Below, piece after piece: positions 1 to 64,000 of a DNA stretch of 64,000 bases. The DNA is from Methanolacinia petrolearia DSM 11571. Its GTDB lineage: Archaea; Halobacteriota; Methanomicrobia; Methanomicrobiales; Methanomicrobiaceae. How positions within the stretch are numbered: the stretch's first letter is position 1; each line of letters opens with the position of its first letter. The notes below the pieces were generated by a model that had not been told where the DNA came from, ran no database searches, and was given only the letters and a program-made list of their open reading frames with translations. The stretch is taken from assembly GCF_000147875.1 (NCBI RefSeq), contig NC_014507.1, forward strand, positions 620,001-684,000. The letters are read 5' to 3'. Both the position numbers and the translations under genes were made by a program.

Positions 1-1789
1 ACAGAACCAGCGAAGCGATCATGAATATGATACTGTGCTTAAGTCCTGCAAGCATAGTATTTGAACTCAGCTGTCCTGCCATTATCCCGGAAAATAATCC
101 CAGGATAATTGAAATATGGAACATCTCCTGGATATTTGCATCAAGATTGAAAGAGATATCAAAATCCATGAAACTTTGAACAAACGATACATTCAGCTCA
201 TATGCCGAGTACAGGAATATACCATAAGAAAGATAGATTATTGCTACATAGATGAACGAAACCCCAAACCGTTCATTCTTCATCCTTAAATAATGTTCAA
301 GATCGCTTATCGCAATCGCGAGAATCTCCCTGAGATGATCTGTGATCTCGCTTGCCTTGATAACAAGTGAGATCGCTCTTTTGACAGAAACAAGCCCTAT
401 TCTTTCCTCAAGCTTATAAAGGGCACTTGAAACGCTTGTTCCCATTTTTATCTCTTCAGAGGCAATTTTCACTTCGGATGTCAGGACACCGATCTTGCTT
501 TGTGCAATAATATGAATTGCACTCTGAAGAGTCATCCCCATATCCTTCATATCTGATATTTCCCGCAAAAATCCCGGAAGCTGTGATTCGAATTTTTTAA
601 GATACCAGCTTCGGGCTTCGTATGCAAAAGCTATGGGGAACATGAATGCACAGATCACTATGCATATGAATGATTCCAGTGTATATTTCGGGAAAAACTC
701 CAATAAGTACCCGTTCATATAAAGGAGGGTAACTGCCCCTGCAGCCGCCATACCGAATACCATGCTGTACTGGTAATCTGAAACATAATACCGCAACGGA
801 TTTTTCAGGACGGTCTTGATTTTAATTGCCTGTTTTTTTGACTGAAGTCTTTTCAAAAATTTATTGTCGACCAACTGAATGCTTTCTGAATCTATATTGG
901 TATCTGCATACTCTGATTGCGTGATCTCTTTTCTGCTTACCTCAAGATTGTCGGGGGGCATCATTATATAGAGCAGGAATATCATCGCCGACGCACCTAT
1001 GGGAAGACCGATATACATCAGGGGTTCCAGGAGATCGATGGTCGACTGGCCCGAGAGATTCTGTGCAACTACCATAATCATTATTGCAATAGGTCCTGCG
1101 ACAAAGGCGGTTACGTAAATCTCCGCCATAATCTCCATTGTCTTCAGTGTGTTTTCAAGCTCCTGCATAGCAGTCTCCCGGTAATGAGCCGATTTCGAGG
1201 CAAAAAAGTCAGTCATACTGCCGCCTGTCTTGAAAACCATTGCAAGATCATTCAGTAATTCTGAAAATGTCGGTGATGGCGTGGATTCCTGGACGTTTCT
1301 CATCGCTGTCAGGAGATCGTCTCCGAAATATTCGACATCTCTTATTATCATCCCGCATTCTTTTGAAACTTCTCCGTATAGATCTTCGTTATCGCTGACA
1401 CTTTTGAATATTGAAAAAAGCGTCATTGTTGTCGACAATGCCTGCATGTACGTGACGGCATAAGGCAGGTCAAGCTCTATTCTTGTCTTTCTCCCTGCTG
1501 CGACCGTTTGGGGATACATGTAGGCAAATAAAAAAAATCCTCCTACCAGAATCAGGAATAAAAGCAGGACCGAGATCTCATAAGGCAGGAACGATATTGG
1601 ATTTATTTCGATCTCAAGTATTACAAGCAGGATTACAAGGAGTATATACACCATTGCGGCAAGAACCGTACCAAGAATCAGGATTAACAGGTACTCTCCT
1701 GCGCCTATAGGAATATGGCTGCCTTTCAAAGAACGCCTGAATTCTTCGGTATTTAATGATTTTATTAAAACATTATCCTTCAAAGTCAT
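1..1789 (-). CDS. TadC/FlaJ-like type IV pilus assembly membrane protein (3' end outside window)
   Basis: Reading leftward from an ATG at 1789, the frame is open to the window edge (at least 596 residues), so the C-terminus is missing. The product looks like the polytopic membrane platform of archaeal type IV pili (type II secretion F domain). Hydrophobic segments follow a short N-terminal tail. A cytoplasmic F-domain block contains the motif FKTGGSMTDFFA, and more membrane helices come after it. The start codon lies inside the last codons of the ATPase gene (17-nt overlap), which indicates translational coupling. Two F-domain halves are expected at about 600 residues and the length fits. Family assignment is firm; pilus versus secretion role is inferred from the adjacent ATPase and pilin. 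Confidence 0.88.
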   Translation of the reverse strand, partial: MTLKDNVLIKSLNTEEFRRSLKGSHIPIGAGEYLLILILGTVLAAMVYILLVILLVILEIEINPISFLPYEISVLLLFLILVGGFFLFAYMYPQTVAAGRKTRIELDLPYAVTYMQALSTTMTLFSIFKSVSDNEDLYGEVSKECGMIIRDVEYFGDDLLTAMRNVQESTPSPTFSELLNDLAMVFKTGGSMTDFFASKSAHYRETAMQELENTLKTMEIMAEIYVTAFVAGPIAIMIMVVAQNLSGQSTIDLLEPLMYIGLPIGASAMIFLLYIMMPPDNLEVSRKEITQSEYADTNIDSESIQLVDNKFLKRLQSKKQAIKIKTVLKNPLRYYVSDYQYSMVFGMAAAGAVTLLYMNGYLLEFFPKYTLESFICIVICAFMFPIAFAYEARSWYLKKFESQLPGFLREISDMKDMGMTLQSAIHIIAQSKIGVLTSEVKIASEEIKMGTSVSSALYKLEERIGLVSVKRAISLVIKASEITDHLREILAIAISDLEHYLRMKNERFGVSFIYVAIIYLSYGIFLYSAYELNVSFVQSFMDFDISFNLDANIQEMFHISIILGLFSGIMAGQLSSNTMLAGLKHSIIFMIASLVL

Positions 1790-3824
1790 ATCTGCCGCTC
1801 TTTGCAAATTCTACGAATACTGCCGTTATTTCATCCGAATTTCTTATGCCGTTTTTCAGAAGCCCTTCCAGGATCTCTTTTCTGATTTCTATCTGATTCA
1901 GGGTCTCATCTACAGTCCAGCCGTGGCTGTATGCGATGTCGGTTATAATTTTGGATTCCTTGTAGATTTTCCTGAAAACATCTTTTACCGGATTCCATTT
2001 ATAGAGGATATTATACGTGATGTCGTTCTTTTCTGCTACGATCTCGTCTATTGTAATGCATCTTCTGACCATTCTGCCGCCGATATACTGCAACTGCTGG
2101 ATAATCATCAGATCAAGTGCTCCGAACATTGCGACGGGGACATTGATCGGGTTTGTAGTAAGGCGGTTGATCGCCTGTTCGACTCCTCCTGCATGGAGTG
2201 TGGAGTACGTGGTATGCCCTGTATTCATAGCCTGAAAGAGAGTCTGCGCCTCGGCGCCTCTTACTTCTCCCACGATAATATATTCCGGCCTCTGGCGAAG
2301 TGCAGTCTTTAAAAGGGAGAACATATCCACGTTTCCTTTTCCTGATTGTGATGCACTCTCCCTTGTCATCATCGGAAGCCAGTTTTTATGGGGCATCTGT
2401 ATCTCCCTGGTGTCTTCTATAGATACAATTTTTGCCAGATGCGGAATGAAGAGCGAAAAAGCGTTCATCATCGAGGTTTTTCCACTGGCAGTGCCTCCTA
2501 CGACTATCGCACTTTTCCTGTTCTCAACACACAGCCATATAAAAGCCAGGATCTCTGCATCGTAAGTCCCGTAGTCGATTAAATCTATAGGAGTCATGGG
2601 GTCTGACTTGAATTTTCGTATTGTAAACGAGCTTCCTTTTGAAGATACTACGTCCGTGTATGTAATCTGGGCGCGTGCTCCTTCCGGGAGTGCAGCATCT
2701 ACGAGTGGTGCTGTCAACGAGAGTTGTTTGTCGGCTTTTTGTGCAATCTTTAAAACGAATCTGTTGAGTTCTTTATTTTCAAAGACTATGTTTACCGGCA
2801 GATTGGAATATTTCCTGTGAAATATGAATACCGGAATATCAGGGCCATTGCATGTGATATCCTCTATGCCTTCATCGTGCATGAGTGGATCCAGCTTTCC
2901 GTATCCTTTGAAATTTCTGTAAAGATAGTAGCTGATGATATCTATCCTGTCGTCGGCGATATTTTGATCGAGGTTTTTTACGATTTTGTATACTAATTCC
3001 GAGTCAAGGTTTACCCGTTCATTCTGCGCCTTTGAATCATACAGTACAACAGATCTCAGCTGCGCATCGGTTTCTTCAAGTATAATGTGCTCCTGTTCGG
3101 TTATTTCCGGTTCAAAGACCATATACTGCAGATTTTTCTCTTCATCGCTTACTATAATAACAAATGAATGGGGGGGATACAGCCAGTATGATTCAAGGAT
3201 TTCATATGATTCTGGTATGAGCCCCGGAGTTATCTCCGGATTATCGGGATATTTTGAATGGTGAAGAACAGCTTCAGCTGATTCGGGTTTATCTGATTTA
3301 ATAAGATTCTTTAAAATTTCCATTAAATCATTGAATTTCTCGGAAATTCCTGTTTTATCAGGACCTTCCGAAGTATTGACCTCTGCTTTTTCTTCATCTT
3401 TTAAGTCATCTTTTGATTTAGATCTGAATTTCAATGAGAATGAGTTTGATTTCGATTTCTGATCAGGAGATTCATTTTTGGTTTTTAATCCCTTCTTTTT
3501 GAAAAAATCTTCTTTAATAGATATTTTTTTAGCTTTTTGTATGATGGATTCATGTGGTCTGTCTGATGTTTCGACCGTTATCTGTGAAGATTCTTTTGTA
3601 TCTTCTTTCTTTTTCAAATTACCATCAGGTCCGGTTGGAATAAGATTAGATTCTCCGATTTCTGGTATTTCATATGATTTTTCTAAATCCTGATCAATAT
3701 CATTAAAACTATTTTCCCCGGCTGATTTGTCGGCATTAACCTCTACTCCGGGTTTAGCGGGTTCTAAATTTTCACAGGAATCATTCGTGGTTTTTTTTAA
3801 TAATGAAGAAGATTCGTTAGCCAT
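1773..3824 (-). CDS. TadA/GspE-family secretion/pilus assembly ATPase
   Basis: This is the cytoplasmic hexameric ATPase that powers pilin polymerisation. A long, charged, low-complexity N-terminal region (about 180 residues, rich in Lys/Glu/Ser) precedes the ATPase core. The core has Walker A GGTASGKTS near residue 441, an Asp-box region with EDTREIQMPH, and a Walker B/His-box stretch (YIIVGEVRGAEAQTLF, then NTGHTTYSTLHA). The start is placed at 3824, where ATG overlaps the stop of the upstream gene (TAATG) and GGTGG lies 5-6 nt upstream. An in-frame ATG at 3836 would add four residues. The gene is in tandem with the TadC-like gene. The disordered N-terminal extension is longer than usual for the family. 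Confidence 0.93.
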   Translation of the reverse strand: MANESSSLLKKTTNDSCENLEPAKPGVEVNADKSAGENSFNDIDQDLEKSYEIPEIGESNLIPTGPDGNLKKKEDTKESSQITVETSDRPHESIIQKAKKISIKEDFFKKKGLKTKNESPDQKSKSNSFSLKFRSKSKDDLKDEEKAEVNTSEGPDKTGISEKFNDLMEILKNLIKSDKPESAEAVLHHSKYPDNPEITPGLIPESYEILESYWLYPPHSFVIIVSDEEKNLQYMVFEPEITEQEHIILEETDAQLRSVVLYDSKAQNERVNLDSELVYKIVKNLDQNIADDRIDIISYYLYRNFKGYGKLDPLMHDEGIEDITCNGPDIPVFIFHRKYSNLPVNIVFENKELNRFVLKIAQKADKQLSLTAPLVDAALPEGARAQITYTDVVSSKGSSFTIRKFKSDPMTPIDLIDYGTYDAEILAFIWLCVENRKSAIVVGGTASGKTSMMNAFSLFIPHLAKIVSIEDTREIQMPHKNWLPMMTRESASQSGKGNVDMFSLLKTALRQRPEYIIVGEVRGAEAQTLFQAMNTGHTTYSTLHAGGVEQAINRLTTNPINVPVAMFGALDLMIIQQLQYIGGRMVRRCITIDEIVAEKNDITYNILYKWNPVKDVFRKIYKESKIITDIAYSHGWTVDETLNQIEIRKEILEGLLKNGIRNSDEITAVFVEFAKSGRYDFEG

Positions 3825-4666
3825 TAAAACCACCATTCTTCCTCTTCTTCAGGTATTTCCGTTGCTTCTTCAGTAACGACTTTCCCTGTTGTCATCTGGG
3901 AAAAGACATCGTTTGCATTAGTAATTACACTGAAGGAGTTCGGGTTTTCAGGAACGGTTCCGGAGAGAACTGTAATCGCTCCATCAAGACCTGTACCATA
4001 TATATTTATTCTGAATTCCCCTGTCATGGGTATTGTGAGGTATTGTTCGTCTTCTGAAGGATTTGTCCTGCCGTATCCACCCGTTGCGACGGTTTCATTT
4101 GTTTTGTTATTTATGACTGTTACAGCAAGGAACGAATAATATGGAACTCCATCGCCGTCATCAGTTTCGGATATAAAATCTGAGACTGCATAACAGACAA
4201 CCAGGGGCCCTTTGCCTACAGAAACAACGATGCTCATTGAATCATACTGGAATGTTTTAGTGGTTTTGTATAATGTCTGGAAATATTGCCGTGAAACGGG
4301 GTCTTCGGGCACAGCGGCCGTGTCAAATTCTAATGGTCTAAAGTAAGGATCATCCGGGATATAACTATCAACAACATTTATGGAATCGCTTATACCCGTA
4401 TCAGTGGAAAGAGTGCCTGTCTGTGCGGAACTTACCTGACCTGTCTCTGCAGACGAAGTCGCTGTCTGTTCGTTATATGTCGATGCTATCAGCGGATCAT
4501 ACTCATTATAGGTGGATGCAGGCGAATCGGGAACTTCATTATTTCCGATAAACATCTTACTGACAAAAATAACTCCGACTGCAACGACCAAAATAAGGAT
4601 TGCTACAATTGCTATCGTCAAAATCTTAGTTAGCTGTCCTATATCGGGCACCTGACTTCCTGTCAT
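3824..4666 (-). CDS. membrane-anchored secreted protein of the pilus operon, unknown function
   Basis: I do not recognise a named family. The 280-residue product has one strongly hydrophobic segment at about residues 12-37, so it should be N-terminally anchored with the rest outside the membrane. A Ser/Thr/Gln-rich linker (about 50-95) leads into a mixed beta-type domain. The C-terminus is very acidic and aromatic (EEEEEWWF). It is the first gene of the leftward operon and overlaps the TadA-like ATPase start by one base. A minor pilin, pilus adaptor or anchor is plausible from position alone. There is no class III (SPVVG) pilin signal, so it is not a standard pilin. Confidence 0.8.
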   Translation of the reverse strand: MTGSQVPDIGQLTKILTIAIVAILILVVAVGVIFVSKMFIGNNEVPDSPASTYNEYDPLIASTYNEQTATSSAETGQVSSAQTGTLSTDTGISDSINVVDSYIPDDPYFRPLEFDTAAVPEDPVSRQYFQTLYKTTKTFQYDSMSIVVSVGKGPLVVCYAVSDFISETDDGDGVPYYSFLAVTVINNKTNETVATGGYGRTNPSEDEQYLTIPMTGEFRINIYGTGLDGAITVLSGTVPENPNSFSVITNANDVFSQMTTGKVVTEEATEIPEEEEEWWF

Positions 4667-5203
4667 ATCTTACCTCTTTGCACGGGCATCCCCCTGTTAT
4701 AATCCGGTGCCGTAAGTGGGCCACGCCTGCATTTGATGAACAAATAATATACCATACCAATTGCCTTTCTTATTAACTAAGTTAACTATTTATCATTCAT
4801 TTGCCCCCATATGTACACTATATGTTATTTACGTTTCCATGATTATAACAATTCTCCTTTCAATTACCAATTGCCTGAGTAATTGTTTCTCAATAAAATT
4901 TTACTTACATAATAATTAATTTATTTGGCATTCCGAACTTCGACTAAATTTAGTGATAAATTTAACTATTGTACGTTTTGCTTATAGGTATATAATAATT
5001 ATTTGAAATAAAGTAACACTAAATAAATACAAATATGAAAAATGATCGCTGGATCTATTTCTTCAACAGCAGTGCTAAAAATCCTGAAGTCAGGGTCAAA
5101 AGTAGTTTCCCTGAAGGATTCTAACCTGATCGACATGTTTTATTCATACGGAATGTTAAGTATTATCCTTTTAAAAGATCAAAAAATAAAATGAGAATTT
5201 GTT
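4667..5203. promoter_or_regulatory. divergent AT-rich control region between pilus operon and pilin
   Basis: This 537-bp gap separates the leftward assembly operon from the rightward pilin and is very AT-rich, so promoters for both should lie here. The word TTAACTATT occurs at about 4782 and 4962. TTGTACGTTTT at 4969-4979 recurs in reverse complement upstream of the second pilin pair (14548-14558), which suggests a shared regulator site. A TATA-like TTTTAAAAG sits about 30 nt before the pilin ATG. Apart from one doubtful 29-codon ORF (5035-5124), I see no gene. Confidence 0.4.
5035..5124 (+). CDS. possible 29-residue small ORF upstream of pilin
   Basis: ATG to TAA encodes 29 residues starting MKNDRWIYFFNSS. 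It follows an AT-rich stretch with TATA-like sequence (about 4987-5000) and has no Shine-Dalgarno. Codon choice resembles that of neighbouring genes, but the length gives little statistical support. It may be a leader peptide, a remnant or chance. Confidence 0.2.
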   Translation: MKNDRWIYFFNSSAKNPEVRVKSSFPEGF

Positions 5204-5851
5204 ATGGCTCCACTCGAAAAAAATCCTGATGGCGTTTCTCCGGTAGTCGGGGTAATGCTAATGCTGGTAATTGTCATTATTCTTGCCGCAGTAATTAGTG
5301 CCTTTTCAGGAGGTATCGCAGGAAATTCTGATTCAGGCTCTTTGATTGAGGTCACTGCAGAAACGAAGATTATCAATTCCGGTTATAATGATACGAGCAG
5401 GTTTGAGATCAATATAATCTCTCTCAGTTCTCCTGTAAGTACGAAGGACCTCAAGCTTAAAACTTCATGGCAAAGATATGATTCCTCTGGTGTCATGATC
5501 TCTAATGATACATTCTCTATCCCTGGTGATGAAAATTTTAACTATGGCAATGGGGGCGTTTCTCCGATCGGAACGGGAACCGGGCTTCCGTGGGACGGCA
5601 CTTATGCAAATATCACTGCTGACATGAACTTCGGGAAATATGCACTCCTGGCTGGGACAAGTATGGTGGCCTATCCGTCTGTTTACTATGTGAATAACGG
5701 TTACACGGATAATTCTTATACGGACTCCATGCAGGCTATACTTGGAGATAATTGGTACGAACTCGAATCAGGTGATGTTGTTTCTGTAAAACTGATCCAT
5801 GTTCCATCCGGGCGAATAATATATGATGATGATATTTATGTTAACGCTTGA
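5204..5851 (+). CDS. archaeal type IV pilin (class III signal peptide)
   Basis: The 215-residue prepilin starts with a short charged leader ending in Asp-Gly, followed by VSPVVGVMLMLV and a hydrophobic helix to about residue 36. This is the archaeal pilin N-terminal (DUF1628-type) signature, with prepilin peptidase cleavage expected after Gly10. The mature helix would pack in the filament core and the C-terminal domain would be exposed. The C-terminal motif VKLIHVPSGRIIYDDDI is shared with the pilin at 14674, so the two are paralogues. It lies divergent from the TadA/TadC-like genes that probably assemble it. No clear ribosome binding site is visible, so a short or absent leader is likely. 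Confidence 0.9.
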   Translation: MAPLEKNPDGVSPVVGVMLMLVIVIILAAVISAFSGGIAGNSDSGSLIEVTAETKIINSGYNDTSRFEINIISLSSPVSTKDLKLKTSWQRYDSSGVMISNDTFSIPGDENFNYGNGGVSPIGTGTGLPWDGTYANITADMNFGKYALLAGTSMVAYPSVYYVNNGYTDNSYTDSMQAILGDNWYELESGDVVSVKLIHVPSGRIIYDDDIYVNA

Positions 5852-5964
5852 CATGAATATGGGTAAATTGATATAAATAGATCCAAAATATTAAAAAAAA
5901 GTCTCTTTCTTTTGATTTTAATGTTCCTTGATCTTAATTCCTGCTTTTTTTGTCTTATTTTACA

Positions 5965-8900
5965 TCAGCTTCTATGCCTGCTTTCAGAGATTTCCTTCAG
6001 CGTGAAAACGTCTATTGATCCGCCCTGGATGTTCCCGGGAGCTTCACCTCTCCTGTCTTCCATGTCTCCCTCTATGTCCAGGTATGCCTCTTTGAGCCTG
6101 TTTATCAGGTTGGGATCTGCATCCCAGAGATCCCTGGCATTCGCTTCCAGAAGCCGCCTTTCTATCTCTTCGAGAGCCCAGGGATTTTTCTCGGAGAAGA
6201 ATTTGCGGTTTTCCTCGTTAAGTACAAAGGTTTCAGCAATGCTATCGAAGATCGAATCGTCAACCTCCCCTGTAGTCGCCTCCCACCCGTAGACATGCGT
6301 TATCCTCTTCGAGATGTCCTCCGCACCCTTGTAGCCGTGCTTTTTCATCCCGTCGATCCATTTAGGGTTGAGAAGTTTTGTCCGTACAACCCTCCTTATC
6401 TCGTCTGCAATAGTCCTGACCTCGACAGTGTCGCGGCTTCTTGTATCCCCGTAATATACAGGAATATTCTTCCGGCTCACTGTTCGCGCCGCAATTGTAA
6501 GGCCGCCGTGTGCCCCGAAATAGCAACAGCATCCAAGGAGATCGTATTCGTCTGTCATTGCGACGTTGAACGTGAGGTTCACGGATTTCAGCTGGGCGGT
6601 CATGTTTTCTTTTGCCGGGGTTCCGAAGTTCTCTTTCCCGTAGGCGTAACTGTTCCATTCGAGGAACACGTCAGCGATATCACCTTCATCCTTCCAGGCG
6701 GAAGCATAGATAGCTAGATTGACTCCGTTTCCGTATGTTCCGGGACGGTTCCCGAATATCCTGTCGGACGAGTTGTTTTCAAGAGAATGCTTTCTCAGGT
6801 AGTTTGCTTCCGGGGGCTCGTTGAGTTCTGCAACTGCTTTTATCACCTCATCCAGGAATTCGATGCAGTTGAAGAAATTGTCTCTCATTATGCCTCCGAT
6901 TTTAACTGTAATGTCAATCCTCGGCCTTTGAAGCTCTTCGAGCGGGATAATACTGAAGGATTTTACCTTCCCGGCTTTCCATACCGGCTCTGCACCTATC
7001 AGTTTCAGCATCTGGGAGAATACTTCGCCGTCTCCCCACATGATGTCGGTAGATACCCAGTAAAATGCGATGTTCTCGGGATATTTATCATTTTCACGGA
7101 GGTACTTGGCCAGGACTTCATCCGCAAGTCGGTTCCCTATTCTCCATGCGGCCTTTGTCGGAACCTTGTTCGGGTCAAGAGAATAGAAGTTCCTGCCGGT
7201 GGGCATGATCTCGGGATTTCCGCGTGTAACTAGTCCTGAAGGACCCGGTTCGATGTATCTGCCGTCAAGGCCGTGCAGCAGGGCGCCAGTCTCGTCCGAG
7301 TCTTCTATTCTCCTGTCGATTTCCATGATCTGCGAGAATATTACATCTGCGTTTTCGGCCTGCTCCTGTGGTAATTCTTTTTTTATCCGGGATTTTATTG
7401 TTTCCCAAGGATTGCCGCCGGAGATTACAGTGCTGATGATCTCTTTGGAGAAGATCTCCTCTTCTCTCATCTTTTCGATATCCTGATCTGCGGAACCGCT
7501 TCCTGAAAGCTCAGATAAGAGTTTATTTAACATACCTTCATACGAGAGGATCGAGTCTATCATTTCAACCCTGTCCTCGCCTTCCGGGTTTTTCCCGAAT
7601 ATATGCATTCCTTTCGGGATTTTGGTCTCATATGTCTCGGTTACGACTTTGTGTGCTGCCTCGATTATCTCGTCGAATCCTGCTTCGATGTACTTCAGGC
7701 CTTTAAGGTTTATCGAGTACGAAATCCCGGTCTCTTCAAGCAGATCCTCGATTGTGTGTGTCAGTGCATGGGCCCGGGCTTTATCGGAAACTATTGCCCT
7801 CTTATATTCGGCAATCTGCTCCTCGAGTTCCTTCAAATTTCCGTAGAGTTCGGATGTCGTCATAACGGTCTGCATATGATCGATGATCGTCGCATACGAT
7901 CGCCTCTTTGCAGTCGTTCCTTCGGGAGGATTGTCCGAGTTGTAGATGTACAGGTGCGGCATGTTCCCTATTGCAATGTCTGGGTAGCAGGAGTCCGAAA
8001 GACCGACGCCTTTTCCGGGCAGGAACTCGAGGTTGCCGTGGGTTCCGACATGAACGATTGCGTCTGCTCCGAACGTTTCGTCGAGGTAGTGATATGTCGC
8101 AAGATACTGGTGGGTCGGCGGGGTGTTAGCGTCATGTAGTATTTTACAGGCCTTGCCGTCGCATCTCGGGCCCGAACATCCTCTCTTCGGCTGAACACAG
8201 ACGATTACATTTCCGAAGGAGACCCCTGTCACTACAATATCCCCCTTGTAAAGCATTGCCGGGGGAACACCGTCGATCTCTTCTCCCGGCGGATTTCCCC
8301 AGCATTCGGAGACCTCCTTTTGGACTTTTTCCGGGAGTGTCGAAAACCACTTCCTGTAGTCGCCGGCCTTTACTATATGAAGTGCACCGCCCTTTTCCAC
8401 GATCTCTTCAACTGAAGTCCACCGGAACTCGGAGACAGCCTTTCTGGACATGATCTCGTTTATGAGCGCCTCTCCTGATTCGGGAGGGTCGACATCATAT
8501 CCCGCACTCTTCATCTCTTTCAGGATGCCGGAGAGACTCTCAAGGGTATCGAGATTTGCGCCCGAACCGACTGTTCCCTCGACGGATGCACAGGGTTTGT
8601 TGTGGAGTATGAATACAATCTTTTTTTCTGAATTATTTTTCTTCGAGAGCCTGATCCATCTCTCAATCCTTTTTGCGATCTTATCGATCCTCTCTTCATG
8701 GGGGATGTGCAGGCTTGTCTCGACACCCGAAACGGATTCCTTTTCTGCAAAAGAGAACGGGATCATCTCTGTCAGGCCCTGGAATTCAGGAAGGGCGACG
8801 GTCCATCCTGTTTCCGATCCGGTCATCCCGAATTCCGATCTTCTCCATTCTTCAACGGAGTCATGGTACATTGTAAGAGGATGGAAGACGGGAATTCCCA

Positions 8901-9660
8901 TCTTCTTCAGGTGTCCTATATATGATTCACGGTCCCTGCTCTGGACAAACGATCTCAGATCAACAAGTGCATCAATTCTTTCAGGCATGTACTTCCTGAT
9001 GCATTCCTCACTTGAAAGTGTCCCGAGTTCGTCGTCGCCGTTTGAAAAGCAGAAGACGCAGATTACGTTTGCAAACTGTTCTATTCTCCTGATGAAACTG
9101 TCTATTGCCCTTAGATCCCCGCATATCCACTGTATCCTCGGAAACAGAATGCCTACGTTATATTCGGATATGACTCCCCTGTAGTCGAAGTATTGTCCGG
9201 CGCTGTCAAGGACGAAAGGGATGTCAGGGTGGTAGATCCCCTCCCACCTCGTAGGCATGGGTTTGGCATAATGATAATTGAGATTGAGGATCTTCGATGC
9301 ACAGAACGCAAGCATGTTGTAGATATTCTCAAGTCCGCCGTAGAGGAAATATGCACTGACAGCCGAGACGATCTCCAGGGGAACGGTGGATGCCGACCAG
9401 AACATATCCGAAAAACCGTATGATACAACCGGAAGCTCCTCGGGGAATCCTTCTATTATATCGTCCCAGTATGAATCGTGCGACGGGTGGATAAGAACGA
9501 AATCGGAGTCCATAAATGAACTGATGCATTCCGAAACCAGTTCGCTGTTCTCTTTTAAGTCATAGACGTTCCAGTCGGACAGTTCGAACCCTATCCTTTT
9601 TGCCGCATGTCTGATGACCGATATTTCGCTCCCCCATGAAACCACGGTAAATTTAACCAT
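5965..9660 (-). CDS. cobN: CobN-like metallochelatase large subunit (copy 1)
   Basis: At 1231 residues this matches the CobN/BchH family, which inserts a metal (Co in CobN) into a tetrapyrrole using a ChlI/ChlD-type AAA+ motor. The hallmark VHVGTHGNLEFLPGKG is present, as is the C-terminal stretch with RRVVRTKLLNPKWIDGMKKH and ATTGEVDD. Unusual features are a C-x4-C-x4-C motif (RGCSGPRCDGKACKILHD, about residue 495) and a Cys triplet in YDLLGCCCYFG (Cys1044-1046). As I recall the bacterial family, acidic residues occupy the latter position. A GGAGG site lies 7 nt before the ATG. It is the last gene of an operon with an ABC importer. The metal specificity cannot be read from sequence; BchH or F430-related roles are less likely. 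Confidence 0.9.
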   Translation of the reverse strand: MVKFTVVSWGSEISVIRHAAKRIGFELSDWNVYDLKENSELVSECISSFMDSDFVLIHPSHDSYWDDIIEGFPEELPVVSYGFSDMFWSASTVPLEIVSAVSAYFLYGGLENIYNMLAFCASKILNLNYHYAKPMPTRWEGIYHPDIPFVLDSAGQYFDYRGVISEYNVGILFPRIQWICGDLRAIDSFIRRIEQFANVICVFCFSNGDDELGTLSSEECIRKYMPERIDALVDLRSFVQSRDRESYIGHLKKMGIPVFHPLTMYHDSVEEWRRSEFGMTGSETGWTVALPEFQGLTEMIPFSFAEKESVSGVETSLHIPHEERIDKIAKRIERWIRLSKKNNSEKKIVFILHNKPCASVEGTVGSGANLDTLESLSGILKEMKSAGYDVDPPESGEALINEIMSRKAVSEFRWTSVEEIVEKGGALHIVKAGDYRKWFSTLPEKVQKEVSECWGNPPGEEIDGVPPAMLYKGDIVVTGVSFGNVIVCVQPKRGCSGPRCDGKACKILHDANTPPTHQYLATYHYLDETFGADAIVHVGTHGNLEFLPGKGVGLSDSCYPDIAIGNMPHLYIYNSDNPPEGTTAKRRSYATIIDHMQTVMTTSELYGNLKELEEQIAEYKRAIVSDKARAHALTHTIEDLLEETGISYSINLKGLKYIEAGFDEIIEAAHKVVTETYETKIPKGMHIFGKNPEGEDRVEMIDSILSYEGMLNKLLSELSGSGSADQDIEKMREEEIFSKEIISTVISGGNPWETIKSRIKKELPQEQAENADVIFSQIMEIDRRIEDSDETGALLHGLDGRYIEPGPSGLVTRGNPEIMPTGRNFYSLDPNKVPTKAAWRIGNRLADEVLAKYLRENDKYPENIAFYWVSTDIMWGDGEVFSQMLKLIGAEPVWKAGKVKSFSIIPLEELQRPRIDITVKIGGIMRDNFFNCIEFLDEVIKAVAELNEPPEANYLRKHSLENNSSDRIFGNRPGTYGNGVNLAIYASAWKDEGDIADVFLEWNSYAYGKENFGTPAKENMTAQLKSVNLTFNVAMTDEYDLLGCCCYFGAHGGLTIAARTVSRKNIPVYYGDTRSRDTVEVRTIADEIRRVVRTKLLNPKWIDGMKKHGYKGAEDISKRITHVYGWEATTGEVDDSIFDSIAETFVLNEENRKFFSEKNPWALEEIERRLLEANARDLWDADPNLINRLKEAYLDIEGDMEDRRGEAPGNIQGGSIDVFTLKEISESRHRS

Positions 9661-9673
9661 CTTTCTCCCTCCA

Positions 9674-10447
9674 TTATTTTTCCGCCGGTCGCAGCGGGAT
9701 TATATATGGTCGCTCTTTTTCCCGGTTGACGGCCGCTTCTACTTCGTAAACGCTTCTTATGGTATCCCCTGTCAGGATTTCTTCAGGACGGCCGCGGCTA
9801 TGAATCTTTCCTTTTTTCAGCATGACCATCTGGTCGCAGTATCCGGCGGCAAGGTTCAGGTCGTGCAGTGAGACGATAACGGCAGTGTTCTTTTCTTTCG
9901 TAAGAAACCGCATATTCTCCATGACTTCCATCTGGTGTTTTATGTCCAGGCTGCTCGTCGGCTCGTCCATGAGAACGATTGGGGTTTCCTGTACAATCGC
10001 ACGGGCGATCATTACACGCTGCCTCTCTCCTCCCGAAAGCTCTTTCGTCTTCCTGAATGCAAAATCCTCGATTCCAAGGAGTTTCATCGCTGAATATACC
10101 TTTTCTTCGTCCTCCGGCCTGATATTCCAGTTGAGGTACGGCCGCCTCCCCATCAGGATCGTCTCGTAGACATAGGACGAGAGTCCTTCCGGGACACTCT
10201 GCGGAACATATGCGATCTTTTTCGCAATATCCATCCTGTCGAGTGTCTTCGAGTCTGTTCCGAAGATCTCGACAGTCCCTTCCGGGTTCAGTATGCCGTC
10301 GATGCATTTGATGAGGGTAGTCTTCCCGCACCCGTTCGGACCGACGAGACCAAGGATTTTTCCTTCTTCCGCTTCGAAAGAGATCCCTGAAAAGACTTCC
10401 TTCTGCCCGTATGAGAAGGAGAGATCACCTACTCTTACTGCTACCAT
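9674..10447 (-). CDS. FecE/BtuD-type ABC importer ATPase (metal complex/corrinoid type)
   Basis: The 257-residue nucleotide-binding subunit has Walker A GPNGCGKTT (36-44), signature LSGGE (137-141) and Walker B IVLMDEP (Asp161-Glu162). Its closest general type is the siderophore/cobalamin importer ATPase. It overlaps the permease gene by 7 nt and is followed 13 nt later by CobN, so one operon encodes binding protein, permease, ATPase and chelatase. The substrate is unknown; an iron, cobalt or nickel chelate or a corrinoid would fit the partner gene. Confidence 0.93.
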   Translation of the reverse strand: MVAVRVGDLSFSYGQKEVFSGISFEAEEGKILGLVGPNGCGKTTLIKCIDGILNPEGTVEIFGTDSKTLDRMDIAKKIAYVPQSVPEGLSSYVYETILMGRRPYLNWNIRPEDEEKVYSAMKLLGIEDFAFRKTKELSGGERQRVMIARAIVQETPIVLMDEPTSSLDIKHQMEVMENMRFLTKEKNTAVIVSLHDLNLAAGYCDQMVMLKKGKIHSRGRPEEILTGDTIRSVYEVEAAVNREKERPYIIPLRPAEK

Positions 10448-11532
10448 CCCGTATCATCCCTCCTAAGGAAAAGGTACAGGAAGAACGGAACCCCAAGGAA
10501 TGCAGTCATTATTCCTACGGGAATTACGGCTGGGTAAATTATCGCCCGGCTTAAGCAGTCCGCACCGAGCAGAATCGCTGCGCCCATCAGCCCCGATGCG
10601 GGGATCAGTATCCTGTTGTCGCTTCCTGTTGTCATCCTCGCGATATGCGGAGCGACAAGGCCGATGAATCCTATGGTCCCCGTGAACGAGATGATGACTG
10701 CGGTTATGAGGGATGCTATGAACATGAATATCGTCATCTCACGCTCGACCGGGACACCAACCGATTTTGCGATCTCAGATCCCTCGGCGAGGGCGTTTAG
10801 GTCCCAGGCCTTCAGGAGCAGGTATGGAACAATTACAAGGAGAACGAGGCATACGATCCCGAGGTTGAGCCATGTCGTATCGTCGAGGGATCCGAACATC
10901 CAGTAGACGACCGCGGCTGCCTGGTCCGAAGATCCGAAATACTGCAGGAGCGAAGTTATCGCCGAGAACAGGTACATCAGTGCGATTCCGGCGAGTATCA
11001 TCGACGAGGAAGACAGTCCTTTGTGCCTTGCCATGAGATAGATCCCGAATGCTGCAGCCATCGAAAATAAAAATGCAAGGGCCATGATGGTGATGCTTCC
11101 TGAGAGAAGGGCGAATCCGCCGAACAGTATTATGGCGACAGATGCCCCGCATGATGCTGCCGATGATATTCCCAGTGTGAAAGGGCTTGCGAGCGGATTT
11201 CTCAGTATTCCCTGCATTATGGTTCCTGCGATTGCAAGCCCGAATCCGGCGGCGATGGCGAACAGTACCCGGTGAAGCCTGATGTCCCAGACAACGATCT
11301 CGGTCATGGACTGCGAGGCCTGTTCTGTTCCCAGGAAAAACTGGCTTAATCTTTCTGAAAGTCCTGAAAAGAGAGCCTGGTATGATTGTGTAATCGATAT
11401 TTCAGCTGTACCGAGAGTTACCCCTATGCCTGTCAAAAGTATCAGAAGGATGATAATGCCAATGAAAAAGGCCTGTTTCTTAGCCCTGATCTTTTGGCAT
11501 TGTGCCATGAATTCACTGGAATCGACTGCCAT
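10441..11532 (-). CDS. FecCD-type ABC importer permease
   Basis: A 363-residue polytopic membrane protein with about 9-10 hydrophobic helices. Family motifs include GIMQGILRNPLASPFTLGIS and, in the coupling region, GTIGFIGLVAPHIAR. This is the BtuC/FecCD permease family, which works as a dimer with the ATPase encoded immediately downstream. The N-terminus has a cytoplasmic Lys/Arg-rich tail before the first helix near residue 21. It lies 21 nt after the binding-protein gene. Substrate specificity cannot be told from the permease. Confidence 0.93.
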   Translation of the reverse strand: MAVDSSEFMAQCQKIRAKKQAFFIGIIILLILLTGIGVTLGTAEISITQSYQALFSGLSERLSQFFLGTEQASQSMTEIVVWDIRLHRVLFAIAAGFGLAIAGTIMQGILRNPLASPFTLGISSAASCGASVAIILFGGFALLSGSITIMALAFLFSMAAAFGIYLMARHKGLSSSSMILAGIALMYLFSAITSLLQYFGSSDQAAAVVYWMFGSLDDTTWLNLGIVCLVLLVIVPYLLLKAWDLNALAEGSEIAKSVGVPVEREMTIFMFIASLITAVIISFTGTIGFIGLVAPHIARMTTGSDNRILIPASGLMGAAILLGADCLSRAIIYPAVIPVGIMTAFLGVPFFLYLFLRRDDTGW

Positions 11533-11553
11533 TCAGAATCTACCGCAGGTGAC

Positions 11554-12819
11554 CTATTGATTTCCGCTCCAGACGAAAACTCCGTTATTATCTACATCAA
11601 AGTCCAGGTGCTGGAACTCCGAGATATATTTCTGGTGGACGGCAGTGGGGTCCACATTCTCCAGTTCATCGGGGTACATCCATTTGGCGAGGTATAGCGT
11701 GCCAATGATGTATTCCGGTCCACCGAAGATGTCGTTGCTCAGGATATATACATGGTCGTCCTTTACTGCGTCGAGGTTCTGCCAGCCTGCACGGCTTGTT
11801 ATCGTCTCATATACTTCCTGTGCTTTTTCAGTGTTGTTGTCCTCATATCCTCCGAATGTAAGCTCTCCGGAACCGATGAGCTTGACGATCACATCGGGGT
11901 TTTTGACAAGTATCTCTTCGGGGCTTACGATCGGATATTCGGGTGTGGCATCCTCGAATATGCTGACTCCTCCTGCAAGGTTTATCTTCTCGTTGTATCC
12001 TGAGCCGTTTGCTGCACTCTTGTAGTCAACCCAGCTTTCAAAGTAGACCTGCGTTCTTTCATCCTTTGGGATATTTTCGTATGCAGAATCGATGGCATTC
12101 ATCTGTTCATTGTAGAAACCGGTAAGTTTTTCAGCTTCATCTTCTTTGTCGATGACTTCGCCGAGGAGTTTTGTCTCATTGATGTATGTCGAAGGGTAAT
12201 ACATGTCGAACCTGAACACCTTGATCGAGGGGTCCATGGACTGGATCTTCTCCTGTATTTCGTCGGCTGTCTCCTCCATGAAATCAGCATAGAGGAAAAC
12301 TGCATCGGGTGAAAGCGAGATTATCTTCTCGTAGTCGGGCGACCAGACAGAGCCTGTGTTCTCCTTGTCCGAGTATTCGGGGAAGAAAACCTCGTCTGCA
12401 AGTGTATATTTTCCAACCCCCGATACAATATCTTCGTCAAGTCCGAGAGATCTCATCGTCTCGAGCGTCTCGCTGTTCATTACGGCGATATTTCTTAAAG
12501 GCCTGTATAGGGTGATCTCCTGGCCTTTTGTATCGGTAACTGTCTTCGGTTTCCCGTTCCAGTTGGAATAGATATATGCGGCGTCCGCGAGATCCTTGTC
12601 GTAGACGGCGCTGTCGTTTCCGTTGATGTACTTCTCAGTAAGGTAGGAGAGTATCTCGGGTGCAAGTTCGTCTGCCTTGATCTCCAGATCGCTGTTGTTA
12701 TCCAGCGGAAGGCTCTCTGAATTTTCCTGCGTGGCTGCGTATACCGGTACTGTAAACAGGAATGCAGCCGAAAGCATCAGAATGAGGAAAAATTCCGCTT
12801 TCTTATATGTACTTTTCAT
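11554..12819 (-). CDS. ABC importer substrate-binding protein (BtuF/FecB-like)
   Basis: A 421-residue exported binding protein. The N-terminus carries a signal peptide (Lys-rich start, hydrophobic core, VYA-A type cleavage near residue 29) without a lipobox cysteine. The mature part has the family pattern KTVTDTKGQEITL followed by LRNIAVMNSETLETMRSLG, a long connecting helix, and the C-terminal VYILSNDIFGGPEYIIGTLY region. GGAGG inside the end of the upstream gene lies 8 nt before the ATG, and the two genes abut (TAA immediately before ATG), so translation is coupled. An N-terminal extension of about 60 residues before the binding fold is unusual. It should deliver substrate to the adjacent permease. 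Confidence 0.9.
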   Translation of the reverse strand: MKSTYKKAEFFLILMLSAAFLFTVPVYAATQENSESLPLDNNSDLEIKADELAPEILSYLTEKYINGNDSAVYDKDLADAAYIYSNWNGKPKTVTDTKGQEITLYRPLRNIAVMNSETLETMRSLGLDEDIVSGVGKYTLADEVFFPEYSDKENTGSVWSPDYEKIISLSPDAVFLYADFMEETADEIQEKIQSMDPSIKVFRFDMYYPSTYINETKLLGEVIDKEDEAEKLTGFYNEQMNAIDSAYENIPKDERTQVYFESWVDYKSAANGSGYNEKINLAGGVSIFEDATPEYPIVSPEEILVKNPDVIVKLIGSGELTFGGYEDNNTEKAQEVYETITSRAGWQNLDAVKDDHVYILSNDIFGGPEYIIGTLYLAKWMYPDELENVDPTAVHQKYISEFQHLDFDVDNNGVFVWSGNQ

Positions 12820-13344
12820 TTAGTTATCCTCCTTTGAAGAAGATCTGCCGGAAGTTTTCATGACAAGCCCTGCTATGCCCGCGGAGAGCAGTGCAAGTAT
12901 ACCCGAATACCCGAACGGAGCTTCTTTTGCAGAGGTTGAGGAAGGAATTTGTTCTTTTTCCGATTCTTTAACCGAAAGTTCTTCGCCCCCGTGTGTGCCT
13001 GTCGCGATATCATCCCATGATGAAAGGATCTCGCCTGTCGCAAGGTTGGGGCAGACTACATCTATGTAGATCTCTGTCTCACCCGTGAGAGTTGCGATGA
13101 ATGTTTCGTCATCGTTCCCGTAGTTTTCGGCAGGGATGTTCGTATCTACGATCTCGAATGTTCCGGGGAACTCTATGCTCAGGCCACCTGCGGTTATGTT
13201 CGAGACCGAAATAGATATTCTGTATTCGTCGGGATCCCCGGTAGGAGTAATAGTATAAGTAGCCCCCTGCAGAGTATCTGCGGCTGCCGCGTGAGCGGAT
13301 AACGCCGCCAGAAGCATTATGACAATCAGGAATTTGTGTTTCAT
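12820..13344 (-). CDS. exported protein with C-terminal membrane tail, first gene of the importer operon
   Basis: A 174-residue product with a signal peptide (residues 1-21, ending AHA-A) and a C-terminal hydrophobic segment (about 145-162) followed by a basic tail, with APFGYSG just before the helix. This architecture resembles archaeal surface proteins anchored or sorted by a C-terminal tail, although no exact PGF-CTERM motif is visible. The ectodomain is beta-rich, starting with TYTITPTGDPDEYRISISVS. Because it directly precedes the binding-protein gene, it may be a surface-held accessory of the importer (inference). No named family was recognised. Confidence 0.8.
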   Translation of the reverse strand: MKHKFLIVIMLLAALSAHAAAADTLQGATYTITPTGDPDEYRISISVSNITAGGLSIEFPGTFEIVDTNIPAENYGNDDETFIATLTGETEIYIDVVCPNLATGEILSSWDDIATGTHGGEELSVKESEKEQIPSSTSAKEAPFGYSGILALLSAGIAGLVMKTSGRSSSKEDN

Positions 13345-13605
13345 GGATGTCCAATCCCTAAGTTATTAAGATCTAATAATCATTAATTTATTTTATTTAG
13401 TATTATCTTGTTTATTTTAGTATTTTTTTCGTAAATAAAAAAAGAATTTTTTTATTATTTGTTCAGATTTAAATCTATATCATAAAATGAGTTGCTCGCT
13501 GGATATCTCTTTGATATCAGCTGAATATGTTTAATAAATGCATGATGTGGAGTTCTTTTATTGTTTATTTCAGTATAAAAATGTTTAGAATTTTTCAGGT
13601 TTTAT
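13345..13605. promoter_or_regulatory. AT-rich gap with the importer-operon promoter
   Basis: This 261-bp, extremely AT-rich stretch lies between the CooC-like gene (ending at 13606) and the importer operon (starting at 13344), both leftward. Several TATA-like words (TTATTTTATTTAG near 13390) could drive the importer operon, and T-rich tracts could end the CooC-like transcript. No cobalamin-riboswitch-like element or ORF was seen. Confidence 0.3.
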
Positions 13606-14358
13606 TTATTTTACACCGATTTTTTCGGTTATCTCGAAGATTCCCGGATAATCTCCCGGAAGCTCTTTTCCTTCAAGTCCCGATACCAGGAGTTCAGGGT
13701 CATTGGTGAATTCGGCAATAATTGCTTCTTTGTTGTCTACGCCATTCCTTAGATATGACGATGTCTTTGTATCGATCTTATTTAGTATGTAATATACCGG
13801 AACTTCGATCTTTTCAGCCATCTTCGATACCTCCTTTGAGAGGTGCAGGGATTCATAGGACGGGTCTATGATCATAAGTATTACATCGCATATCTGGTCG
13901 ATACCCCTGCCAAAATGCTCGATTCCCGCTTCGGTATCGACAATGACGACATCTTTGTCCGAAAGCTTAAGCTCGGAGATGAAGCGCCTTGACAATATTC
14001 CCATTGGGCATGCGCATCCTTCTCCCGCCTCGTGGATCTTTCCGATTGCAACTAGTCCGATCTCTCCTTTACGGGATATGAAACCATCCGGGATATCGTC
14101 GAACGTCCAGTTAAGTTCGGATGGTTTTGCATCTTCTTCTCCCGACTTCCTGAACTTTTCCATCATGCCTCTTTTTCCGCCGAAGTATTCCATCAGGTCT
14201 TTGGGGGATTCCATGCCGAGTATTCTGTTAAGGCTGGCGTTGGATTCGTCTGTGTCAATCACAAGTACCTTGTGGCCGTTTTCGCTGTAATGCCTTGCAA
14301 GGAGGGCGGTAATTGTACTCTTGCCCGAGCCTCCTTTTCCGCATATTATTACTTTCAT
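13606..14358 (-). CDS. CooC-like metallochaperone ATPase (MinD/NifH-type)
   Basis: A 250-residue P-loop ATPase with deviant Walker A GKGGSGKS at residues 7-14 and a CxC motif (Cys115, Cys117 in GEGCACPMGIL). In CooC, the nickel insertion factor of CO dehydrogenase, such a CxC binds metal at the dimer interface. The switch region IVDTEAGIEHFGRG and the base-recognition-like YILNKID are also typical. It is leftward and upstream of the importer/CobN operon but separated by 261 bp. No CODH gene is in the window, so nickel delivery to CODH is only one option; service to the chelatase region is an inference from position. Confidence 0.88.
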   Translation of the reverse strand: MKVIICGKGGSGKSTITALLARHYSENGHKVLVIDTDESNASLNRILGMESPKDLMEYFGGKRGMMEKFRKSGEEDAKPSELNWTFDDIPDGFISRKGEIGLVAIGKIHEAGEGCACPMGILSRRFISELKLSDKDVVIVDTEAGIEHFGRGIDQICDVILMIIDPSYESLHLSKEVSKMAEKIEVPVYYILNKIDTKTSSYLRNGVDNKEAIIAEFTNDPELLVSGLEGKELPGDYPGIFEITEKIGVK

Positions 14359-14673
14359 AATTATTCTTGTGAGTATTATCTGATTTAATATTTGTAATTT
14401 TTAATTTACGCGTCTCGATGTGATAATTCAAATTGCCTTTTGGAAGATTTAATGTGAATATCTTAATAATACGAGTTTTAAAGATACGTCATATTTTTTT
14501 AACTATTATGTCCTATTTTATCACTACTAATTCAAATGATAATTATTAAAACGTACAAAATTTAATAAAAAATTATAATTATGTCTTACTTGGGTGGGGG
14601 CTTAATTATGTACTTTTGTACCGGATGGTTTGGCATTTTTATTCACAAATCAAGATGAGGTGAAAATTTTATT
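14359..14673. promoter_or_regulatory. control region between CooC-like gene and pilin pair
   Basis: A 315-bp AT-rich divergent gap. It shares TTAACTATT (about 14499-14507) and the 11-mer AAAACGTACAA (14548-14558) with the control region of the other pilin, the latter in reverse orientation. A GAGGTGA ribosome binding site (about 14654-14660) precedes the pilin ATG by about 13 nt. No ORF of interest was found. Confidence 0.35.
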
Positions 14674-15396
14674 ATGCGTTATGAAAAGAGAAAAGACTGT
14701 GCAGTATCGCCGGTTGTCGGCGTCATGCTGATGCTCGTTGTGACGATCATTATTGCTGCTGTTGTCAGTGCATTTGCCGGTGGAATAACAAGCGGAGAGA
14801 AGGTGGCTCCTCAAATTTCTGCAGATATGAGGATTATAAATACTGGTGATCCCGATTCATCATTTGATATTTATGTTTACAGCGTAAGTGAGCCGATACC
14901 ATCGTCAGATATAAAAATTATGACCTCCTGGATAGCGGAAAGTGCTACCAATACCGGGACTTTCGTCAGGGGAGGCAGTACTACAACTGCCGGTGTTTCT
15001 TATCTGAATTATTATTATGCAGGCAATGACGATTCTCCGATTTACCGTTCTTTCCCGTACGGTTATGGTGCGGGAGTTGAAGACTGGGGTGCATACGGAA
15101 ATCCAACAGATGAAATGCAGTTTGGAAATTACACAATAACCGGAGGTACTACTATGCATATAGGTGCATATGGTCCACGAACTTATGGTTCAGGAACGGG
15201 AGGATATGAAGACTGGGTATATACATATGTATCTGATAAATATTTTAGAGATGACTGTATCGACGGTATGCAGGTATTATTAGGAGATGGCTGGGAAGTA
15301 CTCCGTACCGGGGATTCCGTAAATGTGAAATTAATCCATATTCCAAGTGGTAAGACAATTCTTAGTAAGGACATCTCAGTTCTTTCGAGGGTGTGA
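14674..15396 (+). CDS. archaeal type IV pilin, second locus, gene 1
   Basis: A 240-residue prepilin with a basic leader (MRYEKRKDCA), then VSPVVGVMLMLVVT and a hydrophobic helix to about residue 37. Cleavage is expected after Ala10. The exposed domain is rich in Gly, Tyr and Ser. The C-terminal VKLIHIPSGKTILSKDI matches the pilin at 5204. The following pilin gene begins a few bases after its stop, so the two are probably co-expressed and may form one filament with the assembly machinery at 1-4.7 kb (inference). Confidence 0.9.
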   Translation: MRYEKRKDCAVSPVVGVMLMLVVTIIIAAVVSAFAGGITSGEKVAPQISADMRIINTGDPDSSFDIYVYSVSEPIPSSDIKIMTSWIAESATNTGTFVRGGSTTTAGVSYLNYYYAGNDDSPIYRSFPYGYGAGVEDWGAYGNPTDEMQFGNYTITGGTTMHIGAYGPRTYGSGTGGYEDWVYTYVSDKYFRDDCIDGMQVLLGDGWEVLRTGDSVNVKLIHIPSGKTILSKDISVLSRV

Positions 15397-15401
15397 TTTT
15401 T

Positions 15402-15944
15402 ATGAGATCTGATATTGATTCCGGAGTTTCACCTGTTGTAGGTGTAATGCTGATGCTTGTTGTGACAATTGTCATTGCAGCGGTCGTGAGCGCCTTTGCC
15501 GGTGGGCTTACTGGAGAAACATCCAAATCCCCCCAAATTGCCCTTTCAGGTGAATATTCTCAGGCAGGAGGCCTTGTATTCTATAATGATGGAGGAGATG
15601 TTCTTACGACAGAATACGTATCTGTAAGGCTTAGATCTTCAGAACAGATCGCAAACTCTGCAAATAATCATATATTCACTATTGAAAGGCAGAACATATC
15701 TAATGTAGATGGAGACAGTTGGCACGAAAAGGTTCTTAGTTTTCAGCCTGGTGACTCGGCGTTTGTAACTGCAGAAAATATGTCCGGTTCCGTCCTTCAG
15801 CCACAGTATTGGGATTATAAAGAGAGTACTCGAAAATATTGCTTTGACAATGTGAGTAATATCGGGAAGACTATCACTCTTGAACTTTATGATTCCTTAA
15901 CAGGCAAGATTATCGCAAAAAGTAATCTTATAATTGAACCATAA
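15402..15944 (+). CDS. archaeal type IV pilin, second locus, gene 2
   Basis: A 180-residue prepilin. I place the start at ATG 15402 because GAGGG at 15387-15391 is correctly spaced for it; an in-frame GTG at 15393 would sit almost on the ribosome binding site. The leader MRSDIDSG is followed by VSPVVGVMLMLVVT and a hydrophobic helix, with cleavage expected after Gly8. The ectodomain is shorter than in the preceding pilin and lacks its VKLIH motif, ending instead in TGKIIAKSNLIIEP. This suggests a minor or tip subunit, by inference. T-rich sequence after the stop could end the transcript. Confidence 0.88.
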   Translation: MRSDIDSGVSPVVGVMLMLVVTIVIAAVVSAFAGGLTGETSKSPQIALSGEYSQAGGLVFYNDGGDVLTTEYVSVRLRSSEQIANSANNHIFTIERQNISNVDGDSWHEKVLSFQPGDSAFVTAENMSGSVLQPQYWDYKESTRKYCFDNVSNIGKTITLELYDSLTGKIIAKSNLIIEP

Positions 15945-16285
15945 AAATTTTTTATTTTTGAATTTATTATTCCAAAATGCAGTTGTTGATTCTTATTATC
16001 TGAACTGATCCTATTCACTAATTCTAACAATTTGATTATGATTCACATCCAATAGTCTAAAGATTTGGAATTATGTGTAACCTATTATGATGATAAATTT
16101 ATCAGTCACATATTTGAATTATTTGCTTTAATGGACAAATATCCCAATATCGTATGTATGGAATATTTTGAAAGTTGTCTAACATAAGCTTATTATGATG
16201 TTATATATTAAGAAAGCAATTTCCTGTTACTTCATAGAATTTAAGGTTTGATCTAAGGATAAAAAAATCTAAAGTAATAATTGTT
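15945..16285. other. non-coding AT-rich gap, nothing recognised
   Basis: This 341-bp gap lies between convergent genes (pilin rightward, flavodoxin leftward). It begins with a T-rich tract (about 15949-15960) that could be the pilin terminator. I see no ORF, RNA gene or repeat beyond simple AT-richness. Confidence 0.4.
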
Positions 16286-16771
16286 CTATAGTAAGGAAAT
16301 CGTTTCTTCAGCCCACTTTTCTGCACGTTTTGCTGAGTCATTTTTATAGTACATTAACGGGCTCCTGAAGTCGCAAGAGCTAATAATGGGATTGTCCGGT
16401 GCCATTTTTTCGATTTCTTCAATGATTCCTTCAGGTTTTCCTCCGTGACAATAAAAAACTGCAATTGGGACATTATTAGGAAGGTAATTAAGTAATAATC
16501 CCTGAACTTCAGGAGAAGGTACATGAGCCCATACGGGTGTACCTATGAATAGCATTTCTGTATCATTTTCAATCTGTAATTCATTATTTAAGATTAATCT
16601 CTCTTTTCTTTTCTCTAATGAATTTTCATTAATAAGCGATACAAATTCCTTGACGGGAATGATATCCTTAAGAGAGATATTTGAAGGAGCGATTCCTAAT
16701 TTGTTTCCGATACATTTTGCTATGAATTCAGTATTCCCTTTGTATGAATTGTATAATATTTTAATATTCAT
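16286..16771 (-). CDS. flavodoxin-like protein
   Basis: The 161-residue product begins MNIKILYNSYKGNTEFIAKCIG, a beta-strand plus FMN phosphate-loop arrangement typical of flavodoxins (S/T-x-T-G/N-x-T type, here NSYKGNTE). Later regions LFIGTPVWAHVPSPEV and VAVFYCHGGKPE-like strands fit the FMN isoalloxazine loops. The open frame extends 19 codons upstream (to 16828), but ATG 16771 gives the canonical flavodoxin start. No ribosome binding site is visible and TATA-like sequence lies just upstream, so it is probably leaderless. It probably carries electrons; the partner is unknown. It stands alone between the pilins and the second chelatase cluster. Confidence 0.85.
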   Translation of the reverse strand: MNIKILYNSYKGNTEFIAKCIGNKLGIAPSNISLKDIIPVKEFVSLINENSLEKRKERLILNNELQIENDTEMLFIGTPVWAHVPSPEVQGLLLNYLPNNVPIAVFYCHGGKPEGIIEEIEKMAPDNPIISSCDFRSPLMYYKNDSAKRAEKWAEETISLL

Positions 16772-16974
16772 TATTAATATATTACTTTTTATTATCTTAT
16801 AATATTTTTTTATTATCAGTAATTGCAATCCGGGTAAACTTCAGTGATTTGGCGATTAAAAGAAAAAAATGTTGATTTTAATTGGAATCAGATGTTTACT
16901 TATAAGTATTAAAATTTATTGTTAAGAAAAGTTAAATTAGTAATATTTAATATGACCTTCTATGAAACTGGTAT

Positions 16975-18045
16975 ATGGATATAATCCGTTTTCCTCACCG
17001 GTCTGTTAAATTTTGTTCATTTTGTATTGTATTATTGCTCGTGATGTTCCCTTTTTCTATAGGGTGTACTGGAGTCGTTCAGGATACAAACATGAAATCG
17101 GTTTCTTCCGATAGTATTGTTGTTAAGGATTCTTTGAATAACACAATTGAAATACCGTCAAAGTTGAAGAGAATTGTGGTCCAGAATTTTGATGCGGTGG
17201 AGTTGTTACTCGCTCTTGGAGCTGAAGACTATATAGTGGGGGTTCCTGATAATGTTTTAGAGGATCCGGAATTTCAGGGTAAGTTAAAAAACGCACAAAG
17301 TGTAGGTAACTGGAGAACTCCCAGCCCTGAAGCAATTTTGAATTTACAACCCGACGCAATAATCATGCTGACTTCAAAAACCTATAATATGGATGCGATT
17401 CTGCAATTAAATACGACAATAATTTACATTGACTGTTATAAGATCGATAGTCTCCCTGCAGAAGCAAGACTTTTGGGTAAAGTTACCGGAAAAGAAAGTG
17501 AAGCGGAAGAATATATTGCTTATCTTGAAAAGTATCTGGAGTTGGTATCTTCAAGAATTCCTGCAGATGGCCAAATAAATTCTTCACGTATATATGCGGA
17601 AAAATATAATGATTACAATCCCCAGGGTTCCGGAAGCGGAATTGATGAATTGATCCAGAAACTTAATGGAAATAATATCGCTGCTGATATGGAAGCTAAT
17701 ACCAGAGTAAGCCCGGAATGGGTTGTTGAGCAGAACCCCGATATTATACTTAAATTTGTAACATCTTCTACTCTTCAAAGTGGATCTTCTCTTGAAGATA
17801 CCTATAATTCAGTCATAAACAGAACAGGCTTTGAGAATCTAAATGCAGTAAAAAATAACCAAGTATATGCAATTCACGGAGATCCTTTTTTTAGTCCCCG
17901 TGTGGTTGTGGGTCTTCTTTATCTTGCAAAAATTATCTATCCTGACAGGTTTAGTGATATCAATCCGGAGGACGCCCTCCGGGAATATGGAGAAAAATTT
18001 GTTTCAGGTTTTGAAAATACTGAAACTATTTATCCAAAAAATTAA
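16975..18045 (+). CDS. ABC importer binding lipoprotein (FecB/BtuF-like)
   Basis: A 356-residue lipoprotein. The signal peptide ends in FSIGC, giving a lipid-anchored Cys31. The mature protein has the family opening VVKDSLNNTIEIPSKLKRIV, a central helix, and the C-terminal VYAIHGDPFFSPRVVVGLLY region, which aligns with the binding protein at 11554. It lies upstream of CobN copy 2. The FecCD/FecE pair at 24.2-26.2 kb has no binding protein of its own next to it, so this is its most likely partner (inference). The ligand is unknown, presumably a metal chelate or corrinoid. Confidence 0.9.
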   Translation: MDIIRFPHRSVKFCSFCIVLLLVMFPFSIGCTGVVQDTNMKSVSSDSIVVKDSLNNTIEIPSKLKRIVVQNFDAVELLLALGAEDYIVGVPDNVLEDPEFQGKLKNAQSVGNWRTPSPEAILNLQPDAIIMLTSKTYNMDAILQLNTTIIYIDCYKIDSLPAEARLLGKVTGKESEAEEYIAYLEKYLELVSSRIPADGQINSSRIYAEKYNDYNPQGSGSGIDELIQKLNGNNIAADMEANTRVSPEWVVEQNPDIILKFVTSSTLQSGSSLEDTYNSVINRTGFENLNAVKNNQVYAIHGDPFFSPRVVVGLLYLAKIIYPDRFSDINPEDALREYGEKFVSGFENTETIYPKN

Positions 18046-18512
<467 letters not shown>

Positions 18513-21500
18513 ATGAAAGTAACTGCCGTTATGTGGGGAACGTATGCACCGGTGCTCAAAAAAGCTGCGGAATTAACTGGTGACGATCTTGTCCTTTTTA
18601 CCAATCGCATGCTTGATGAATATCCTGAAATGTTAGAAAAAGCGCTTTCTGAGATGAAAAACAGTGATGCAATTCTTCTGTATCATAGAACCGAACCATT
18701 CTGGGAGAGGCTTGATCGTGAACTTAAAACTATTGGGCACAAAATTCCTGTAATTAGTCTGGGTCATGATCCGACGTATTGGGGAAATTCTACGGTAAAA
18801 CCTGAAATTGTTACAACTTGTCAGGCATATATCTCTTATAACGGTGAAGAAAATCTAAAAAATTTATTATATTATATTCAAAAATCAATTTTTAACGAAG
18901 AAATCGATGTCAAATCTCCAATAGAAGTGCCTTGGGAAGGAATATATCATCCAGGTGCCGAATCTTGTTTTTTATCAATCGATGATTATCTTTCATGGTA
19001 TTCTGAAAAAGAAAAAAAAGGAGCCCCCTGGGTTGGAATTATATTTTCCAGGACATCATGGGTTTCAAATAACTGTTCTATCGAGGATTCACTCATTTCA
19101 AGCCTCGAAGATCAAGGTCTGAATGTCGTTCCCGTATTTACATATGCGATGAAGGACGATGCCATTGGTTCGAAAGGGATTGCACAAGTCGTTATTGATT
19201 TCATGACAAAAAATGGGACTCCCAAGGTTAATGCGATTATAAAATTAATTCCTTTTCTTTTTGGCGCCTCCCGCTCCGAAGGTTCTAAAGGACAAACTGC
19301 TATGGATCTAGGGATAAACCTTCTTAAAAAGTTGAATATCCCCATTTTTCATCCAGTGATTTCACCATATAAAACAGTTGATCAGTGGCGGGAATCAACA
19401 GGACTTACACTTGATACGGGATGGGCGGTGTCAATGCCTGAGTTTGAAGGTGTTATTGAACCGATTTACATAGGTTCGACCGCAAGTACAGATGATGGCG
19501 ATAAAAAACGTGAGGCTGTGCCGGAAAGATGTCGAAAGGTTGCGATAAGGGTAAAAAAGTGGATTGCTTTAGCACAAAAACCTGTTCAGGAACGAAAAAT
19601 AACGTTTATTCTTAATAATAATCCCTGTGCAAATGCCGATGCTAATGTTGGGGCTGCGGCGAATCTCGACTCGCTGGAAAGTGTTGCAAGAATTATGCAG
19701 AAAATGGAAAAAGCCGGCTATCAGCTAAATCCTCCGGCATCCGGAAAAGAGCTTGTTGAAGAGATCATGGGAAAAAAGGCGATGTCTGAATTCCGCTGGA
19801 CTACGAAAGAGGACATTGCAGCAAAAGGAGGCGTATTGATGTATATGGATATGGATGCGTTCACCCCTTACTTCAATTCACTCCCAGAATCCGTTCAGAA
19901 ACGTGTAAATGAATTATGGGGTGAGCCACCGGGTTTAGGCATGGTATTAGATGGAAAGATCCTTATTACCGGTCTTCAATTTGGGAATGTTACAGTTCAG
20001 GTCCAACCTAAAAGAGGTTGTTATGGCTCAAGATGTGATGGAGCGGTCTGTAAAATCCTTCATGACCCGGAATGCCCTCCAACCCATCAATATCTGGCAA
20101 CTTATTATTGGATTGAACATATTTTCGGAGCAGACGCGATAGTGCATGTAGGAACTCATGGTAACCTTGAATTTCTTCCCGGGAAAGGGTTGGGTTTGTC
20201 AGGTGAATGTTTCCCTGATGTTGCGATAGGTTCCCTCCCTAATCTTTATATTTACAATGCCGACAACCCTGCCGAGGGAACAACTGCAAAACGTCGCTCG
20301 TATGCAACACTTGTCGATCATATGCAGACTGTTATGGCAGGTGGAGGATTGTACGAGGAACTTCAGGCCATAGAAGATCTCTTAAGTCAATATGAAATTG
20401 CTAAACTGGATCCTGCAAGAGGACATTCTCTTCAGCATCTGCTACTTGATTCAATAAAAAAAGCAAATCTTGATAAGGATATGCATATCACCCACGAAAC
20501 TCCTCTTTCCGAAATTGTTGCAAAAGCACATGAATCCCTTTCCAGGATACGGAACACTCGTATTCAGGAGGGAATGCACGTGTTCGGAGAAATTCCTGTC
20601 GGAGATAAGAGGGTTGATTTTATCAATTCAATTATACATTTTGATTCCGGGAATCATTCCCCACGTCGTGTCATTGCACAGATCATTGGGCTTGATCTGT
20701 CATATCTGCTTGAAAATCAGGATAAATTTTCAGAGATTCATGATGTTTCTAATGGGAAATTGCTTGAAAATCTTGATAGTGTCACATGTAAGTTCATAGA
20801 CGCAACACTGCACGATCCCTCTTTAACTTATAATGAAATTTTTTCAAGATCAATTACCCCGGATCAGGCTGAATATCTCAATGTGATCCGTGAACGAATT
20901 CTAGATATCAATAGGCGGATTGAGCAATCAAAGGAGATTGAATCTTTGCTGGAAGGATTTAAAGGAAAATATATCCCTTCAGGACCGTCCGGACTGATCA
21001 CCCGTGGTCATGAGGAGGTTCTTCCGACTGGCAGAAATTTCTATTCTCTTGATCCACAGAAAGTTCCGACAAAATCATCCTGGATTGTCGGGCAGCGACT
21101 GGCTGACGCCCTGATCTCGAAATATAATAGTGAAGAAGGTTCTATTCCTGAAAACGTTGCTTTCTACTGGATGGCCGGAGATATTATGTCGTCCGATGGG
21201 GAAATGTTTGCCGAAATGCTCTGGCTCATTGGTGTTGAACCCGTATGGGAGAAGAATGGCAGAGTTAAATCATTCTCTGTTGTTCCATTAGACCAATTGG
21301 GAAGGCCAAGAATTGATATTACAGTAAGAACATCCGGTATTTTGCGTGATAATTTCTGTAATTGCTATGAACTTCTGGATGAGGCGGTCCAGTTTGTTGC
21401 CGGTTTAGATGAAAGCGAAGAACAAAATTATATAAAAAAGCATTCAATGAGAGCGATGAGTGAAAACGGAACTGATTTCCGTGATTCAACTCTCAGGATA

Positions 21501-22331
21501 TTTTCATCCCGTCCTGGTACATATTCAAGTGGTGTAAACCTTGCTGTCCTTGCAAGTGCATGGAAGACTGAAGAAGATCTTGCGGATATTTTCGTAGCAT
21601 TGAACGGTTATGCATACGGGAAAGATTTTGCGGGTAAAAAGGCACAGGAGCAACTTGCAAGCAGCCTGTCAACTGTGTCCGTGACATTCAACAAAGTACA
21701 GTCCGACGAATACGATCTTCTTGGATGCTGTTGCTATTTCGGAACACACGGTGGCATAACTGCAGCCGCCCGTCATTATTCTGAAAGTGATGTGAAACCG
21801 TATTACGGCGATACCCGGGAACCTGAACATATTGAAATTCGTGATCTTGCAGACGAGGTAAGGAGGGTTGTCAGAACAAAACTTCTCAATCCTAAATGGA
21901 TTGACGGTATGAAAGAACACGGCTATAATGGTGCTTCAACTATCATGAAGCGTGTAACAAGGGTTTATGGGTGGGAAGCCTCTACACAGGAGGTGGATGA
22001 CTGGATTTTCGATGATATCGCTGAAACATTTGTAAATAACGAAGAGATGCGGCACTTTTTTGAGAATAATAATCCATCTGCACTGGAGGAGATTGCCAGA
22101 AGGCTGCTTGAGGCCAAGGAACGTGGATTATGGGAAGCGGACGAACAGGTCCTTGCTGATCTCAGAAATAATTATCTGGAAATTGAGTCCTGGATGGAGG
22201 ATCAGGTCGGAGATGGAGATTTCCAGGGAGGAAATCTGAATATAATCACTTCTAATGATGTATCTGCATGGGGTGAATCAGCGAAGGACCTTCTCGAAAA
22301 AGTGCATTTAAAATATCCGAGAAATCCTTGA
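18513..22331 (+). CDS. cobN: CobN-like metallochelatase large subunit (copy 2)
   Basis: A 1272-residue paralogue of the protein at 5965-9660. It shares IVHVGTHGNLEFLPGKG, the C-x4-C-x4-C motif (RGCYGSRCDGAVCKILHD, about residue 502), the Cys triplet in YDLLGCCCYFG (Cys1072-1074) and the conserved C-terminal block. The start chosen at 18513 (MKVTAVMWGTYAP) aligns with copy 1 and has GGAG 9 nt upstream; in-frame ATG 18498 and TTG 18474 are alternatives. It is followed 15 nt later by an ABC-2 ATPase/permease pair, so exporter and chelatase are probably co-transcribed. It should work with a ChlI/ChlD motor, of which only one is present nearby (26235-28190). Metal and macrocycle are unknown. Confidence 0.9.
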   Translation: MKVTAVMWGTYAPVLKKAAELTGDDLVLFTNRMLDEYPEMLEKALSEMKNSDAILLYHRTEPFWERLDRELKTIGHKIPVISLGHDPTYWGNSTVKPEIVTTCQAYISYNGEENLKNLLYYIQKSIFNEEIDVKSPIEVPWEGIYHPGAESCFLSIDDYLSWYSEKEKKGAPWVGIIFSRTSWVSNNCSIEDSLISSLEDQGLNVVPVFTYAMKDDAIGSKGIAQVVIDFMTKNGTPKVNAIIKLIPFLFGASRSEGSKGQTAMDLGINLLKKLNIPIFHPVISPYKTVDQWRESTGLTLDTGWAVSMPEFEGVIEPIYIGSTASTDDGDKKREAVPERCRKVAIRVKKWIALAQKPVQERKITFILNNNPCANADANVGAAANLDSLESVARIMQKMEKAGYQLNPPASGKELVEEIMGKKAMSEFRWTTKEDIAAKGGVLMYMDMDAFTPYFNSLPESVQKRVNELWGEPPGLGMVLDGKILITGLQFGNVTVQVQPKRGCYGSRCDGAVCKILHDPECPPTHQYLATYYWIEHIFGADAIVHVGTHGNLEFLPGKGLGLSGECFPDVAIGSLPNLYIYNADNPAEGTTAKRRSYATLVDHMQTVMAGGGLYEELQAIEDLLSQYEIAKLDPARGHSLQHLLLDSIKKANLDKDMHITHETPLSEIVAKAHESLSRIRNTRIQEGMHVFGEIPVGDKRVDFINSIIHFDSGNHSPRRVIAQIIGLDLSYLLENQDKFSEIHDVSNGKLLENLDSVTCKFIDATLHDPSLTYNEIFSRSITPDQAEYLNVIRERILDINRRIEQSKEIESLLEGFKGKYIPSGPSGLITRGHEEVLPTGRNFYSLDPQKVPTKSSWIVGQRLADALISKYNSEEGSIPENVAFYWMAGDIMSSDGEMFAEMLWLIGVEPVWEKNGRVKSFSVVPLDQLGRPRIDITVRTSGILRDNFCNCYELLDEAVQFVAGLDESEEQNYIKKHSMRAMSENGTDFRDSTLRIFSSRPGTYSSGVNLAVLASAWKTEEDLADIFVALNGYAYGKDFAGKKAQEQLASSLSTVSVTFNKVQSDEYDLLGCCCYFGTHGGITAAARHYSESDVKPYYGDTREPEHIEIRDLADEVRRVVRTKLLNPKWIDGMKEHGYNGASTIMKRVTRVYGWEASTQEVDDWIFDDIAETFVNNEEMRHFFENNNPSALEEIARRLLEAKERGLWEADEQVLADLRNNYLEIESWMEDQVGDGDFQGGNLNIITSNDVSAWGESAKDLLEKVHLKYPRNP

Positions 22332-22346
22332 ACAGAGGCTTTATAG

Positions 22347-23303
22347 ATGAATGCTATTGAAATCACGGGTCTGACAAAGTATTATGGAGAGCTATGTGCA
22401 GTTGATGATCTCACTTTATCGATAAATAATGAGATCTTTGGTCTTCTGGGACCAAACGGTTCCGGAAAAACAACGACTGTATTGATGCTTACAACTCTTC
22501 TACGTCCTACCAGGGGAAGTGCAAGCATCTGTGGTCATGATGTAACACATAATTCGGAAGAAGTGAGGAGTGCGATAAGTTATGTACCTCAGGATATGGC
22601 TGTTGACGTAAATTTAACAGGCCGTGAAAATGTTTTATTCTTCGCGAATCTGTATGGCGTTCCTAATGCAAGAGACAGAACTGATGAAGTTATCGGGATA
22701 ATGGAGCTGAGTGAGAGGGCCGATGACCTTACAAAAACCTATTCCGGGGGTATGCGTCGCCGGCTGGAACTTGCCCAGGCCCTTGTTCATGAACCCAGGG
22801 TTCTTTTTCTGGATGAGCCGACGATTGGGCTGGATGTAGCTGCAAGAAAAAAAATATGGGAACATATTGGTTCTCTAAATAAAAAGGGAATGACAATCTT
22901 TGTTACTACGCACTATATGGATGAAGCCGATAAATTCTGTGACAGAGTTGGAATTATCAGTAAAGGACGAATTAGAGCTCTCGGCTCACCGGATGATCTA
23001 AAGTCCGGACTGATGAAGGATGTCATTACGGTAGTCACTGAAGGTGACGCAATTGAAACCCATATCTCCAGTGCGAATCTGGTGGGTTGTAACGGGAACG
23101 AATATCTTTTTACAGCTAAAAAAGGGGGTGAAGCTTTGCCTGCACTTGCAGACGAACTGTTACATAATGGGATAAAGATCCACTCCATGTCTTTAAGGGA
23201 GCCATCTCTTGACGATGTTTTTCTTCAGGCTGCCGGAAAGCAGGATGAACCTCAGGGTTTTGAGTATACTAAGTTTAGGACAATGCTTAGGAGAAGAGGC
23301 TAA
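22347..23303 (+). CDS. ABC-2 type transporter ATPase (DrrA-like)
   Basis: A 318-residue ATPase with Walker A GPNGSGKTT near residue 36, signature YSGGMRRRLELAQAL, Walker B VLFLDEPTIGLD and a C-terminal extension of about 90 residues, as in drug/antibiotic exporter ATPases. AGAGG precedes the ATG by 9 nt. The permease ATG overlaps its stop (TAATG). It directly follows CobN copy 2, so export of a product, or of a toxic metal or tetrapyrrole, is possible but not shown. Confidence 0.92.
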   Translation: MNAIEITGLTKYYGELCAVDDLTLSINNEIFGLLGPNGSGKTTTVLMLTTLLRPTRGSASICGHDVTHNSEEVRSAISYVPQDMAVDVNLTGRENVLFFANLYGVPNARDRTDEVIGIMELSERADDLTKTYSGGMRRRLELAQALVHEPRVLFLDEPTIGLDVAARKKIWEHIGSLNKKGMTIFVTTHYMDEADKFCDRVGIISKGRIRALGSPDDLKSGLMKDVITVVTEGDAIETHISSANLVGCNGNEYLFTAKKGGEALPALADELLHNGIKIHSMSLREPSLDDVFLQAAGKQDEPQGFEYTKFRTMLRRRG

Positions 23304-24028
23304 TGAGGGGGATTTTTACTTATTTCAAGAGAGATTTTATAAAATGGACACGTAAAAGGGTGGCGGTAGTATCTTCTCTTGTTATGCCTGCAGCATGGCT
23401 TATATTTGTCGGTCTTGCACTCCCTGTAGATTTCACCGGAAACTATCTTGATTTTATAACACCGGGCATTTTGGTTATGACAATGTTGTCCGCCGGTCTG
23501 ACCGGTGGGGCGCTTTTAATGTTTGACAAAATACTTGGATTTTTAAATAAATTTCTGGCTCTTCCTACTCCGAGGGAAAGTATACTCGTGGGAAAAATAT
23601 TTTTCATTACCGGAAGAGGATTAATCCAAAGTACAATTATTCTTATTATTTCTCTTATTATCGGTGCTACATTACTAAATCCTGTCCAGTATGGACTTGC
23701 ATATTTTATTCTTTTTCTCTTTGGAGTCCTGATATCTTCATTTGCAACGACTGTTGCGTTGTATCTGGATGACCATGATTCATATAATGCATTTAATACT
23801 ATGATATCAATGCCGCTTTTTTTTACTTCAAGTGCATTGATGCCTTATGAGGTAATGCCCGACTGGCTCAGTACGATTGCCCATCTAAACCCATTGAGCT
23901 ATGCAATCGACGCGGTACGTGATGTAACTGCAGGGATTTTTCCGGCTATGCAGATTCTCACATTACTATCGATGTCGGCGGTAATTCTTGTGATATGCAG
24001 ACATGTATTCAGGAAAATAACAGTTTAA
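23303..24028 (+). CDS. ABC-2 type transporter permease
   Basis: A 241-residue membrane protein with about six hydrophobic helices, the ABC-2 permease layout. Recognisable features are the early PGILVMTML and the late LNPLSYAIDAVRD, the latter close to the NPLT/NPLS-Y-x-VDALR signature of DrrB-like permeases. Its ATG overlaps the stop of the ATPase gene, so the pair forms a transporter. It ends the rightward chelatase operon. Confidence 0.92.
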   Translation: MRGIFTYFKRDFIKWTRKRVAVVSSLVMPAAWLIFVGLALPVDFTGNYLDFITPGILVMTMLSAGLTGGALLMFDKILGFLNKFLALPTPRESILVGKIFFITGRGLIQSTIILIISLIIGATLLNPVQYGLAYFILFLFGVLISSFATTVALYLDDHDSYNAFNTMISMPLFFTSSALMPYEVMPDWLSTIAHLNPLSYAIDAVRDVTAGIFPAMQILTLLSMSAVILVICRHVFRKITV

Positions 24029-24221
24029 TTTGAGGCCGGGAAATGAAATTAGAACTATTTAATCCTTTTTTGTTCTAATTATTTCCCTGATAGACCTGTC
24101 CCTATATTCAAAAGTCTTTTTTGATAAAATTGTGAAATGGCACTTGTCGAATAGAATGTATATTTTATATAAATGCGGTGCAATATGTTGAATGATCGAA
24201 AAAATATAAGAGATAATTGTT

Positions 24222-24995
24222 TTAATTCGCCTTGAAAGGCATGATAAATCTGCCATGTTCGTTTTCGACTATAAATGAGTCCACCCCGTAGACGCTTTTT
24301 ATGCATTCGGGAGTTAAGACATCATGTGGATTGCCATAGGCAGCCACTTTCCCTTCTTTGAGAACCACCACTTTATCTGCATATTTATAAGCAAGATTCA
24401 GGTCATGAACCGCAACAATCATGGATTTGTTTTTTTCTTTCGTAATGCGCCTCATGGTTTCCATAACCTCGATCTGGTATTTTATATCCAGTGCACTTGT
24501 CGGCTCGTCAAGCAGGAAAAGTTCGGGCTCCTGTGCAAGTGCCCGGGCAATAAAAACTTTCTGCCTCTCGCCGCCTGACAGCTTATCCATGTAATTTCCT
24601 GCCATATGACTGATCTCAAGGGCATCCAGAGAATTTTGAACGCGATTCAGCTCTTCTTCAGTGACGGCCCATTTTATGTACTGGCGCCTTCCTAGAAGAA
24701 CGGTCTCAAAGACAGTCGAGTATGGTGTAAAAAGGAACTGCTGCGGTACATACCCGACCAGTTTTGCAAGATCAACAGGATCGATGTCCCTGATATTTTC
24801 GTCATTAATCGAAATCGTGCCTTCACTCTGCTCATGGATGTTGGCAAGCATCTTTATCATCGTAGTCTTACCTGAGCCGTTCGGTCCCAGGAGGGCGGTG
24901 ATCTCTCCGTCGCCCATGGAAAACGATATGGAATCAAGAACTGTCCTTGTACCGTATTTCTTTGAGACATTGTCAATCCGGACATTCAGGCTCAT
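24222..24995 (-). CDS. FecE/BtuD-type ABC importer ATPase (second set)
   Basis: A 257-residue ATPase with Walker A GPNGSGKTT, signature LSGGERQKVFIARAL and Walker B FLLDEPTSALD, paralogous to the ATPase at 9674. I choose ATG 24995, which has GGTGG 5 nt upstream; an in-frame GTG at 25004 would start inside the ribosome binding site. It follows the permease by a few bases. It completes an importer with the permease at 25005 and, by inference, the lipoprotein at 16975. Confidence 0.93.
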   Translation of the reverse strand: MSLNVRIDNVSKKYGTRTVLDSISFSMGDGEITALLGPNGSGKTTMIKMLANIHEQSEGTISINDENIRDIDPVDLAKLVGYVPQQFLFTPYSTVFETVLLGRRQYIKWAVTEEELNRVQNSLDALEISHMAGNYMDKLSGGERQKVFIARALAQEPELFLLDEPTSALDIKYQIEVMETMRRITKEKNKSMIVAVHDLNLAYKYADKVVVLKEGKVAAYGNPHDVLTPECIKSVYGVDSFIVENEHGRFIMPFKAN

Positions 24996-25004
24996 GACAA
25001 CCAC

Positions 25005-26180
25005 CTAATAAATACCTCTTCTCAGGGCTTTCAACAGGAACATAAAGAAGATCCCGCCGATTACATACATTATAATCCCTACCGGTAGTTCAACAGGGCT
25101 CATGATGGTCCTTGCAATCGTATCAGAGATCAGGAGAATAACCGCACCTGTCAGTGCCGCACAGGGTATCAGGTACCTGTGATCGTTTCCGATTATCATC
25201 CGGCAGATATGAGGGCCCATAAGGCCGATAAATCCTATAATTCCTGTAAATGCAAGACAGCTTGAGGCTGCGAATGTCGAAACTAGAAGTCCCTTCAAGC
25301 GAATTTTTTCTACATTTATTCCGAGATTCTTTGCAACTTCGTCTCCCGCAGATAATGTATTCAGGTCCCACGCCATCCGTTCAAGGATTAAAAAGCAGAC
25401 AATTGTTATCGGAATAAGAATAATTATCGCCTGCCAGCTCGCACCCCACATCCCTCCCATAAGCCAGAGCGTAATCTCGCGAAGTTTTTCATCATTGCTG
25501 ATATATTTCAGGAACATTATCGCAGCGGAAAAAAGGTAACCTAATACGACTCCGGCAAGAATCAGTGTAGTCTGACTTGATATTACAGACCTTCCGAAAT
25601 AGTATACCAGGAATATCGAGGCCCAGCCGAATAAAAACGCCATTAAAACGATTGCCAGATCGCTTGCCATGAACAGGTATGCCGACATAAACGCCCCTAA
25701 ATTGAGAACTATGGCTATGGCCGCTCCAAAGGATGCAGCTGAAGACATTCCAAGGGTGAACGGACTTACAAGCGGGTTCCTCAGAAGGCCCTGCATTACT
25801 GCGCCGGCGATTGCAAGGCACATCCCGGTAACGATGGCAAGCAGTATTCTGGGAAGACGAAAACCGACTATTATTAATTCGGCCTGGCTGTTTTCAGGCT
25901 GGGGAATCGTAATCGGAATGGAGTCGTATACTGATGCAATTGAAGGGAGATAATTATGTAAAAAATCTTGGGTGCTAACTGCACACGAATGGCCTACCGC
26001 AAGAAGTGTGTCCGTTATTGTGAGATTCACAGTGCCCATACACAATGCAACGATCGCAGATATCACTACAAGGATCGCCAGTCCGCTGATGAGCAGAATT
26101 CTTTTGTTACTTCCTGTTTTATATAGCGAATGAACAGTTTCATTTTCGGGTATGACTGTAATCCCGTAAATCTCAGTCAA
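25005..26180 (-). CDS. FecCD-type ABC importer permease (second set)
   Basis: A 391-residue polytopic protein with motifs GAVMQGLLRNPLVSPFTLGMS and TGIIGFIGLMGPHICR, paralogous to the permease at 10441. It starts with TTG at 26180, supported by GGAGGG 7 nt upstream. A short cytoplasmic N-terminal tail of about 27 residues precedes the first helix. An extended loop between helices 1 and 2 (about residues 60-95) is longer than in copy 1. It is co-transcribed with the ATPase downstream. Confidence 0.92.
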   Translation of the reverse strand: MTEIYGITVIPENETVHSLYKTGSNKRILLISGLAILVVISAIVALCMGTVNLTITDTLLAVGHSCAVSTQDFLHNYLPSIASVYDSIPITIPQPENSQAELIIVGFRLPRILLAIVTGMCLAIAGAVMQGLLRNPLVSPFTLGMSSAASFGAAIAIVLNLGAFMSAYLFMASDLAIVLMAFLFGWASIFLVYYFGRSVISSQTTLILAGVVLGYLFSAAIMFLKYISNDEKLREITLWLMGGMWGASWQAIIILIPITIVCFLILERMAWDLNTLSAGDEVAKNLGINVEKIRLKGLLVSTFAASSCLAFTGIIGFIGLMGPHICRMIIGNDHRYLIPCAALTGAVILLISDTIARTIMSPVELPVGIIMYVIGGIFFMFLLKALRRGIY

Positions 26181-26234
26181 AAAAAATCCCTCCTTTTAAA
26201 ATAGGAATTTTTTGAGAATCTCCGGCGATTAAAA

Positions 26235-28190
26235 TCATAAATTTAATCCCTTTACGACATTTGTAAGCTGATCAGCCTGTAGATCTTCTAATTTGAGATA
26301 CTTGGCGCCCATTTCCCCGGCCAGCTGCTTTGCAAGGCCGAAGGCGATAAAGCTCTGTTCGGAATCGATTACATATGACGCGATTTCCTTCTCTCGGATA
26401 TGATTTGCAATTCCGATTGCATCATTCAGCGGGGAGTCCGAAGTCATCCCGACGTTAGCCTTTCCGTCGGAGATCAGGATAAGCCTTGGCATAGTGTTTT
26501 TATTAATCATCAGCTCACGCTGCAGTACCTCGAAAGCCTTCGAAAGGCCGTGGGCGAGCGGAGTCTTACCGCCCACAGGAAGTTCCTGCATGCATTTTCT
26601 TGCAAGCTCCACACTGGATGTGGGGGGAAGAAGCAATTCGGCTGTTTTACCGCGGAAGACTACAAGGCCCACCCTGTCACGTTTCTGGTAGGCATCTACA
26701 AGGAGAGAGAGTATTGCACCTTTCACTGCAGTCATCCTTTGTTGAGCGCCCATACTCCCGCTTGCATCTACAACAAAAAGTATCGTGTTGCCAATCTTTC
26801 GTTCACGGACTTTTTCACGGATGTCGGAGATGTCGATCTTTATTGCAAGATCCCTTCCCTCCGCTCCTCTTTCCAGCTGGAATGGAGCGGCTGCACGTAT
26901 TGTCGCATCCAGGGCAATGTCTGGCCCCATATTTCTTGGAATTCTGCTCCCCACATACCTTCCGTCATGCGATTCAGTAGCACTTCTCCTGCCATTGCCT
27001 TCCCGTTTCAGGGAATCGGTACGAAGATAGTCGGAAAGGGGTTTTTGATTTAATTTAAAAGATTCACCCTCTGCAAACTGTGTTGTCGTCGAGGCATCGG
27101 GCTTCTGATTTTCATGAGGCTGCTGGTTTTGTTCTTCCTGTTTCTCTTCTATTGTTTTTTTTTTTTCCTGGGATTTCTGAATGGACTGCTCCATCTTTTC
27201 TTTGTTCATCTGCTGATCTGAGAAAGGAGTCCTTCTCATCCTGTGCGAAAGGACCAGGACTGCAGCCTCTCTTACGTCATCTTCGTTGACTTCCGTTCTT
27301 CCGTTATATGCCGCAATTGTCGATGCCGTCTTCATCATTGTAATATCGGCACGGTGTCCGTCGACCGCCATATCGATACAGATCTGTGCAATCATGAGAA
27401 GCATGTCCTTTGGCACTACAACATCTGAGACAAGTTCCTTGGCAGCAGCGATGCGGTATTTCAATTCATCATCCTCTGCCTGCCATTTATGGACAAAAGC
27501 CTCAGGGTCCTGTTCGTATTCCCTGCGTCTTTCAATTACCTTTACACGAGTCTCGGCGTCATGAATTCCTTCGATATCGACGCACAGCCCGAATCTGTCA
27601 AGAAGCTGCGGTCGAAGTTCTCCCTCTTCGGGATTCATAGTACCTATCAGGATAAACGATGCAGGATGAACATATGAGACACCTTCACGTTCGACAAAGT
27701 TCATACCCATAGCTGCTGCATCGAGCAGAACATCGACGATATGATCGTTTAACAGATTCACCTCGTCGACATAGAGAATATTCCTGTGAGCCTGGGCAAG
27801 GATTCCCGGTTCGAATTTCTTTTCACCCTTTTTTAATGCCTGTTCGATGTCAAGGCTTCCGACGACTTTATCCTCGGTAGCGCTGATTGGCAACTCTACA
27901 ACACGCATTTTTGCTTTCTTTATATTGAAATCGGGATATTTTGCCTGGCATTCCTGGCAGAGCCCTCTTTTATCATATGGATCGCAGCCGTAAATACAGC
28001 CGTCTACGACATCTCTCTCAGGAAGGAGCTGGGCCAGAGCACGGGCTGCAGTGGATTTTGCAGTGCCTTTTTCTCCTTTTATGAGTACTCCGCCGATATT
28101 CGGGTTGATAGCGTTTAAAATAAGCGCTTTCTTCATCTGTTCCTGCCCCACAATCGCTGAAAACGGATAGATGTCACTGAAATATTGCAT
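26235..28190 (-). CDS. fused ChlI-ChlD-type chelatase motor subunit (AAA+ plus VWA)
   Basis: A 651-residue protein combining the AAA+ ATPase (ChlI/BchI-like) and integrin-I/VWA (ChlD-like) parts of Mg/Co chelatase. Walker A GEKGTAKS lies near residue 38 and Walker B is [11 protein letters not shown] Gln/Glu/Lys-rich linker (about 335-390) leads to the VWA domain with MIDAS motif DASGSMG. A Cys-rich insertion early in the AAA+ part ([19 protein letters not shown]) could bind zinc or an Fe-S cluster. The start at ATG 28190 has GGAG 6-7 nt upstream; GTG at 28202 is an alternative. It is the only such motor in the window and probably serves both CobN copies. Confidence 0.92.
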
Positions 28191-28372
28191 TAAATTCTCC
28201 ACAATTCCTCTATTGCTCTGTACATTTTTTTGATATTATGTAATATTAAGTATTTGATTCATATTTTTTAAAATTATAAAATAATACGTTTTTAACTTTT
28301 TTTAACCACGGGTGCGGTAAAATCCCTTTAGTTCTCCAAAACTTTAACCGGATCAAAGGTGAAACAATCCCT

Positions 28373-29254
28373 GTGCCTTTCCCGTCCGAGATAATCAGGG
28401 AACACCGTATAGACGGTACATATTCACTGGTCCTGAAAAAAGAGGATCTGAAGTCCCTTTATCCCCGGATGTTCAGGTATAAACTTGCTCTTCTTGAAAA
28501 CGGTAAAATAGTCGCCCAGTTCAGGACAAATACCTATGAGTATACCCCTGTCATTCCCATAAAAGCCGAATCAGTTGCTTATGAATATTTTGAATACTGG
28601 ACGGAAAGAATAACCGCTGGACATGAAAAGTTCGTAGACTATCTCAAAAGGCAGGAGAGACTCCGGAAACACGTCTATAAAAGTGTCCCTTCTCCGGGAA
28701 ACGATGCCGTAATTATTCAGGGAAGCTCCCGTCCCGACGGGAACTGTGCTGTTATGGCATCATGGATCATGGAAAAACTGCTCTCCATGGGAATGAAGCC
28801 TGCTGTTTTTTATCCGTCCTATATGTACATCCTCCCCTGTACCGGCTGTTACCAGTGCTATAATTACGGCCGCTGTGTTTTTATCGATGATATGGCAGGG
28901 CTTTACGGTGCAGTTAAAGGCGCCACATTTGCAGCGATCTGTTCCCCGGTCTATACTAACACCGTTCCTGCACCCCTGAAAGCGGTATTCGATCGTTTTC
29001 AGGCCTATCATGCGCTGAATGCTCTGAGCAAGACGAAACATTCTGCATCGGGATTACTTCTTTCGACTGCCGGAAGGAAGGGAATGGATAATTTCAGTCA
29101 TGTCGTCCCGGTGGCAGATGCTTTCATGGCGATATCGGGGATCAAAAAGAGAGGTCAGGTTCTTGTAGACAACCTGGATCAAGTGTATGATGTAAGATCG
29201 ATTCCCGGGCTGAGGGGAATAATTGAAAAAAAAGTGGATGAATGCCTTAAATGA
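28373..29254 (+). CDS. iron-sulfur flavoprotein-like NAD(P)H/FMN reductase with N-terminal extension
   Basis: A 293-residue protein that starts with GTG after AGGTG. Residues from about 104 form a flavodoxin-like domain: NDAVIIQGSSRPDGNC (FMN phosphate loop), CTGCYQCYNYGRC (compact Cys motif as in methanogen Isf proteins) and SPVYTNTVPAPLKAVFDRF. The first 100 residues do not belong to that fold and contain basic, aromatic and helical sequence (EYFEYWTERITAG); I do not recognise them. Isf-type proteins bind FMN and a 4Fe-4S cluster and are linked to oxygen or peroxide reduction. It is divergent from the chelatase motor gene. Confidence 0.85.
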   Translation: MPFPSEIIREHRIDGTYSLVLKKEDLKSLYPRMFRYKLALLENGKIVAQFRTNTYEYTPVIPIKAESVAYEYFEYWTERITAGHEKFVDYLKRQERLRKHVYKSVPSPGNDAVIIQGSSRPDGNCAVMASWIMEKLLSMGMKPAVFYPSYMYILPCTGCYQCYNYGRCVFIDDMAGLYGAVKGATFAAICSPVYTNTVPAPLKAVFDRFQAYHALNALSKTKHSASGLLLSTAGRKGMDNFSHVVPVADAFMAISGIKKRGQVLVDNLDQVYDVRSIPGLRGIIEKKVDECLK

Positions 29255-29332
29255 AATGGTGAGAACCGGATTTTAACGAAAATGGATTTGGGATGACTGA
29301 AGAAGGAAAGAACCTGAGGTTTTATTTCCTCC

Positions 29333-29902
29333 TCAGTCAGTGTATATGACTTCCCCCAAAAAAGCCTCTGCAATCCGTTTTCCGAATTCTGTTGCAGCCG
29401 TCGGACCGTTTGCTGTTATAAAACGACCGTCGCTGACAAAGGGTTTATTCTCATATATGGCTTTATGTTTCTCCATCTCGCGTACGGCCTCTTTGTCAGG
29501 CCATACGGTAGCATGTCTTCCGGCAATAACTCCCGCCCTTGCAAGAACTACGGGTGACAGGCATATTGCACCTATAGGCATTTTTGCTTTGTCGAAATAC
29601 CGGACTATCGTGTATAGCTCTTCGTTCCCCCAAAGGTAATCTTTTGATCCCGAACCGCCGACGATCATGAGTCCGCCGTAGTGCTTCATACCCTTTCCTC
29701 CTTCAAGTAACTGGAGAATACCGGAGATCGTTTCTGTTGCAGTTGCGTATCCCCCGAGCATTCCCCTGAACCTTCCCTTATCTGTGGATATGATCTCGTA
29801 TTCTATTCTGTTCTCTTCCAGAATACCAAGAGGTTCAAAAAGCTCTTCGTCCCTGAAATTTTCAGGAGCGATAACGATCAGCATCTTTTTAGAATATTCC
29901 AT
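29333..29902 (-). CDS. DJ-1/PfpI family protein
   Basis: A 189-residue class I glutamine amidotransferase-like protein. The nucleophile elbow is GAICLSPVVLARAG with Cys near residue 119, preceded by the conserved acidic site LIVIAPENFRDEEL near the N-terminus. Family members act as proteases, chaperones or glyoxalase/deglycase-type enzymes, and activity cannot be assigned here. It is convergent with the flavoprotein gene (78-bp gap). A role in stress response would fit its neighbour but is an inference. Confidence 0.9.
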   Translation of the reverse strand: MEYSKKMLIVIAPENFRDEELFEPLGILEENRIEYEIISTDKGRFRGMLGGYATATETISGILQLLEGGKGMKHYGGLMIVGGSGSKDYLWGNEELYTIVRYFDKAKMPIGAICLSPVVLARAGVIAGRHATVWPDKEAVREMEKHKAIYENKPFVSDGRFITANGPTAATEFGKRIAEAFLGEVIYTD

Positions 29903-30021
29903 TTTAACAGACTCCTTATCTGGTAAGCGTGTTATTGGTTTTCCGGGTGAAAAGACTTTTGGATAGATCCAGAAATCCTGAAAATTTTCGTTAAAATAAA
30001 AAATAAGTGATTATTTGTGGT

Positions 30022-31476
30022 TTATCTCCTGGCATGCTTCCTGAAGAAGTATATGACCCCTCCTATCACTGCCACGAGGAGAAGAATGCCGAGAATTCCA
30101 ACGTAGGAATTCTCCTTTATTATAATCCTGATATCATCGCTTTTTTCCTCTTCATCGGATACGACATTAAGCGAGATCTTATACTCCGATGCTGCGATAT
30201 TGGCAGGCGGAACTACAGTCAGGACGACGGTTTCTTTCTCTCCCGCTTCTATGGAAGCGATCTCTTCAGGCGATACCTGAACACTCCATCCGTCCGGGGT
30301 TGTGACTTCGGTCTGAACATTGGTCAGTGCTTCGCCGTTGCCGTTGTTTGTGATCTGTACTGGGATCTCTACGGTATCTCCTTTTGTAATTTCGTATTTG
30401 TACTTTTCAGAAAATACAACCATATTGCTGGTTCCGGAGATTCCTGCGGTAAGTCCTTCTTCATACAGGTAATCGGAAGACTCGAATGTTGCATTGAAAG
30501 AATATTCGCCCGTTTCTACAGAATTCGGAGGAATCGCCTCGACATATATTGTCTTTTGTTCTCCTGAATCCAGGTATATGCTGGAGATGCTCTCAGACGA
30601 ATCGGCGTCTTCCTTGAATTTAAAGTACCATTTGTCCGGTGCCCCTTCAGTACCAAGTTTTATTATATCGTCGCTTTTGCCGATATTTGTAATCACTGCC
30701 TCAAAAGTCGGGTTATCGTCAGATGTCGTTGTAACTATAGGGGACTTAAAATCTATCAGAAGGCCGTATGTTTTTTTCTCGAGCATTACAGTGCCTATAT
30801 CCTCGGTATACCCGCAATTGATCGAGACATCCTTCACTTCCCTGCTCCGGTAGCCCTCTCTTTCCACTACAAGATCGTAATCGCCCTGGTCGATTTCGGT
30901 CCTTATCTGGCCGTCTGATGTAGTATAGACTGAAGTTATAAACTTGTCCGTGTTGTGTTTATAGACATTTATACGGGCCTCGTCGATCGGCTCTCCCTGG
31001 TCGTCAACGACCTCTGCCACTAAAACCCCCATCTCATCCTTATGCGTTTCATCGATAATTACATACAGCCAGATACTTGCATCGTCAATCGCCACTCTTA
31101 CAGGATAAGTATCAACCGCCGTATCTCCGGTAGTTTCGATTTCAAGAGTAACGGAAACTTCCTGGCCTTTCTTCATTGCAAGCCTGTCGATCTCATAACC
31201 GTCGGCATATAGATGGAATTTCCAGTCTTCTTCGCCTTTAAAAGTGTCCAATCGGATCTTTTTAGGGTCAGTACCCTTGTTATTGGTAATTCCGAGATTG
31301 AATGTGATATTTTCCCCGGCTTCTATGATCTTTCCGGGATATGTACATGAAATCTCAACATTGCTCGTCGAACTGTCGTCCGAACTGTCTGCCGAGACAG
31401 CAGCCGGCAATATCATTATCACTATCACAAAAAGTGCCAGGATATATTTCAGGGATGTAAAAGATAGAATTTTCAT
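30022..31476 (-). CDS. exported NEW3/CARDB-type beta-sandwich protein with C-terminal anchor
   Basis: A 484-residue secreted protein with a signal peptide (residues 1-29), several immunoglobulin-like beta-sandwich modules and a C-terminal helix followed by FRKHARR, so it is anchored facing outward. Modules include an NEW3-like repeat (about 380-460, TNNGNGEALTNVQ then PDGWSVQVSP) and a carboxypeptidase-regulatory-like segment (about 160-240, DLVVEREGYRSREVKDV). GAGG lies 7 nt before the ATG. It ends an operon with an ABC-2 permease and ATPase. In archaea such proteins often accompany ABC-2 systems; binding of an extracellular ligand or the cell envelope is inferred. Confidence 0.85.
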   Translation of the reverse strand: MKILSFTSLKYILALFVIVIMILPAAVSADSSDDSSTSNVEISCTYPGKIIEAGENITFNLGITNNKGTDPKKIRLDTFKGEEDWKFHLYADGYEIDRLAMKKGQEVSVTLEIETTGDTAVDTYPVRVAIDDASIWLYVIIDETHKDEMGVLVAEVVDDQGEPIDEARINVYKHNTDKFITSVYTTSDGQIRTEIDQGDYDLVVEREGYRSREVKDVSINCGYTEDIGTVMLEKKTYGLLIDFKSPIVTTTSDDNPTFEAVITNIGKSDDIIKLGTEGAPDKWYFKFKEDADSSESISSIYLDSGEQKTIYVEAIPPNSVETGEYSFNATFESSDYLYEEGLTAGISGTSNMVVFSEKYKYEITKGDTVEIPVQITNNGNGEALTNVQTEVTTPDGWSVQVSPEEIASIEAGEKETVVLTVVPPANIAASEYKISLNVVSDEEEKSDDIRIIIKENSYVGILGILLLVAVIGGVIYFFRKHARR

Positions 31477-31480
31477 TTGT

Positions 31481-32566
31481 TTACCTCACGTCAAGTCTCA
31501 TAAATTTAACATATGAAGCGCCGAAGAAAATCGCCGGTATGGCAATAAGGGCAATTATATTCTTCAGGAGGTCGCCAAGTATGCCTAAGGGATCTTCAGT
31601 CTCCTCGCTCGTATCCGCATAACTGAAAGAACCATGACTGACGCTTGCCATGTTCCCTCCGATACCGGAAAGAGAGTTGATTATATATTCAAAGTTGCTG
31701 GTAGGGGAAAGGAGGGTAATAAAATCGGACAAAGACTGTCGTTTGTTCCAGTAATCCTGCATTTCCGTTCTGTATTGTTCCCATCGTTCATTGCTCTCCA
31801 GTGCTGAGCGATCTGATCCCGATCCGCCGCTTCTTGCAAAACTATGAAGTTCGGAAATGAGTTCTTCCGGGTATTCCGGGGGATCTCCAACGATAACATC
31901 TATCGTAGTATCGGCAACAAAAACAGGAAGGAGAATTGACAGGAATATAAACACGATCAGGGTATAAATCAGTGAATTGCCGCTGTCTTCGGAGATCGTG
32001 GACATGAAAAGAGCAATGGCGAAGTATGAGAAGATCATCAGGAATGCAACAATCCCAAAAAGAAGAATCGGGAAGATCTCTTCATCCGTCGGAATTATCC
32101 CGAATATGAGCAATATTGCCAGTGAAATAAGTCCTGTTATAATTATCGCAAGCGATAATGCAATAATTCCTCCGATCGCCTTCCCGTTAATCACTTCATC
32201 ACGGTATATCGGATGCGAAAGGAGTATCTTCAGCGATTTGCTCTCCTTTTCACGTGTAATCAGATCAAAACCCATTGCAATTCCGAGAATCGCGCCCAGG
32301 CTTGCAAGAAGTTCACCGACATCTGCGAAAATTGTCATTATCGACGGTTTGAATCCCATATACCCTGAAAACACTACTATATCTCCTGTCGCCACAGCCT
32401 GAATCTCATTATATGCCTCTATCTCTTCGTTGTATTCGGCAGAGCCCGTAATCATCCCGATAATCGAAACAATCAGGATTATCGAGAGAACAAGGAGGAA
32501 TTTACGGCTGGATAAATGATCCATGAACTCCTTTTCCGAGATGACGATAAGCCCCTCCGATTTCAT
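31481..32566 (-). CDS. ABC-2 type transporter permease (NatB-like, large loop)
   Basis: A 361-residue permease with an N-terminal helix, a second helix near residue 80, the intracellular signature FDLITREKESKSLKILLSHP typical of NatB/YhaP-like permeases, and four more helices. A large extracellular loop (about 215-310) separates the fifth and last helices. Its ATG overlaps the stop of the ATPase gene by 4 nt (ATGA), and the surface protein follows 4 nt after its stop. The operon order is ATPase, permease, surface protein. Confidence 0.9.
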   Translation of the reverse strand: MKSEGLIVISEKEFMDHLSSRKFLLVLSIILIVSIIGMITGSAEYNEEIEAYNEIQAVATGDIVVFSGYMGFKPSIMTIFADVGELLASLGAILGIAMGFDLITREKESKSLKILLSHPIYRDEVINGKAIGGIIALSLAIIITGLISLAILLIFGIIPTDEEIFPILLFGIVAFLMIFSYFAIALFMSTISEDSGNSLIYTLIVFIFLSILLPVFVADTTIDVIVGDPPEYPEELISELHSFARSGGSGSDRSALESNERWEQYRTEMQDYWNKRQSLSDFITLLSPTSNFEYIINSLSGIGGNMASVSHGSFSYADTSEETEDPLGILGDLLKNIIALIAIPAIFFGASYVKFMRLDVR

Positions 32567-33489
32567 GGCATTGCCTCTCCTGAATTATAGAAAGACAGAA
32601 TTGCATCCTCTACGGTTGTAGAATCCAGTGCAATCTCCCTCGGGATAATTTTTAATGAAAACAATTCTTCGGCAATTTCCGCTCTGATATCAGATGATGA
32701 GATTATTTTGACTTTTTTGCGGTCAGAAGAATAATCGGCTTCAATGATGCCGGGGACCGTCAGTTCCCCCATCGGTGTTGTCGTCTCTACATTGATTCTT
32801 AACTCCGGCAGTTTCAGGCTGTTTATGGAGTCGGTAAAATTATCCCAGCTTCCCTCGTGTACAATCTTTCCCCTGCACATAATGCCGATCTTTGTACAGA
32901 CTTTGCTGACCTCGGAAAGAATGTGCGAGGATACAAGGACTGTTTTTCCAGATTCCGAGATCTGTCTGATTATTCTCCGGTAGTCGGCGACTCCCTGCGG
33001 GTCGAGGTTTGCAGTCGGTTCGTCGAGAATAATAACATCCGGGTCGTTTATGAGGGTCTTTGCAATCCCAAGCCTTTGCCTCATCCCTTTTGAGAATCCT
33101 CCGACTTTCTTTTCAACGCCGCTAAGTCCGACGAGTTCAAGAAGAGAGTCGATCCTGGCCCCTCTTTCATCTGCAGTAATCCCGAAGAGCCTGGCGAAAA
33201 AATCAAGATTCTGTGCTGCACTCATGTTCTGGTAAAAACCCACATCCTCAGGCATATATCCGATATTCCTCTTTACTTCTATCGGATTTTTCGACACCTC
33301 AACCCCGTTGATCAGGCATTCGCCGGAATCAGGTTGTATAAGGCCGCAAAGCATGAGTATAGTGGTGCTTTTTCCTGCTCCGTTGGGTCCCAGAAGTCCG
33401 TATATTTCACCGTCATTTATTGTTAAAGAGAGCCCGTCAACAGCATTTACACCATTGTATGTCTTGACAAGATCCCTGAATTCAATCAG
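32563..33489 (-). CDS. ABC-2 type transporter ATPase, probably initiated at CTG
   Basis: A 308-residue ATPase with Walker A GPNGAGKST, signature GFSKGMRQRLGIAKTL, Walker B VIILDEPTANLD and a C-terminal regulatory extension. The first in-frame ATG (33354) lies after Walker A and would remove it. Between that ATG and the upstream in-frame stop (TGA at 33515-33517) there is no ATG, GTG or TTG. CTG at 33487-33489 is 8 nt after GGAGG and yields a family-typical N-terminus, (M)IEFRDLVKTYNGVNAV. Alternatives are an ATT/ATC start, or a missing base in the A8 run just upstream that would join MFKRTFERKK to this frame. Confidence 0.85.
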   Translation of the reverse strand: MIEFRDLVKTYNGVNAVDGLSLTINDGEIYGLLGPNGAGKSTTILMLCGLIQPDSGECLINGVEVSKNPIEVKRNIGYMPEDVGFYQNMSAAQNLDFFARLFGITADERGARIDSLLELVGLSGVEKKVGGFSKGMRQRLGIAKTLINDPDVIILDEPTANLDPQGVADYRRIIRQISESGKTVLVSSHILSEVSKVCTKIGIMCRGKIVHEGSWDNFTDSINSLKLPELRINVETTTPMGELTVPGIIEADYSSDRKKVKIISSSDIRAEIAEELFSLKIIPREIALDSTTVEDAILSFYNSGEAMP

Positions 33490-33798
33490 TTTGATTTCCT
33501 CCTTTTTTTTCTCTCAAATGTCCGTTTGAACATGCCAGCGTTATAATCTTCAGTTTGATCATAATAGCTGATATACCTTACATAATGTAGATTTTGTATT
33601 ACACATTGATACAAATATTGAAAATATTTTCTGCGGTGGCCGGCAGAGATTCGAATCATATGGTAATGATAGGCATACCTGATCCGGTGGTATTAAAAAA
33701 AGATTAATGGGATTATCTTTATAATCAATCTCTAAAACGGATTCGATGATATCATCCGGATGTTAATATCCGTATGATCATCTGTATATTTTGTTTTT
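33490..33798. other. gap with tRNA 3'-end-like fragment
   Basis: This non-coding stretch holds the leader of the ABC-2 operon and, on the minus strand at 33657-33633, a sequence resembling a tRNA T-loop and acceptor end (GATTCGAATC followed by GCCGGCCACC). No matching 5' acceptor half exists within tRNA distance and the T-stem does not pair, so it is not a functional tRNA. The rest is AT-rich with no ORF. Confidence 0.35.
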
Positions 33799-34212
33799 TC
33801 AGATTATTCCGAATGTGGATACATCAAATCTGAATTTACTGCGATCTATCTTTTCTATCTCTGCTTTAACAGCTTCATTTTCAGGGTCGCATTCCATAAT
33901 AAATGCGAGCAGGTCTGCAAGAGAACTGGTGCATGTATCGCAATCGCAGAAGGAAAGCTCCATCTCGCCGTTCAGAAGGAGGCCATATGCAAATATTTTC
34001 TTGCAGAAGTCTTCATTTTCGAGTTCACAGGGTTTTATTGTCTCGATCTCTTCTTCAATATATTCGCTCTCTGTCTCGTTTATGATTACATCTACATCTT
34101 CGATCTCTTCAAAACCGGGATATGGCGTGCCGCAGTTCCAGCATTTTTTCATATATGGAGTACCTCTCTTTCTGCATTTCATACAGATCTGGTACTCGGG
34201 CATTTCTTCCAT
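33799..34212 (-). CDS. zinc-ribbon-like small protein, unknown function
   Basis: A 137-residue acidic protein. Its N-terminus has two CxxC knuckles (ICMKCRKRG and KCWNCGTPY, residues 10-28) that look like a zinc ribbon. A very acidic linker (about 35-55) is followed by a helical domain with another Cys cluster (CDCDTC). I do not recognise a family. It precedes no obvious operon partner; the histidine kinase gene lies upstream on the same strand with a 40-bp gap, so the two may be co-transcribed. A regulatory or adaptor role is speculative. Confidence 0.75.
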   Translation of the reverse strand: MEEMPEYQICMKCRKRGTPYMKKCWNCGTPYPGFEEIEDVDVIINETESEYIEEEIETIKPCELENEDFCKKIFAYGLLLNGEMELSFCDCDTCTSSLADLLAFIMECDPENEAVKAEIEKIDRSKFRFDVSTFGII

Positions 34213-34252
34213 AATTATATGTCGGCATTACAGGGTTTTAATCAACCGATCT

Positions 34253-35995
34253 TTATCCGCGTGATTCATGCCCTTCAAAACGGAGATCTTCTTTCGGGAA
34301 CATAATCTCAAACCTTGCTCCTTTATTCTCGATGCCCGTCTCCCTTATAGAGGCTCCCGTAATCGAGAGGATTTCAGATACCAGATAGAGGCCGAAACCG
34401 TGGTTCCTCCCGTATCCTGCCTTGAATATGATGTGTTTCTCTCTCTCCGGAATTCCTTTCCCGTCATCCTCGAATATCAGGTTGTAAGAATCATACTCCT
34501 CCTCCGTGGAGATTGAAATCCTGCTGATCTCTCCTCCGTGCATTATGGAATTTCCTATGAGGTTGCAGATTACCTTTTCAAACATGGGATCAGCGAATAT
34601 CTCTATGTTTTGGATTTTTTTCTGAACGGAAATCTCCGGAGGAAGGTTCTGCGATTTTATGCATGAATCGATGACATCGTCCAGTTTGTGCCATTTGGGA
34701 GGATTTCCGCCCATATCCTGGTAGTCCCTGCTGAATTCGATCTGGTGCTGTATCGTATCCATCGCTAATACTGATTTTTCAAGGAAACTCTTAATGGACT
34801 CATCTTTCGTATCTTCTATCGCAAATACGAGGTTGGCTTTGGCGACCATGATATGATTCAGGATATCGTGTCGTGTAATAGAAGAAAGCAGGTTAAGTTT
34901 CTTCATCGCAATTCCCAGGGCCTTCTCATTCTTTTTTCTGATCGTTATATCCCGGGTTATGCTCTGGATAACCTTTGTCTTTTTATCGACCATGACGGAG
35001 ATCAGGTCGAGATCGATGCGTTCTCCTGTCTTCGACTTTATCCATGGCTCCATTTTGAAGGTCTTTCCTTCTTCAAGATCGGTCCTGACCGCATATTTAT
35101 AGGCATTATGAAATTCCTGCGGGATTATGGATTTAAGGTTGGTATTTTTTAGTTCCCGGAGATCCATTCCTGCAATTCTCAGTGCCTCGGGATTTGCATT
35201 AAAGATCCTGCCATCTGAATTATGTATAAAAATCCCTTCTGTTGATTCCTGAAATAATTTTTTATATCTCTCCTTTTGGGCACCGATCATATTTTCGATA
35301 TTTTTCTTTTCGGTTACGTCCACGAGAGATATCAGGGTAATCCCGAGCTCCCTGACGTGCCTGATAGTCGCCAGTACATTGTATTCTTTTCCCTGTCTCG
35401 ATCTTACAATCAGATCCTGGTTGGATTTATCCTGGTGCTCTCCCTTTATCGAGCTCCTGTAGAGTATAAGTGCTGTGCTCCTGCACTCATCCTCAAATAC
35501 CGAGACCCAGTTCATCCGTTTTAATTCTTTCAGTGCTCTGCCTGTAATATTTTCAAAGGCCGAATTTGCATGGACGATCTTTCCTTTATCATTAAGAATA
35601 GCGGATGCGGCACCTGAACTGTCTATCAGGTTTCTGTATTTGAGATTCTCTTCTCTCAAATGGAACGAGACCTTCGATACAATATATGCAAGGGCTACGA
35701 ATACGATAATACGAATGAAATTTTCGGCAATTAAAACCGGATCGGCCTTGGTTACAACAAAGGTTATGAACAGAAAAAGGATGCCCAGCAGAATTGCAAA
35801 TGCAGTTCCTTTTTTTGGATAGAATATGGCGGTCAGGATGATTGGGATATAATAAAGATGAGAGTAAATATTATTGATACCTGCAAGGAGACAGTAGATT
35901 GTCAGAAAAATGCAGGTTATAGCAGTTGCTACAATCAGGAAGGGGGCGATTTTTTTTATGGGATTATTGTCCGGTATATATCCCTCATCGATCAT
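34253..35995 (-). CDS. membrane PAS-domain sensor histidine kinase
   Basis: A 580-residue kinase. About four hydrophobic helices span residues 17-110, followed by two PAS domains (about 115-230, with DSSGAASAILNDKGKIVHAN; and about 245-355, with ESTEGIFIHNSDGRIFNANP). The dimerisation/phosphoacceptor box is SITRHDILNH near residue 375. The ATPase domain has the N-box NLIGNSIMHGG, the G1 box DDGKGIP and G2 GRNHGFGLYLV. This is a typical methanogen orphan kinase; the signal is unknown and no response regulator is adjacent. The zinc-ribbon protein follows on the same strand. Confidence 0.92.
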   Translation of the reverse strand: MIDEGYIPDNNPIKKIAPFLIVATAITCIFLTIYCLLAGINNIYSHLYYIPIILTAIFYPKKGTAFAILLGILFLFITFVVTKADPVLIAENFIRIIVFVALAYIVSKVSFHLREENLKYRNLIDSSGAASAILNDKGKIVHANSAFENITGRALKELKRMNWVSVFEDECRSTALILYRSSIKGEHQDKSNQDLIVRSRQGKEYNVLATIRHVRELGITLISLVDVTEKKNIENMIGAQKERYKKLFQESTEGIFIHNSDGRIFNANPEALRIAGMDLRELKNTNLKSIIPQEFHNAYKYAVRTDLEEGKTFKMEPWIKSKTGERIDLDLISVMVDKKTKVIQSITRDITIRKKNEKALGIAMKKLNLLSSITRHDILNHIMVAKANLVFAIEDTKDESIKSFLEKSVLAMDTIQHQIEFSRDYQDMGGNPPKWHKLDDVIDSCIKSQNLPPEISVQKKIQNIEIFADPMFEKVICNLIGNSIMHGGEISRISISTEEEYDSYNLIFEDDGKGIPEREKHIIFKAGYGRNHGFGLYLVSEILSITGASIRETGIENKGARFEIMFPKEDLRFEGHESRG

Positions 35996-36219
35996 TCATT
36001 TTATCCTTTGCGTGAGTATAAATTTGATTATTGAAATATCCGAACAGTTTTCTAATTTGTTTAACTTAATTATTCCCAAGTTTACAATTATCCTGAAATT
36101 GGGAAACTAATGCAACAATACCAGTTTTAAGGGCTATTGGGAGGTTTTAGCGTGTACAATGCTTTCCGTCCCTGCCATCATGTAAATGGTATATTATCCT
36201 TCAGTTACAACCAGAAGTA

Positions 36220-37209
36220 ATGGATTATAGCCATGAGACTAATTTAAAAAATTTCAGGCATGCGGTCGACTCTTCCGAGAGCACTTTCATAATCGGCGTT
36301 GCTGGAGATTCAGGTTCGGGAAAGACCACCTTTACAAGAGCAATCCGATCGATATTCGGGAATAATATGGTAACCACGATATCGCTTGACGATTATCATG
36401 TTCTTGACCGGGATGAAAGAAAAAGGACGGGCATAACCCCGCTTTCTCCTGAGGCCAACAATTTTTCGCTTCTTGAAGAGCATGTAGCCCTTCTGAAAGA
36501 AGGAAAATCAATTGACAAACCCGTGTATAATCATGATTCGGGAAAGATCGAAGGTCCTGTCCGGCTTTCTCCGTCGAGGATAATAATCATAGAAGGTCTT
36601 CACCCTCTTTTTACTGAAAAACTTCGTGAACTTATCGATTTCTCCATATATGTAAGTCCGGACACCGATGTAAAATATTACTGGAAGATAAAACGGGATG
36701 TAAACCTGAGGGGGTACAGGGAAGAGGAAGTCCTTGCTGAACTTGAGAGCAGGAGGGCTGACTATGAAAATTACGTCCATCCCCAGATAAGATTTGCCGA
36801 CGCCGTTATCGGGATTTCAAAGAGCCGCTATGCGGATATAATGAACGAAAGAGGGGTCTACAGGGTCGTCCTTTACCAAAAGAAGCAGGACCGGACTATC
36901 AGGAATATCAACCTGAACTTCGATCTGTTTGCAATTAATTCCCTGGCTGAAAGGGGTTTTTCATTCGATTTCAGCATTATCGAAAAATACGAGAAAAAAA
37001 TGGGAGCTTTAAGCCTGGACGGAGAATTCAGGCATGAGGTAGTTAGTCTCCTTGAAAAGGGCATTGAGATGCAGACCGGTATCGGGCCTGTATCTGTATA
37101 TTCTGACAGGAGTTATGTTACTGCAACGGAGATGGTAGAGCTTATCCTTTCCTGGAGAATAATCAACAGGCGTATGGACATGAAGTACGGGAGCGGTGTC
37201 TCATCCTGA
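36220..37209 (+). CDS. prk: archaeal phosphoribulokinase
   Basis: A 329-residue member of the PRK/uridine kinase family. P-loop GDSGSGKTTF lies at about residues 29-38, the substrate region TTISLDDYHVLDR follows, and the catalytic/metal segment IIIEGLHPLF comes later. An insertion with YYWKIKRDVNLRGY and ESRRADYENYVHPQ is characteristic of phosphoribulokinase rather than uridine kinase. In Methanospirillum-type methanogens this enzyme makes ribulose 1,5-bisphosphate for type III Rubisco in the reductive hexulose-phosphate pathway. Rubisco is not in this window, so the pathway is inferred. It appears to be a single gene with its own promoter. Confidence 0.9.
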   Translation: MDYSHETNLKNFRHAVDSSESTFIIGVAGDSGSGKTTFTRAIRSIFGNNMVTTISLDDYHVLDRDERKRTGITPLSPEANNFSLLEEHVALLKEGKSIDKPVYNHDSGKIEGPVRLSPSRIIIIEGLHPLFTEKLRELIDFSIYVSPDTDVKYYWKIKRDVNLRGYREEEVLAELESRRADYENYVHPQIRFADAVIGISKSRYADIMNERGVYRVVLYQKKQDRTIRNINLNFDLFAINSLAERGFSFDFSIIEKYEKKMGALSLDGEFRHEVVSLLEKGIEMQTGIGPVSVYSDRSYVTATEMVELILSWRIINRRMDMKYGSGVSS

Positions 37210-37519
37210 CGGGTATTACCTGCAGATTATAATTCCAGGATTATCCTTCGGTGATCTCTCTTTTTGTGATGCGTCATCCCGCAGCCAGGTTCTTTTTGAG
37301 AACTGGTTCCTGCGAATTATAGTCTTGTGCATCGAGGCTCTTCCGGCAAGGTAAGCGAACGTTTCTGTCATATAAATGGACTTAAGCAAAGCACTATTTA
37401 ACCGGAGACCGTGCATGGCGTGAAAGTGAATTAAGAGATATTCAGGTATATGATCATTCGACATCACTATATCTGCCGAAGATCATAATTTAAAGAATTC
37501 ATTACATCAGGTGTGAGAT
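37210..37519. other. non-coding gap before the Suf genes
   Basis: A 310-bp gap between the phosphoribulokinase and SufC genes. An 83-codon ORF on the minus strand here has no family resemblance and no ribosome binding site, so I reject it. The SufC gene has AGGTG 6 nt before its ATG. No RNA or repeat was recognised. Confidence 0.4.
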
Positions 37520-38248
37520 ATGTTAAAGATCGAAGACCTTCATGTCAGTGTGGAGGGCAAAGAGGTTCTGCACGGTATCAATCTGCATATCCGGGAAGGT
37601 GAAACCCATGTACTGATGGGTCCCAACGGCTCGGGAAAGACCACGCTCTTAAGATCTATCATGGGTTTTTCAGGGTATGAGATTACATCGGGAAAGATCT
37701 TCTTCAAAGGAAGAGACGTCACCGATCTGCCGCTGAATGAAAGAGCGAGATTTGGAATGGGGATGATGTTCCAGCGTCCCCCCACGATTTCCGGTCTGAA
37801 ACTGGGTAAACTTCTGTCAGCCACATCCGGGGGCGATGTCAGCAGTATCGGGAGATATTCGTCGCAGATGAATATGGCATCATTCCTTGACAGGGACGTC
37901 AATGCAGGTTTTTCAGGAGGAGAGATCAAAAGAAGCGAGGTTCTCCAGCTTCTTATCCAGCAGCCGGATTTCGTAATGCTCGACGAACCCGAAAGCGGGG
38001 TAGATCTTGAAAATATCGCATTAATCGGGCACTCGATCGCGAGACTCGTTGAAAAGGATCGCCACATTATTGACAGGTACAAATCAGGTCTCATCATAAC
38101 GCACACGGGATATATTCTCGACTATCTTGACGCCGATGCCGGTCATATGCTCTGCGATGGCGAGATAAAATGCCACGGAAACCCGAGAGAGATACTGAAG
38201 GTCATACAGGAGAAAGGCTACCAGGAGTGTATCAGATGCCAGAAATAA
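37520..38248 (+). CDS. sufC: SufC-type Fe-S assembly ATPase
   Basis: The 242-residue ATPase of the Suf/SMS iron-sulfur scaffold. Walker A is GPNGSGKTT (residues 34-42), the Q-loop region reads MMFQRPPTISG, the signature is FSGGEIKRSEVLQLL and Walker B is FVMLDEPESGVD, all characteristic of SufC rather than transporters. It forms a cytoplasmic complex with the SufB/D-like protein encoded by the overlapping downstream gene. No SufE, SufS or SufU lies nearby, as expected for the minimal SufBC system of methanogens, where sulfide can supply sulfur. Confidence 0.93.
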   Translation: MLKIEDLHVSVEGKEVLHGINLHIREGETHVLMGPNGSGKTTLLRSIMGFSGYEITSGKIFFKGRDVTDLPLNERARFGMGMMFQRPPTISGLKLGKLLSATSGGDVSSIGRYSSQMNMASFLDRDVNAGFSGGEIKRSEVLQLLIQQPDFVMLDEPESGVDLENIALIGHSIARLVEKDRHIIDRYKSGLIITHTGYILDYLDADAGHMLCDGEIKCHGNPREILKVIQEKGYQECIRCQK

Positions 38249-39348
38249 TCGATGAAATACCTGAAGAAGACAAAAAACGCATGGAGCTTTCAGGGTTCGA
38301 GTTCGATGCCCGGAAAAGATCGGGTAGTTTTATCCAGAGAGATCAGCATATTCATCTCTCTTCATCGAAGGTTGAGGGAATCGAGATGCTCCCGATCGAG
38401 ATCGCCCTTAAAAAATATGACTGGCTTAAGGACTATTACTGGAATCTTGTCGACCGGGATAAAGACGAGTATACGAAATTTGTAGCGGAAAAAGAAGAAA
38501 AAGAGGGTCCCCGCGGTTTCGTAGTTCTCGCGAGAAAAGGCAGCAAAAATATATTCCCCCTCCAGTCCTGCCTCTTCATGAAGTCGGCGGAGATCCAGAC
38601 GGTCCACAATATAATTATTGCGGAGGAAGGTGCCGAGCTTCACCTGATTACCGGCTGTACCAGCAGTATCGGCAGGGAGAAGGGGACGCATTACGGCATA
38701 ACCGAGATATATGTAGGGAAGGATGCCCAGGTCAGCAATACGATGATCCACACCTGGGGAGAAAACATAAACGTATTCCCCCGGAGTGCGACAAAAGTTG
38801 AAGAAAACGGAACATTCCTTTCGAATTACATCAGCCTGAAACCTGTAGGGAAGGTCCAGATGTATCCTGTCGCCGATCTTGCCGGTAAAAACTCGGTTGC
38901 CCGTTTCAACTCAGTTGTTCTGGCACCGAAAGGCTCTCATCTCGATCTGGGCCAGCGTGCCCTTCTGACCGGCGAAGGTTCGAGTGCCGAACTTATTTCA
39001 AGGGTAATCACCTCGGGAGGCGTTGTGTTTGCAAGATCCCACATTGCAGGAATTTCGGATAACACCAAGGGCCATATAGAGTGCAAGGGTCTCATCCTTG
39101 AAGACGGTGTAATACATTCGATTCCTGAAGTGGAGGGGCGGCTTAAGAATACCGAACTGACACATGAGGCGGCGGTCGGAAAGATCGCACGCGATGAGAT
39201 CGAGTACCTGATGGCGAGGGGTCTCGATGAGGAAGAGGCCACTGCAACAATTATCAGGGGATTTCTTGATGTCAGGATCAAGGGACTGCCCGATTCACTT
39301 CAGAAAGAGATCGATGCCGCAATTGATGCGGCCGAATCCGGATTCTGA
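38236..39348 (+). CDS. sufB: SufB/SufD-type Fe-S scaffold protein
   Basis: A 370-residue beta-helix scaffold protein of the SufBD family. I place the start at ATG 38236 (MPEIIDEIPEEDKKR), 9 nt after GGAG and overlapping the sufC end by 13 nt; the open frame further upstream is a shadow. The C-terminal core has GSHLDLGQRALLTGEGSSAE and ISDNTKGHIECKGLILEDG, typical of SufB/D. A single homologue, here 370 residues, replaces the bacterial SufB-SufD pair in many archaea. Function: builds Fe-S clusters together with SufC. Confidence 0.92.
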   Translation: MPEIIDEIPEEDKKRMELSGFEFDARKRSGSFIQRDQHIHLSSSKVEGIEMLPIEIALKKYDWLKDYYWNLVDRDKDEYTKFVAEKEEKEGPRGFVVLARKGSKNIFPLQSCLFMKSAEIQTVHNIIIAEEGAELHLITGCTSSIGREKGTHYGITEIYVGKDAQVSNTMIHTWGENINVFPRSATKVEENGTFLSNYISLKPVGKVQMYPVADLAGKNSVARFNSVVLAPKGSHLDLGQRALLTGEGSSAELISRVITSGGVVFARSHIAGISDNTKGHIECKGLILEDGVIHSIPEVEGRLKNTELTHEAAVGKIARDEIEYLMARGLDEEEATATIIRGFLDVRIKGLPDSLQKEIDAAIDAAESGF

Positions 39349-39392
39349 ACCTCATCTTTTTTATTACATCATCTCACATTTCATTCATACAG

Positions 39393-40016
39393 ATGGATTA
39401 TATCGATATCACGATCCCGCTCTCGGAAAAGACTCCGGTCTTCCCGGGCGACCCGGAGGTCAGGTTTAATCCCCTGGTCAGGGACGGCTTCAGGCTGACA
39501 TCAATAGAGCTCTCGTCGCACAGCGGAACCCATGTCGATGCACCCTTACATTATATCGAAGGAGGCCTGAGTGTTGACCGGATCCCTCTCGGGAGAATCA
39601 ACGGTGAATCGATAGTCGTCGATCTGAGAGGTACCGGGCACTCGTCGGGCTTTATCACGAGAGGGGATATCCCGGAAAAAACAAATGGTGCGAAGATATT
39701 GATCCTGAACACAGGCTTTTCACCGGAATCTTCGGGCATGGATCGTTATATGTCCATAAACATCGAATGTGCAGGATATCTGGCGGATTGCGGGTATACG
39801 TGTGTCGTAACCGATGCACCCTCGATAGAATCTTTTGACGGCGACGGAACGGTTCACCGCATCCTCCTTGGGAGAGATGTTTATATTATAGAGATGGCGG
39901 ATCTGTCACATGTAAGTCCGGGAAGATACCATCTGTATGCAATGCCCCTGAAGCTTGAGGGCTGTGACGGTTCACCTGTACGTGCGGTACTTGTACCATG
40001 TTCTAAGGAGGTCTGA
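39393..40016 (+). CDS. kynurenine formamidase-like cyclase family hydrolase
   Basis: A 207-residue metal-dependent hydrolase of the cyclase/arylformamidase family. The metal-binding motif HSGTHVDAPLH lies at about residues 43-53 and the N-terminal DITIPLSEKTPVFPGDP is characteristic. In methanogens tryptophan degradation is not expected, so the physiological substrate is uncertain. It is followed 2 nt later by a Cys-rich gene with a strong ribosome binding site, indicating an operon. Family is certain; substrate is not. Confidence 0.88.
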   Translation: MDYIDITIPLSEKTPVFPGDPEVRFNPLVRDGFRLTSIELSSHSGTHVDAPLHYIEGGLSVDRIPLGRINGESIVVDLRGTGHSSGFITRGDIPEKTNGAKILILNTGFSPESSGMDRYMSINIECAGYLADCGYTCVVTDAPSIESFDGDGTVHRILLGRDVYIIEMADLSHVSPGRYHLYAMPLKLEGCDGSPVRAVLVPCSKEV

Positions 40017-40018
40017 GA

Positions 40019-40627
40019 ATGAGTATTATATCTGATGCTGTTGATGAGATGGAGAAGAAACTTGCAGGAAGCGGCTGCGATCATGGTGTGGTGGCGCTTT
40101 CAAAAAGTTCGGAAAACGATATCTGCCCTTTTCTTGAGGGTGTATGTCTTGAAGCTTCATATGGCGGGAAAAGGATCTTTATTGCCACGTCCTATCCCCT
40201 TGATGTGAAGACCAGGGTGTCGTTTATGTACGGGCAGGAACTGAATTCACCGGTCCAGAGAACAGCAGCATGTGCAATATTAAACAGCCTGTCCAGTTTC
40301 ATCTGTTTTCCGAGGATCTCGGGAGCATGCCCGGAAGGCTGTGGCGAGAAGTGCCTTGAAGAGCTGATAGATGAGACTGCGGGCAGGAAGGTATACCTCA
40401 ACGGAACGATGCCCTCCCTCAGGAAGAAACTTGAAGATCGTATCGTATCAGACCCGCAGTCTGCCGATATCATCATCGTATCGGGGGACGGGTTGTTCTC
40501 CGACGAAGGGCTGGAGATCTGCGATCGATATAAGGACAAAAAAGAGATGCTCTTTTATGCTCCTGCCACGTCGGCCCTTGCAAATATGCTGAATCTGCGT
40601 CACTGGTGTCCTTATGGGCGGAAATAA
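40019..40627 (+). CDS. conserved-looking Cys-rich protein, function unknown
   Basis: A 202-residue soluble protein with GGAGGTC 6 nt before the ATG, co-translated with the cyclase family gene. The N-terminal half contains scattered Cys residues (HGVVALSKSSENDICPF) and the middle has a Cys cluster, GACPEGCGEKCLEE. The C-terminal part, IIIVSGDGLFSDEGLEICDR then FYAPATSALANMLN, looks like a Rossmann-type fold reminiscent of DUF364 proteins, though I am not sure. Metal or Fe-S binding is plausible from the cysteines. No function is assigned. Confidence 0.8.
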   Translation: MSIISDAVDEMEKKLAGSGCDHGVVALSKSSENDICPFLEGVCLEASYGGKRIFIATSYPLDVKTRVSFMYGQELNSPVQRTAACAILNSLSSFICFPRISGACPEGCGEKCLEELIDETAGRKVYLNGTMPSLRKKLEDRIVSDPQSADIIIVSGDGLFSDEGLEICDRYKDKKEMLFYAPATSALANMLNLRHWCPYGRK

Positions 40628-40646
40628 GGGGGTGTGGCCAAGCCAG
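40628..40646 (+). other. tRNA-Leu 5'-end-like 19-mer
   Basis: Immediately after the preceding stop codon, GGGGGTGTGGCCAAGCCAG resembles the acceptor and D-arm start of an archaeal tRNA-Leu. No complementary CACCCCC acceptor strand or T-arm follows within range, so there is no intact tRNA. It may be a fragment or coincidence. Confidence 0.2.
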
Positions 40647-40771
40647 TGAATCTCGCGAAGAGTGTCACTGTAGTCTGAACATCCTCAACAATACTCATTA
40701 TATCGATAACGGCCGGGACGGGTCGGAGTAAAACCGGTTAATATTCCCCAACGCATATGACCGGATTTTCG

Positions 40772-41093
40772 TTTGCACTTTTGCACTTGTTTGCACCCGG
40801 TTTGCACTTCAAAAGTGCAAACTAAAAAATGAAAATTCAAGGATATTTCCCTGATTATTGTACATATATTAAATATTTTATTTTTAGTACTATAGTTTGC
40901 ACTAATTTTCAGGCACACAGTAGTTGATCTCTGTATTTGTTTTGATATTTTCTTGTGTGTTTTTTTAAATTTAGTGCAAACAAAATTTTTAAATTCCTAT
41001 CCGGGCCGGATGTCCTGAAAAAAGGCTTTATGTCGGATATTTGGTTTGCACTTTCAAAGTGCAACTTAGTGCAAAGTAGTGCAAAAGTGCAAA
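40772..41093. mobile_element. MITE-like palindromic element with TTTGCAC iterons
   Basis: Twelve copies of TTTGCAC or its complement (one with a mismatch) lie in 322 bp. They form two clusters that are imperfect inverted repeats of each other: 40772-40825 against 41093-41041, about 54 bp with roughly 45 matches. Within the left end, TTTGCACTT-CAA-AAGTGCAAA (40801-40821) is itself a perfect hairpin. An inner inverted pair, GTTTGCACTAA (40895-40905) and TTAGTGCAAAC (40971-40981), is nearly centred in the element. The inside is AT-rich and non-coding. No clear target-site duplication was found. It may be a non-autonomous element whose transposase sites are the iterons; an operator array or replication-type iteron cluster is the alternative. 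Confidence 0.55.
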
Positions 41094-41184
41094 GATGATC
41101 TTTTTCGAAGAGGTCTTCTGAGGTTGCGGGCATTCCGGTGCCTGTTAAAGAGAGACCCAGTTCTCCTTCGATTTTCTTTGCCAT
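41094..41184 (-). pseudogene. truncated 5' gene remnant abutting the palindromic element
   Basis: On the minus strand from ATG 41184, about 30 codons (MAKKIEGELGLSLTGTGMPA and onward to FEKDH) read like a normal protein start, with codon usage like that of the neighbours and GGATGA about 7 nt upstream. At about 41094 the frame runs into the TTTGCAC repeats and loses coding character, although it stays open to 40909. It looks like a gene beginning whose remainder was lost or displaced by the element. No family was recognised. Confidence 0.3.
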
Positions 41185-41397
41185 TTTCTTATCATCCCGC
41201 TCATTTTCTTCCCGCAGGATTTACGGGAAGACGATTAATTGGGATTTGATCCGGGATTATTTATATCGATGTCCGTTTTAAGGCATTTATTTTGTTTGTT
41301 TTACGGAATCAGTCCGGTGAGTTTTTGGATCTCTTATTTCTTTTTGAGCTTCGCCGTCTGTTGAACACTAGTGATACTTGCTTTTTATACACACAGG

Positions 41398-42054
41398 CTA
41401 GCGAAGAGATCTCTGTTTCTCCAGAACGATCCAGAAACCCGAATCGTCGCTGATGCATTTATAGAATATTTCCGCCTCCTCAAGCGCCATTAGAATTCGT
41501 ATCCGGTTGTCGACAGTTTTCTTCTTCCCGTCCTCGTTGTCTTTTCCCCATTCGGGATCTTCCTTAGCCATCTCGCCGCAGATGTAATCCCTTGTTTCAG
41601 CGTCTCCGAATCCTCCGCCGATGAATGTCTTTCCCCCGGGTTTTAAGACCCTCAGGATTTCAGTAAAGGCGGACTTCAGGTCATCCCAGAAGAAGATAGA
41701 TCCCCGGCTGATTACCAGATCTGCATATTCATCCTCAAAGGGCATATCAGTAATATCACCCTGGACGAACCTGCACCTGTCATCTAGTTTTTCCTGCCTC
41801 GTATTCTCCTCGGCGTATTTCCTGTTTTCAGGCAGTAAGTCCATAAGTACGACTTCCAGGCCGGTGATCTTTGCAAGAGATATGCCGAGCATTCCTGAAC
41901 CGGCACCTGCATCTATGCAGATCCCTTCGGATATTCCGCAGAATTCTTTGATTCGCCCGGCAATTGCCGGATATGCAGGTGCAAAAAGCCCCCGCGACAC
42001 CCTGGCCATCGACTCGGCTTTCTCCGCAGGTGACCTGTGTTCGCCCTGAGGCAT
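41398..42054 (-). CDS. class I SAM-dependent methyltransferase
   Basis: A 218-residue methyltransferase. SAM-binding motif I is CIDAGAGSGMLGISLA (about residues 45-60), the acidic end of strand 2 is VVLMDLLPENRKYAEE, and motif IV/post-motif regions are FVQGDITDMPFEDEYADLV and VLKPGGKTFIGGGFG. GGAGG precedes the ATG by about 8 nt. The substrate is unknown. It stands divergent from the radical SAM fusion gene. The late-domain cap is short, as in small-molecule methyltransferases. Confidence 0.9.
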   Translation of the reverse strand: MPQGEHRSPAEKAESMARVSRGLFAPAYPAIAGRIKEFCGISEGICIDAGAGSGMLGISLAKITGLEVVLMDLLPENRKYAEENTRQEKLDDRCRFVQGDITDMPFEDEYADLVISRGSIFFWDDLKSAFTEILRVLKPGGKTFIGGGFGDAETRDYICGEMAKEDPEWGKDNEDGKKKTVDNRIRILMALEEAEIFYKCISDDSGFWIVLEKQRSLR

Positions 42055-42265
42055 TACGTTATCCTCCTGGAGTCTGCCGGAAAAATTTGCAGAATGTTTT
42101 GTTTCATGTAAATCAGGTTCAATTTACATTCAGTTAATAATTCAGGGAAATTAAACATTATATCTAAGATCTCATTCCTTTTGTATTAAATGTGCATGAA
42201 AGGAGCCTTTCAGCGTTCCGGGGAGATCACCGGCGAGCGGTTATTTAAAGAGGATGGTGTTTAGA

Positions 42266-44017
42266 ATGAAGAACTCTCAGATTTTAGAAACAGCAAAGAC
42301 AGAGGGGATAGAAAATCCGCCGGAGGCAAATCCGGTAAGATGTAATGTCTGCGAGAAGAGGTGCACGATAGCCGGGGATTCGACCGGCATATGCAGGATG
42401 TATACGGCATCGGACGGAGTCCTGAAGGAGAAATATCCCGGGATGCTCTTCGCTACATATCCTGTTTCGATAGAAAATATCCCCATTCTCCACTTCATGC
42501 CCAACGGAAAGCTGATGCTCGTATCCACAATCGGGTGCAACTTCTCGTGTCCGGGCTGCGTATCCGAGATGATAATTAAAAACACGGATTCGGTCGCGAG
42601 GATGATGAAAAAAACCCTTCCTGGGGAAGTTGTGGAGGCGGCGAAATCAGAGGACTGTTCAGGGATCGTCTTCTGCCTGAACGAACCCTCGGTATCCTAT
42701 TACACTTTTCTCGATCTCATCAGGACCGCAAAGGAGAACGGCCTGGCAGCAGGCTGCTCGACGAACGGCTACATGACGGAAGAAGCTGTTCTCGGGGCTG
42801 CAAAACACCTCGACTTCGTAAACATCGGCCTTAAGGGATCGAGTCCGGAGAGGTATCGTGAATGCGGGGCTGGTTCCCCCGATCCAATATTCAGGAACAT
42901 AAGGCTCCTGCACGAAAACGGTGTCCATGTCGAGGTTTCGATAATGCATCTCCTCGGAAGGGAGGACGAGGTGATGAGAGCGGCAGAGATGATTGAGGAT
43001 GTCTCAAGGGAGATCCCCCTCCAGATCATGCCGTTCATGCCCCACGATGAGTCCCAAAAGGAGTGCCAGCCGTCTGTTGCCGAATCAGAAAAGCTTTGCG
43101 CCTCGCTCGAAAAATACCTTGATTACGTGTATATTTTCAATACTCCGGAAACAGAACGCCTGAATACATACTGTCCCTCCTGTGGAAAAATCGTCATAAA
43201 GAGGAAGTTCAACGGCCCGATGGGAGCAAAAGTGATCAGCTACAGGGATGGAGGGATGTGCGAATGCGGGAGAAGTGCGGGGATTAAGGGCGAAATCAGA
43301 ACCGAGGGATTTGTTGAACCGAGGCACATGGGAGGATACAGGTCGATAAAAGCCCTCGATGCAATAGAAACTCACCTCGCCGTACTCGGTGTCACCGACA
43401 GTTCGAAGGTAATCGACGTCTGGATCGACACGGTAGAGAGCGGTTATCTCAGGGGTCTTCACAAGAAAAAATCCACTGTGGAAGGATTTTTCGACGACCT
43501 TCACCATTTCGCCTCTCTCGCCGGGGCCGAAGATAGTTACATGGCTATGTACGAAAAATATCACCCGGTTGTCGAGAATATATCGGAAAGAGCAGAAGGT
43601 GCGGAAAAACCTCCTGTATACTCGATAATGGCAAAACCGGTTCTCCCGCTCTTCGTGGATAAGATGGACATAGATCTGATACGCATCGCAGGCGGGCACC
43701 CGATAAACCTCGATCTCGGGCTGGACGATAAATCGAAGAAGATGGAGATCGATCCAGCTGTCATTAACTCATTCCGTCCCGAGTTCGTGTTTGTCAGCGG
43801 TAAAAGGGGAGATGACGAAGGCTTCTCGACCGAAGAGTGGAAGAAAGCCGGGTTTGATATCCCCGCGGTTGAGAAAGGGAATGTATTCAGGTTCATATAC
43901 CCGGACTCGGACAGCACCTTCAGCTGGGTGATTACTCTTATGGATATCGCAAACAAGCTCCATCCGGAGATCTTCTCGTTCGATCTCGATTATGAGAAGG
44001 AGAGGCTCGGGATCTGA
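42266..44017 (+). CDS. radical SAM enzyme fused to a binding-protein-like domain
   Basis: A 583-residue protein. The start at ATG 42266 fits the GGTG/GAGG leader better than ATG 42254. Residues about 20-330 form a radical SAM (PflA/AmmeMemoRadiSam-like) domain with the cluster motif GCNFSCPGC (Cys91, 95, 98) and a preceding N-terminal Cys set (RCNVCEKRC, then GICRMY). A second Cys pair set (YCPSCGK, MCECG) follows near 300-330. The C-terminal 240 residues resemble FecB/BtuF binding proteins, ending VEKGNVFRFIYPDSDSTFSW and then ANKLHPEIFSFD, but without a signal peptide, so they are cytoplasmic. The reaction is unknown; the fused domain may bind a metal complex or corrinoid. Confidence 0.85.
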   Translation: MKNSQILETAKTEGIENPPEANPVRCNVCEKRCTIAGDSTGICRMYTASDGVLKEKYPGMLFATYPVSIENIPILHFMPNGKLMLVSTIGCNFSCPGCVSEMIIKNTDSVARMMKKTLPGEVVEAAKSEDCSGIVFCLNEPSVSYYTFLDLIRTAKENGLAAGCSTNGYMTEEAVLGAAKHLDFVNIGLKGSSPERYRECGAGSPDPIFRNIRLLHENGVHVEVSIMHLLGREDEVMRAAEMIEDVSREIPLQIMPFMPHDESQKECQPSVAESEKLCASLEKYLDYVYIFNTPETERLNTYCPSCGKIVIKRKFNGPMGAKVISYRDGGMCECGRSAGIKGEIRTEGFVEPRHMGGYRSIKALDAIETHLAVLGVTDSSKVIDVWIDTVESGYLRGLHKKKSTVEGFFDDLHHFASLAGAEDSYMAMYEKYHPVVENISERAEGAEKPPVYSIMAKPVLPLFVDKMDIDLIRIAGGHPINLDLGLDDKSKKMEIDPAVINSFRPEFVFVSGKRGDDEGFSTEEWKKAGFDIPAVEKGNVFRFIYPDSDSTFSWVITLMDIANKLHPEIFSFDLDYEKERLGI

Positions 44018-44037
44018 GTCAGGAACCTGTCCTCATC

Positions 44038-44808
44038 TTAGGAGCAAGCGCCGGTTTCGTTCATTAGCCTGACCTCCGCACCTCTAAGCCTCTCATTTGA
44101 GAATACAACCGTCGTTTCCGAAGAAGAGCAGGATACGTTGCCGTAATAATCCGAGCATTCCATCTCTGAGATATAAACCGCAAATGCCGGGCAGTCTTCC
44201 TGGAGAGCGATGCTTTCAAGCGGAAGAAGCTGGTCTCCGTCCTGGAGGAAGATCTCATCATCTGCTCTGTATGTATATTCCAGGTTTCCGTACATATTGT
44301 CCGAATAAACCGACAGGATGCTGTCATTATATCCAAGATCTGTGAGATTAATCATGTCCACATCACGGAGAAATTCCCCGGGATCTAAAGGATATCTGGT
44401 CGCGTAACCCGGGACTTCAGGTTTCGTCCGGTAAAACTTGACCGAAAACTTTCCGCCGGGCTTGTCTTTGTTCTCATGATATGATGTCGAATAAGTATCC
44501 CACCCGTCTTCTTTCTGTATGAAGTAGTCCAGACTGAATGACTTGATCTCTCCGTCCGCTGCCCTGTCCAGCCAGAAGTTGAAGAGTACTGCAGGATAGC
44601 CGGTTGTATCTGTTTTGTTCCGGATCATGTGCCAGCACTCTTCGAGATCGTTATCAGATCCTGTCAGGTAAAAACTTTTTTCAGTTTTAAATGAATTGCC
44701 GGATAAAAGGAAATTCCATGAATATGTACACACTATGCTTACCCCTGTGGTAATGATTAGAATCAGGATTAGCACTATTATCAGTTTTGAGTTGTCTGAA
44801 AGATTAAT
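44038..44808 (-). CDS. membrane-anchored exported protein, possible non-AUG start
   Basis: The product has one N-terminal hydrophobic helix and a large outside domain with several Cys (CECSDYYGNVSC-like spacing near residue 210) and many Tyr/Asp. No family was recognised. Starting at GTG 44775 gives 245 residues but begins inside the hydrophobic run and has no ribosome binding site. ATT at 44808 lies 6 nt after GGGGGA and would add the polar leader INLSDNSK, giving 256 residues. No ATG, GTG or TTG lies between the upstream in-frame stop and GTG 44775. The divergent gene at 44936 has a similar N-terminal layout. Confidence 0.7.
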   Translation of the reverse strand: MNLSDNSKLIIVLILILIITTGVSIVCTYSWNFLLSGNSFKTEKSFYLTGSDNDLEECWHMIRNKTDTTGYPAVLFNFWLDRAADGEIKSFSLDYFIQKEDGWDTYSTSYHENKDKPGGKFSVKFYRTKPEVPGYATRYPLDPGEFLRDVDMINLTDLGYNDSILSVYSDNMYGNLEYTYRADDEIFLQDGDQLLPLESIALQEDCPAFAVYISEMECSDYYGNVSCSSSETTVVFSNERLRGAEVRLMNETGACS

Positions 44809-44935
44809 TAGAGTTCCCCCGTTTATCTATGGTTATTCTGTAAAATTTTGTCTGTTTAAAACCCGAAAAGACTTTTCCCCGTTGATGTAAAAGAATCTTA
44901 ACATTTAATCGTGATGAAGGATATAATGATCAAAT

Positions 44936-45379
44936 ATGAAATCATCTGACAGTCTTGTAGCCGCAGGAGTTGTTATTGCGATAGTATTAGTGGTGATTTT
45001 TTCAATATTCCTCTTCTCGGGGCAGGTTTTCAGTACACAGAAGCTTATTGCAGAGAAGACAGGCAGCGGGACTGATGCGGAAGTTATCGAAGGAGACACA
45101 CCTGCAGCATTTTATGAAGGCGCTTATGTCGACCAGGAAAGTGTGGTACTGAGCATTATTCCCACCAGCGATACGATCAGTGATTATACCGTGTCTTACG
45201 ATATTGAAAAGCAGTACGGGGGAAATTATTCCCGGGAAGAAGTTGTTGAGGGCGTTTCTCCTGAAAATCCGATTGTTATCACCGTATCAAGGATGGGAGA
45301 TGAATGGGTGGATATATTTGTACAGGTATATGGTGAAGACGGAACCCTGGTCTGGGAGAGCGACAGCGGTTATGCCTGA
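44936..45379 (+). CDS. small membrane-anchored exported protein, unknown
   Basis: A 147-residue protein. A short polar leader (MKSSDSLV) and a hydrophobic helix (about 9-30) are followed by an acidic, beta-rich outside domain containing IIPTSDTISDYTVSYDIEK. It may be a minor pilin-like or surface protein, but it lacks the SPVVG signature. It is divergent from the exported protein at 44038-44808, whose N-terminus is similarly arranged, which suggests a functional pair (inference). No strong ribosome binding site is visible. Confidence 0.75.
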   Translation: MKSSDSLVAAGVVIAIVLVVIFSIFLFSGQVFSTQKLIAEKTGSGTDAEVIEGDTPAAFYEGAYVDQESVVLSIIPTSDTISDYTVSYDIEKQYGGNYSREEVVEGVSPENPIVITVSRMGDEWVDIFVQVYGEDGTLVWESDSGYA

Positions 45380-45988
45380 GAAAATCTCCCGGAATAATCC
45401 GGATTGACGGTGAAAAGTCCTTCCCTGATACCTTTTTTAGATCCTTCTTTCTCATAGAAATCCGGTATATAATCATCTGATCTTCCGGTCGAAAGCATTA
45501 CTTTGCAGCAGTCGGTATCCCGTGTAAAACGCCTATGATGGGCGATTTCATCACACGAAAACCGATAAAAATCTACAAAGTTTATTGGAATCAGGACAAG
45601 GGATCTAAAGGCTCTTAATCTTGATTTCCAAAAAAAACGTTCATGAAACAAAGTTTCATGCACTGATTCATGTAAATCACAAAGTGATTTGCATGTAAAA
45701 ACAAATAAACAGCCCAGGGGACCCTTGCCGGTCCCCTGAGCGTGCCATGAGATGGTTATCTTAAGCAAGGCCCCCGGGTAGGGGCCGTCCACCGGCCTTT
45801 GGCCGGTGGTGTCTGGGGTCGCCGGAGAAAGATCTGAGACAGCAAAGAGCTAAAAGTTTATTAGGGTTAGAGTAGGGAATCTAAAAGACCTGGACCCGGA
45901 TTTTTATAGCGAAACGGAGAAATGCGACGCCCCTGGCGAACAATTATTTGCACAGGAGAAGGAAATCTTCCTGAAAGCGGTGGTTTCA
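45380..45988. other. non-coding region before the pentapeptide gene
   Basis: Beyond the hairpin tract at 45642-45809, listed separately, this gap of about 600 bp contains no ORF with family resemblance. The open frame at 45370-45792 on the minus strand runs through the hairpins and is judged spurious. The pentapeptide gene start (ATG 45989) has GGTGG 5 nt upstream. Confidence 0.4.
45642..45809. repeat. array of short hairpins (intergenic)
   Basis: Five consecutive inverted repeats with tight loops: 45642-45660 (8-bp arms, AAA loop), 45669-45695 (12-bp arms, one mismatch, AAA loop), 45715-45738 (9-bp arms, 6-nt loop), 45769-45786 (GGCCCC/GGGGCC) and 45789-45809 (9-bp arms, TTT loop). The right part is GC-rich, unlike its surroundings. 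Similar hairpin tracts occur at 48.3-48.6 and 57.1-57.4 kb. It may be a dispersed structured repeat or an RNA; function unknown. Confidence 0.7.
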
Positions 45989-46558
45989 ATGGCCGATACA
46001 GAATATAACGATATGATATTTGAAAAGGAATGCTCCGTGGAGATGATAAAAGGAAGCTCGTTTGATTCATGCACTTTCAGGGACTGTAATCTTCCGGAAT
46101 GCGATCTTTCTGGCAGGGATTTTACTGATTGTATATTTGAAAACTGCAATCTTGGTAATATTAAGCTGAATGACACCGGGTTGAAGCAGGTCGAATTTAA
46201 GAACTGTAAAATAACAGGAACGGATTTCGGCAGCTGCAGGGACATTATTTTTGAAGTTTCGTTTGAGGACTGCGGAATGGATTTCTGCAATTTTTACAGG
46301 AACAATCTCAGGAAGACTCTGTTCTCAGGATGCAGGTTAAATGAGGCGGATTTTCTGGAGTGCGATCTGAGAGAAGCTTCATTTAAGAACTGCGATCTCC
46401 TGCGGACCGGTTTTATCCAATGTGATCTTTCAGATTCGGATTTCAGGACAGCCCTGAATTATGTAATCGATCCGGAGAAAAACAGGATTGCAGGAGCTAA
46501 ATTTTCATATCCCGGTGTCCTTGGTCTCCTGGAAAAATATGATATAATCGTCGAATAA
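45989..46558 (+). CDS. pentapeptide repeat protein
   Basis: A 189-residue protein built almost entirely of pentapeptide repeats (A/C-D/N-L/F-x-x), such as CDLSGRDFTDCIFENCNL and LNEADFLECDLREASF. This predicts a right-handed quadrilateral beta helix. Cys is frequent at the repeat positions. The family includes DNA mimics that protect gyrase (Qnr/MfpA type) and many proteins of unknown role. A short C-terminal helical tail (LGLLEKYD) could mediate dimerisation as in MfpA. No partner gene was found. Confidence 0.92.
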   Translation: MADTEYNDMIFEKECSVEMIKGSSFDSCTFRDCNLPECDLSGRDFTDCIFENCNLGNIKLNDTGLKQVEFKNCKITGTDFGSCRDIIFEVSFEDCGMDFCNFYRNNLRKTLFSGCRLNEADFLECDLREASFKNCDLLRTGFIQCDLSDSDFRTALNYVIDPEKNRIAGAKFSYPGVLGLLEKYDIIVE

Positions 46559-46565
46559 AAAATGG

Positions 46566-47639
46566 TTAATTTTTGGCTATCATGAGACCTTCATTGTCGA
46601 TCTTTGTGGCAATCGAGATCTCAAGTCCAAGTTTTTCTGCAATCTTCCGCATCTCTGTTTCCGGTTTTTCCGTTATTACGGCAATCGAAGGACCGACAGA
46701 GCTCATGCCTACGAATTCAAGTCCGGAACCTCTCAGTTTGCTCATATAGTGATATATCTCAAAGGAGTTGTGCTCCACTTCGGCACGTTTTGACCCCCTG
46801 AAATCGATCTCGCTTATGACTTCACCGAGAGTCTTAAGATCGTCTCTGATCAGTGCAGGGATGAGATCCATCAGCACCAGGTATGCTTTGAGCTCCCTGT
46901 CGCGGTAATCCAGCTCCCTTGCCCTGTTCATGAGCACGTTGAATTCGTCCTCTCCGTGTGCCTTCGCTTCGGTGGGAGGAATGATGATGTAGACATTCTT
47001 GTCTGCCGCAAATGAATGGTGACATACGAGATTCAGTTCGTCCCCGAGAACAGCCATGCCGCCGTAAGTTGCCGCAGCAGGGCCTACTCCCGTCTCAAAG
47101 CCATGAATAATGTGCCCGTCGCATGTCTCTTCAACGTAGTTGTTCCCTATGAGAAGGCGAATCTGGTCCGAATCAAGTGGTGATCCGACAGCTGAATTCA
47201 TTGCATGTCCAACCGCCAGGAGGACGCTTCCGGTTGAACCGAGGCCGACGTGCTTCTTCTCGTGGTCCGTGATCTTTATTGTAAATCCCCCGGTGTAACC
47301 GGTGACTTTTTTGAAAACTTCTACAAAATGCCTGATTACAGGCACCCTGTCGTATTCGATGGATACTTCCCCGTCTGTGCATGTGACGGCTGCATTAGTA
47401 TAGAGCTGAATTGCAAACCCGATCCCGCCTCCTCCCGGTCTGTTGGGAGCAAACCGGTTCATGTCAAGGACGGACAAGTGTATCCTTGCAGGAGCGGTTA
47501 CGATAAAAGTGCCTTTTTCAGGAAACGGTTCTTTATCAGGTTTTATTCCGAGTGTCTCTATGTTTTCACCGATATCGAATGGCGAAAACTCGTACTCTAC
47601 AAGATCCAGGTCTCCGCCACGGATCGTTAATTTTGCCAT
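46566..47639 (-). CDS. GHMP kinase-fold protein, probable beta-RFAP synthase (methanopterin biosynthesis)
   Basis: A 357-residue protein with ATG 47639 preceded by GGAG (8 nt). The pattern TAPARIHLSVLDMN, GGGGIGFAIQLY, the loop GLGSTGSVLLAVGHAMN and later FETGVGPAAATYGG match beta-ribofuranosylaminobenzene 5'-phosphate synthase. That enzyme is a GHMP-related protein that joins PRPP and p-aminobenzoate derivatives early in (tetrahydro)methanopterin biosynthesis. Another GHMP kinase is possible, but the context and motifs favour RFAP synthase. The DUF2148 gene lies just upstream on the same strand. Confidence 0.8.
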   Translation of the reverse strand: MAKLTIRGGDLDLVEYEFSPFDIGENIETLGIKPDKEPFPEKGTFIVTAPARIHLSVLDMNRFAPNRPGGGGIGFAIQLYTNAAVTCTDGEVSIEYDRVPVIRHFVEVFKKVTGYTGGFTIKITDHEKKHVGLGSTGSVLLAVGHAMNSAVGSPLDSDQIRLLIGNNYVEETCDGHIIHGFETGVGPAAATYGGMAVLGDELNLVCHHSFAADKNVYIIIPPTEAKAHGEDEFNVLMNRARELDYRDRELKAYLVLMDLIPALIRDDLKTLGEVISEIDFRGSKRAEVEHNSFEIYHYMSKLRGSGLEFVGMSSVGPSIAVITEKPETEMRKIAEKLGLEISIATKIDNEGLMIAKN

Positions 47640-47681
47640 GAATAATCTCCGTGTGGGTGAGCAGTCCAATATCTCTCATAA

Positions 47682-48230
47682 TTACTTACGGTCGAAAAAG
47701 ATGCTCTTACCTGAGGCCGACAGCGGAATGCCGTATGCGACATTGCAATCTCCGAGCCAACCGAGTTTCAGTGCTCCAACGCCTGCCGAAAACATAACCC
47801 TGTTGTCGACATTGTTCAGGGACGCGGTCTTAACCGCCGATCCGACTGCTATACCGAGGTCAGCCTGTCTCACCACGCAATTCGGTCCGGAGAACGCAGA
47901 ATCAATTCTGTTTTTCTCCTGTGCCTTGCGCATTTCACCGCACGTGGGATAGCCGCATCCTCCGCAGTTGAGCCCGAGGGACGAATCCCCCTTCTCGCCG
48001 ATAATCACGCAACAGTCAGATTCCCTTATGTTGCCTGCGTCACGTATAAAAAAGCCGAAGCCGTGCTTCTCTCCGAATTCTACCATTGATTCGGCAAGCG
48101 CGTTCAGTTCGTCATCCGATGCTATCCTGACCACCAGGGAGTCTGAACCCTTCGCTTTCGGGGCGGTCCGGGCGGAGACTGCCATCAGTTTTGCGACGAT
48201 CATCACACCCTCTTTTTCGATAGACATCAT
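47682..48230 (-). CDS. DUF2148 ferredoxin-like domain protein
   Basis: A 182-residue protein of the DUF2148 family. The central Cys motif LNCGGCGYPTCGEM resembles Fe-S cluster binding regions, with another Cys in GPNCVVRQADLGIAVGSA. The N-terminal part has ARTAPKAKGSD, typical of the family. A role in electron transfer or as a cluster protein is likely; the exact function is unknown. Two adjacent ATG codons could start it; no ribosome binding site is evident. It is probably co-transcribed with the RFAP synthase gene (42-bp gap). Confidence 0.85.
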   Translation of the reverse strand: MMSIEKEGVMIVAKLMAVSARTAPKAKGSDSLVVRIASDDELNALAESMVEFGEKHGFGFFIRDAGNIRESDCCVIIGEKGDSSLGLNCGGCGYPTCGEMRKAQEKNRIDSAFSGPNCVVRQADLGIAVGSAVKTASLNNVDNRVMFSAGVGALKLGWLGDCNVAYGIPLSASGKSIFFDRK

Positions 48231-48310
48231 GCAGAGATTGGGATTTATATCTTATAAATTCATTGATGCGGTTGGTATTGAATTCGTTTGAGTAATTGAT
48301 TTGGGCATAA

Positions 48311-48620
48311 GCCCCTACCGGGGCAGCCCAAGCGCAAGTTTCTGTGAAACTTGCTTTATCGTGATAATCCGGCCTGGACGCTACCCCTTCGGGTAGCCTC
48401 GGCCGGAGGGAAAAGAGATTTCAGATATGAGGAAATAATTTGAAGCAGGAAGGGACGGACAGGCATCCCCTTTGCTCCTGAGAGAAATTTGCCACAAATC
48501 CATTCCCGGAATGAGTTGTTCTTCCGGCCGAAGGCCGGGTTATCGCCGGCGCAAAGCCCTGAGGTCAGGGCGTGTTCGCGAAGCGAACTTGCGCAAGGGT
48601 TGCCCCTTTGGAAATTTTGT
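48311..48620. repeat. hairpin-rich dispersed element, copy at 48 kb
   Basis: At least six inverted repeats: 48311-48324 (GCCCC/GGGGC), 48335-48353 (8-bp arms), 48369-48406 (nested CCGGCC and GCTACCC stems), 48524-48538 (CCGGCC-GAA-GGCCGG), 48556-48571 (GCCCTGA/TCAGGGC) and 48574-48588 (GTTCGC-GAA-GCGAAC). The part from 48450 on is homologous to 57174-57378; bases 48549-48588 and 57239-57278 match at 33 of 40. It lies between the DUF2148 gene and the glycosyltransferase and contains no ORF. Confidence 0.7.
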
Positions 48621-48695
48621 TCTTTTTAAAAATTGTTGTGAAAATCTTAGAAATAAAATGAATTCAAAAAATTAAATCAGAGGTGAAGAAAAAAA

Positions 48696-49406
48696 TTATT
48701 TGTATTCCCGCTGTGCATAGGAATATTTTTCCGAGTCCCCGCCCTTAAAAACGATATAGAGCCAGACATAGAGGGATTTCAGCGTTCCGAACTGAACATA
48801 CCTTCTCATGGAGAATTTCACCCACAGTTTTGAATTGAGCTTCACCTTCCCGATCTTCCTCATCCTCTGAGCAATTTCGAGGTCGTCGCCTGCATCTATG
48901 CACTTGTACCCGCCGATCTGCATGTAGGCGTTGCGGGTAAATGCCGTGTTGCACCCGAGCGTATAGTATAAGGTATGCGTGTAATAGCCGATTCTTGAAA
49001 AGATGTTTGCAAGAGCGAGGTAAAACCTGAATTTAATCCCCGGTTCGAGAGGCAGCACCGTTCCGTACAGCTGGACTATCCTTCCATCCTTTTCAAACGA
49101 TCTGATGATCTTTTCCAGCCAGTCTTCGGGGATAACACAGTCGGCATCGGTTGTCGCGATGATATCTGCCGATGAAACCGCTGCACCGTCGTTCCTCGCC
49201 CCTCCCACTTTTTTGCTTGTCTGGATCATCACTATATCGGCAAGAGGTTCGGCGAGATCGCGTGTTTTGTCCTTTGAATTTCCGTCGACAACTATAATCT
49301 CATAGCTGTCTCTCGGAATTGTTTGTTTTTGAAGAGATTCAAGGCAATTTACGATATTCTGCTCCTCGTTGAATGTCGGGACGACAACGGAGATCTTCGG
49401 CGTCAT
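48696..49406 (-). CDS. family 2 glycosyltransferase
   Basis: A 236-residue GT-A glycosyltransferase. The N-terminus PKISVVVPTFNEEQNI binds the nucleotide; the metal/nucleotide motif is IATTDADCVIPEDW (DAD), and ISSAD-type spacing precedes it. A later hydrophobic stretch (RFYLALANIFSRIGYYTHTL) suggests membrane association, as for dolichol/polyprenol-linked acceptors. I chose ATG 49406 (MTPKISVVVPTF); the frame is open to TTG 49436. It is probably leaderless. Its role may be cell-envelope or protein glycosylation. Confidence 0.9.
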   Translation of the reverse strand: MTPKISVVVPTFNEEQNIVNCLESLQKQTIPRDSYEIIVVDGNSKDKTRDLAEPLADIVMIQTSKKVGGARNDGAAVSSADIIATTDADCVIPEDWLEKIIRSFEKDGRIVQLYGTVLPLEPGIKFRFYLALANIFSRIGYYTHTLYYTLGCNTAFTRNAYMQIGGYKCIDAGDDLEIAQRMRKIGKVKLNSKLWVKFSMRRYVQFGTLKSLYVWLYIVFKGGDSEKYSYAQREYK

Positions 49407-49446
49407 TTGTTCAAAAATGTATGTGATATAAGGCAATATAGGTTTG

Positions 49447-50853
49447 TTAGTGGGATTGTTTCCGATCTTTTACCATAATCGAAAGAACAAGAACAATGAT
49501 GCAGCAGACGATTCCGAAGTACATGGCCGGTTCGAATCCCTCCAGAAATCCTGAAGCCTGTATATTTTCACCTTCGCCTGCTCTGGAGAAGAAGGTGGAG
49601 ATCGCGGTGAATAATGCAGTGCCAAGGGCACTACCGAAATATATTGCCGTACTCATGACTCCCGATGCGATCTCCCTGTTTTCTTCATCGGCATGTTCGA
49701 TGATCCTGCTGCTGCCCGAGCTCATAAACGGCCCTCCCCCGATGCCCATAATGATGAGCGAGATTAGAATATACGGAAGTGTCGTCTCAATGCCGAAGAG
49801 CGATATCATCACCATCGAAAGCAGAAAAATTGCGGAAGATGCCGAACATATCTTCATGGCGCCGTGTTTATCGGCGAAATAACCGCCTGCCGGGCTGGTT
49901 ATAGTTATTACAACCGAGGGCACAAGAAGAAGCATGCCGGCACCTGCCGCTGACAGTTTCAGCACTCCTTCAAAGTAGAATGGCAGGAGAAGGAGAAGGC
50001 CCCCGTATGCTGCCATGAAGAGAGTATAAGCCAATGTTGCGAAAGAAAAATTCCTGTCTGAAAACATGTGCATTTTTAAAAGAGGATCTTTGGCCCTTTT
50101 TTCTATGAAAACAAACAATGCAAAGAGGATTATCGAGACGGCCAAAAATGCTCCAACGGACGACCAGTTCATAGTCTTATCCCCTGCAAAGCTCAGCGGT
50201 ATCACGAGGAATGCCATTGCTGCAAAGAAAACCGCGGCTCCTGCATAATCGAAACCGCTCTTCCCGTTTGTATGCGGTATGTCTCCGGGAAGAATCCTCG
50301 CCGCAGAGATTATTGTGATGACCCCTATCGGGAGGTTGATGAGGAATATCCAGTGCCAGCTGAAGAATTCTGTGAGTAATCCCCCGAGCACCGGACCGAT
50401 TGCAAATGCCAGTGCCGAGGCGGCTGCAATAATTCCAAGTGACTTTGCCCTCTCAGATTCGGGCATATGCACGGCAACGGTCGCAACTGCCGAAGGAGCG
50501 ATCATCGCCGCTCCTGTCCCCTGTATCAGCCGGAAAATGATGAGGGATGTGATGTCCCATGAAAGGGCACAGAGAAGTGAAGCAACGGTAAATATGGCAA
50601 TTCCGGCGATGTAGATCTTTTTTATTCCGGCGATCGAGAGGACCTTGCCGAATATTATCATCAGCCCGCTGAGTGCGACAAGATAAACAGTGATGACAAG
50701 GGATGCAACACCCATCTCTGCATGGAAATTGCCGGCAATATACGGGAGGGCCACGTTTACGATGGCACCGTCGAGGCCGTCCATAAAGGCTCCGAGGCCG
50801 ACGACTGCAAGAATAAGAATATGAGGGAGGTATTTCCTCTCTGAAGTATTCAT
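49447..50853 (-). CDS. MFS exporter, DHA2 (14-helix EmrB/QacA) family
   Basis: A 468-residue transporter with about 14 hydrophobic helices. Family motifs are LDGAIVNVALPYIAG in helix 1 (motif D1-like), GLMIIFGKVLSIAGIKK (motif A) and GTGAAMIAPSAVATV with GPVLGGLLTEFFSWHWIFLINLPIG (motif C-like, in helix 5). DHA2 members export drugs and lipophilic cations by proton antiport; the substrate here is unknown. It is followed on the same strand by the glycosyltransferase gene but with a separate start. Confidence 0.93.
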   Translation of the reverse strand: MNTSERKYLPHILILAVVGLGAFMDGLDGAIVNVALPYIAGNFHAEMGVASLVITVYLVALSGLMIIFGKVLSIAGIKKIYIAGIAIFTVASLLCALSWDITSLIIFRLIQGTGAAMIAPSAVATVAVHMPESERAKSLGIIAAASALAFAIGPVLGGLLTEFFSWHWIFLINLPIGVITIISAARILPGDIPHTNGKSGFDYAGAAVFFAAMAFLVIPLSFAGDKTMNWSSVGAFLAVSIILFALFVFIEKRAKDPLLKMHMFSDRNFSFATLAYTLFMAAYGGLLLLLPFYFEGVLKLSAAGAGMLLLVPSVVITITSPAGGYFADKHGAMKICSASSAIFLLSMVMISLFGIETTLPYILISLIIMGIGGGPFMSSGSSRIIEHADEENREIASGVMSTAIYFGSALGTALFTAISTFFSRAGEGENIQASGFLEGFEPAMYFGIVCCIIVLVLSIMVKDRKQSH

Positions 50854-51009
50854 CAGGAGTTATTTGGATCTATTGTAATAAATGGTTTTGAGAGGCGAAG
50901 GATGAAATTCTCTTCCCTGACCAAATTTTTCTCAAAAATATCGGTATTTTCCTTATAATTTCGGATTATCCTTATCCTGCCCTTAATAGCAATCTTTGAA
51001 GGATTGTAT

Positions 51010-51900
51010 ATGGGTGAAAAAAATTTGGATTATACAGGCATTAGGCCTGACAATCAGGATAAAAGAAGAGTTTTTACATTTTTAAGATTCCCGGCCTTTA
51101 GGATATCCGTGCTACTAATTATCGGATTTTTGCTTTTATGCCCCGGTGCATTTGCACATGTGCCGGACGGATCAGTTGCGTCGGAAGCACCTGAAGTCGA
51201 TCTCGGAGCGATAACAATTCTTGACGGCGATGAGGAGATCGAGATTTCTCTTGACGATGTCGCAGAATATCACGGGCTGATGACAAACTCCGAACCTGAT
51301 GCATGTACCTGTTGTATATGTATGTTCCGTGCCGCAAAAGTGGGATTGGGGGAGCTTTACGGGGATGAAATTCCCGAACGATCCGATATAGGTATTACAA
51401 GTTACCTGCCTTCGCCCGGAGCAGTGCATACGGCGATGCTTATCACGGGAACCGGGCCGAAGCTTGAATGCGGAAACCCAGGTCAGTTTAGATTACTTTA
51501 TTTAAACGAAACTGAGATTGAAGATCTGTCAAATCCCAACCTTAAATCCGCATCGGCGGACAATTCGGCAGAAAATTATCATTTCATCTTCACCCGCCTG
51601 TCAACAGGTGAAAGCGTGGAAATATCTGTTTCCGGTGAGATGTTTCCGTCAGATTACTTTGAATTACGTAAAAAAGTTCAGATCGAGATGACCGCCACAG
51701 AGGATGAAAAGAATCTATTCTCATCTGAATGGAGTGGGACAAGGAACAAATTCCTTGAATCTCAGGATTGGGAGATCTATAATGAAATCGATGAGCCTGA
51801 AGAAGAACCGGAAGAGGAGCCTGATGTCGCAGGTGGTGCTGCATTCCTCGCGTTCCTGATCTGCATGCTGGTGGTCTTTGCGGTATTTGCAAGGAGATGA
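51010..51900 (+). CDS. exported, membrane-anchored protein with FmdE-like motif
   Basis: A 296-residue protein with ATG 51010 preceded by GAAGGAT. A basic N-terminal tail and a hydrophobic helix (about residues 30-48) act as signal or anchor. The outside domain contains EYHGLMTNSEPDACTCCICM followed by FRAAKVGLGELYG, reminiscent of the FmdE pattern H-G-x-C followed by RAAK. An acidic Glu/Pro linker and a C-terminal helix (AAFLAFLICMLVVFAVFARR) follow, so it is anchored at both ends. Metal binding is plausible from the Cys residues. FmdE itself is cytoplasmic in known cases; an extracytoplasmic version is unusual. The similarity is weak. Confidence 0.78.
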   Translation: MGEKNLDYTGIRPDNQDKRRVFTFLRFPAFRISVLLIIGFLLLCPGAFAHVPDGSVASEAPEVDLGAITILDGDEEIEISLDDVAEYHGLMTNSEPDACTCCICMFRAAKVGLGELYGDEIPERSDIGITSYLPSPGAVHTAMLITGTGPKLECGNPGQFRLLYLNETEIEDLSNPNLKSASADNSAENYHFIFTRLSTGESVEISVSGEMFPSDYFELRKKVQIEMTATEDEKNLFSSEWSGTRNKFLESQDWEIYNEIDEPEEEPEEEPDVAGGAAFLAFLICMLVVFAVFARR

Positions 51901-51928
51901 GCAAAAAAATTATTTTTATTATCGAATT

Positions 51929-53248
51929 TTAATCTGTTTTCTTATTCTTTACATAGTCGAAGACGTGCCTGATGCAGCCGTCCATATTGATATATTCGAA
52001 TTCGGAGAAACGGCCGACAAGGTCTATTCCCGATCCGGAGAAGTAATCGGTGACGGTCCTGATATTTTCCAGGTAATCGAGATCGTAGACCACGTATGCG
52101 TACTCGAATCTTTCGACAGTTGTGTAGATCACTTTCTCTTTTGAAGGGATGATGCCCATGTCGATAAGTCCTTCTACACAGTGCTCCGCGATCTCGTCGT
52201 CGGTCATCTTCGAGACCTCGTCACCTTCGTTGAACGTAACTTCGGCAAGAACGGACGAGCAGCCCGCAGGTGCGACCTCTGTCGAGTAGTTCGACGGGAA
52301 GGAGATCCTGTTGAACCGCCCGATCTCTTTCTGCGGAATATACAGCCACGAGATGTCGTTCATCTCTCCTTCAACACCTATGCCTACACAGGCGATGGAG
52401 TTGTATTTAAGAGATTCAACAGCTTTTATGACTTCGTCAGGTACATTCTCCAGGCACCTGACAAGAGCCTGAACAGGTATCGTGGAGATGACGGATTCGC
52501 ATACAATCTCTTCCGTACCGTTGCTTATTATGAACCCTTCATCGGTCTTTTTTATGGATTTCACTTCAAAACAGGTTCTTATATCCTCTGTTACAGGTTT
52601 TGCTATCGCGTGGACCATGGCCTCGATGCCGCCCGTCACAGGATATGAAAATACGGCCTGGTGCGTGTAGCCCTCCGTCTCGATCCCGATCGCAGATTTG
52701 ATAATGTCCTCGACAGGTGGCCTGGGGATTCTCCCGTCCACCCAGTGCATCGACATCTCTTCTGCAGGGTAGTTCCATATCTTCTCGTTGTAAGGCACCA
52801 TGTAGGACTCGGCGATTCCCTTTCCTAGTGTATAGTAGATCCAGTCCCTGAAATTTCCAGGCTCTTCGATCTCGCCTTTTTCGACTGCGATAAGGTTCTT
52901 TATGAATTCGTGAATACAGAAGAAGCAGTCCTCCGGGGGAAGCTGGTAGAGGCCGTTTTCGAACGGGTATTTGACATATCTGCCCTTGAAAAATATCTTG
53001 GTATTGCGGTTCCGCTCGTCTTTATTCTCTTCAAGGACATCCCTCATAAATTCGAGGACTTCCTTATCCCTGCTGAAGATGATGTGAGATCCGCCTATAT
53101 CGAAAGTGAAGCCGTTTTCGGTCTTCGACCTGCACAGGCCGCCGATCTGCCTGTCTCTCTCGAGGATTATAATGTCCTCTCCTCTTTCTTTTAGCAGGCG
53201 GCCAAGGGTAACTCCGGTCAGTCCTCCGCCCAGAATAGCGATTGTCAC
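51929..53248 (-). CDS. FAD-dependent protoporphyrinogen oxidase/UDP-galactopyranose mutase-like oxidoreductase
   Basis: A 439-residue flavoprotein. The FAD-binding motif AILGGGLTGVTLGRLL at the N-terminus is followed by LERDRQIGGLCRS and a C-terminal FAD contact near GIDLVGRFSEF. I start it at GTG 53248, directly before the FAD motif; the frame is open to ATG 53293. Archaeal members of this COG1232-like group often take part in cell-surface sugar chemistry. It is divergent from enolase. The substrate is uncertain. Confidence 0.85.
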   Translation of the reverse strand: MTIAILGGGLTGVTLGRLLKERGEDIIILERDRQIGGLCRSKTENGFTFDIGGSHIIFSRDKEVLEFMRDVLEENKDERNRNTKIFFKGRYVKYPFENGLYQLPPEDCFFCIHEFIKNLIAVEKGEIEEPGNFRDWIYYTLGKGIAESYMVPYNEKIWNYPAEEMSMHWVDGRIPRPPVEDIIKSAIGIETEGYTHQAVFSYPVTGGIEAMVHAIAKPVTEDIRTCFEVKSIKKTDEGFIISNGTEEIVCESVISTIPVQALVRCLENVPDEVIKAVESLKYNSIACVGIGVEGEMNDISWLYIPQKEIGRFNRISFPSNYSTEVAPAGCSSVLAEVTFNEGDEVSKMTDDEIAEHCVEGLIDMGIIPSKEKVIYTTVERFEYAYVVYDLDYLENIRTVTDYFSGSGIDLVGRFSEFEYINMDGCIRHVFDYVKNKKTD

Positions 53249-53374
53249 AAATATAATTTCGGCCTGTACGACTAATAATGTTGCCAGATGCATATTCTGC
53301 TACAGGAAAGGATATGTATTTTTTTTGTAGTCGCAGAGCCTAATTATTGACAGATAATTCCTGAGGTTTGATAA

Positions 53375-54661
<1,287 letters not shown>

Positions 54662-54711
54662 TAAACCCGGAATCTAACTCATTTTTTAGGGGCTTTTCTG
54701 CAGGCAGCCCT

Positions 54712-54727
54712 TTCAAAAATTATATAT
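54712..54727 (+). promoter_or_regulatory. BRE/TATA box of the PCMT gene
   Basis: CAAAAATTATATAT (54714-54727) lies where an archaeal TATA box would place transcription start about 25 nt downstream (near 54748-54752), just before the GAGAGGGG ribosome binding site. The resulting short leader supports initiation at CTG 54767. Confidence 0.5.
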
Positions 54728-54766
54728 CATACTGGTTCTATTCTACAGTTTGAGAGGGGTGCTGTT

Positions 54767-55411
54767 CTGAAGGATTATGAAAGCCTTAGATCTGCAATGG
54801 TTCGATACCAGATCGAAGGAAGGGGCATTTCAGATGAGAATGTCCTGAGAGTCATGGGTGAGATCCCCCGCCACCTGTTTGTCCCGGAAAATATGGCGGG
54901 GTCCGCATATGAAGACTGTCCGCTTCCAATCGGGTACGGCCAGACCATCTCCCAGCCTTACATTGTTGCGGTCATGACCGAACTCCTCGAACTGAAGAAT
55001 GACGATCTGGTTCTCGAACTGGGCACGGGGTCCGGGTACCAGGCAGCTGTAATTGCAGGGATAGCAAAGTTCGTGAGGTCTTATGAACGTGTCCCCGAAC
55101 TTGCCGAATATGCGAGAAAAAACCTCGAAAATGCCGGAATGTCGAATGTTGAAGTCATATGCAGTGACGGTACTGACCCGGAACCTTACGGGGACGGTTA
55201 TGATGCTGCCATCATTACCGCTGCATCCCCGGATATTCCCGAATATCTTTTCCCCCTTATGAAAGAGGGAGGAAGGATCGTGGCTCCTGTAGGAGGTTAT
55301 TATATGCAGGATCTGGCAAAAGTCCGGATCACAGGCGGAGAACCTGTCGTGACATATCACGGGGGATGCAGGTTTGTTCCTCTCCTGGGAGCGAGGGGCT
55401 GGAAGGAATAA
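54767..55411 (+). CDS. pcm: protein-L-isoaspartate O-methyltransferase, probably CTG start
   Basis: A 214-residue repair methyltransferase. SAM motif LELGTGSGYQAAVIAG, the isoaspartate-site region CPLPIGYGQTISQPYIVA and post-motifs VEVICSDG and GGRIVAPVGG are all present. The first ATG (54797) would cut off the conserved N-terminal helix. The in-frame sequence LKDYESLRSAMVRYQIEGRG matches the usual family start, and CTG 54767 lies 7 nt after GAGGGG. No ATG, GTG or TTG is available between a plausible transcription start and ATG 54797. It repairs isoaspartyl residues in aged proteins. Confidence 0.9.
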   Translation: MKDYESLRSAMVRYQIEGRGISDENVLRVMGEIPRHLFVPENMAGSAYEDCPLPIGYGQTISQPYIVAVMTELLELKNDDLVLELGTGSGYQAAVIAGIAKFVRSYERVPELAEYARKNLENAGMSNVEVICSDGTDPEPYGDGYDAAIITAASPDIPEYLFPLMKEGGRIVAPVGGYYMQDLAKVRITGGEPVVTYHGGCRFVPLLGARGWKE

Positions 55412-55495
55412 TAAATGTTTTTTTATCCTGGTATTCCATATTAAAAATTGCCGCTCTGCCAAGAATGATATACTCAGCCGTCCTATTATACTGGA

Positions 55496-57106
55496 ATGGT
55501 TTCTTTTTTGAAATTCAATGAATTAAATATTTCACCCGAGATCCTTCGGGCAATAGAAGACATGGGTTTTGAAGAACCCACTCCAATACAACAGCGCTCA
55601 ATTCCTCTTATTCTTTCAGGCCGCGATGTTACTGGACAGGCACAGACAGGCACGGGCAAGACAGCCGCTTTCGCAATCCCACTAATCGAGAAGATCGAGC
55701 CTGAAAAATGTTCGGTTCAGTCGATTGTACTGTCGCCGACCAGAGAGCTAACAATACAGATCTCAGAGGAATTCAACAGGCTTCTTAAATACCGCAAGGA
55801 TATACGCGTCCTTCCCGTTTATGGCGGACAGGCTATCGAAAGGCAGCTTCATGAACTGAAGAAAGGGGTTCATATCATTATCGGCACTCCGGGGAGGGTT
55901 ATGGATCACATGAAGAGGGGAACACTCTCTTTATCCGGTATAAAGACTGTAGTCCTTGATGAAGCAGACCAGATGCTTGAGATGGGATTCCGCGAGGATA
56001 TGGAGGAGATCCTTTCGAAGGCTCCGGGGGAGAGGCAGACTATTCTGTTCTCTGCCACAATGCCCAAGCCTATCCTGAAGATCTCGAAATCATTCCAGAA
56101 AAAGCCGGAATTTGTCACGATAAATCCCGGACAGCTCACTGTTCCCCTGATCGAACAGAAATATCTTGAGGTTCGTGAAAAAGATAAACTCGAGGTGCTC
56201 TGCAGGCTGATAGATATCAACTCTTCTGATTTATCCATGATCTTCTGCAATACGAAAAAGGCAGTCGATGAACTGTCCGAGATGCTCCGGTCGAGGGGAT
56301 ATTTCGCCGAGGGTCTGCACGGGGATATGAAGCAGCAGCAGAGGGATCGCGTAATGAGCCGTTTCAGGAGCGGTTCGATCGATATTCTTATTGCCACCGA
56401 TGTTGCGGCAAGGGGTATCGATATCGACGATATCGATGTGGTCTACAACTACGATGTTCCGCAGGATGTTGAATATTATATTCACAGGATTGGAAGAACC
56501 GGCAGGGCCGGGAAGAGCGGGATGTCGTATACATTCGTCAGTCCTAAAGAGATCTACAAGCTCCGGATGATAAAGAAGATAGCAAAAGTGAATATCGTCC
56601 GGATTGCGATACCTAATGCAGCCGATGTGGAGAATTCCAGGATCGAAAAGGTCCTTGACAGGGTGAAATCGATCATCAACGAGGAGGATATCGGCCTTTA
56701 CATACCTGCTGTCGAAAGGCTTATGGAGGAGGATTACACTCTCTCGGAGATCTCGGCGGCACTTTTAAAGATCCAGCTCGAAGGCAGCAGCGGAAAGGTG
56801 CAGCCGGGTGAGGAATTCGAACCCGGAGATACCGGTGCAGAACCGGGAATGGTGCGCTTCTTCGTGAATATCGGTAAAAACAAGGGTGTCCGTCCTTCCG
56901 ATTTCGTAGGGGCAATCGCAGGCGAAGCCGAAATTCCGGGAAACGAGATCGGTGCGATCAATATTATGAAGGACTTTTCCTTCGTTGAGATTCCGGAGCA
57001 GTATGCAAAGACTGTCTTTGAAGTGATGAACCGGGGCACGATTCGCGGGAACGAGGTTTCCTTTGAACCTGCAAGAAGAGAACGGAAACAGAGATCAAGA
57101 TATTGA
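55496..57106 (+). CDS. DEAD-box RNA helicase with DbpA/CsdA-like C-terminal RNA-binding domain
   Basis: A 536-residue helicase. The Q-motif region EEPTPIQQRSIP, Walker A AQTGTGKTAA, motif II VLDEADQM, motif III SAT and motif VI HRIGRTGRAG are in order within about 1-370. A helical linker follows, then a C-terminal RRM-like domain (about 455-530, VRFFVNIGKNKGVRPSDFVG to FVEIPEQ) as in DbpA/DeaD, which bind structured rRNA. This predicts a role in ribosome assembly or RNA unfolding, perhaps in the cold. A hairpin-rich tract lies just downstream. Confidence 0.95.
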   Translation: MVSFLKFNELNISPEILRAIEDMGFEEPTPIQQRSIPLILSGRDVTGQAQTGTGKTAAFAIPLIEKIEPEKCSVQSIVLSPTRELTIQISEEFNRLLKYRKDIRVLPVYGGQAIERQLHELKKGVHIIIGTPGRVMDHMKRGTLSLSGIKTVVLDEADQMLEMGFREDMEEILSKAPGERQTILFSATMPKPILKISKSFQKKPEFVTINPGQLTVPLIEQKYLEVREKDKLEVLCRLIDINSSDLSMIFCNTKKAVDELSEMLRSRGYFAEGLHGDMKQQQRDRVMSRFRSGSIDILIATDVAARGIDIDDIDVVYNYDVPQDVEYYIHRIGRTGRAGKSGMSYTFVSPKEIYKLRMIKKIAKVNIVRIAIPNAADVENSRIEKVLDRVKSIINEEDIGLYIPAVERLMEEDYTLSEISAALLKIQLEGSSGKVQPGEEFEPGDTGAEPGMVRFFVNIGKNKGVRPSDFVGAIAGEAEIPGNEIGAINIMKDFSFVEIPEQYAKTVFEVMNRGTIRGNEVSFEPARRERKQRSRY

Positions 57107-57121
57107 TTTTAGAATTTAGTT

Positions 57122-57378
57122 CAGGGAGGGGGAGGTCCCCCTCCCTGTGACCCTCCCCCCTATCGCGATATGTCGCAGGAGGGATGGACGAGCATCCCTC
57201 CTGCTCCTTTTTTTTGCCGGAGATCATCTATCACAAAAGCACAAAGTCCTGAGTTCAGGGTGTATTCGCGGAGTGAACCGAAGGGCTGTCTGTCGCCCCT
57301 TCGAGACCTATGGCGACCTTCTTTCACATTGTACGATAGTGGAAATGAGGGAACTTGCGAAAGGGGTACCCTAAAGGG
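57122..57378. repeat. hairpin-rich dispersed element, copy at 57 kb
   Basis: It begins with a perfect 12-bp inverted repeat (57122-57147, 2-nt loop), then the terminator-like hairpin at 57176-57203. It continues with a segment (57239-57278) homologous to 48549-48588. Differences from that copy that fall in stems mostly leave G-U pairs in RNA, for example GTCCTGA/TCAGGGT against GCCCTGA/TCAGGGC. Later, GAACTTGCGAAAGGGG (about 57351) matches GAACTTGCGCAAGGG of the other copy, with extra sequence between. No gene was found in it. Confidence 0.65.
57176..57215 (+). terminator. hairpin plus T-tract terminator-like structure
   Basis: A perfect 11-bp inverted repeat (CAGGAGGGATG, loop GACGAG, CATCCCTCCTG) is followed by CTCC and eight T residues (57208-57215). 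It lies 70 bp after the helicase stop and could end its transcript. In archaea the T-tract alone may suffice. The related copy at 48 kb has a degraded stem and no T-tract. Confidence 0.5.
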
Positions 57379-57406
57379 GCTTTATTCTTTAGAATTATCT
57401 TTGTTT

Positions 57407-58492
57407 TTAAAAATCATCAAGTCTTGACTGTCTGCTTTTTGCCGAATCAAAACCCGAGAGCGAAACTCCCAGCGATCTTACAGGTCTTTCGTCATATAGA
57501 TCTGTAAATATATCCTTTGCTTTTTCGTATATGACGGTCAGATCGATGGTTGGATGAAGGAAACTGTCCGCCTTTGATCTGTCGATAAACCCCGCGTACC
57601 TGATCTTAACCGTAACCGTCCTGCATGAATATCCCCTGAGTTCAAGTCTGTTCTGAACATTTTCACAGAGATCTGAGAGATCCGACAGGAGAATGGATGT
57701 ATCCGAGACATCCTCCGGGTAAGTTGTCTGCTTTCCGATGGACTTCTGGCCCTCCTTCTCCCTGACCTCGCTGTCGTCGATTCCGCGGGCAAGCCTGTGC
57801 ATCATGATTCCGTGTTTTCCGAAGGCGTCTTTCAGTTCCTGGATATCACAGCCTAAAAGGTCTTTTATAGTGACAATTCCGTGCTTTTCAAGTCTTACTT
57901 TTGTCTTTTTACCGATCCCTGGTATTGCATCCACAGGAAGCGGGTCGAGGAAGTCCCTGATCGCATCCGGTCTTACAACGGTCATTCCTGCAGGCTTGTT
58001 CATGCCTGATGCAATCTTTGCAATAACCTTGCCCGGTCCGATCCCGACAGAGCAGGTGAGTCCTTCGGCATGGAAAATCCGCTCTTTGATCTCCCTGCCG
58101 ACAGATTCGGCATTATCGTATGAACCGATGAAGGATATGTCGAGATATGCCTCGTCGATGCTGACCTGCTGGAATTTGTCGGAATATTCTCTCATGATGT
58201 TCATGACATTCGCGGATGTTTTTTTGTAGAGCTGCATGTTTACAGGCAGGAATATGCACTCCGGGCAGAGCCTGTATGCCGTACTCACAGGCATTGCCGA
58301 TCTTATTCCGTACTCTCTGGCCTCGTATGAACAGGTGCTCACGACCCCCCTGCCTTTTCCTCCTTTTGGATCGGCTCCGACGACCACAGGTTTTCCTTTA
58401 AGCGACGGGTTCTCCCTGACCTCCACTGAAGCGAAGAAGCTGTCCATGTCTATGTGCATAATTATTCTTTGGGCAGGGCGGTTTTCCGTCAT
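57407..58492 (-). CDS. dinB: DNA polymerase IV (Y-family translesion polymerase)
   Basis: A 361-residue Y-family polymerase. The N-terminal catalytic segment is MHIDMDSFFASVEVRE, with the second acidic motif SIDEAYLDIS. The thumb HhH region is DAIPGIGKKTKVRLEKHGI, and the little-finger domain extends to the C-terminus. The last residues (RQSRLDDF) resemble a PCNA-interacting peptide (Q-x-x-L-x-x-F/F type, QSRLDDF), which would tether it to the sliding clamp. It copies damaged DNA. The start is ATG 58492; ATG 58459 is possible. Confidence 0.95.
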   Translation of the reverse strand: MTENRPAQRIIMHIDMDSFFASVEVRENPSLKGKPVVVGADPKGGKGRGVVSTCSYEAREYGIRSAMPVSTAYRLCPECIFLPVNMQLYKKTSANVMNIMREYSDKFQQVSIDEAYLDISFIGSYDNAESVGREIKERIFHAEGLTCSVGIGPGKVIAKIASGMNKPAGMTVVRPDAIRDFLDPLPVDAIPGIGKKTKVRLEKHGIVTIKDLLGCDIQELKDAFGKHGIMMHRLARGIDDSEVREKEGQKSIGKQTTYPEDVSDTSILLSDLSDLCENVQNRLELRGYSCRTVTVKIRYAGFIDRSKADSFLHPTIDLTVIYEKAKDIFTDLYDERPVRSLGVSLSGFDSAKSRQSRLDDF

Positions 58493-58615
58493 CGAATTAT
58501 GACCATATTCGGATTTATTCCATTATAAAAACTTGCGACACGGAAAAAATGTAAGCCAGTACCTTTTCCGGTCTGCGTTTTATTCATGTTTTATTTATCA
58601 GTCATTAAACCCAAA

Positions 58616-58975
58616 ATGCCATCCTATGATACTAAAGAAGTTTGTCGATTTATTGAAGGCCTTTTGGTCCGCTTTTATATCACGGCCGATGATCCGGGAT
58701 CGCCAAACTCAATGTGGGTGATGGAGTTTGAACCCTCAGGTTTTGCTAAGAAGCACTCTCATAAAGAAGAGCATTACCTGTATGTCCTCGAAGGCATCTG
58801 CGAATTAAGGAGCAAGGACGGCAGTACCTCTACGGCAGAAGCAGGAGACTCCATATTCGTTCCGGCGTGCGAGGAGCATGAGATTGTCAACTCCGGCGAT
58901 TCGGTCCTCAGGATGCTCTCACTGATGCCTATTTTGAAAGGTGCAACAGGAAGGTCGACAACCCCCTGCGATTAA
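58616..58975 (+). CDS. cupin-domain protein
   Basis: A 119-residue single cupin barrel. Motif 1 is KKHSHKEEHYLYVLEG, with two His and one Glu as metal ligands; motif 2 is AEAGDSIFVPACEEHEIVNSG. Small cupins act as isomerases, dioxygenases or sugar-binding regulators, and no specific activity is evident. ATG 58616 (MPSYDTKEVCRFIEG) is preferred over ATG 58586 because the extra ten residues lack homology and TATA-like sequence overlaps them. It is convergent with the symporter gene. Confidence 0.88.
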   Translation: MPSYDTKEVCRFIEGLLVRFYITADDPGSPNSMWVMEFEPSGFAKKHSHKEEHYLYVLEGICELRSKDGSTSTAEAGDSIFVPACEEHEIVNSGDSVLRMLSLMPILKGATGRSTTPCD

Positions 58976-58990
58976 AAAGAATATTTGATA

Positions 58991-60511
58991 TTAGTCTCTT
59001 GGTTTGATAAACGGCCCGGTCATCGTGATATCGAGCACTTCTTCCGAATTCTTCGGTGTGAGGAGACTTACCGCGATCATTGCAATGGCCGCACACGAGA
59101 GTGAATAGATGGAGTAGTGCATAGGAAGTTTTGCAACGTACTGGTTCCAGTATGCAAAAATCCCCGAACCGATAAGCCCCACGATCATTGCTGCGAGTGC
59201 TCCCTGTGTCGTTGCACGCCTCCAGTACAGGCCGGCGATGAAAGGAACGGCAAATGTTGAGAGCATCACCCCTATTCCCATCCAGATCAGGAATGCCAGC
59301 ATCTCGGGCGGATTAATCGCCAGGATCAGTGATATTGCGGCTGCGATGAACACGCATACCTGGCTTAATCTCAGCACCTGCCTGTCTGATGCATCAGGTT
59401 TGAGCAGGTTTTTATAGATATCCCAGGAGAACATGGTTCCGATTGTCAGCATAAGCCTGTCCGTTGTAGACATAACAGCAGAGAGGACAATCACTGCAAA
59501 AAGCGCCCATATAAGCATGTTTGGAGACGCAAATTCGACGCCATACATAAAAGCAAAATCCTGGGCGTTTACAGTTGCGGGCAGGACCAGCTTCCCTTCT
59601 TCTACCAGAACACGGACAGCAAAGCCGGAGATCTTCACCAGTGATATTACGACAAGATATAGAACAAATGCAACCAGCGGAGACCATTTGAAGAATTTTT
59701 CTTCCTTTGCCGCAAGAACATTGTTTACGACATGCGGTGCACAGGCAAGTCCGATCGTCAGCATGATTACAAAGCCTACAAGGTACTCGGGTGTGCAGTA
59801 CGCGTATGATGCATAAGCGCTCGGGAAGTATGGCTGGATCAGGTTGGGATCGATGGAAGAAAGTACTGTATTGATGTGTTCGAGGCCTCCTGCTGCAATG
59901 ATAACCAGCGGTGCCATAATCAGGACGCCGATGATAAGGATCCCACCCTGTATCAGTGTTGTCCATGATACTGCGTACATTCCTCCGATGACCGTATATG
60001 CCGTAATGATGATGGCGGCAATTAGAAGGGCAACGACATGATCGATTCCGAATAGCCAGACCAGCACTATGCTTATTGCGGTATACTGGCCGACGAGGTA
60101 TATCAGCGAGACTATAATCCCTGCAACTGCCGATACTCCCCTGACCGCCTTGGGACTTTCGAATCTCTGGGCAAAGTAATCCTCTACGGTCATATATCCT
60201 GACCTTTTGCCGATATAGTGCAGTTTCACACCGAAGACAATTATCGCAAAGGCTGCTGCGAGCGGAACGGCGAGCTCTTCCCAGAATCCGGGCCACCCTG
60301 AAGCAAAACCGAATCCGCTGACGCCTACAAGAGTCATTCCCGAGCATACGGATGCGACCATCAGGATTGTAAATACCCAGAATCCCAGGGAACGTCCTGC
60401 AAGTATGTAGTCCTCGCTGGAATGCACTTTCTTAGATGCCCAGCTCCCTATCGCAAGCAGGCCTATGGCATAAAGCACTATTACGCCAATTGTTAACCAG
60501 TCCCCGCTCAT
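58991..60511 (-). CDS. sodium/solute symporter (SSS family)
   Basis: A 506-residue transporter with about 13 hydrophobic helices. Family features are the opening helix followed by SSEDYILAGRSLGFW, the GFASGWPGFW region of helix 2-3, and the conserved AVMSTTDRLMLTIGTMFSWD sequence, a likely Na+-binding region. Substrates of this family include proline, pantothenate, acetate and sugars; the one here is unknown. AGGAGG precedes the ATG, which overlaps the stop of a 35-codon gene (ATGA). The two products probably act together. Confidence 0.94.
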   Translation of the reverse strand: MSGDWLTIGVIVLYAIGLLAIGSWASKKVHSSEDYILAGRSLGFWVFTILMVASVCSGMTLVGVSGFGFASGWPGFWEELAVPLAAAFAIIVFGVKLHYIGKRSGYMTVEDYFAQRFESPKAVRGVSAVAGIIVSLIYLVGQYTAISIVLVWLFGIDHVVALLIAAIIITAYTVIGGMYAVSWTTLIQGGILIIGVLIMAPLVIIAAGGLEHINTVLSSIDPNLIQPYFPSAYASYAYCTPEYLVGFVIMLTIGLACAPHVVNNVLAAKEEKFFKWSPLVAFVLYLVVISLVKISGFAVRVLVEEGKLVLPATVNAQDFAFMYGVEFASPNMLIWALFAVIVLSAVMSTTDRLMLTIGTMFSWDIYKNLLKPDASDRQVLRLSQVCVFIAAAISLILAINPPEMLAFLIWMGIGVMLSTFAVPFIAGLYWRRATTQGALAAMIVGLIGSGIFAYWNQYVAKLPMHYSIYSLSCAAIAMIAVSLLTPKNSEEVLDITMTGPFIKPRD

Positions 60512-60615
60512 TCTTCTTCCTCCTTAAATGTAAGGCCCCAGTAAAGGAGAACGAGAATTATCAGCGCCGTAGCAAATCCTATGGCAAATATTGTTGAAAA
60601 TGGAAGACCAAACAT
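60508..60615 (-). CDS. small single-helix protein, symporter accessory type
   Basis: A 35-residue protein (MFGLPFSTIFAIGFATALII then LVLLYWGLTF and four Glu). It is one transmembrane helix with an acidic tail, overlapping the start of the sodium/solute symporter gene by 4 nt. Small accessory proteins in this position next to SSS symporters are known from archaeal genomes, so I regard it as a real gene that is easily missed because of its size. It may stabilise or regulate the symporter. Confidence 0.75.
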   Translation of the reverse strand: MFGLPFSTIFAIGFATALIILVLLYWGLTFKEEEE

Positions 60616-60902
60616 AAACTCTATGCTAATGTGTGCCACGCTAACATATAACACGATCGATATTTCTTCGGAGCCGGGTTTTATCGCAATATGTTATATC
60701 GGAGAATATTTCAGAAAAATACCCTGATTCCTAGTTAGTATTGTTGATTTAATGAAAATTATAATATTGTGTGTTTTAATAAAATCCGGATGCCCGGGAT
60801 AGATCAGAGCAAACCATCCGGTAACAAAGGGTCTTCGTTTATTTTCATTTAGTGCTCAGAAAAAGATATGACTCCGGAAAATATTTGTTCGATACCCGAA
60901 TT

Positions 60903-61184
60903 CTAGTTTTTTACAGATTGCGGTTCGACCATTTGTCTGACTATTTCCTTTACTTCATCTGACCATTCTGAATCACTGGTCCCTTTCGCTGGTTTCCCGT
61001 CCGGCTGCATATTATCAGGAATAAATTCCCTTCCACCGAGTTTTTCCGCCACCTTTTTTCGTACGCATTTTCTAAGGTAACTGCCTTTACAATAATTATT
61101 GATCAGGTGGTTGACTCTGGCTCCGCCGTTTGCCGAATATCTTCCCATCCATTTGCATGTACCGAAGAATGGACAATTTGACAT
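60903..61184 (-). CDS. small Cys-containing basic protein, unknown
   Basis: A 93-residue soluble protein. The N-terminal half has four Cys (SNCPFFGTCKWMGRYSANGG, later NNYCKGSYLRKCVRKK), which suggests a zinc or Fe-S site. A basic helix and an acidic C-terminal tail follow. It lies 50 bp downstream of purH on the same strand, so co-transcription is possible. I do not recognise a named family; the cysteine spacing and context make it a likely real gene. Confidence 0.75.
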   Translation of the reverse strand: MSNCPFFGTCKWMGRYSANGGARVNHLINNYCKGSYLRKCVRKKVAEKLGGREFIPDNMQPDGKPAKGTSDSEWSDEVKEIVRQMVEPQSVKN

Positions 61185-61234
61185 TATTAATCAAGAAGGT
61201 AAATCCTAATATAAAAAAGTATTGTATATTGCAG

Positions 61235-62722
61235 TTAATGCCTGAAATGACGGACTCCTGTGAAGACCATTGCAACATTAAGCCTGTTTGCGGCTTCGAT
61301 TACTTCTTTATCACGTATGGAGCCTCCCGGCTGAAGGAGGGCGGTAGCACCGGCTTTTGCTGCGACTTCCAGGGTGTCGGGGAAGGGAAGGAATGCATCA
61401 GATGCAACAGCTGAACCCTTTAATGAGAATTGTGCCTTCGAGACCGCGATTTCTGCAGAATTTACCCTGTTCATCTGGCCCGCGCCGATACCAAGGGCTG
61501 ATTTTTTGTCTGCAAAGATAATTGCATTGCTCTTCGTATGTTTGCAGATCTTCATTGCAAGCTTCATTGCTTCCATCTCATCTGCTGTCGGTTCGCGCTC
61601 CGTTACGACCTCCCAGTTTTCAGTGATGTCTTTCGGGGTCTTCTGGACGAGTGCGCCGCCGTCTATAGTCCGGAGTTCCTGTGTCTCCTCATCGGGCGGA
61701 AGAACAAGAACACGCATGTTCTCTTTCCTTTTCATTATTTCGAGCGCTTCCCTGGTATAGGATGGTGCAATTACGACCTCGATGAATGTTGATGCGATCT
61801 CCTCTGCCATGTCAGGCCCGACTTCCCTGTTTAATGCCACTATTCCGCCGTATGCAGATACCGGATCGACGTCTCTTGCCCTTATGTATGCCTCATGAAG
61901 CGTGTCTCCTACGGCGACGCCGCAGGGATTGTTGTGCTTAACTATAACCGCGGCTGTCTCATCAAATTCGCGCAGGAGCCTGACTGCGGAGTCTGTGTCC
62001 AGGTAATTATTATATGACATGGCTTTGCCCTGGAGGGATTTCTGGCCCGCGATTCCGCTTTCTCCATAGACTGCCGCTTTCTGGTGAGGATTTTCACCGT
62101 ACCTGAGCTCTCTTCCGTTCCTGAACTGAACTGAAAAAACCTCCGGGAACTCAGATTCGATGGAATAAAGGTAATTGCTTATTGCACCGTCATAGGCGGC
62201 CATTCTTGAAAAGACCTTTCTGGCAAGATAGAGCCTTTCAGCCTCTGTCAGGCCGTTCTCCTTAACTGCGGCTTTGATGAAGTCATAGTCCTTCGGATCA
62301 GTTACCACTGCAACGTCCCTGAAATTCTTGGCTGCAGCCCTTATCATTGCAGGTCCGCCGATGTCGATGTATTCAACGAGTTCATTTAAAGGCAGTCCTT
62401 TGCCTGACATATCTTCGAACGGGTAGAGATTTACGACAAGGAGGTCTATCTTTTCGATACCGCGCTCTGCCATAACCGCGTCATCGATTCCTCTCCTTCC
62501 CAGAAGGCCTCCGTGTATCTTCGGGTGTAGCGTCTTAACCCTGCCATCCATCATTTCGGGGGCTCCGGTATATTCCGAGACTTCGGTGATCTCAATTCCC
62601 GCATTTGAGAGCTCTTTTGCAGTGCCGCCGGAACTCAAAAGCTTGAAATCATTTTCAACCAGAGTTCTCGCAAGATCTACAATTCCGGTTTTATCCCATA
62701 CCGATAGAAGTGCATACTTCAT
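61235..62722 (-). CDS. purH: bifunctional AICAR transformylase/IMP cyclohydrolase
   Basis: A 495-residue enzyme of the last two steps of IMP synthesis. The N-terminal IMP cyclohydrolase domain (about 1-195) has VWDKTGIVDLAR, LLSSGGTAKEL and GRVKTLHPKIHGGLLGRRG. The C-terminal AICAR transformylase domain has ELRYGENPHQKAAVYG, VIVKHNNPCGVAVGD and the PGGSIRDKEVIEAAN end. Both active sites look complete. Many archaea use separate PurP/PurO, so a fused PurH of bacterial type is worth noting, although several methanogens have it. Confidence 0.97.
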   Translation of the reverse strand: MKYALLSVWDKTGIVDLARTLVENDFKLLSSGGTAKELSNAGIEITEVSEYTGAPEMMDGRVKTLHPKIHGGLLGRRGIDDAVMAERGIEKIDLLVVNLYPFEDMSGKGLPLNELVEYIDIGGPAMIRAAAKNFRDVAVVTDPKDYDFIKAAVKENGLTEAERLYLARKVFSRMAAYDGAISNYLYSIESEFPEVFSVQFRNGRELRYGENPHQKAAVYGESGIAGQKSLQGKAMSYNNYLDTDSAVRLLREFDETAAVIVKHNNPCGVAVGDTLHEAYIRARDVDPVSAYGGIVALNREVGPDMAEEIASTFIEVVIAPSYTREALEIMKRKENMRVLVLPPDEETQELRTIDGGALVQKTPKDITENWEVVTEREPTADEMEAMKLAMKICKHTKSNAIIFADKKSALGIGAGQMNRVNSAEIAVSKAQFSLKGSAVASDAFLPFPDTLEVAAKAGATALLQPGGSIRDKEVIEAANRLNVAMVFTGVRHFRH

Positions 62723-62864
62723 GTCTATTAATATGGATTTGAAAAAGAAATAATGTATACCTCCGGTTTCATCCGGATCTGAAATTATATCAAAATAAGA
62801 AAATCAGGCATATCTGATTTGTCGGCCTTTCTATCTGAATCGATCCTTCATATGATAAGAATCA

Positions 62865-62910
62865 TTATATAGAACTGTTTGCAGATAGATAATTAATTTT
62901 ATATAGAACT
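62865..62910 (+). promoter_or_regulatory. duplicated TTATATAGAACT promoter motif upstream of grpE-dnaK
   Basis: TTATATAGAACT occurs exactly at 62865-62876 and 62899-62910, 34 bp apart, within 110 bp of the GrpE start. Each copy contains a TATA-like core, so they may be tandem promoters; a duplicated heat-shock operator is the alternative. Another TATA-like TATGGTATAAAG lies at about 62924-62935. Confidence 0.4.
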
Positions 62911-62966
62911 ACTAACCATTTAGTATGGTATAAAGGTTAAAAATCGACTATATGGAGTATTGGACG

Positions 62967-63542
62967 ATGAATGATGAGGATCCAGAAAACAGAACAATCA
63001 CTGATTCGGACCAGGACTCCCTTTCAATGGAAGACTATGCCGTTGTTGGGGATTATGAAGGGGACGAAAATGGGGAGTGTAACGATTCCGGGGCGGCAAA
63101 GATAGCTGAACTTCAGGCCACGATTGATGAGCTGAACGACAGGTATCTGCGCCTTGCCGCGGATTTCGAAAATTTCAGGAAGAGAAGCTCCCGTGAAACG
63201 AACGAAAGAGTGAACCGGGCAATCGAGCAGTTTGCATCAGGAATACTTGAAGTTGCAGACAATCTTGAAAGAGCCGCCGGTTCTGACGATTCGTCCCTTC
63301 GCGAAGGCCTGGAACAGATCCAGAAGATCCTCAGAAAAGTTCTTGAACAACATTCAATACGTCCCATTGAGTCGGTAAACAAAAAATTCGATCCTGAAAA
63401 ACACGAAGCCATCGCTTATGTCCCTTCGGACTCCGAAGAGGGCACTGTAATCGATGAAGTCTCATGCGGGTACAGCATGGGGGATCGTGTAATCAGGACT
63501 GCAAAAGTCGCAGTATCTAAAGGAAAAACTGAAAAAAATTAA
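62967..63542 (+). CDS. grpE: GrpE nucleotide exchange factor
   Basis: A 191-residue cochaperone that releases ADP from DnaK. An acidic, disordered N-terminus (about 1-50) precedes the long coiled-coil helix (ELQATIDELNDRYLRLAADF and ENFRKRS) and the four-helix/beta head with VADNLERAA and the C-terminal VIRTAKVAVSKG. ATG 62967 has GGAG 9 nt upstream; ATG 62952 is an in-frame alternative. dnaK follows after 17 bp. DnaK-system genes in methanogens are thought to come from bacteria by lateral transfer. Confidence 0.95.
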   Translation: MNDEDPENRTITDSDQDSLSMEDYAVVGDYEGDENGECNDSGAAKIAELQATIDELNDRYLRLAADFENFRKRSSRETNERVNRAIEQFASGILEVADNLERAAGSDDSSLREGLEQIQKILRKVLEQHSIRPIESVNKKFDPEKHEAIAYVPSDSEEGTVIDEVSCGYSMGDRVIRTAKVAVSKGKTEKN

Positions 63543-63547
63543 AATGA

Positions 63548-64000
<453 letters not shown>

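Follow-up and report, generated by a model that had tools for sequence, protein, structure and literature searches.

Array c1 of Methanolacinia petrolearia, a probable orphan copy of an iteron-type origin carried inside PrimPol-MCM genes of Methanomicrobiales

The mirrored array of heptamer words designated c1 (positions 40772–41093) in the window, i.e., the 64-kb stretch of the Methanolacinia petrolearia DSM 11571 genome analyzed here, is probably an orphan copy of an iteron-type origin that lies inside the PrimPol-MCM gene of integrated elements in Methanomicrobiales. From sequence comparisons, we infer that the array is an origin, that the family protein binds its words, and that the orphans act in trans. 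The earlier note on this DNA had proposed three readings (miniature transposable element, iteron array, and multi-site operator), of which the iteron array is the best supported; c1 may have a multi-site operator role.

c1 (660772–661093 in genome coordinates) is non-coding and contains 12 words with dyad symmetry in 322 bp: 11 exact copies of TTTGCAC/GTGCAAA, both strands counted, and one copy with a single mismatch (41059). The extent given in the earlier note is exact, as is its count of 12 if the near-exact copy is included. The + strand of c1 corresponds to the coding strand in the gene copies described below, a polarity set from the inner words; an inverted placement of the orphans relative to the genes was dropped once these words were compared. 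The words are split six per half, and five of the six pairs are mirrored, with pair centers at 40932.5 (three pairs) and 40933 (two pairs); the inner pair is off-center (40938). Dinucleotide shuffles of c1 (n = 2000) contain a mean of 0.23 words and a maximum of 3. Across the whole 64 kb, 17 exact TTTGCAC words occur vs. 6.1 expected, and the only other heptamers with at least 11 copies per 322 bp are ATATATA (31 copies at 18217) and AGTGCAA, the latter being an overlapping shift of c1's own word.

Each arm combines four direct words with one inverted word, and a single one of the eight direct words is mismatched. The A arm (40772–40821) carries direct words at 40772, 40780, 40790, and 40801 and the inverted word at 40815, and the B arm (41045–41093), which mirrors it, carries words at 41045, 41059 (one mismatch), 41069, 41079, and 41087. 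Two inverted clusters and an inner pair are present as the earlier note had described them, but its arm length of about 54 bp has to be corrected to 49–50 bp. The arms are 92% complementary between 40772–40796 and 41069–41093 and 88% between 40802–40826 and 41040–41064, and the single-stranded DNA fold of 40760–41105 is 7.75 sd better than those of its own shuffles. In the whole genome, exact matches to the double word TTTGCACTTTTGCAC are confined to the two ends of c1. Between the A arm and the inner word lies an AT-rich stretch (40822–40895), a candidate melting region, the GC content of which (0.19) is reached by about 1% of the 74-bp segments of the 64 kb; it includes TTATTGTACATAT, which is common to c2, c3, and c4. 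The inner word pair (40896–40902 and 40974–40980; 40896–40980 in full) is arranged around CACACA/TGTGTG segments.

To the right of the array, 41094–41298 constitutes a flank common to c1 and orphan c4 (80% identity over ~210 bp). A 91-aa ORF on the − strand (40909–41184) runs from this flank into the array. The earlier note had taken it for a truncated gene start, but it is probably not a maintained gene, because its N-terminal residues are not the same in the sister species (alignment by eye). c1 stands alone: no initiator helicase or primase gene is linked to it, there is no tRNA gene in the surrounding 12 kb, and an Rfam search of 39000–43000 returned nothing up to E 1.

A search of the genome, as suggested in the earlier note, showed that several copies exist. 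Three further non-coding orphans were identified, c2 (575905–576228, + strand), c3 (1217521–1217847, − strand), and c4 (about 2509690–2510028, − strand), along with four near-full gene copies (481570–484518, 1144114–1146849, and 1721272–1724163 on the − strand; 2035025–2037817 on the + strand) and two fragments, c6 (2291510–2292234), which comprises the start of the upstream gene A, the array, and a Zn ribbon, and c7 (about 791590–792094), a 3′ fragment. The array at 481.8–482.1 kb sits inside a 983-aa open reading frame. Membership of the repeats in a coding gene, which the earlier note had named as a counter-reading, is the normal state of such arrays but does not apply to c1, as every one of the six reading frames contains stops in all four orphans. 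The GC content of the orphans is 0.29–0.34, whereas the linkers of the gene copies in this genome have 0.45–0.50. DNA searches with c1 hit 9 of 40 relatives, spread over 6 of 19 genera, and those with c3 hit 4 of 150 genomes of the order, strongly only within the genus and its two species.

Matches to the parent protein were found in 92 of the 150 genomes of the order (Methanomicrobiales), with up to 10 matches per genome, and in 73 of 108 good assemblies. When one genome per species is considered, 168 of 195 pattern matches encode relatives; 75 of the 80 kept are labeled as Methanomicrobiales or their genera, and five only as "Euryarchaeota." The gene product is predicted to join a PrimPol to an MCM-like helicase, with a disordered linker and then a Zn ribbon. 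In models of one family member, the N-terminal part is a predicted PrimPol (best Z 16.8, with 173 residues superposed at an rmsd of 2.4, to a cyanophage PrimPol; weak by Foldseek alone, E 0.002) and the middle part resembles an MCM helicase (best Z 22.1, with 285 residues superposed at an rmsd of 3.5; E 1.5e-9 by Foldseek), which would bring an AEP fold and an MCM-like AAA+ fold together in one protein. Residues 755–900, which are encoded by the array DNA, are predicted to be disordered (pLDDT <50), and an ordered domain that carries four conserved cysteines comes next; the domain arrangement of the whole protein is uncertain, given a pTM of 0.49 for the fold model. Searches of Pfam and NCBIfam gave no family over the curated cut-off for the PrimPol-MCM proteins, PHROGs gave a single match, to a family without known function (E 0.0027), and a PDB sequence search gave one match (E 0.23). 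Partial matches were found in plasmid and phage collections (two records each), and no confirmed match in viral_contigs. PrimQH and its relatives, which belong to mobile elements, resemble this family in joining a PrimPol to an MCM-family helicase in one protein, together with a zinc/PriCT region and a winged helix; the portion of that account drawn on here names neither Methanomicrobiales nor an in-gene origin (PMC5862659).

Iterons that lie within the coding sequence of an initiator, in excess beyond what the protein accounts for, are a lambda-O-type trait that is found in these genes but not in the non-coding c1. Across 40 distinct genes (54 loci minus 14 duplicates), the linker is 123–174 aa long and lies between the same two protein landmarks. 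Its inverted 7-mers beat synonymous-codon shuffles in 32 of the 40 (at most 2 of 200 shuffles reaching the gene value), including 27 in which no shuffle reaches the inverted 7-mer content of the linker. A second set of 80 loci yielded 68 after removal of 12 that were unfit in length or integrity, and 59 after removal of nine already in the first set; 40 of these 59 further genes beat their shuffles, with a limit of at most 1 in 100. Control stretches have z >3 in 0/40 and 3/59 genes, the control for the first set being an equally long stretch that starts 200 codons upstream. The genes that fail the shuffle limit (8/40 and 19/59) include some with diverged or lost arrays, or with words missed by exact 7-mers. 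The words (TTTGCAC, TTTGCAGC, TTTCAGCA, TTTTCATC, GTTGCAA, GCTGTCA, AGCGGAA, and others) differ between genes, whereas the two arms within one gene match: 7-mers shared with the own arm total 456 in the 40 genes, vs. no more than 281 in any of 10,000 random pairings. The own arm ranks first, alone or tied, in 13/40 and within the top three in 23/40; it is often not ranked best because close relatives share words. In all 40 genes, the 25–50% part of the linker has a lower GC content than the gene (0.47 vs. 0.62).

c1 has the plan of the iteron origins of SaPI/PICI, with two word sets that flank an AT-rich region. As described in the portions of the SaPI/PICI sources used here, the iterons form two sets around an AT-rich region and are read by Rep, and a primase and an initiator helicase, sometimes fused, are encoded (PMC6092414, PMC7581432). 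For the gene copies, the likeness extends to the predicted primase-helicase module and to the integrated state of the elements, although the SaPI origin is placed in those portions just downstream of rep and not within coding sequence as is the array here, and both the protein family and the domain of life are different. Lambda provides a parallel for a word array within an initiator-type gene, as iterons and an AT-rich tract are reported, in the section of the source consulted, in the middle of gene O (PMC7466680). Lambda has four direct iterons, whereas two mirrored arms and an inner pair are present here. Lambda O is not known to be a primase-helicase. By analogy, the Methanomicrobiales family appears to combine SaPI-type with lambda-O-type traits.

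Mirrored word arrays are also a plan of partition or operator sites, and the array could be another cis site of the elements, with a partition (centromere-like), transfer, or regulatory role, the orphans being chromosomal copies. The small conserved upstream genes A and B, of unknown function, could encode a word binder for such a site. We nevertheless consider this unlikely, as the array occupies the interior of a primase-helicase gene, which is an origin place as in lambda O (just downstream in SaPIs), and an AT-rich stretch lies between the arms. A literature search, in which few subscription papers were covered, returned nothing on the Methanomicrobiales PrimPol-MCM family, on origins located within genes of this type, or on word-tracking orphan origins. 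PrimPol-MCM fusions of mobile elements are themselves already known (PMC5862659).

The orphans resemble their cognate genes in the words (0.78–0.90 for c1–c4 overall) far more than elsewhere (0.27–0.39). With the words of both sequences masked and each gap scored as a difference, c1 agrees with gene L057 at 99/110 word positions and 110/358 others; the corresponding values are 98/123 and 83/305 for c2 vs. L025, 100/128 and 91/251 for c3 vs. L025, and 94/104 and 123/330 for c4 vs. L096. Shuffles in which the words are kept give rest scores of 0.27–0.31 with gaps counted and 0.37–0.39 without gaps. The gap-free likeness outside the words is 0.49 for c1 and 0.51 for c4, vs. 0.37 and 0.39 in these shuffles (reached by 0/40 for both), so that a weak trace of common descent persists; this trace is weaker for c3 (reached by 3/40) and is not seen for c2 (13/40). 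With the orphan as reference, likeness outside the words to the two best genes for each of c1–c4 is 0.40–0.51. A shuffle of all letters gave 0.33–0.36.

Ranked against the 40 genes, c1 is closest to L059, L057, and L060 (0.89–0.94), compared with 0.51–0.73 for the four genes of its own genome; L102 and L025 are top-ranked for c2 and c3, and L096 for c4. A search of the genome with the L057 protein recovered only the four known genes (56–60% identical) and two fragments, and thus no gene with c1's words. Fragment c7, which is truly decayed, has no split between words (0.82–0.86) and rest (0.79–0.81), and intermediate states are represented by c6 (words 0.87–0.92, rest 0.77–0.80) and by L058, an array with a Zn-ribbon stub (words 0.86, rest 0.59). 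The series of fragments and orphans spans even decay to likeness in the words alone. Two sequences were omitted from the word/rest comparison: G001:C30 (words 0.80, rest 0.74), as a rough cut-out, and L054a, a sister-species orphan (best 0.81) that matches no subfamily clearly.

It is conceivable that the orphans are plain relics, i.e., dead leftovers of deleted elements, the words of which persist through gene conversion between arms or through the ease with which short repeats align. We regard this as doubtful. It would agree with the existence of a series of deletion products (c6, c7, and L058), with the broken state of c1 in the sister species, and with the slight gap-free gene likeness of c1 and c4; however, neutral decay should be even, as in c7, and conversion between the arms of one orphan would neither preserve its likeness to a gene located elsewhere nor explain why c1 and c4, with their common flank, carry the words of two subfamilies. 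Because c1 is geneless yet has kept the words of one subfamily, this orphan most likely serves, or served until recently, in trans. More tentatively, the orphans are possibly live parasites or traps of the full elements; the word set of both arms would then shift as a unit to match that of an element subfamily, in a lock-and-key evolution of autonomous elements and orphan origins within the same archaeal genomes.

Flank sharing across different loci involves c1/c4 and c2/c3 (~130–210 bp each), and the flank common to c1 and c4 (~210 bp, 80%) is absent from the gene loci compared. Derivation of the right flanks of c1–c4 from decayed Zn-ribbon ends was unsupported by nucleotide and translated comparison. 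Despite their one common flank, c1 and c4 bear the words of two different gene subfamilies (c1 vs. c4: words 0.67, rest 0.50; shuffles 0.40): either one orphan switched its words as a set, or the arrays were exchanged with the flank kept. Shared flanks at different loci would fit a transposase-type MITE, as proposed in the earlier note, and so would the short, dispersed, non-coding character and inverted arms of these copies. However, a MITE is highly improbable, as the c1 arms are built from 7-bp words, the parent arrays are located within replication genes, the relatives found are those genes and not transposons, and there is no consistent target duplication. Using two end definitions for each of c1–c4, direct repeats at the ends are 8 bp in one case (c4) and 3–6 bp in the other seven, the random 95th percentile being 6 bp; the 8-bp repeat of c4 sits in the flank that c1 shares and hence is not a fresh target duplication.

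Comparison of the two species indicates that the orphans are old and some are being lost, while c4, at least, shows word-by-word conservation. For c4, words agree at 99/100 positions vs. 209/246 for others (p 3e-5), and for c2 at 104/111 vs. 199/226 (p 0.13). The A arm of the sister-species c1 is gone via a 124-bp deletion between two copies of GTTTGCACT; c1 is therefore not indispensable. The c2 unit (G000:C1:575905-576387; G001:C1:29983-30465) adjoins the same gene in both species, presumably for a universal-stress-type protein, in opposite orientation, and the sequence on its far side differs between the two. Two dispersed repeat families (~84–93 bp) are represented at G000:C1:576306-576389 and 577209-577301; the latter occurs dozens of times across the three genomes searched, and the former also terminates the flank common to c2 and c3.

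Among the 88 loci with enough upstream sequence, gene A lies upstream of the PrimPol-MCM gene in 61 and gene B in 56; neither has a Pfam or NCBIfam family over the cut-off. An integrase like that of L101, of the phage-integrase family (E 2.5e-20, passing the Pfam cut-off), is present at 20 of the 88, always upstream and on the same strand. At 8 of these 20, a tRNA gene ends directly before the integrase, and loci with an integrase at a tRNA gene are taken as integrated elements. No downstream repeat of the tRNA 3′ end (attR) was detected in reach at these eight loci (L105, L109, L156, L160, L199, L209, L212, and L229) or at L097; L174 has one 15-bp tRNA-end repeat, but its tRNA is not beside its integrase. 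Several of the eight junctions have a second T-arm-like motif (GTTCAAATC-like) within ~30 bp after the tRNA gene, perhaps a mark of the attachment site. M. petrolearia itself has three phage-integrase matches (at 1886, 2055, and 2327 kb), none of them near c1 and the nearest to a gene copy being ~17 kb off, from the copy at 2035–2038 kb; with no integrase near, the gene copies of this genome may be stranded. A tRNA-Leu gene (L097 6094–6181) lies just upstream of gene A in the 2035-kb copy, with no integrase between. A free circular form was not found by end overlap in 27 short whole contigs.

At 6 of 26 loci, and at L065, a second copy of the 3′ end of the gene (Zn ribbon) lies ~0.6–2.8 kb downstream, past other genes (L025 1712–1846; L097 11867–12072; L098 4819–4926; L100 12249–12451; L108 12172–12336; L112 5441–5515; L065 2716–2823), an arrangement suggestive of cargo insertion at the 3′ end of the gene. 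At L100 (G001:C28), the duplicated 3′ end is followed, ~0.9–4.7 kb past the gene, by an array of 33-bp repeats with a ~66-bp period and by ORFs that we take to resemble Cas2 and Cas1.

In the mechanism that we propose, a word-reading protein, probably the PrimPol-MCM protein itself, would sit on both mirrored arms of the parent array and melt the AT-rich stretch between them, from which helicases would be loaded in both directions. The same DNA would encode a disordered linker tolerant of any word, and element-specific words would keep elements from firing each other's origins in one cell. The words may be read by the Zn ribbon or a winged helix; in a correlation search for the word-reading domain, the best segments fall in the array-coded linker itself, and the best one outside it (residues 732–756, partial correlation 0.15) is unconvincing. 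c1 would be a site used in trans, either as a non-autonomous satellite origin or as a chromosomal titration (incompatibility) site for its cognate element.

The PrimPol-MCM genes would thus represent a common methanogen replicon family that lacks a Pfam or NCBIfam model and has an origin-like array written inside its replication gene. The wide word diversity of the family provides a natural series in which to ask how initiator and origin specificity change together, and the orphans would serve as natural test cases for origins that are non-autonomous or titrating. The arrays are also candidate replication modules for Methanomicrobiales vectors.
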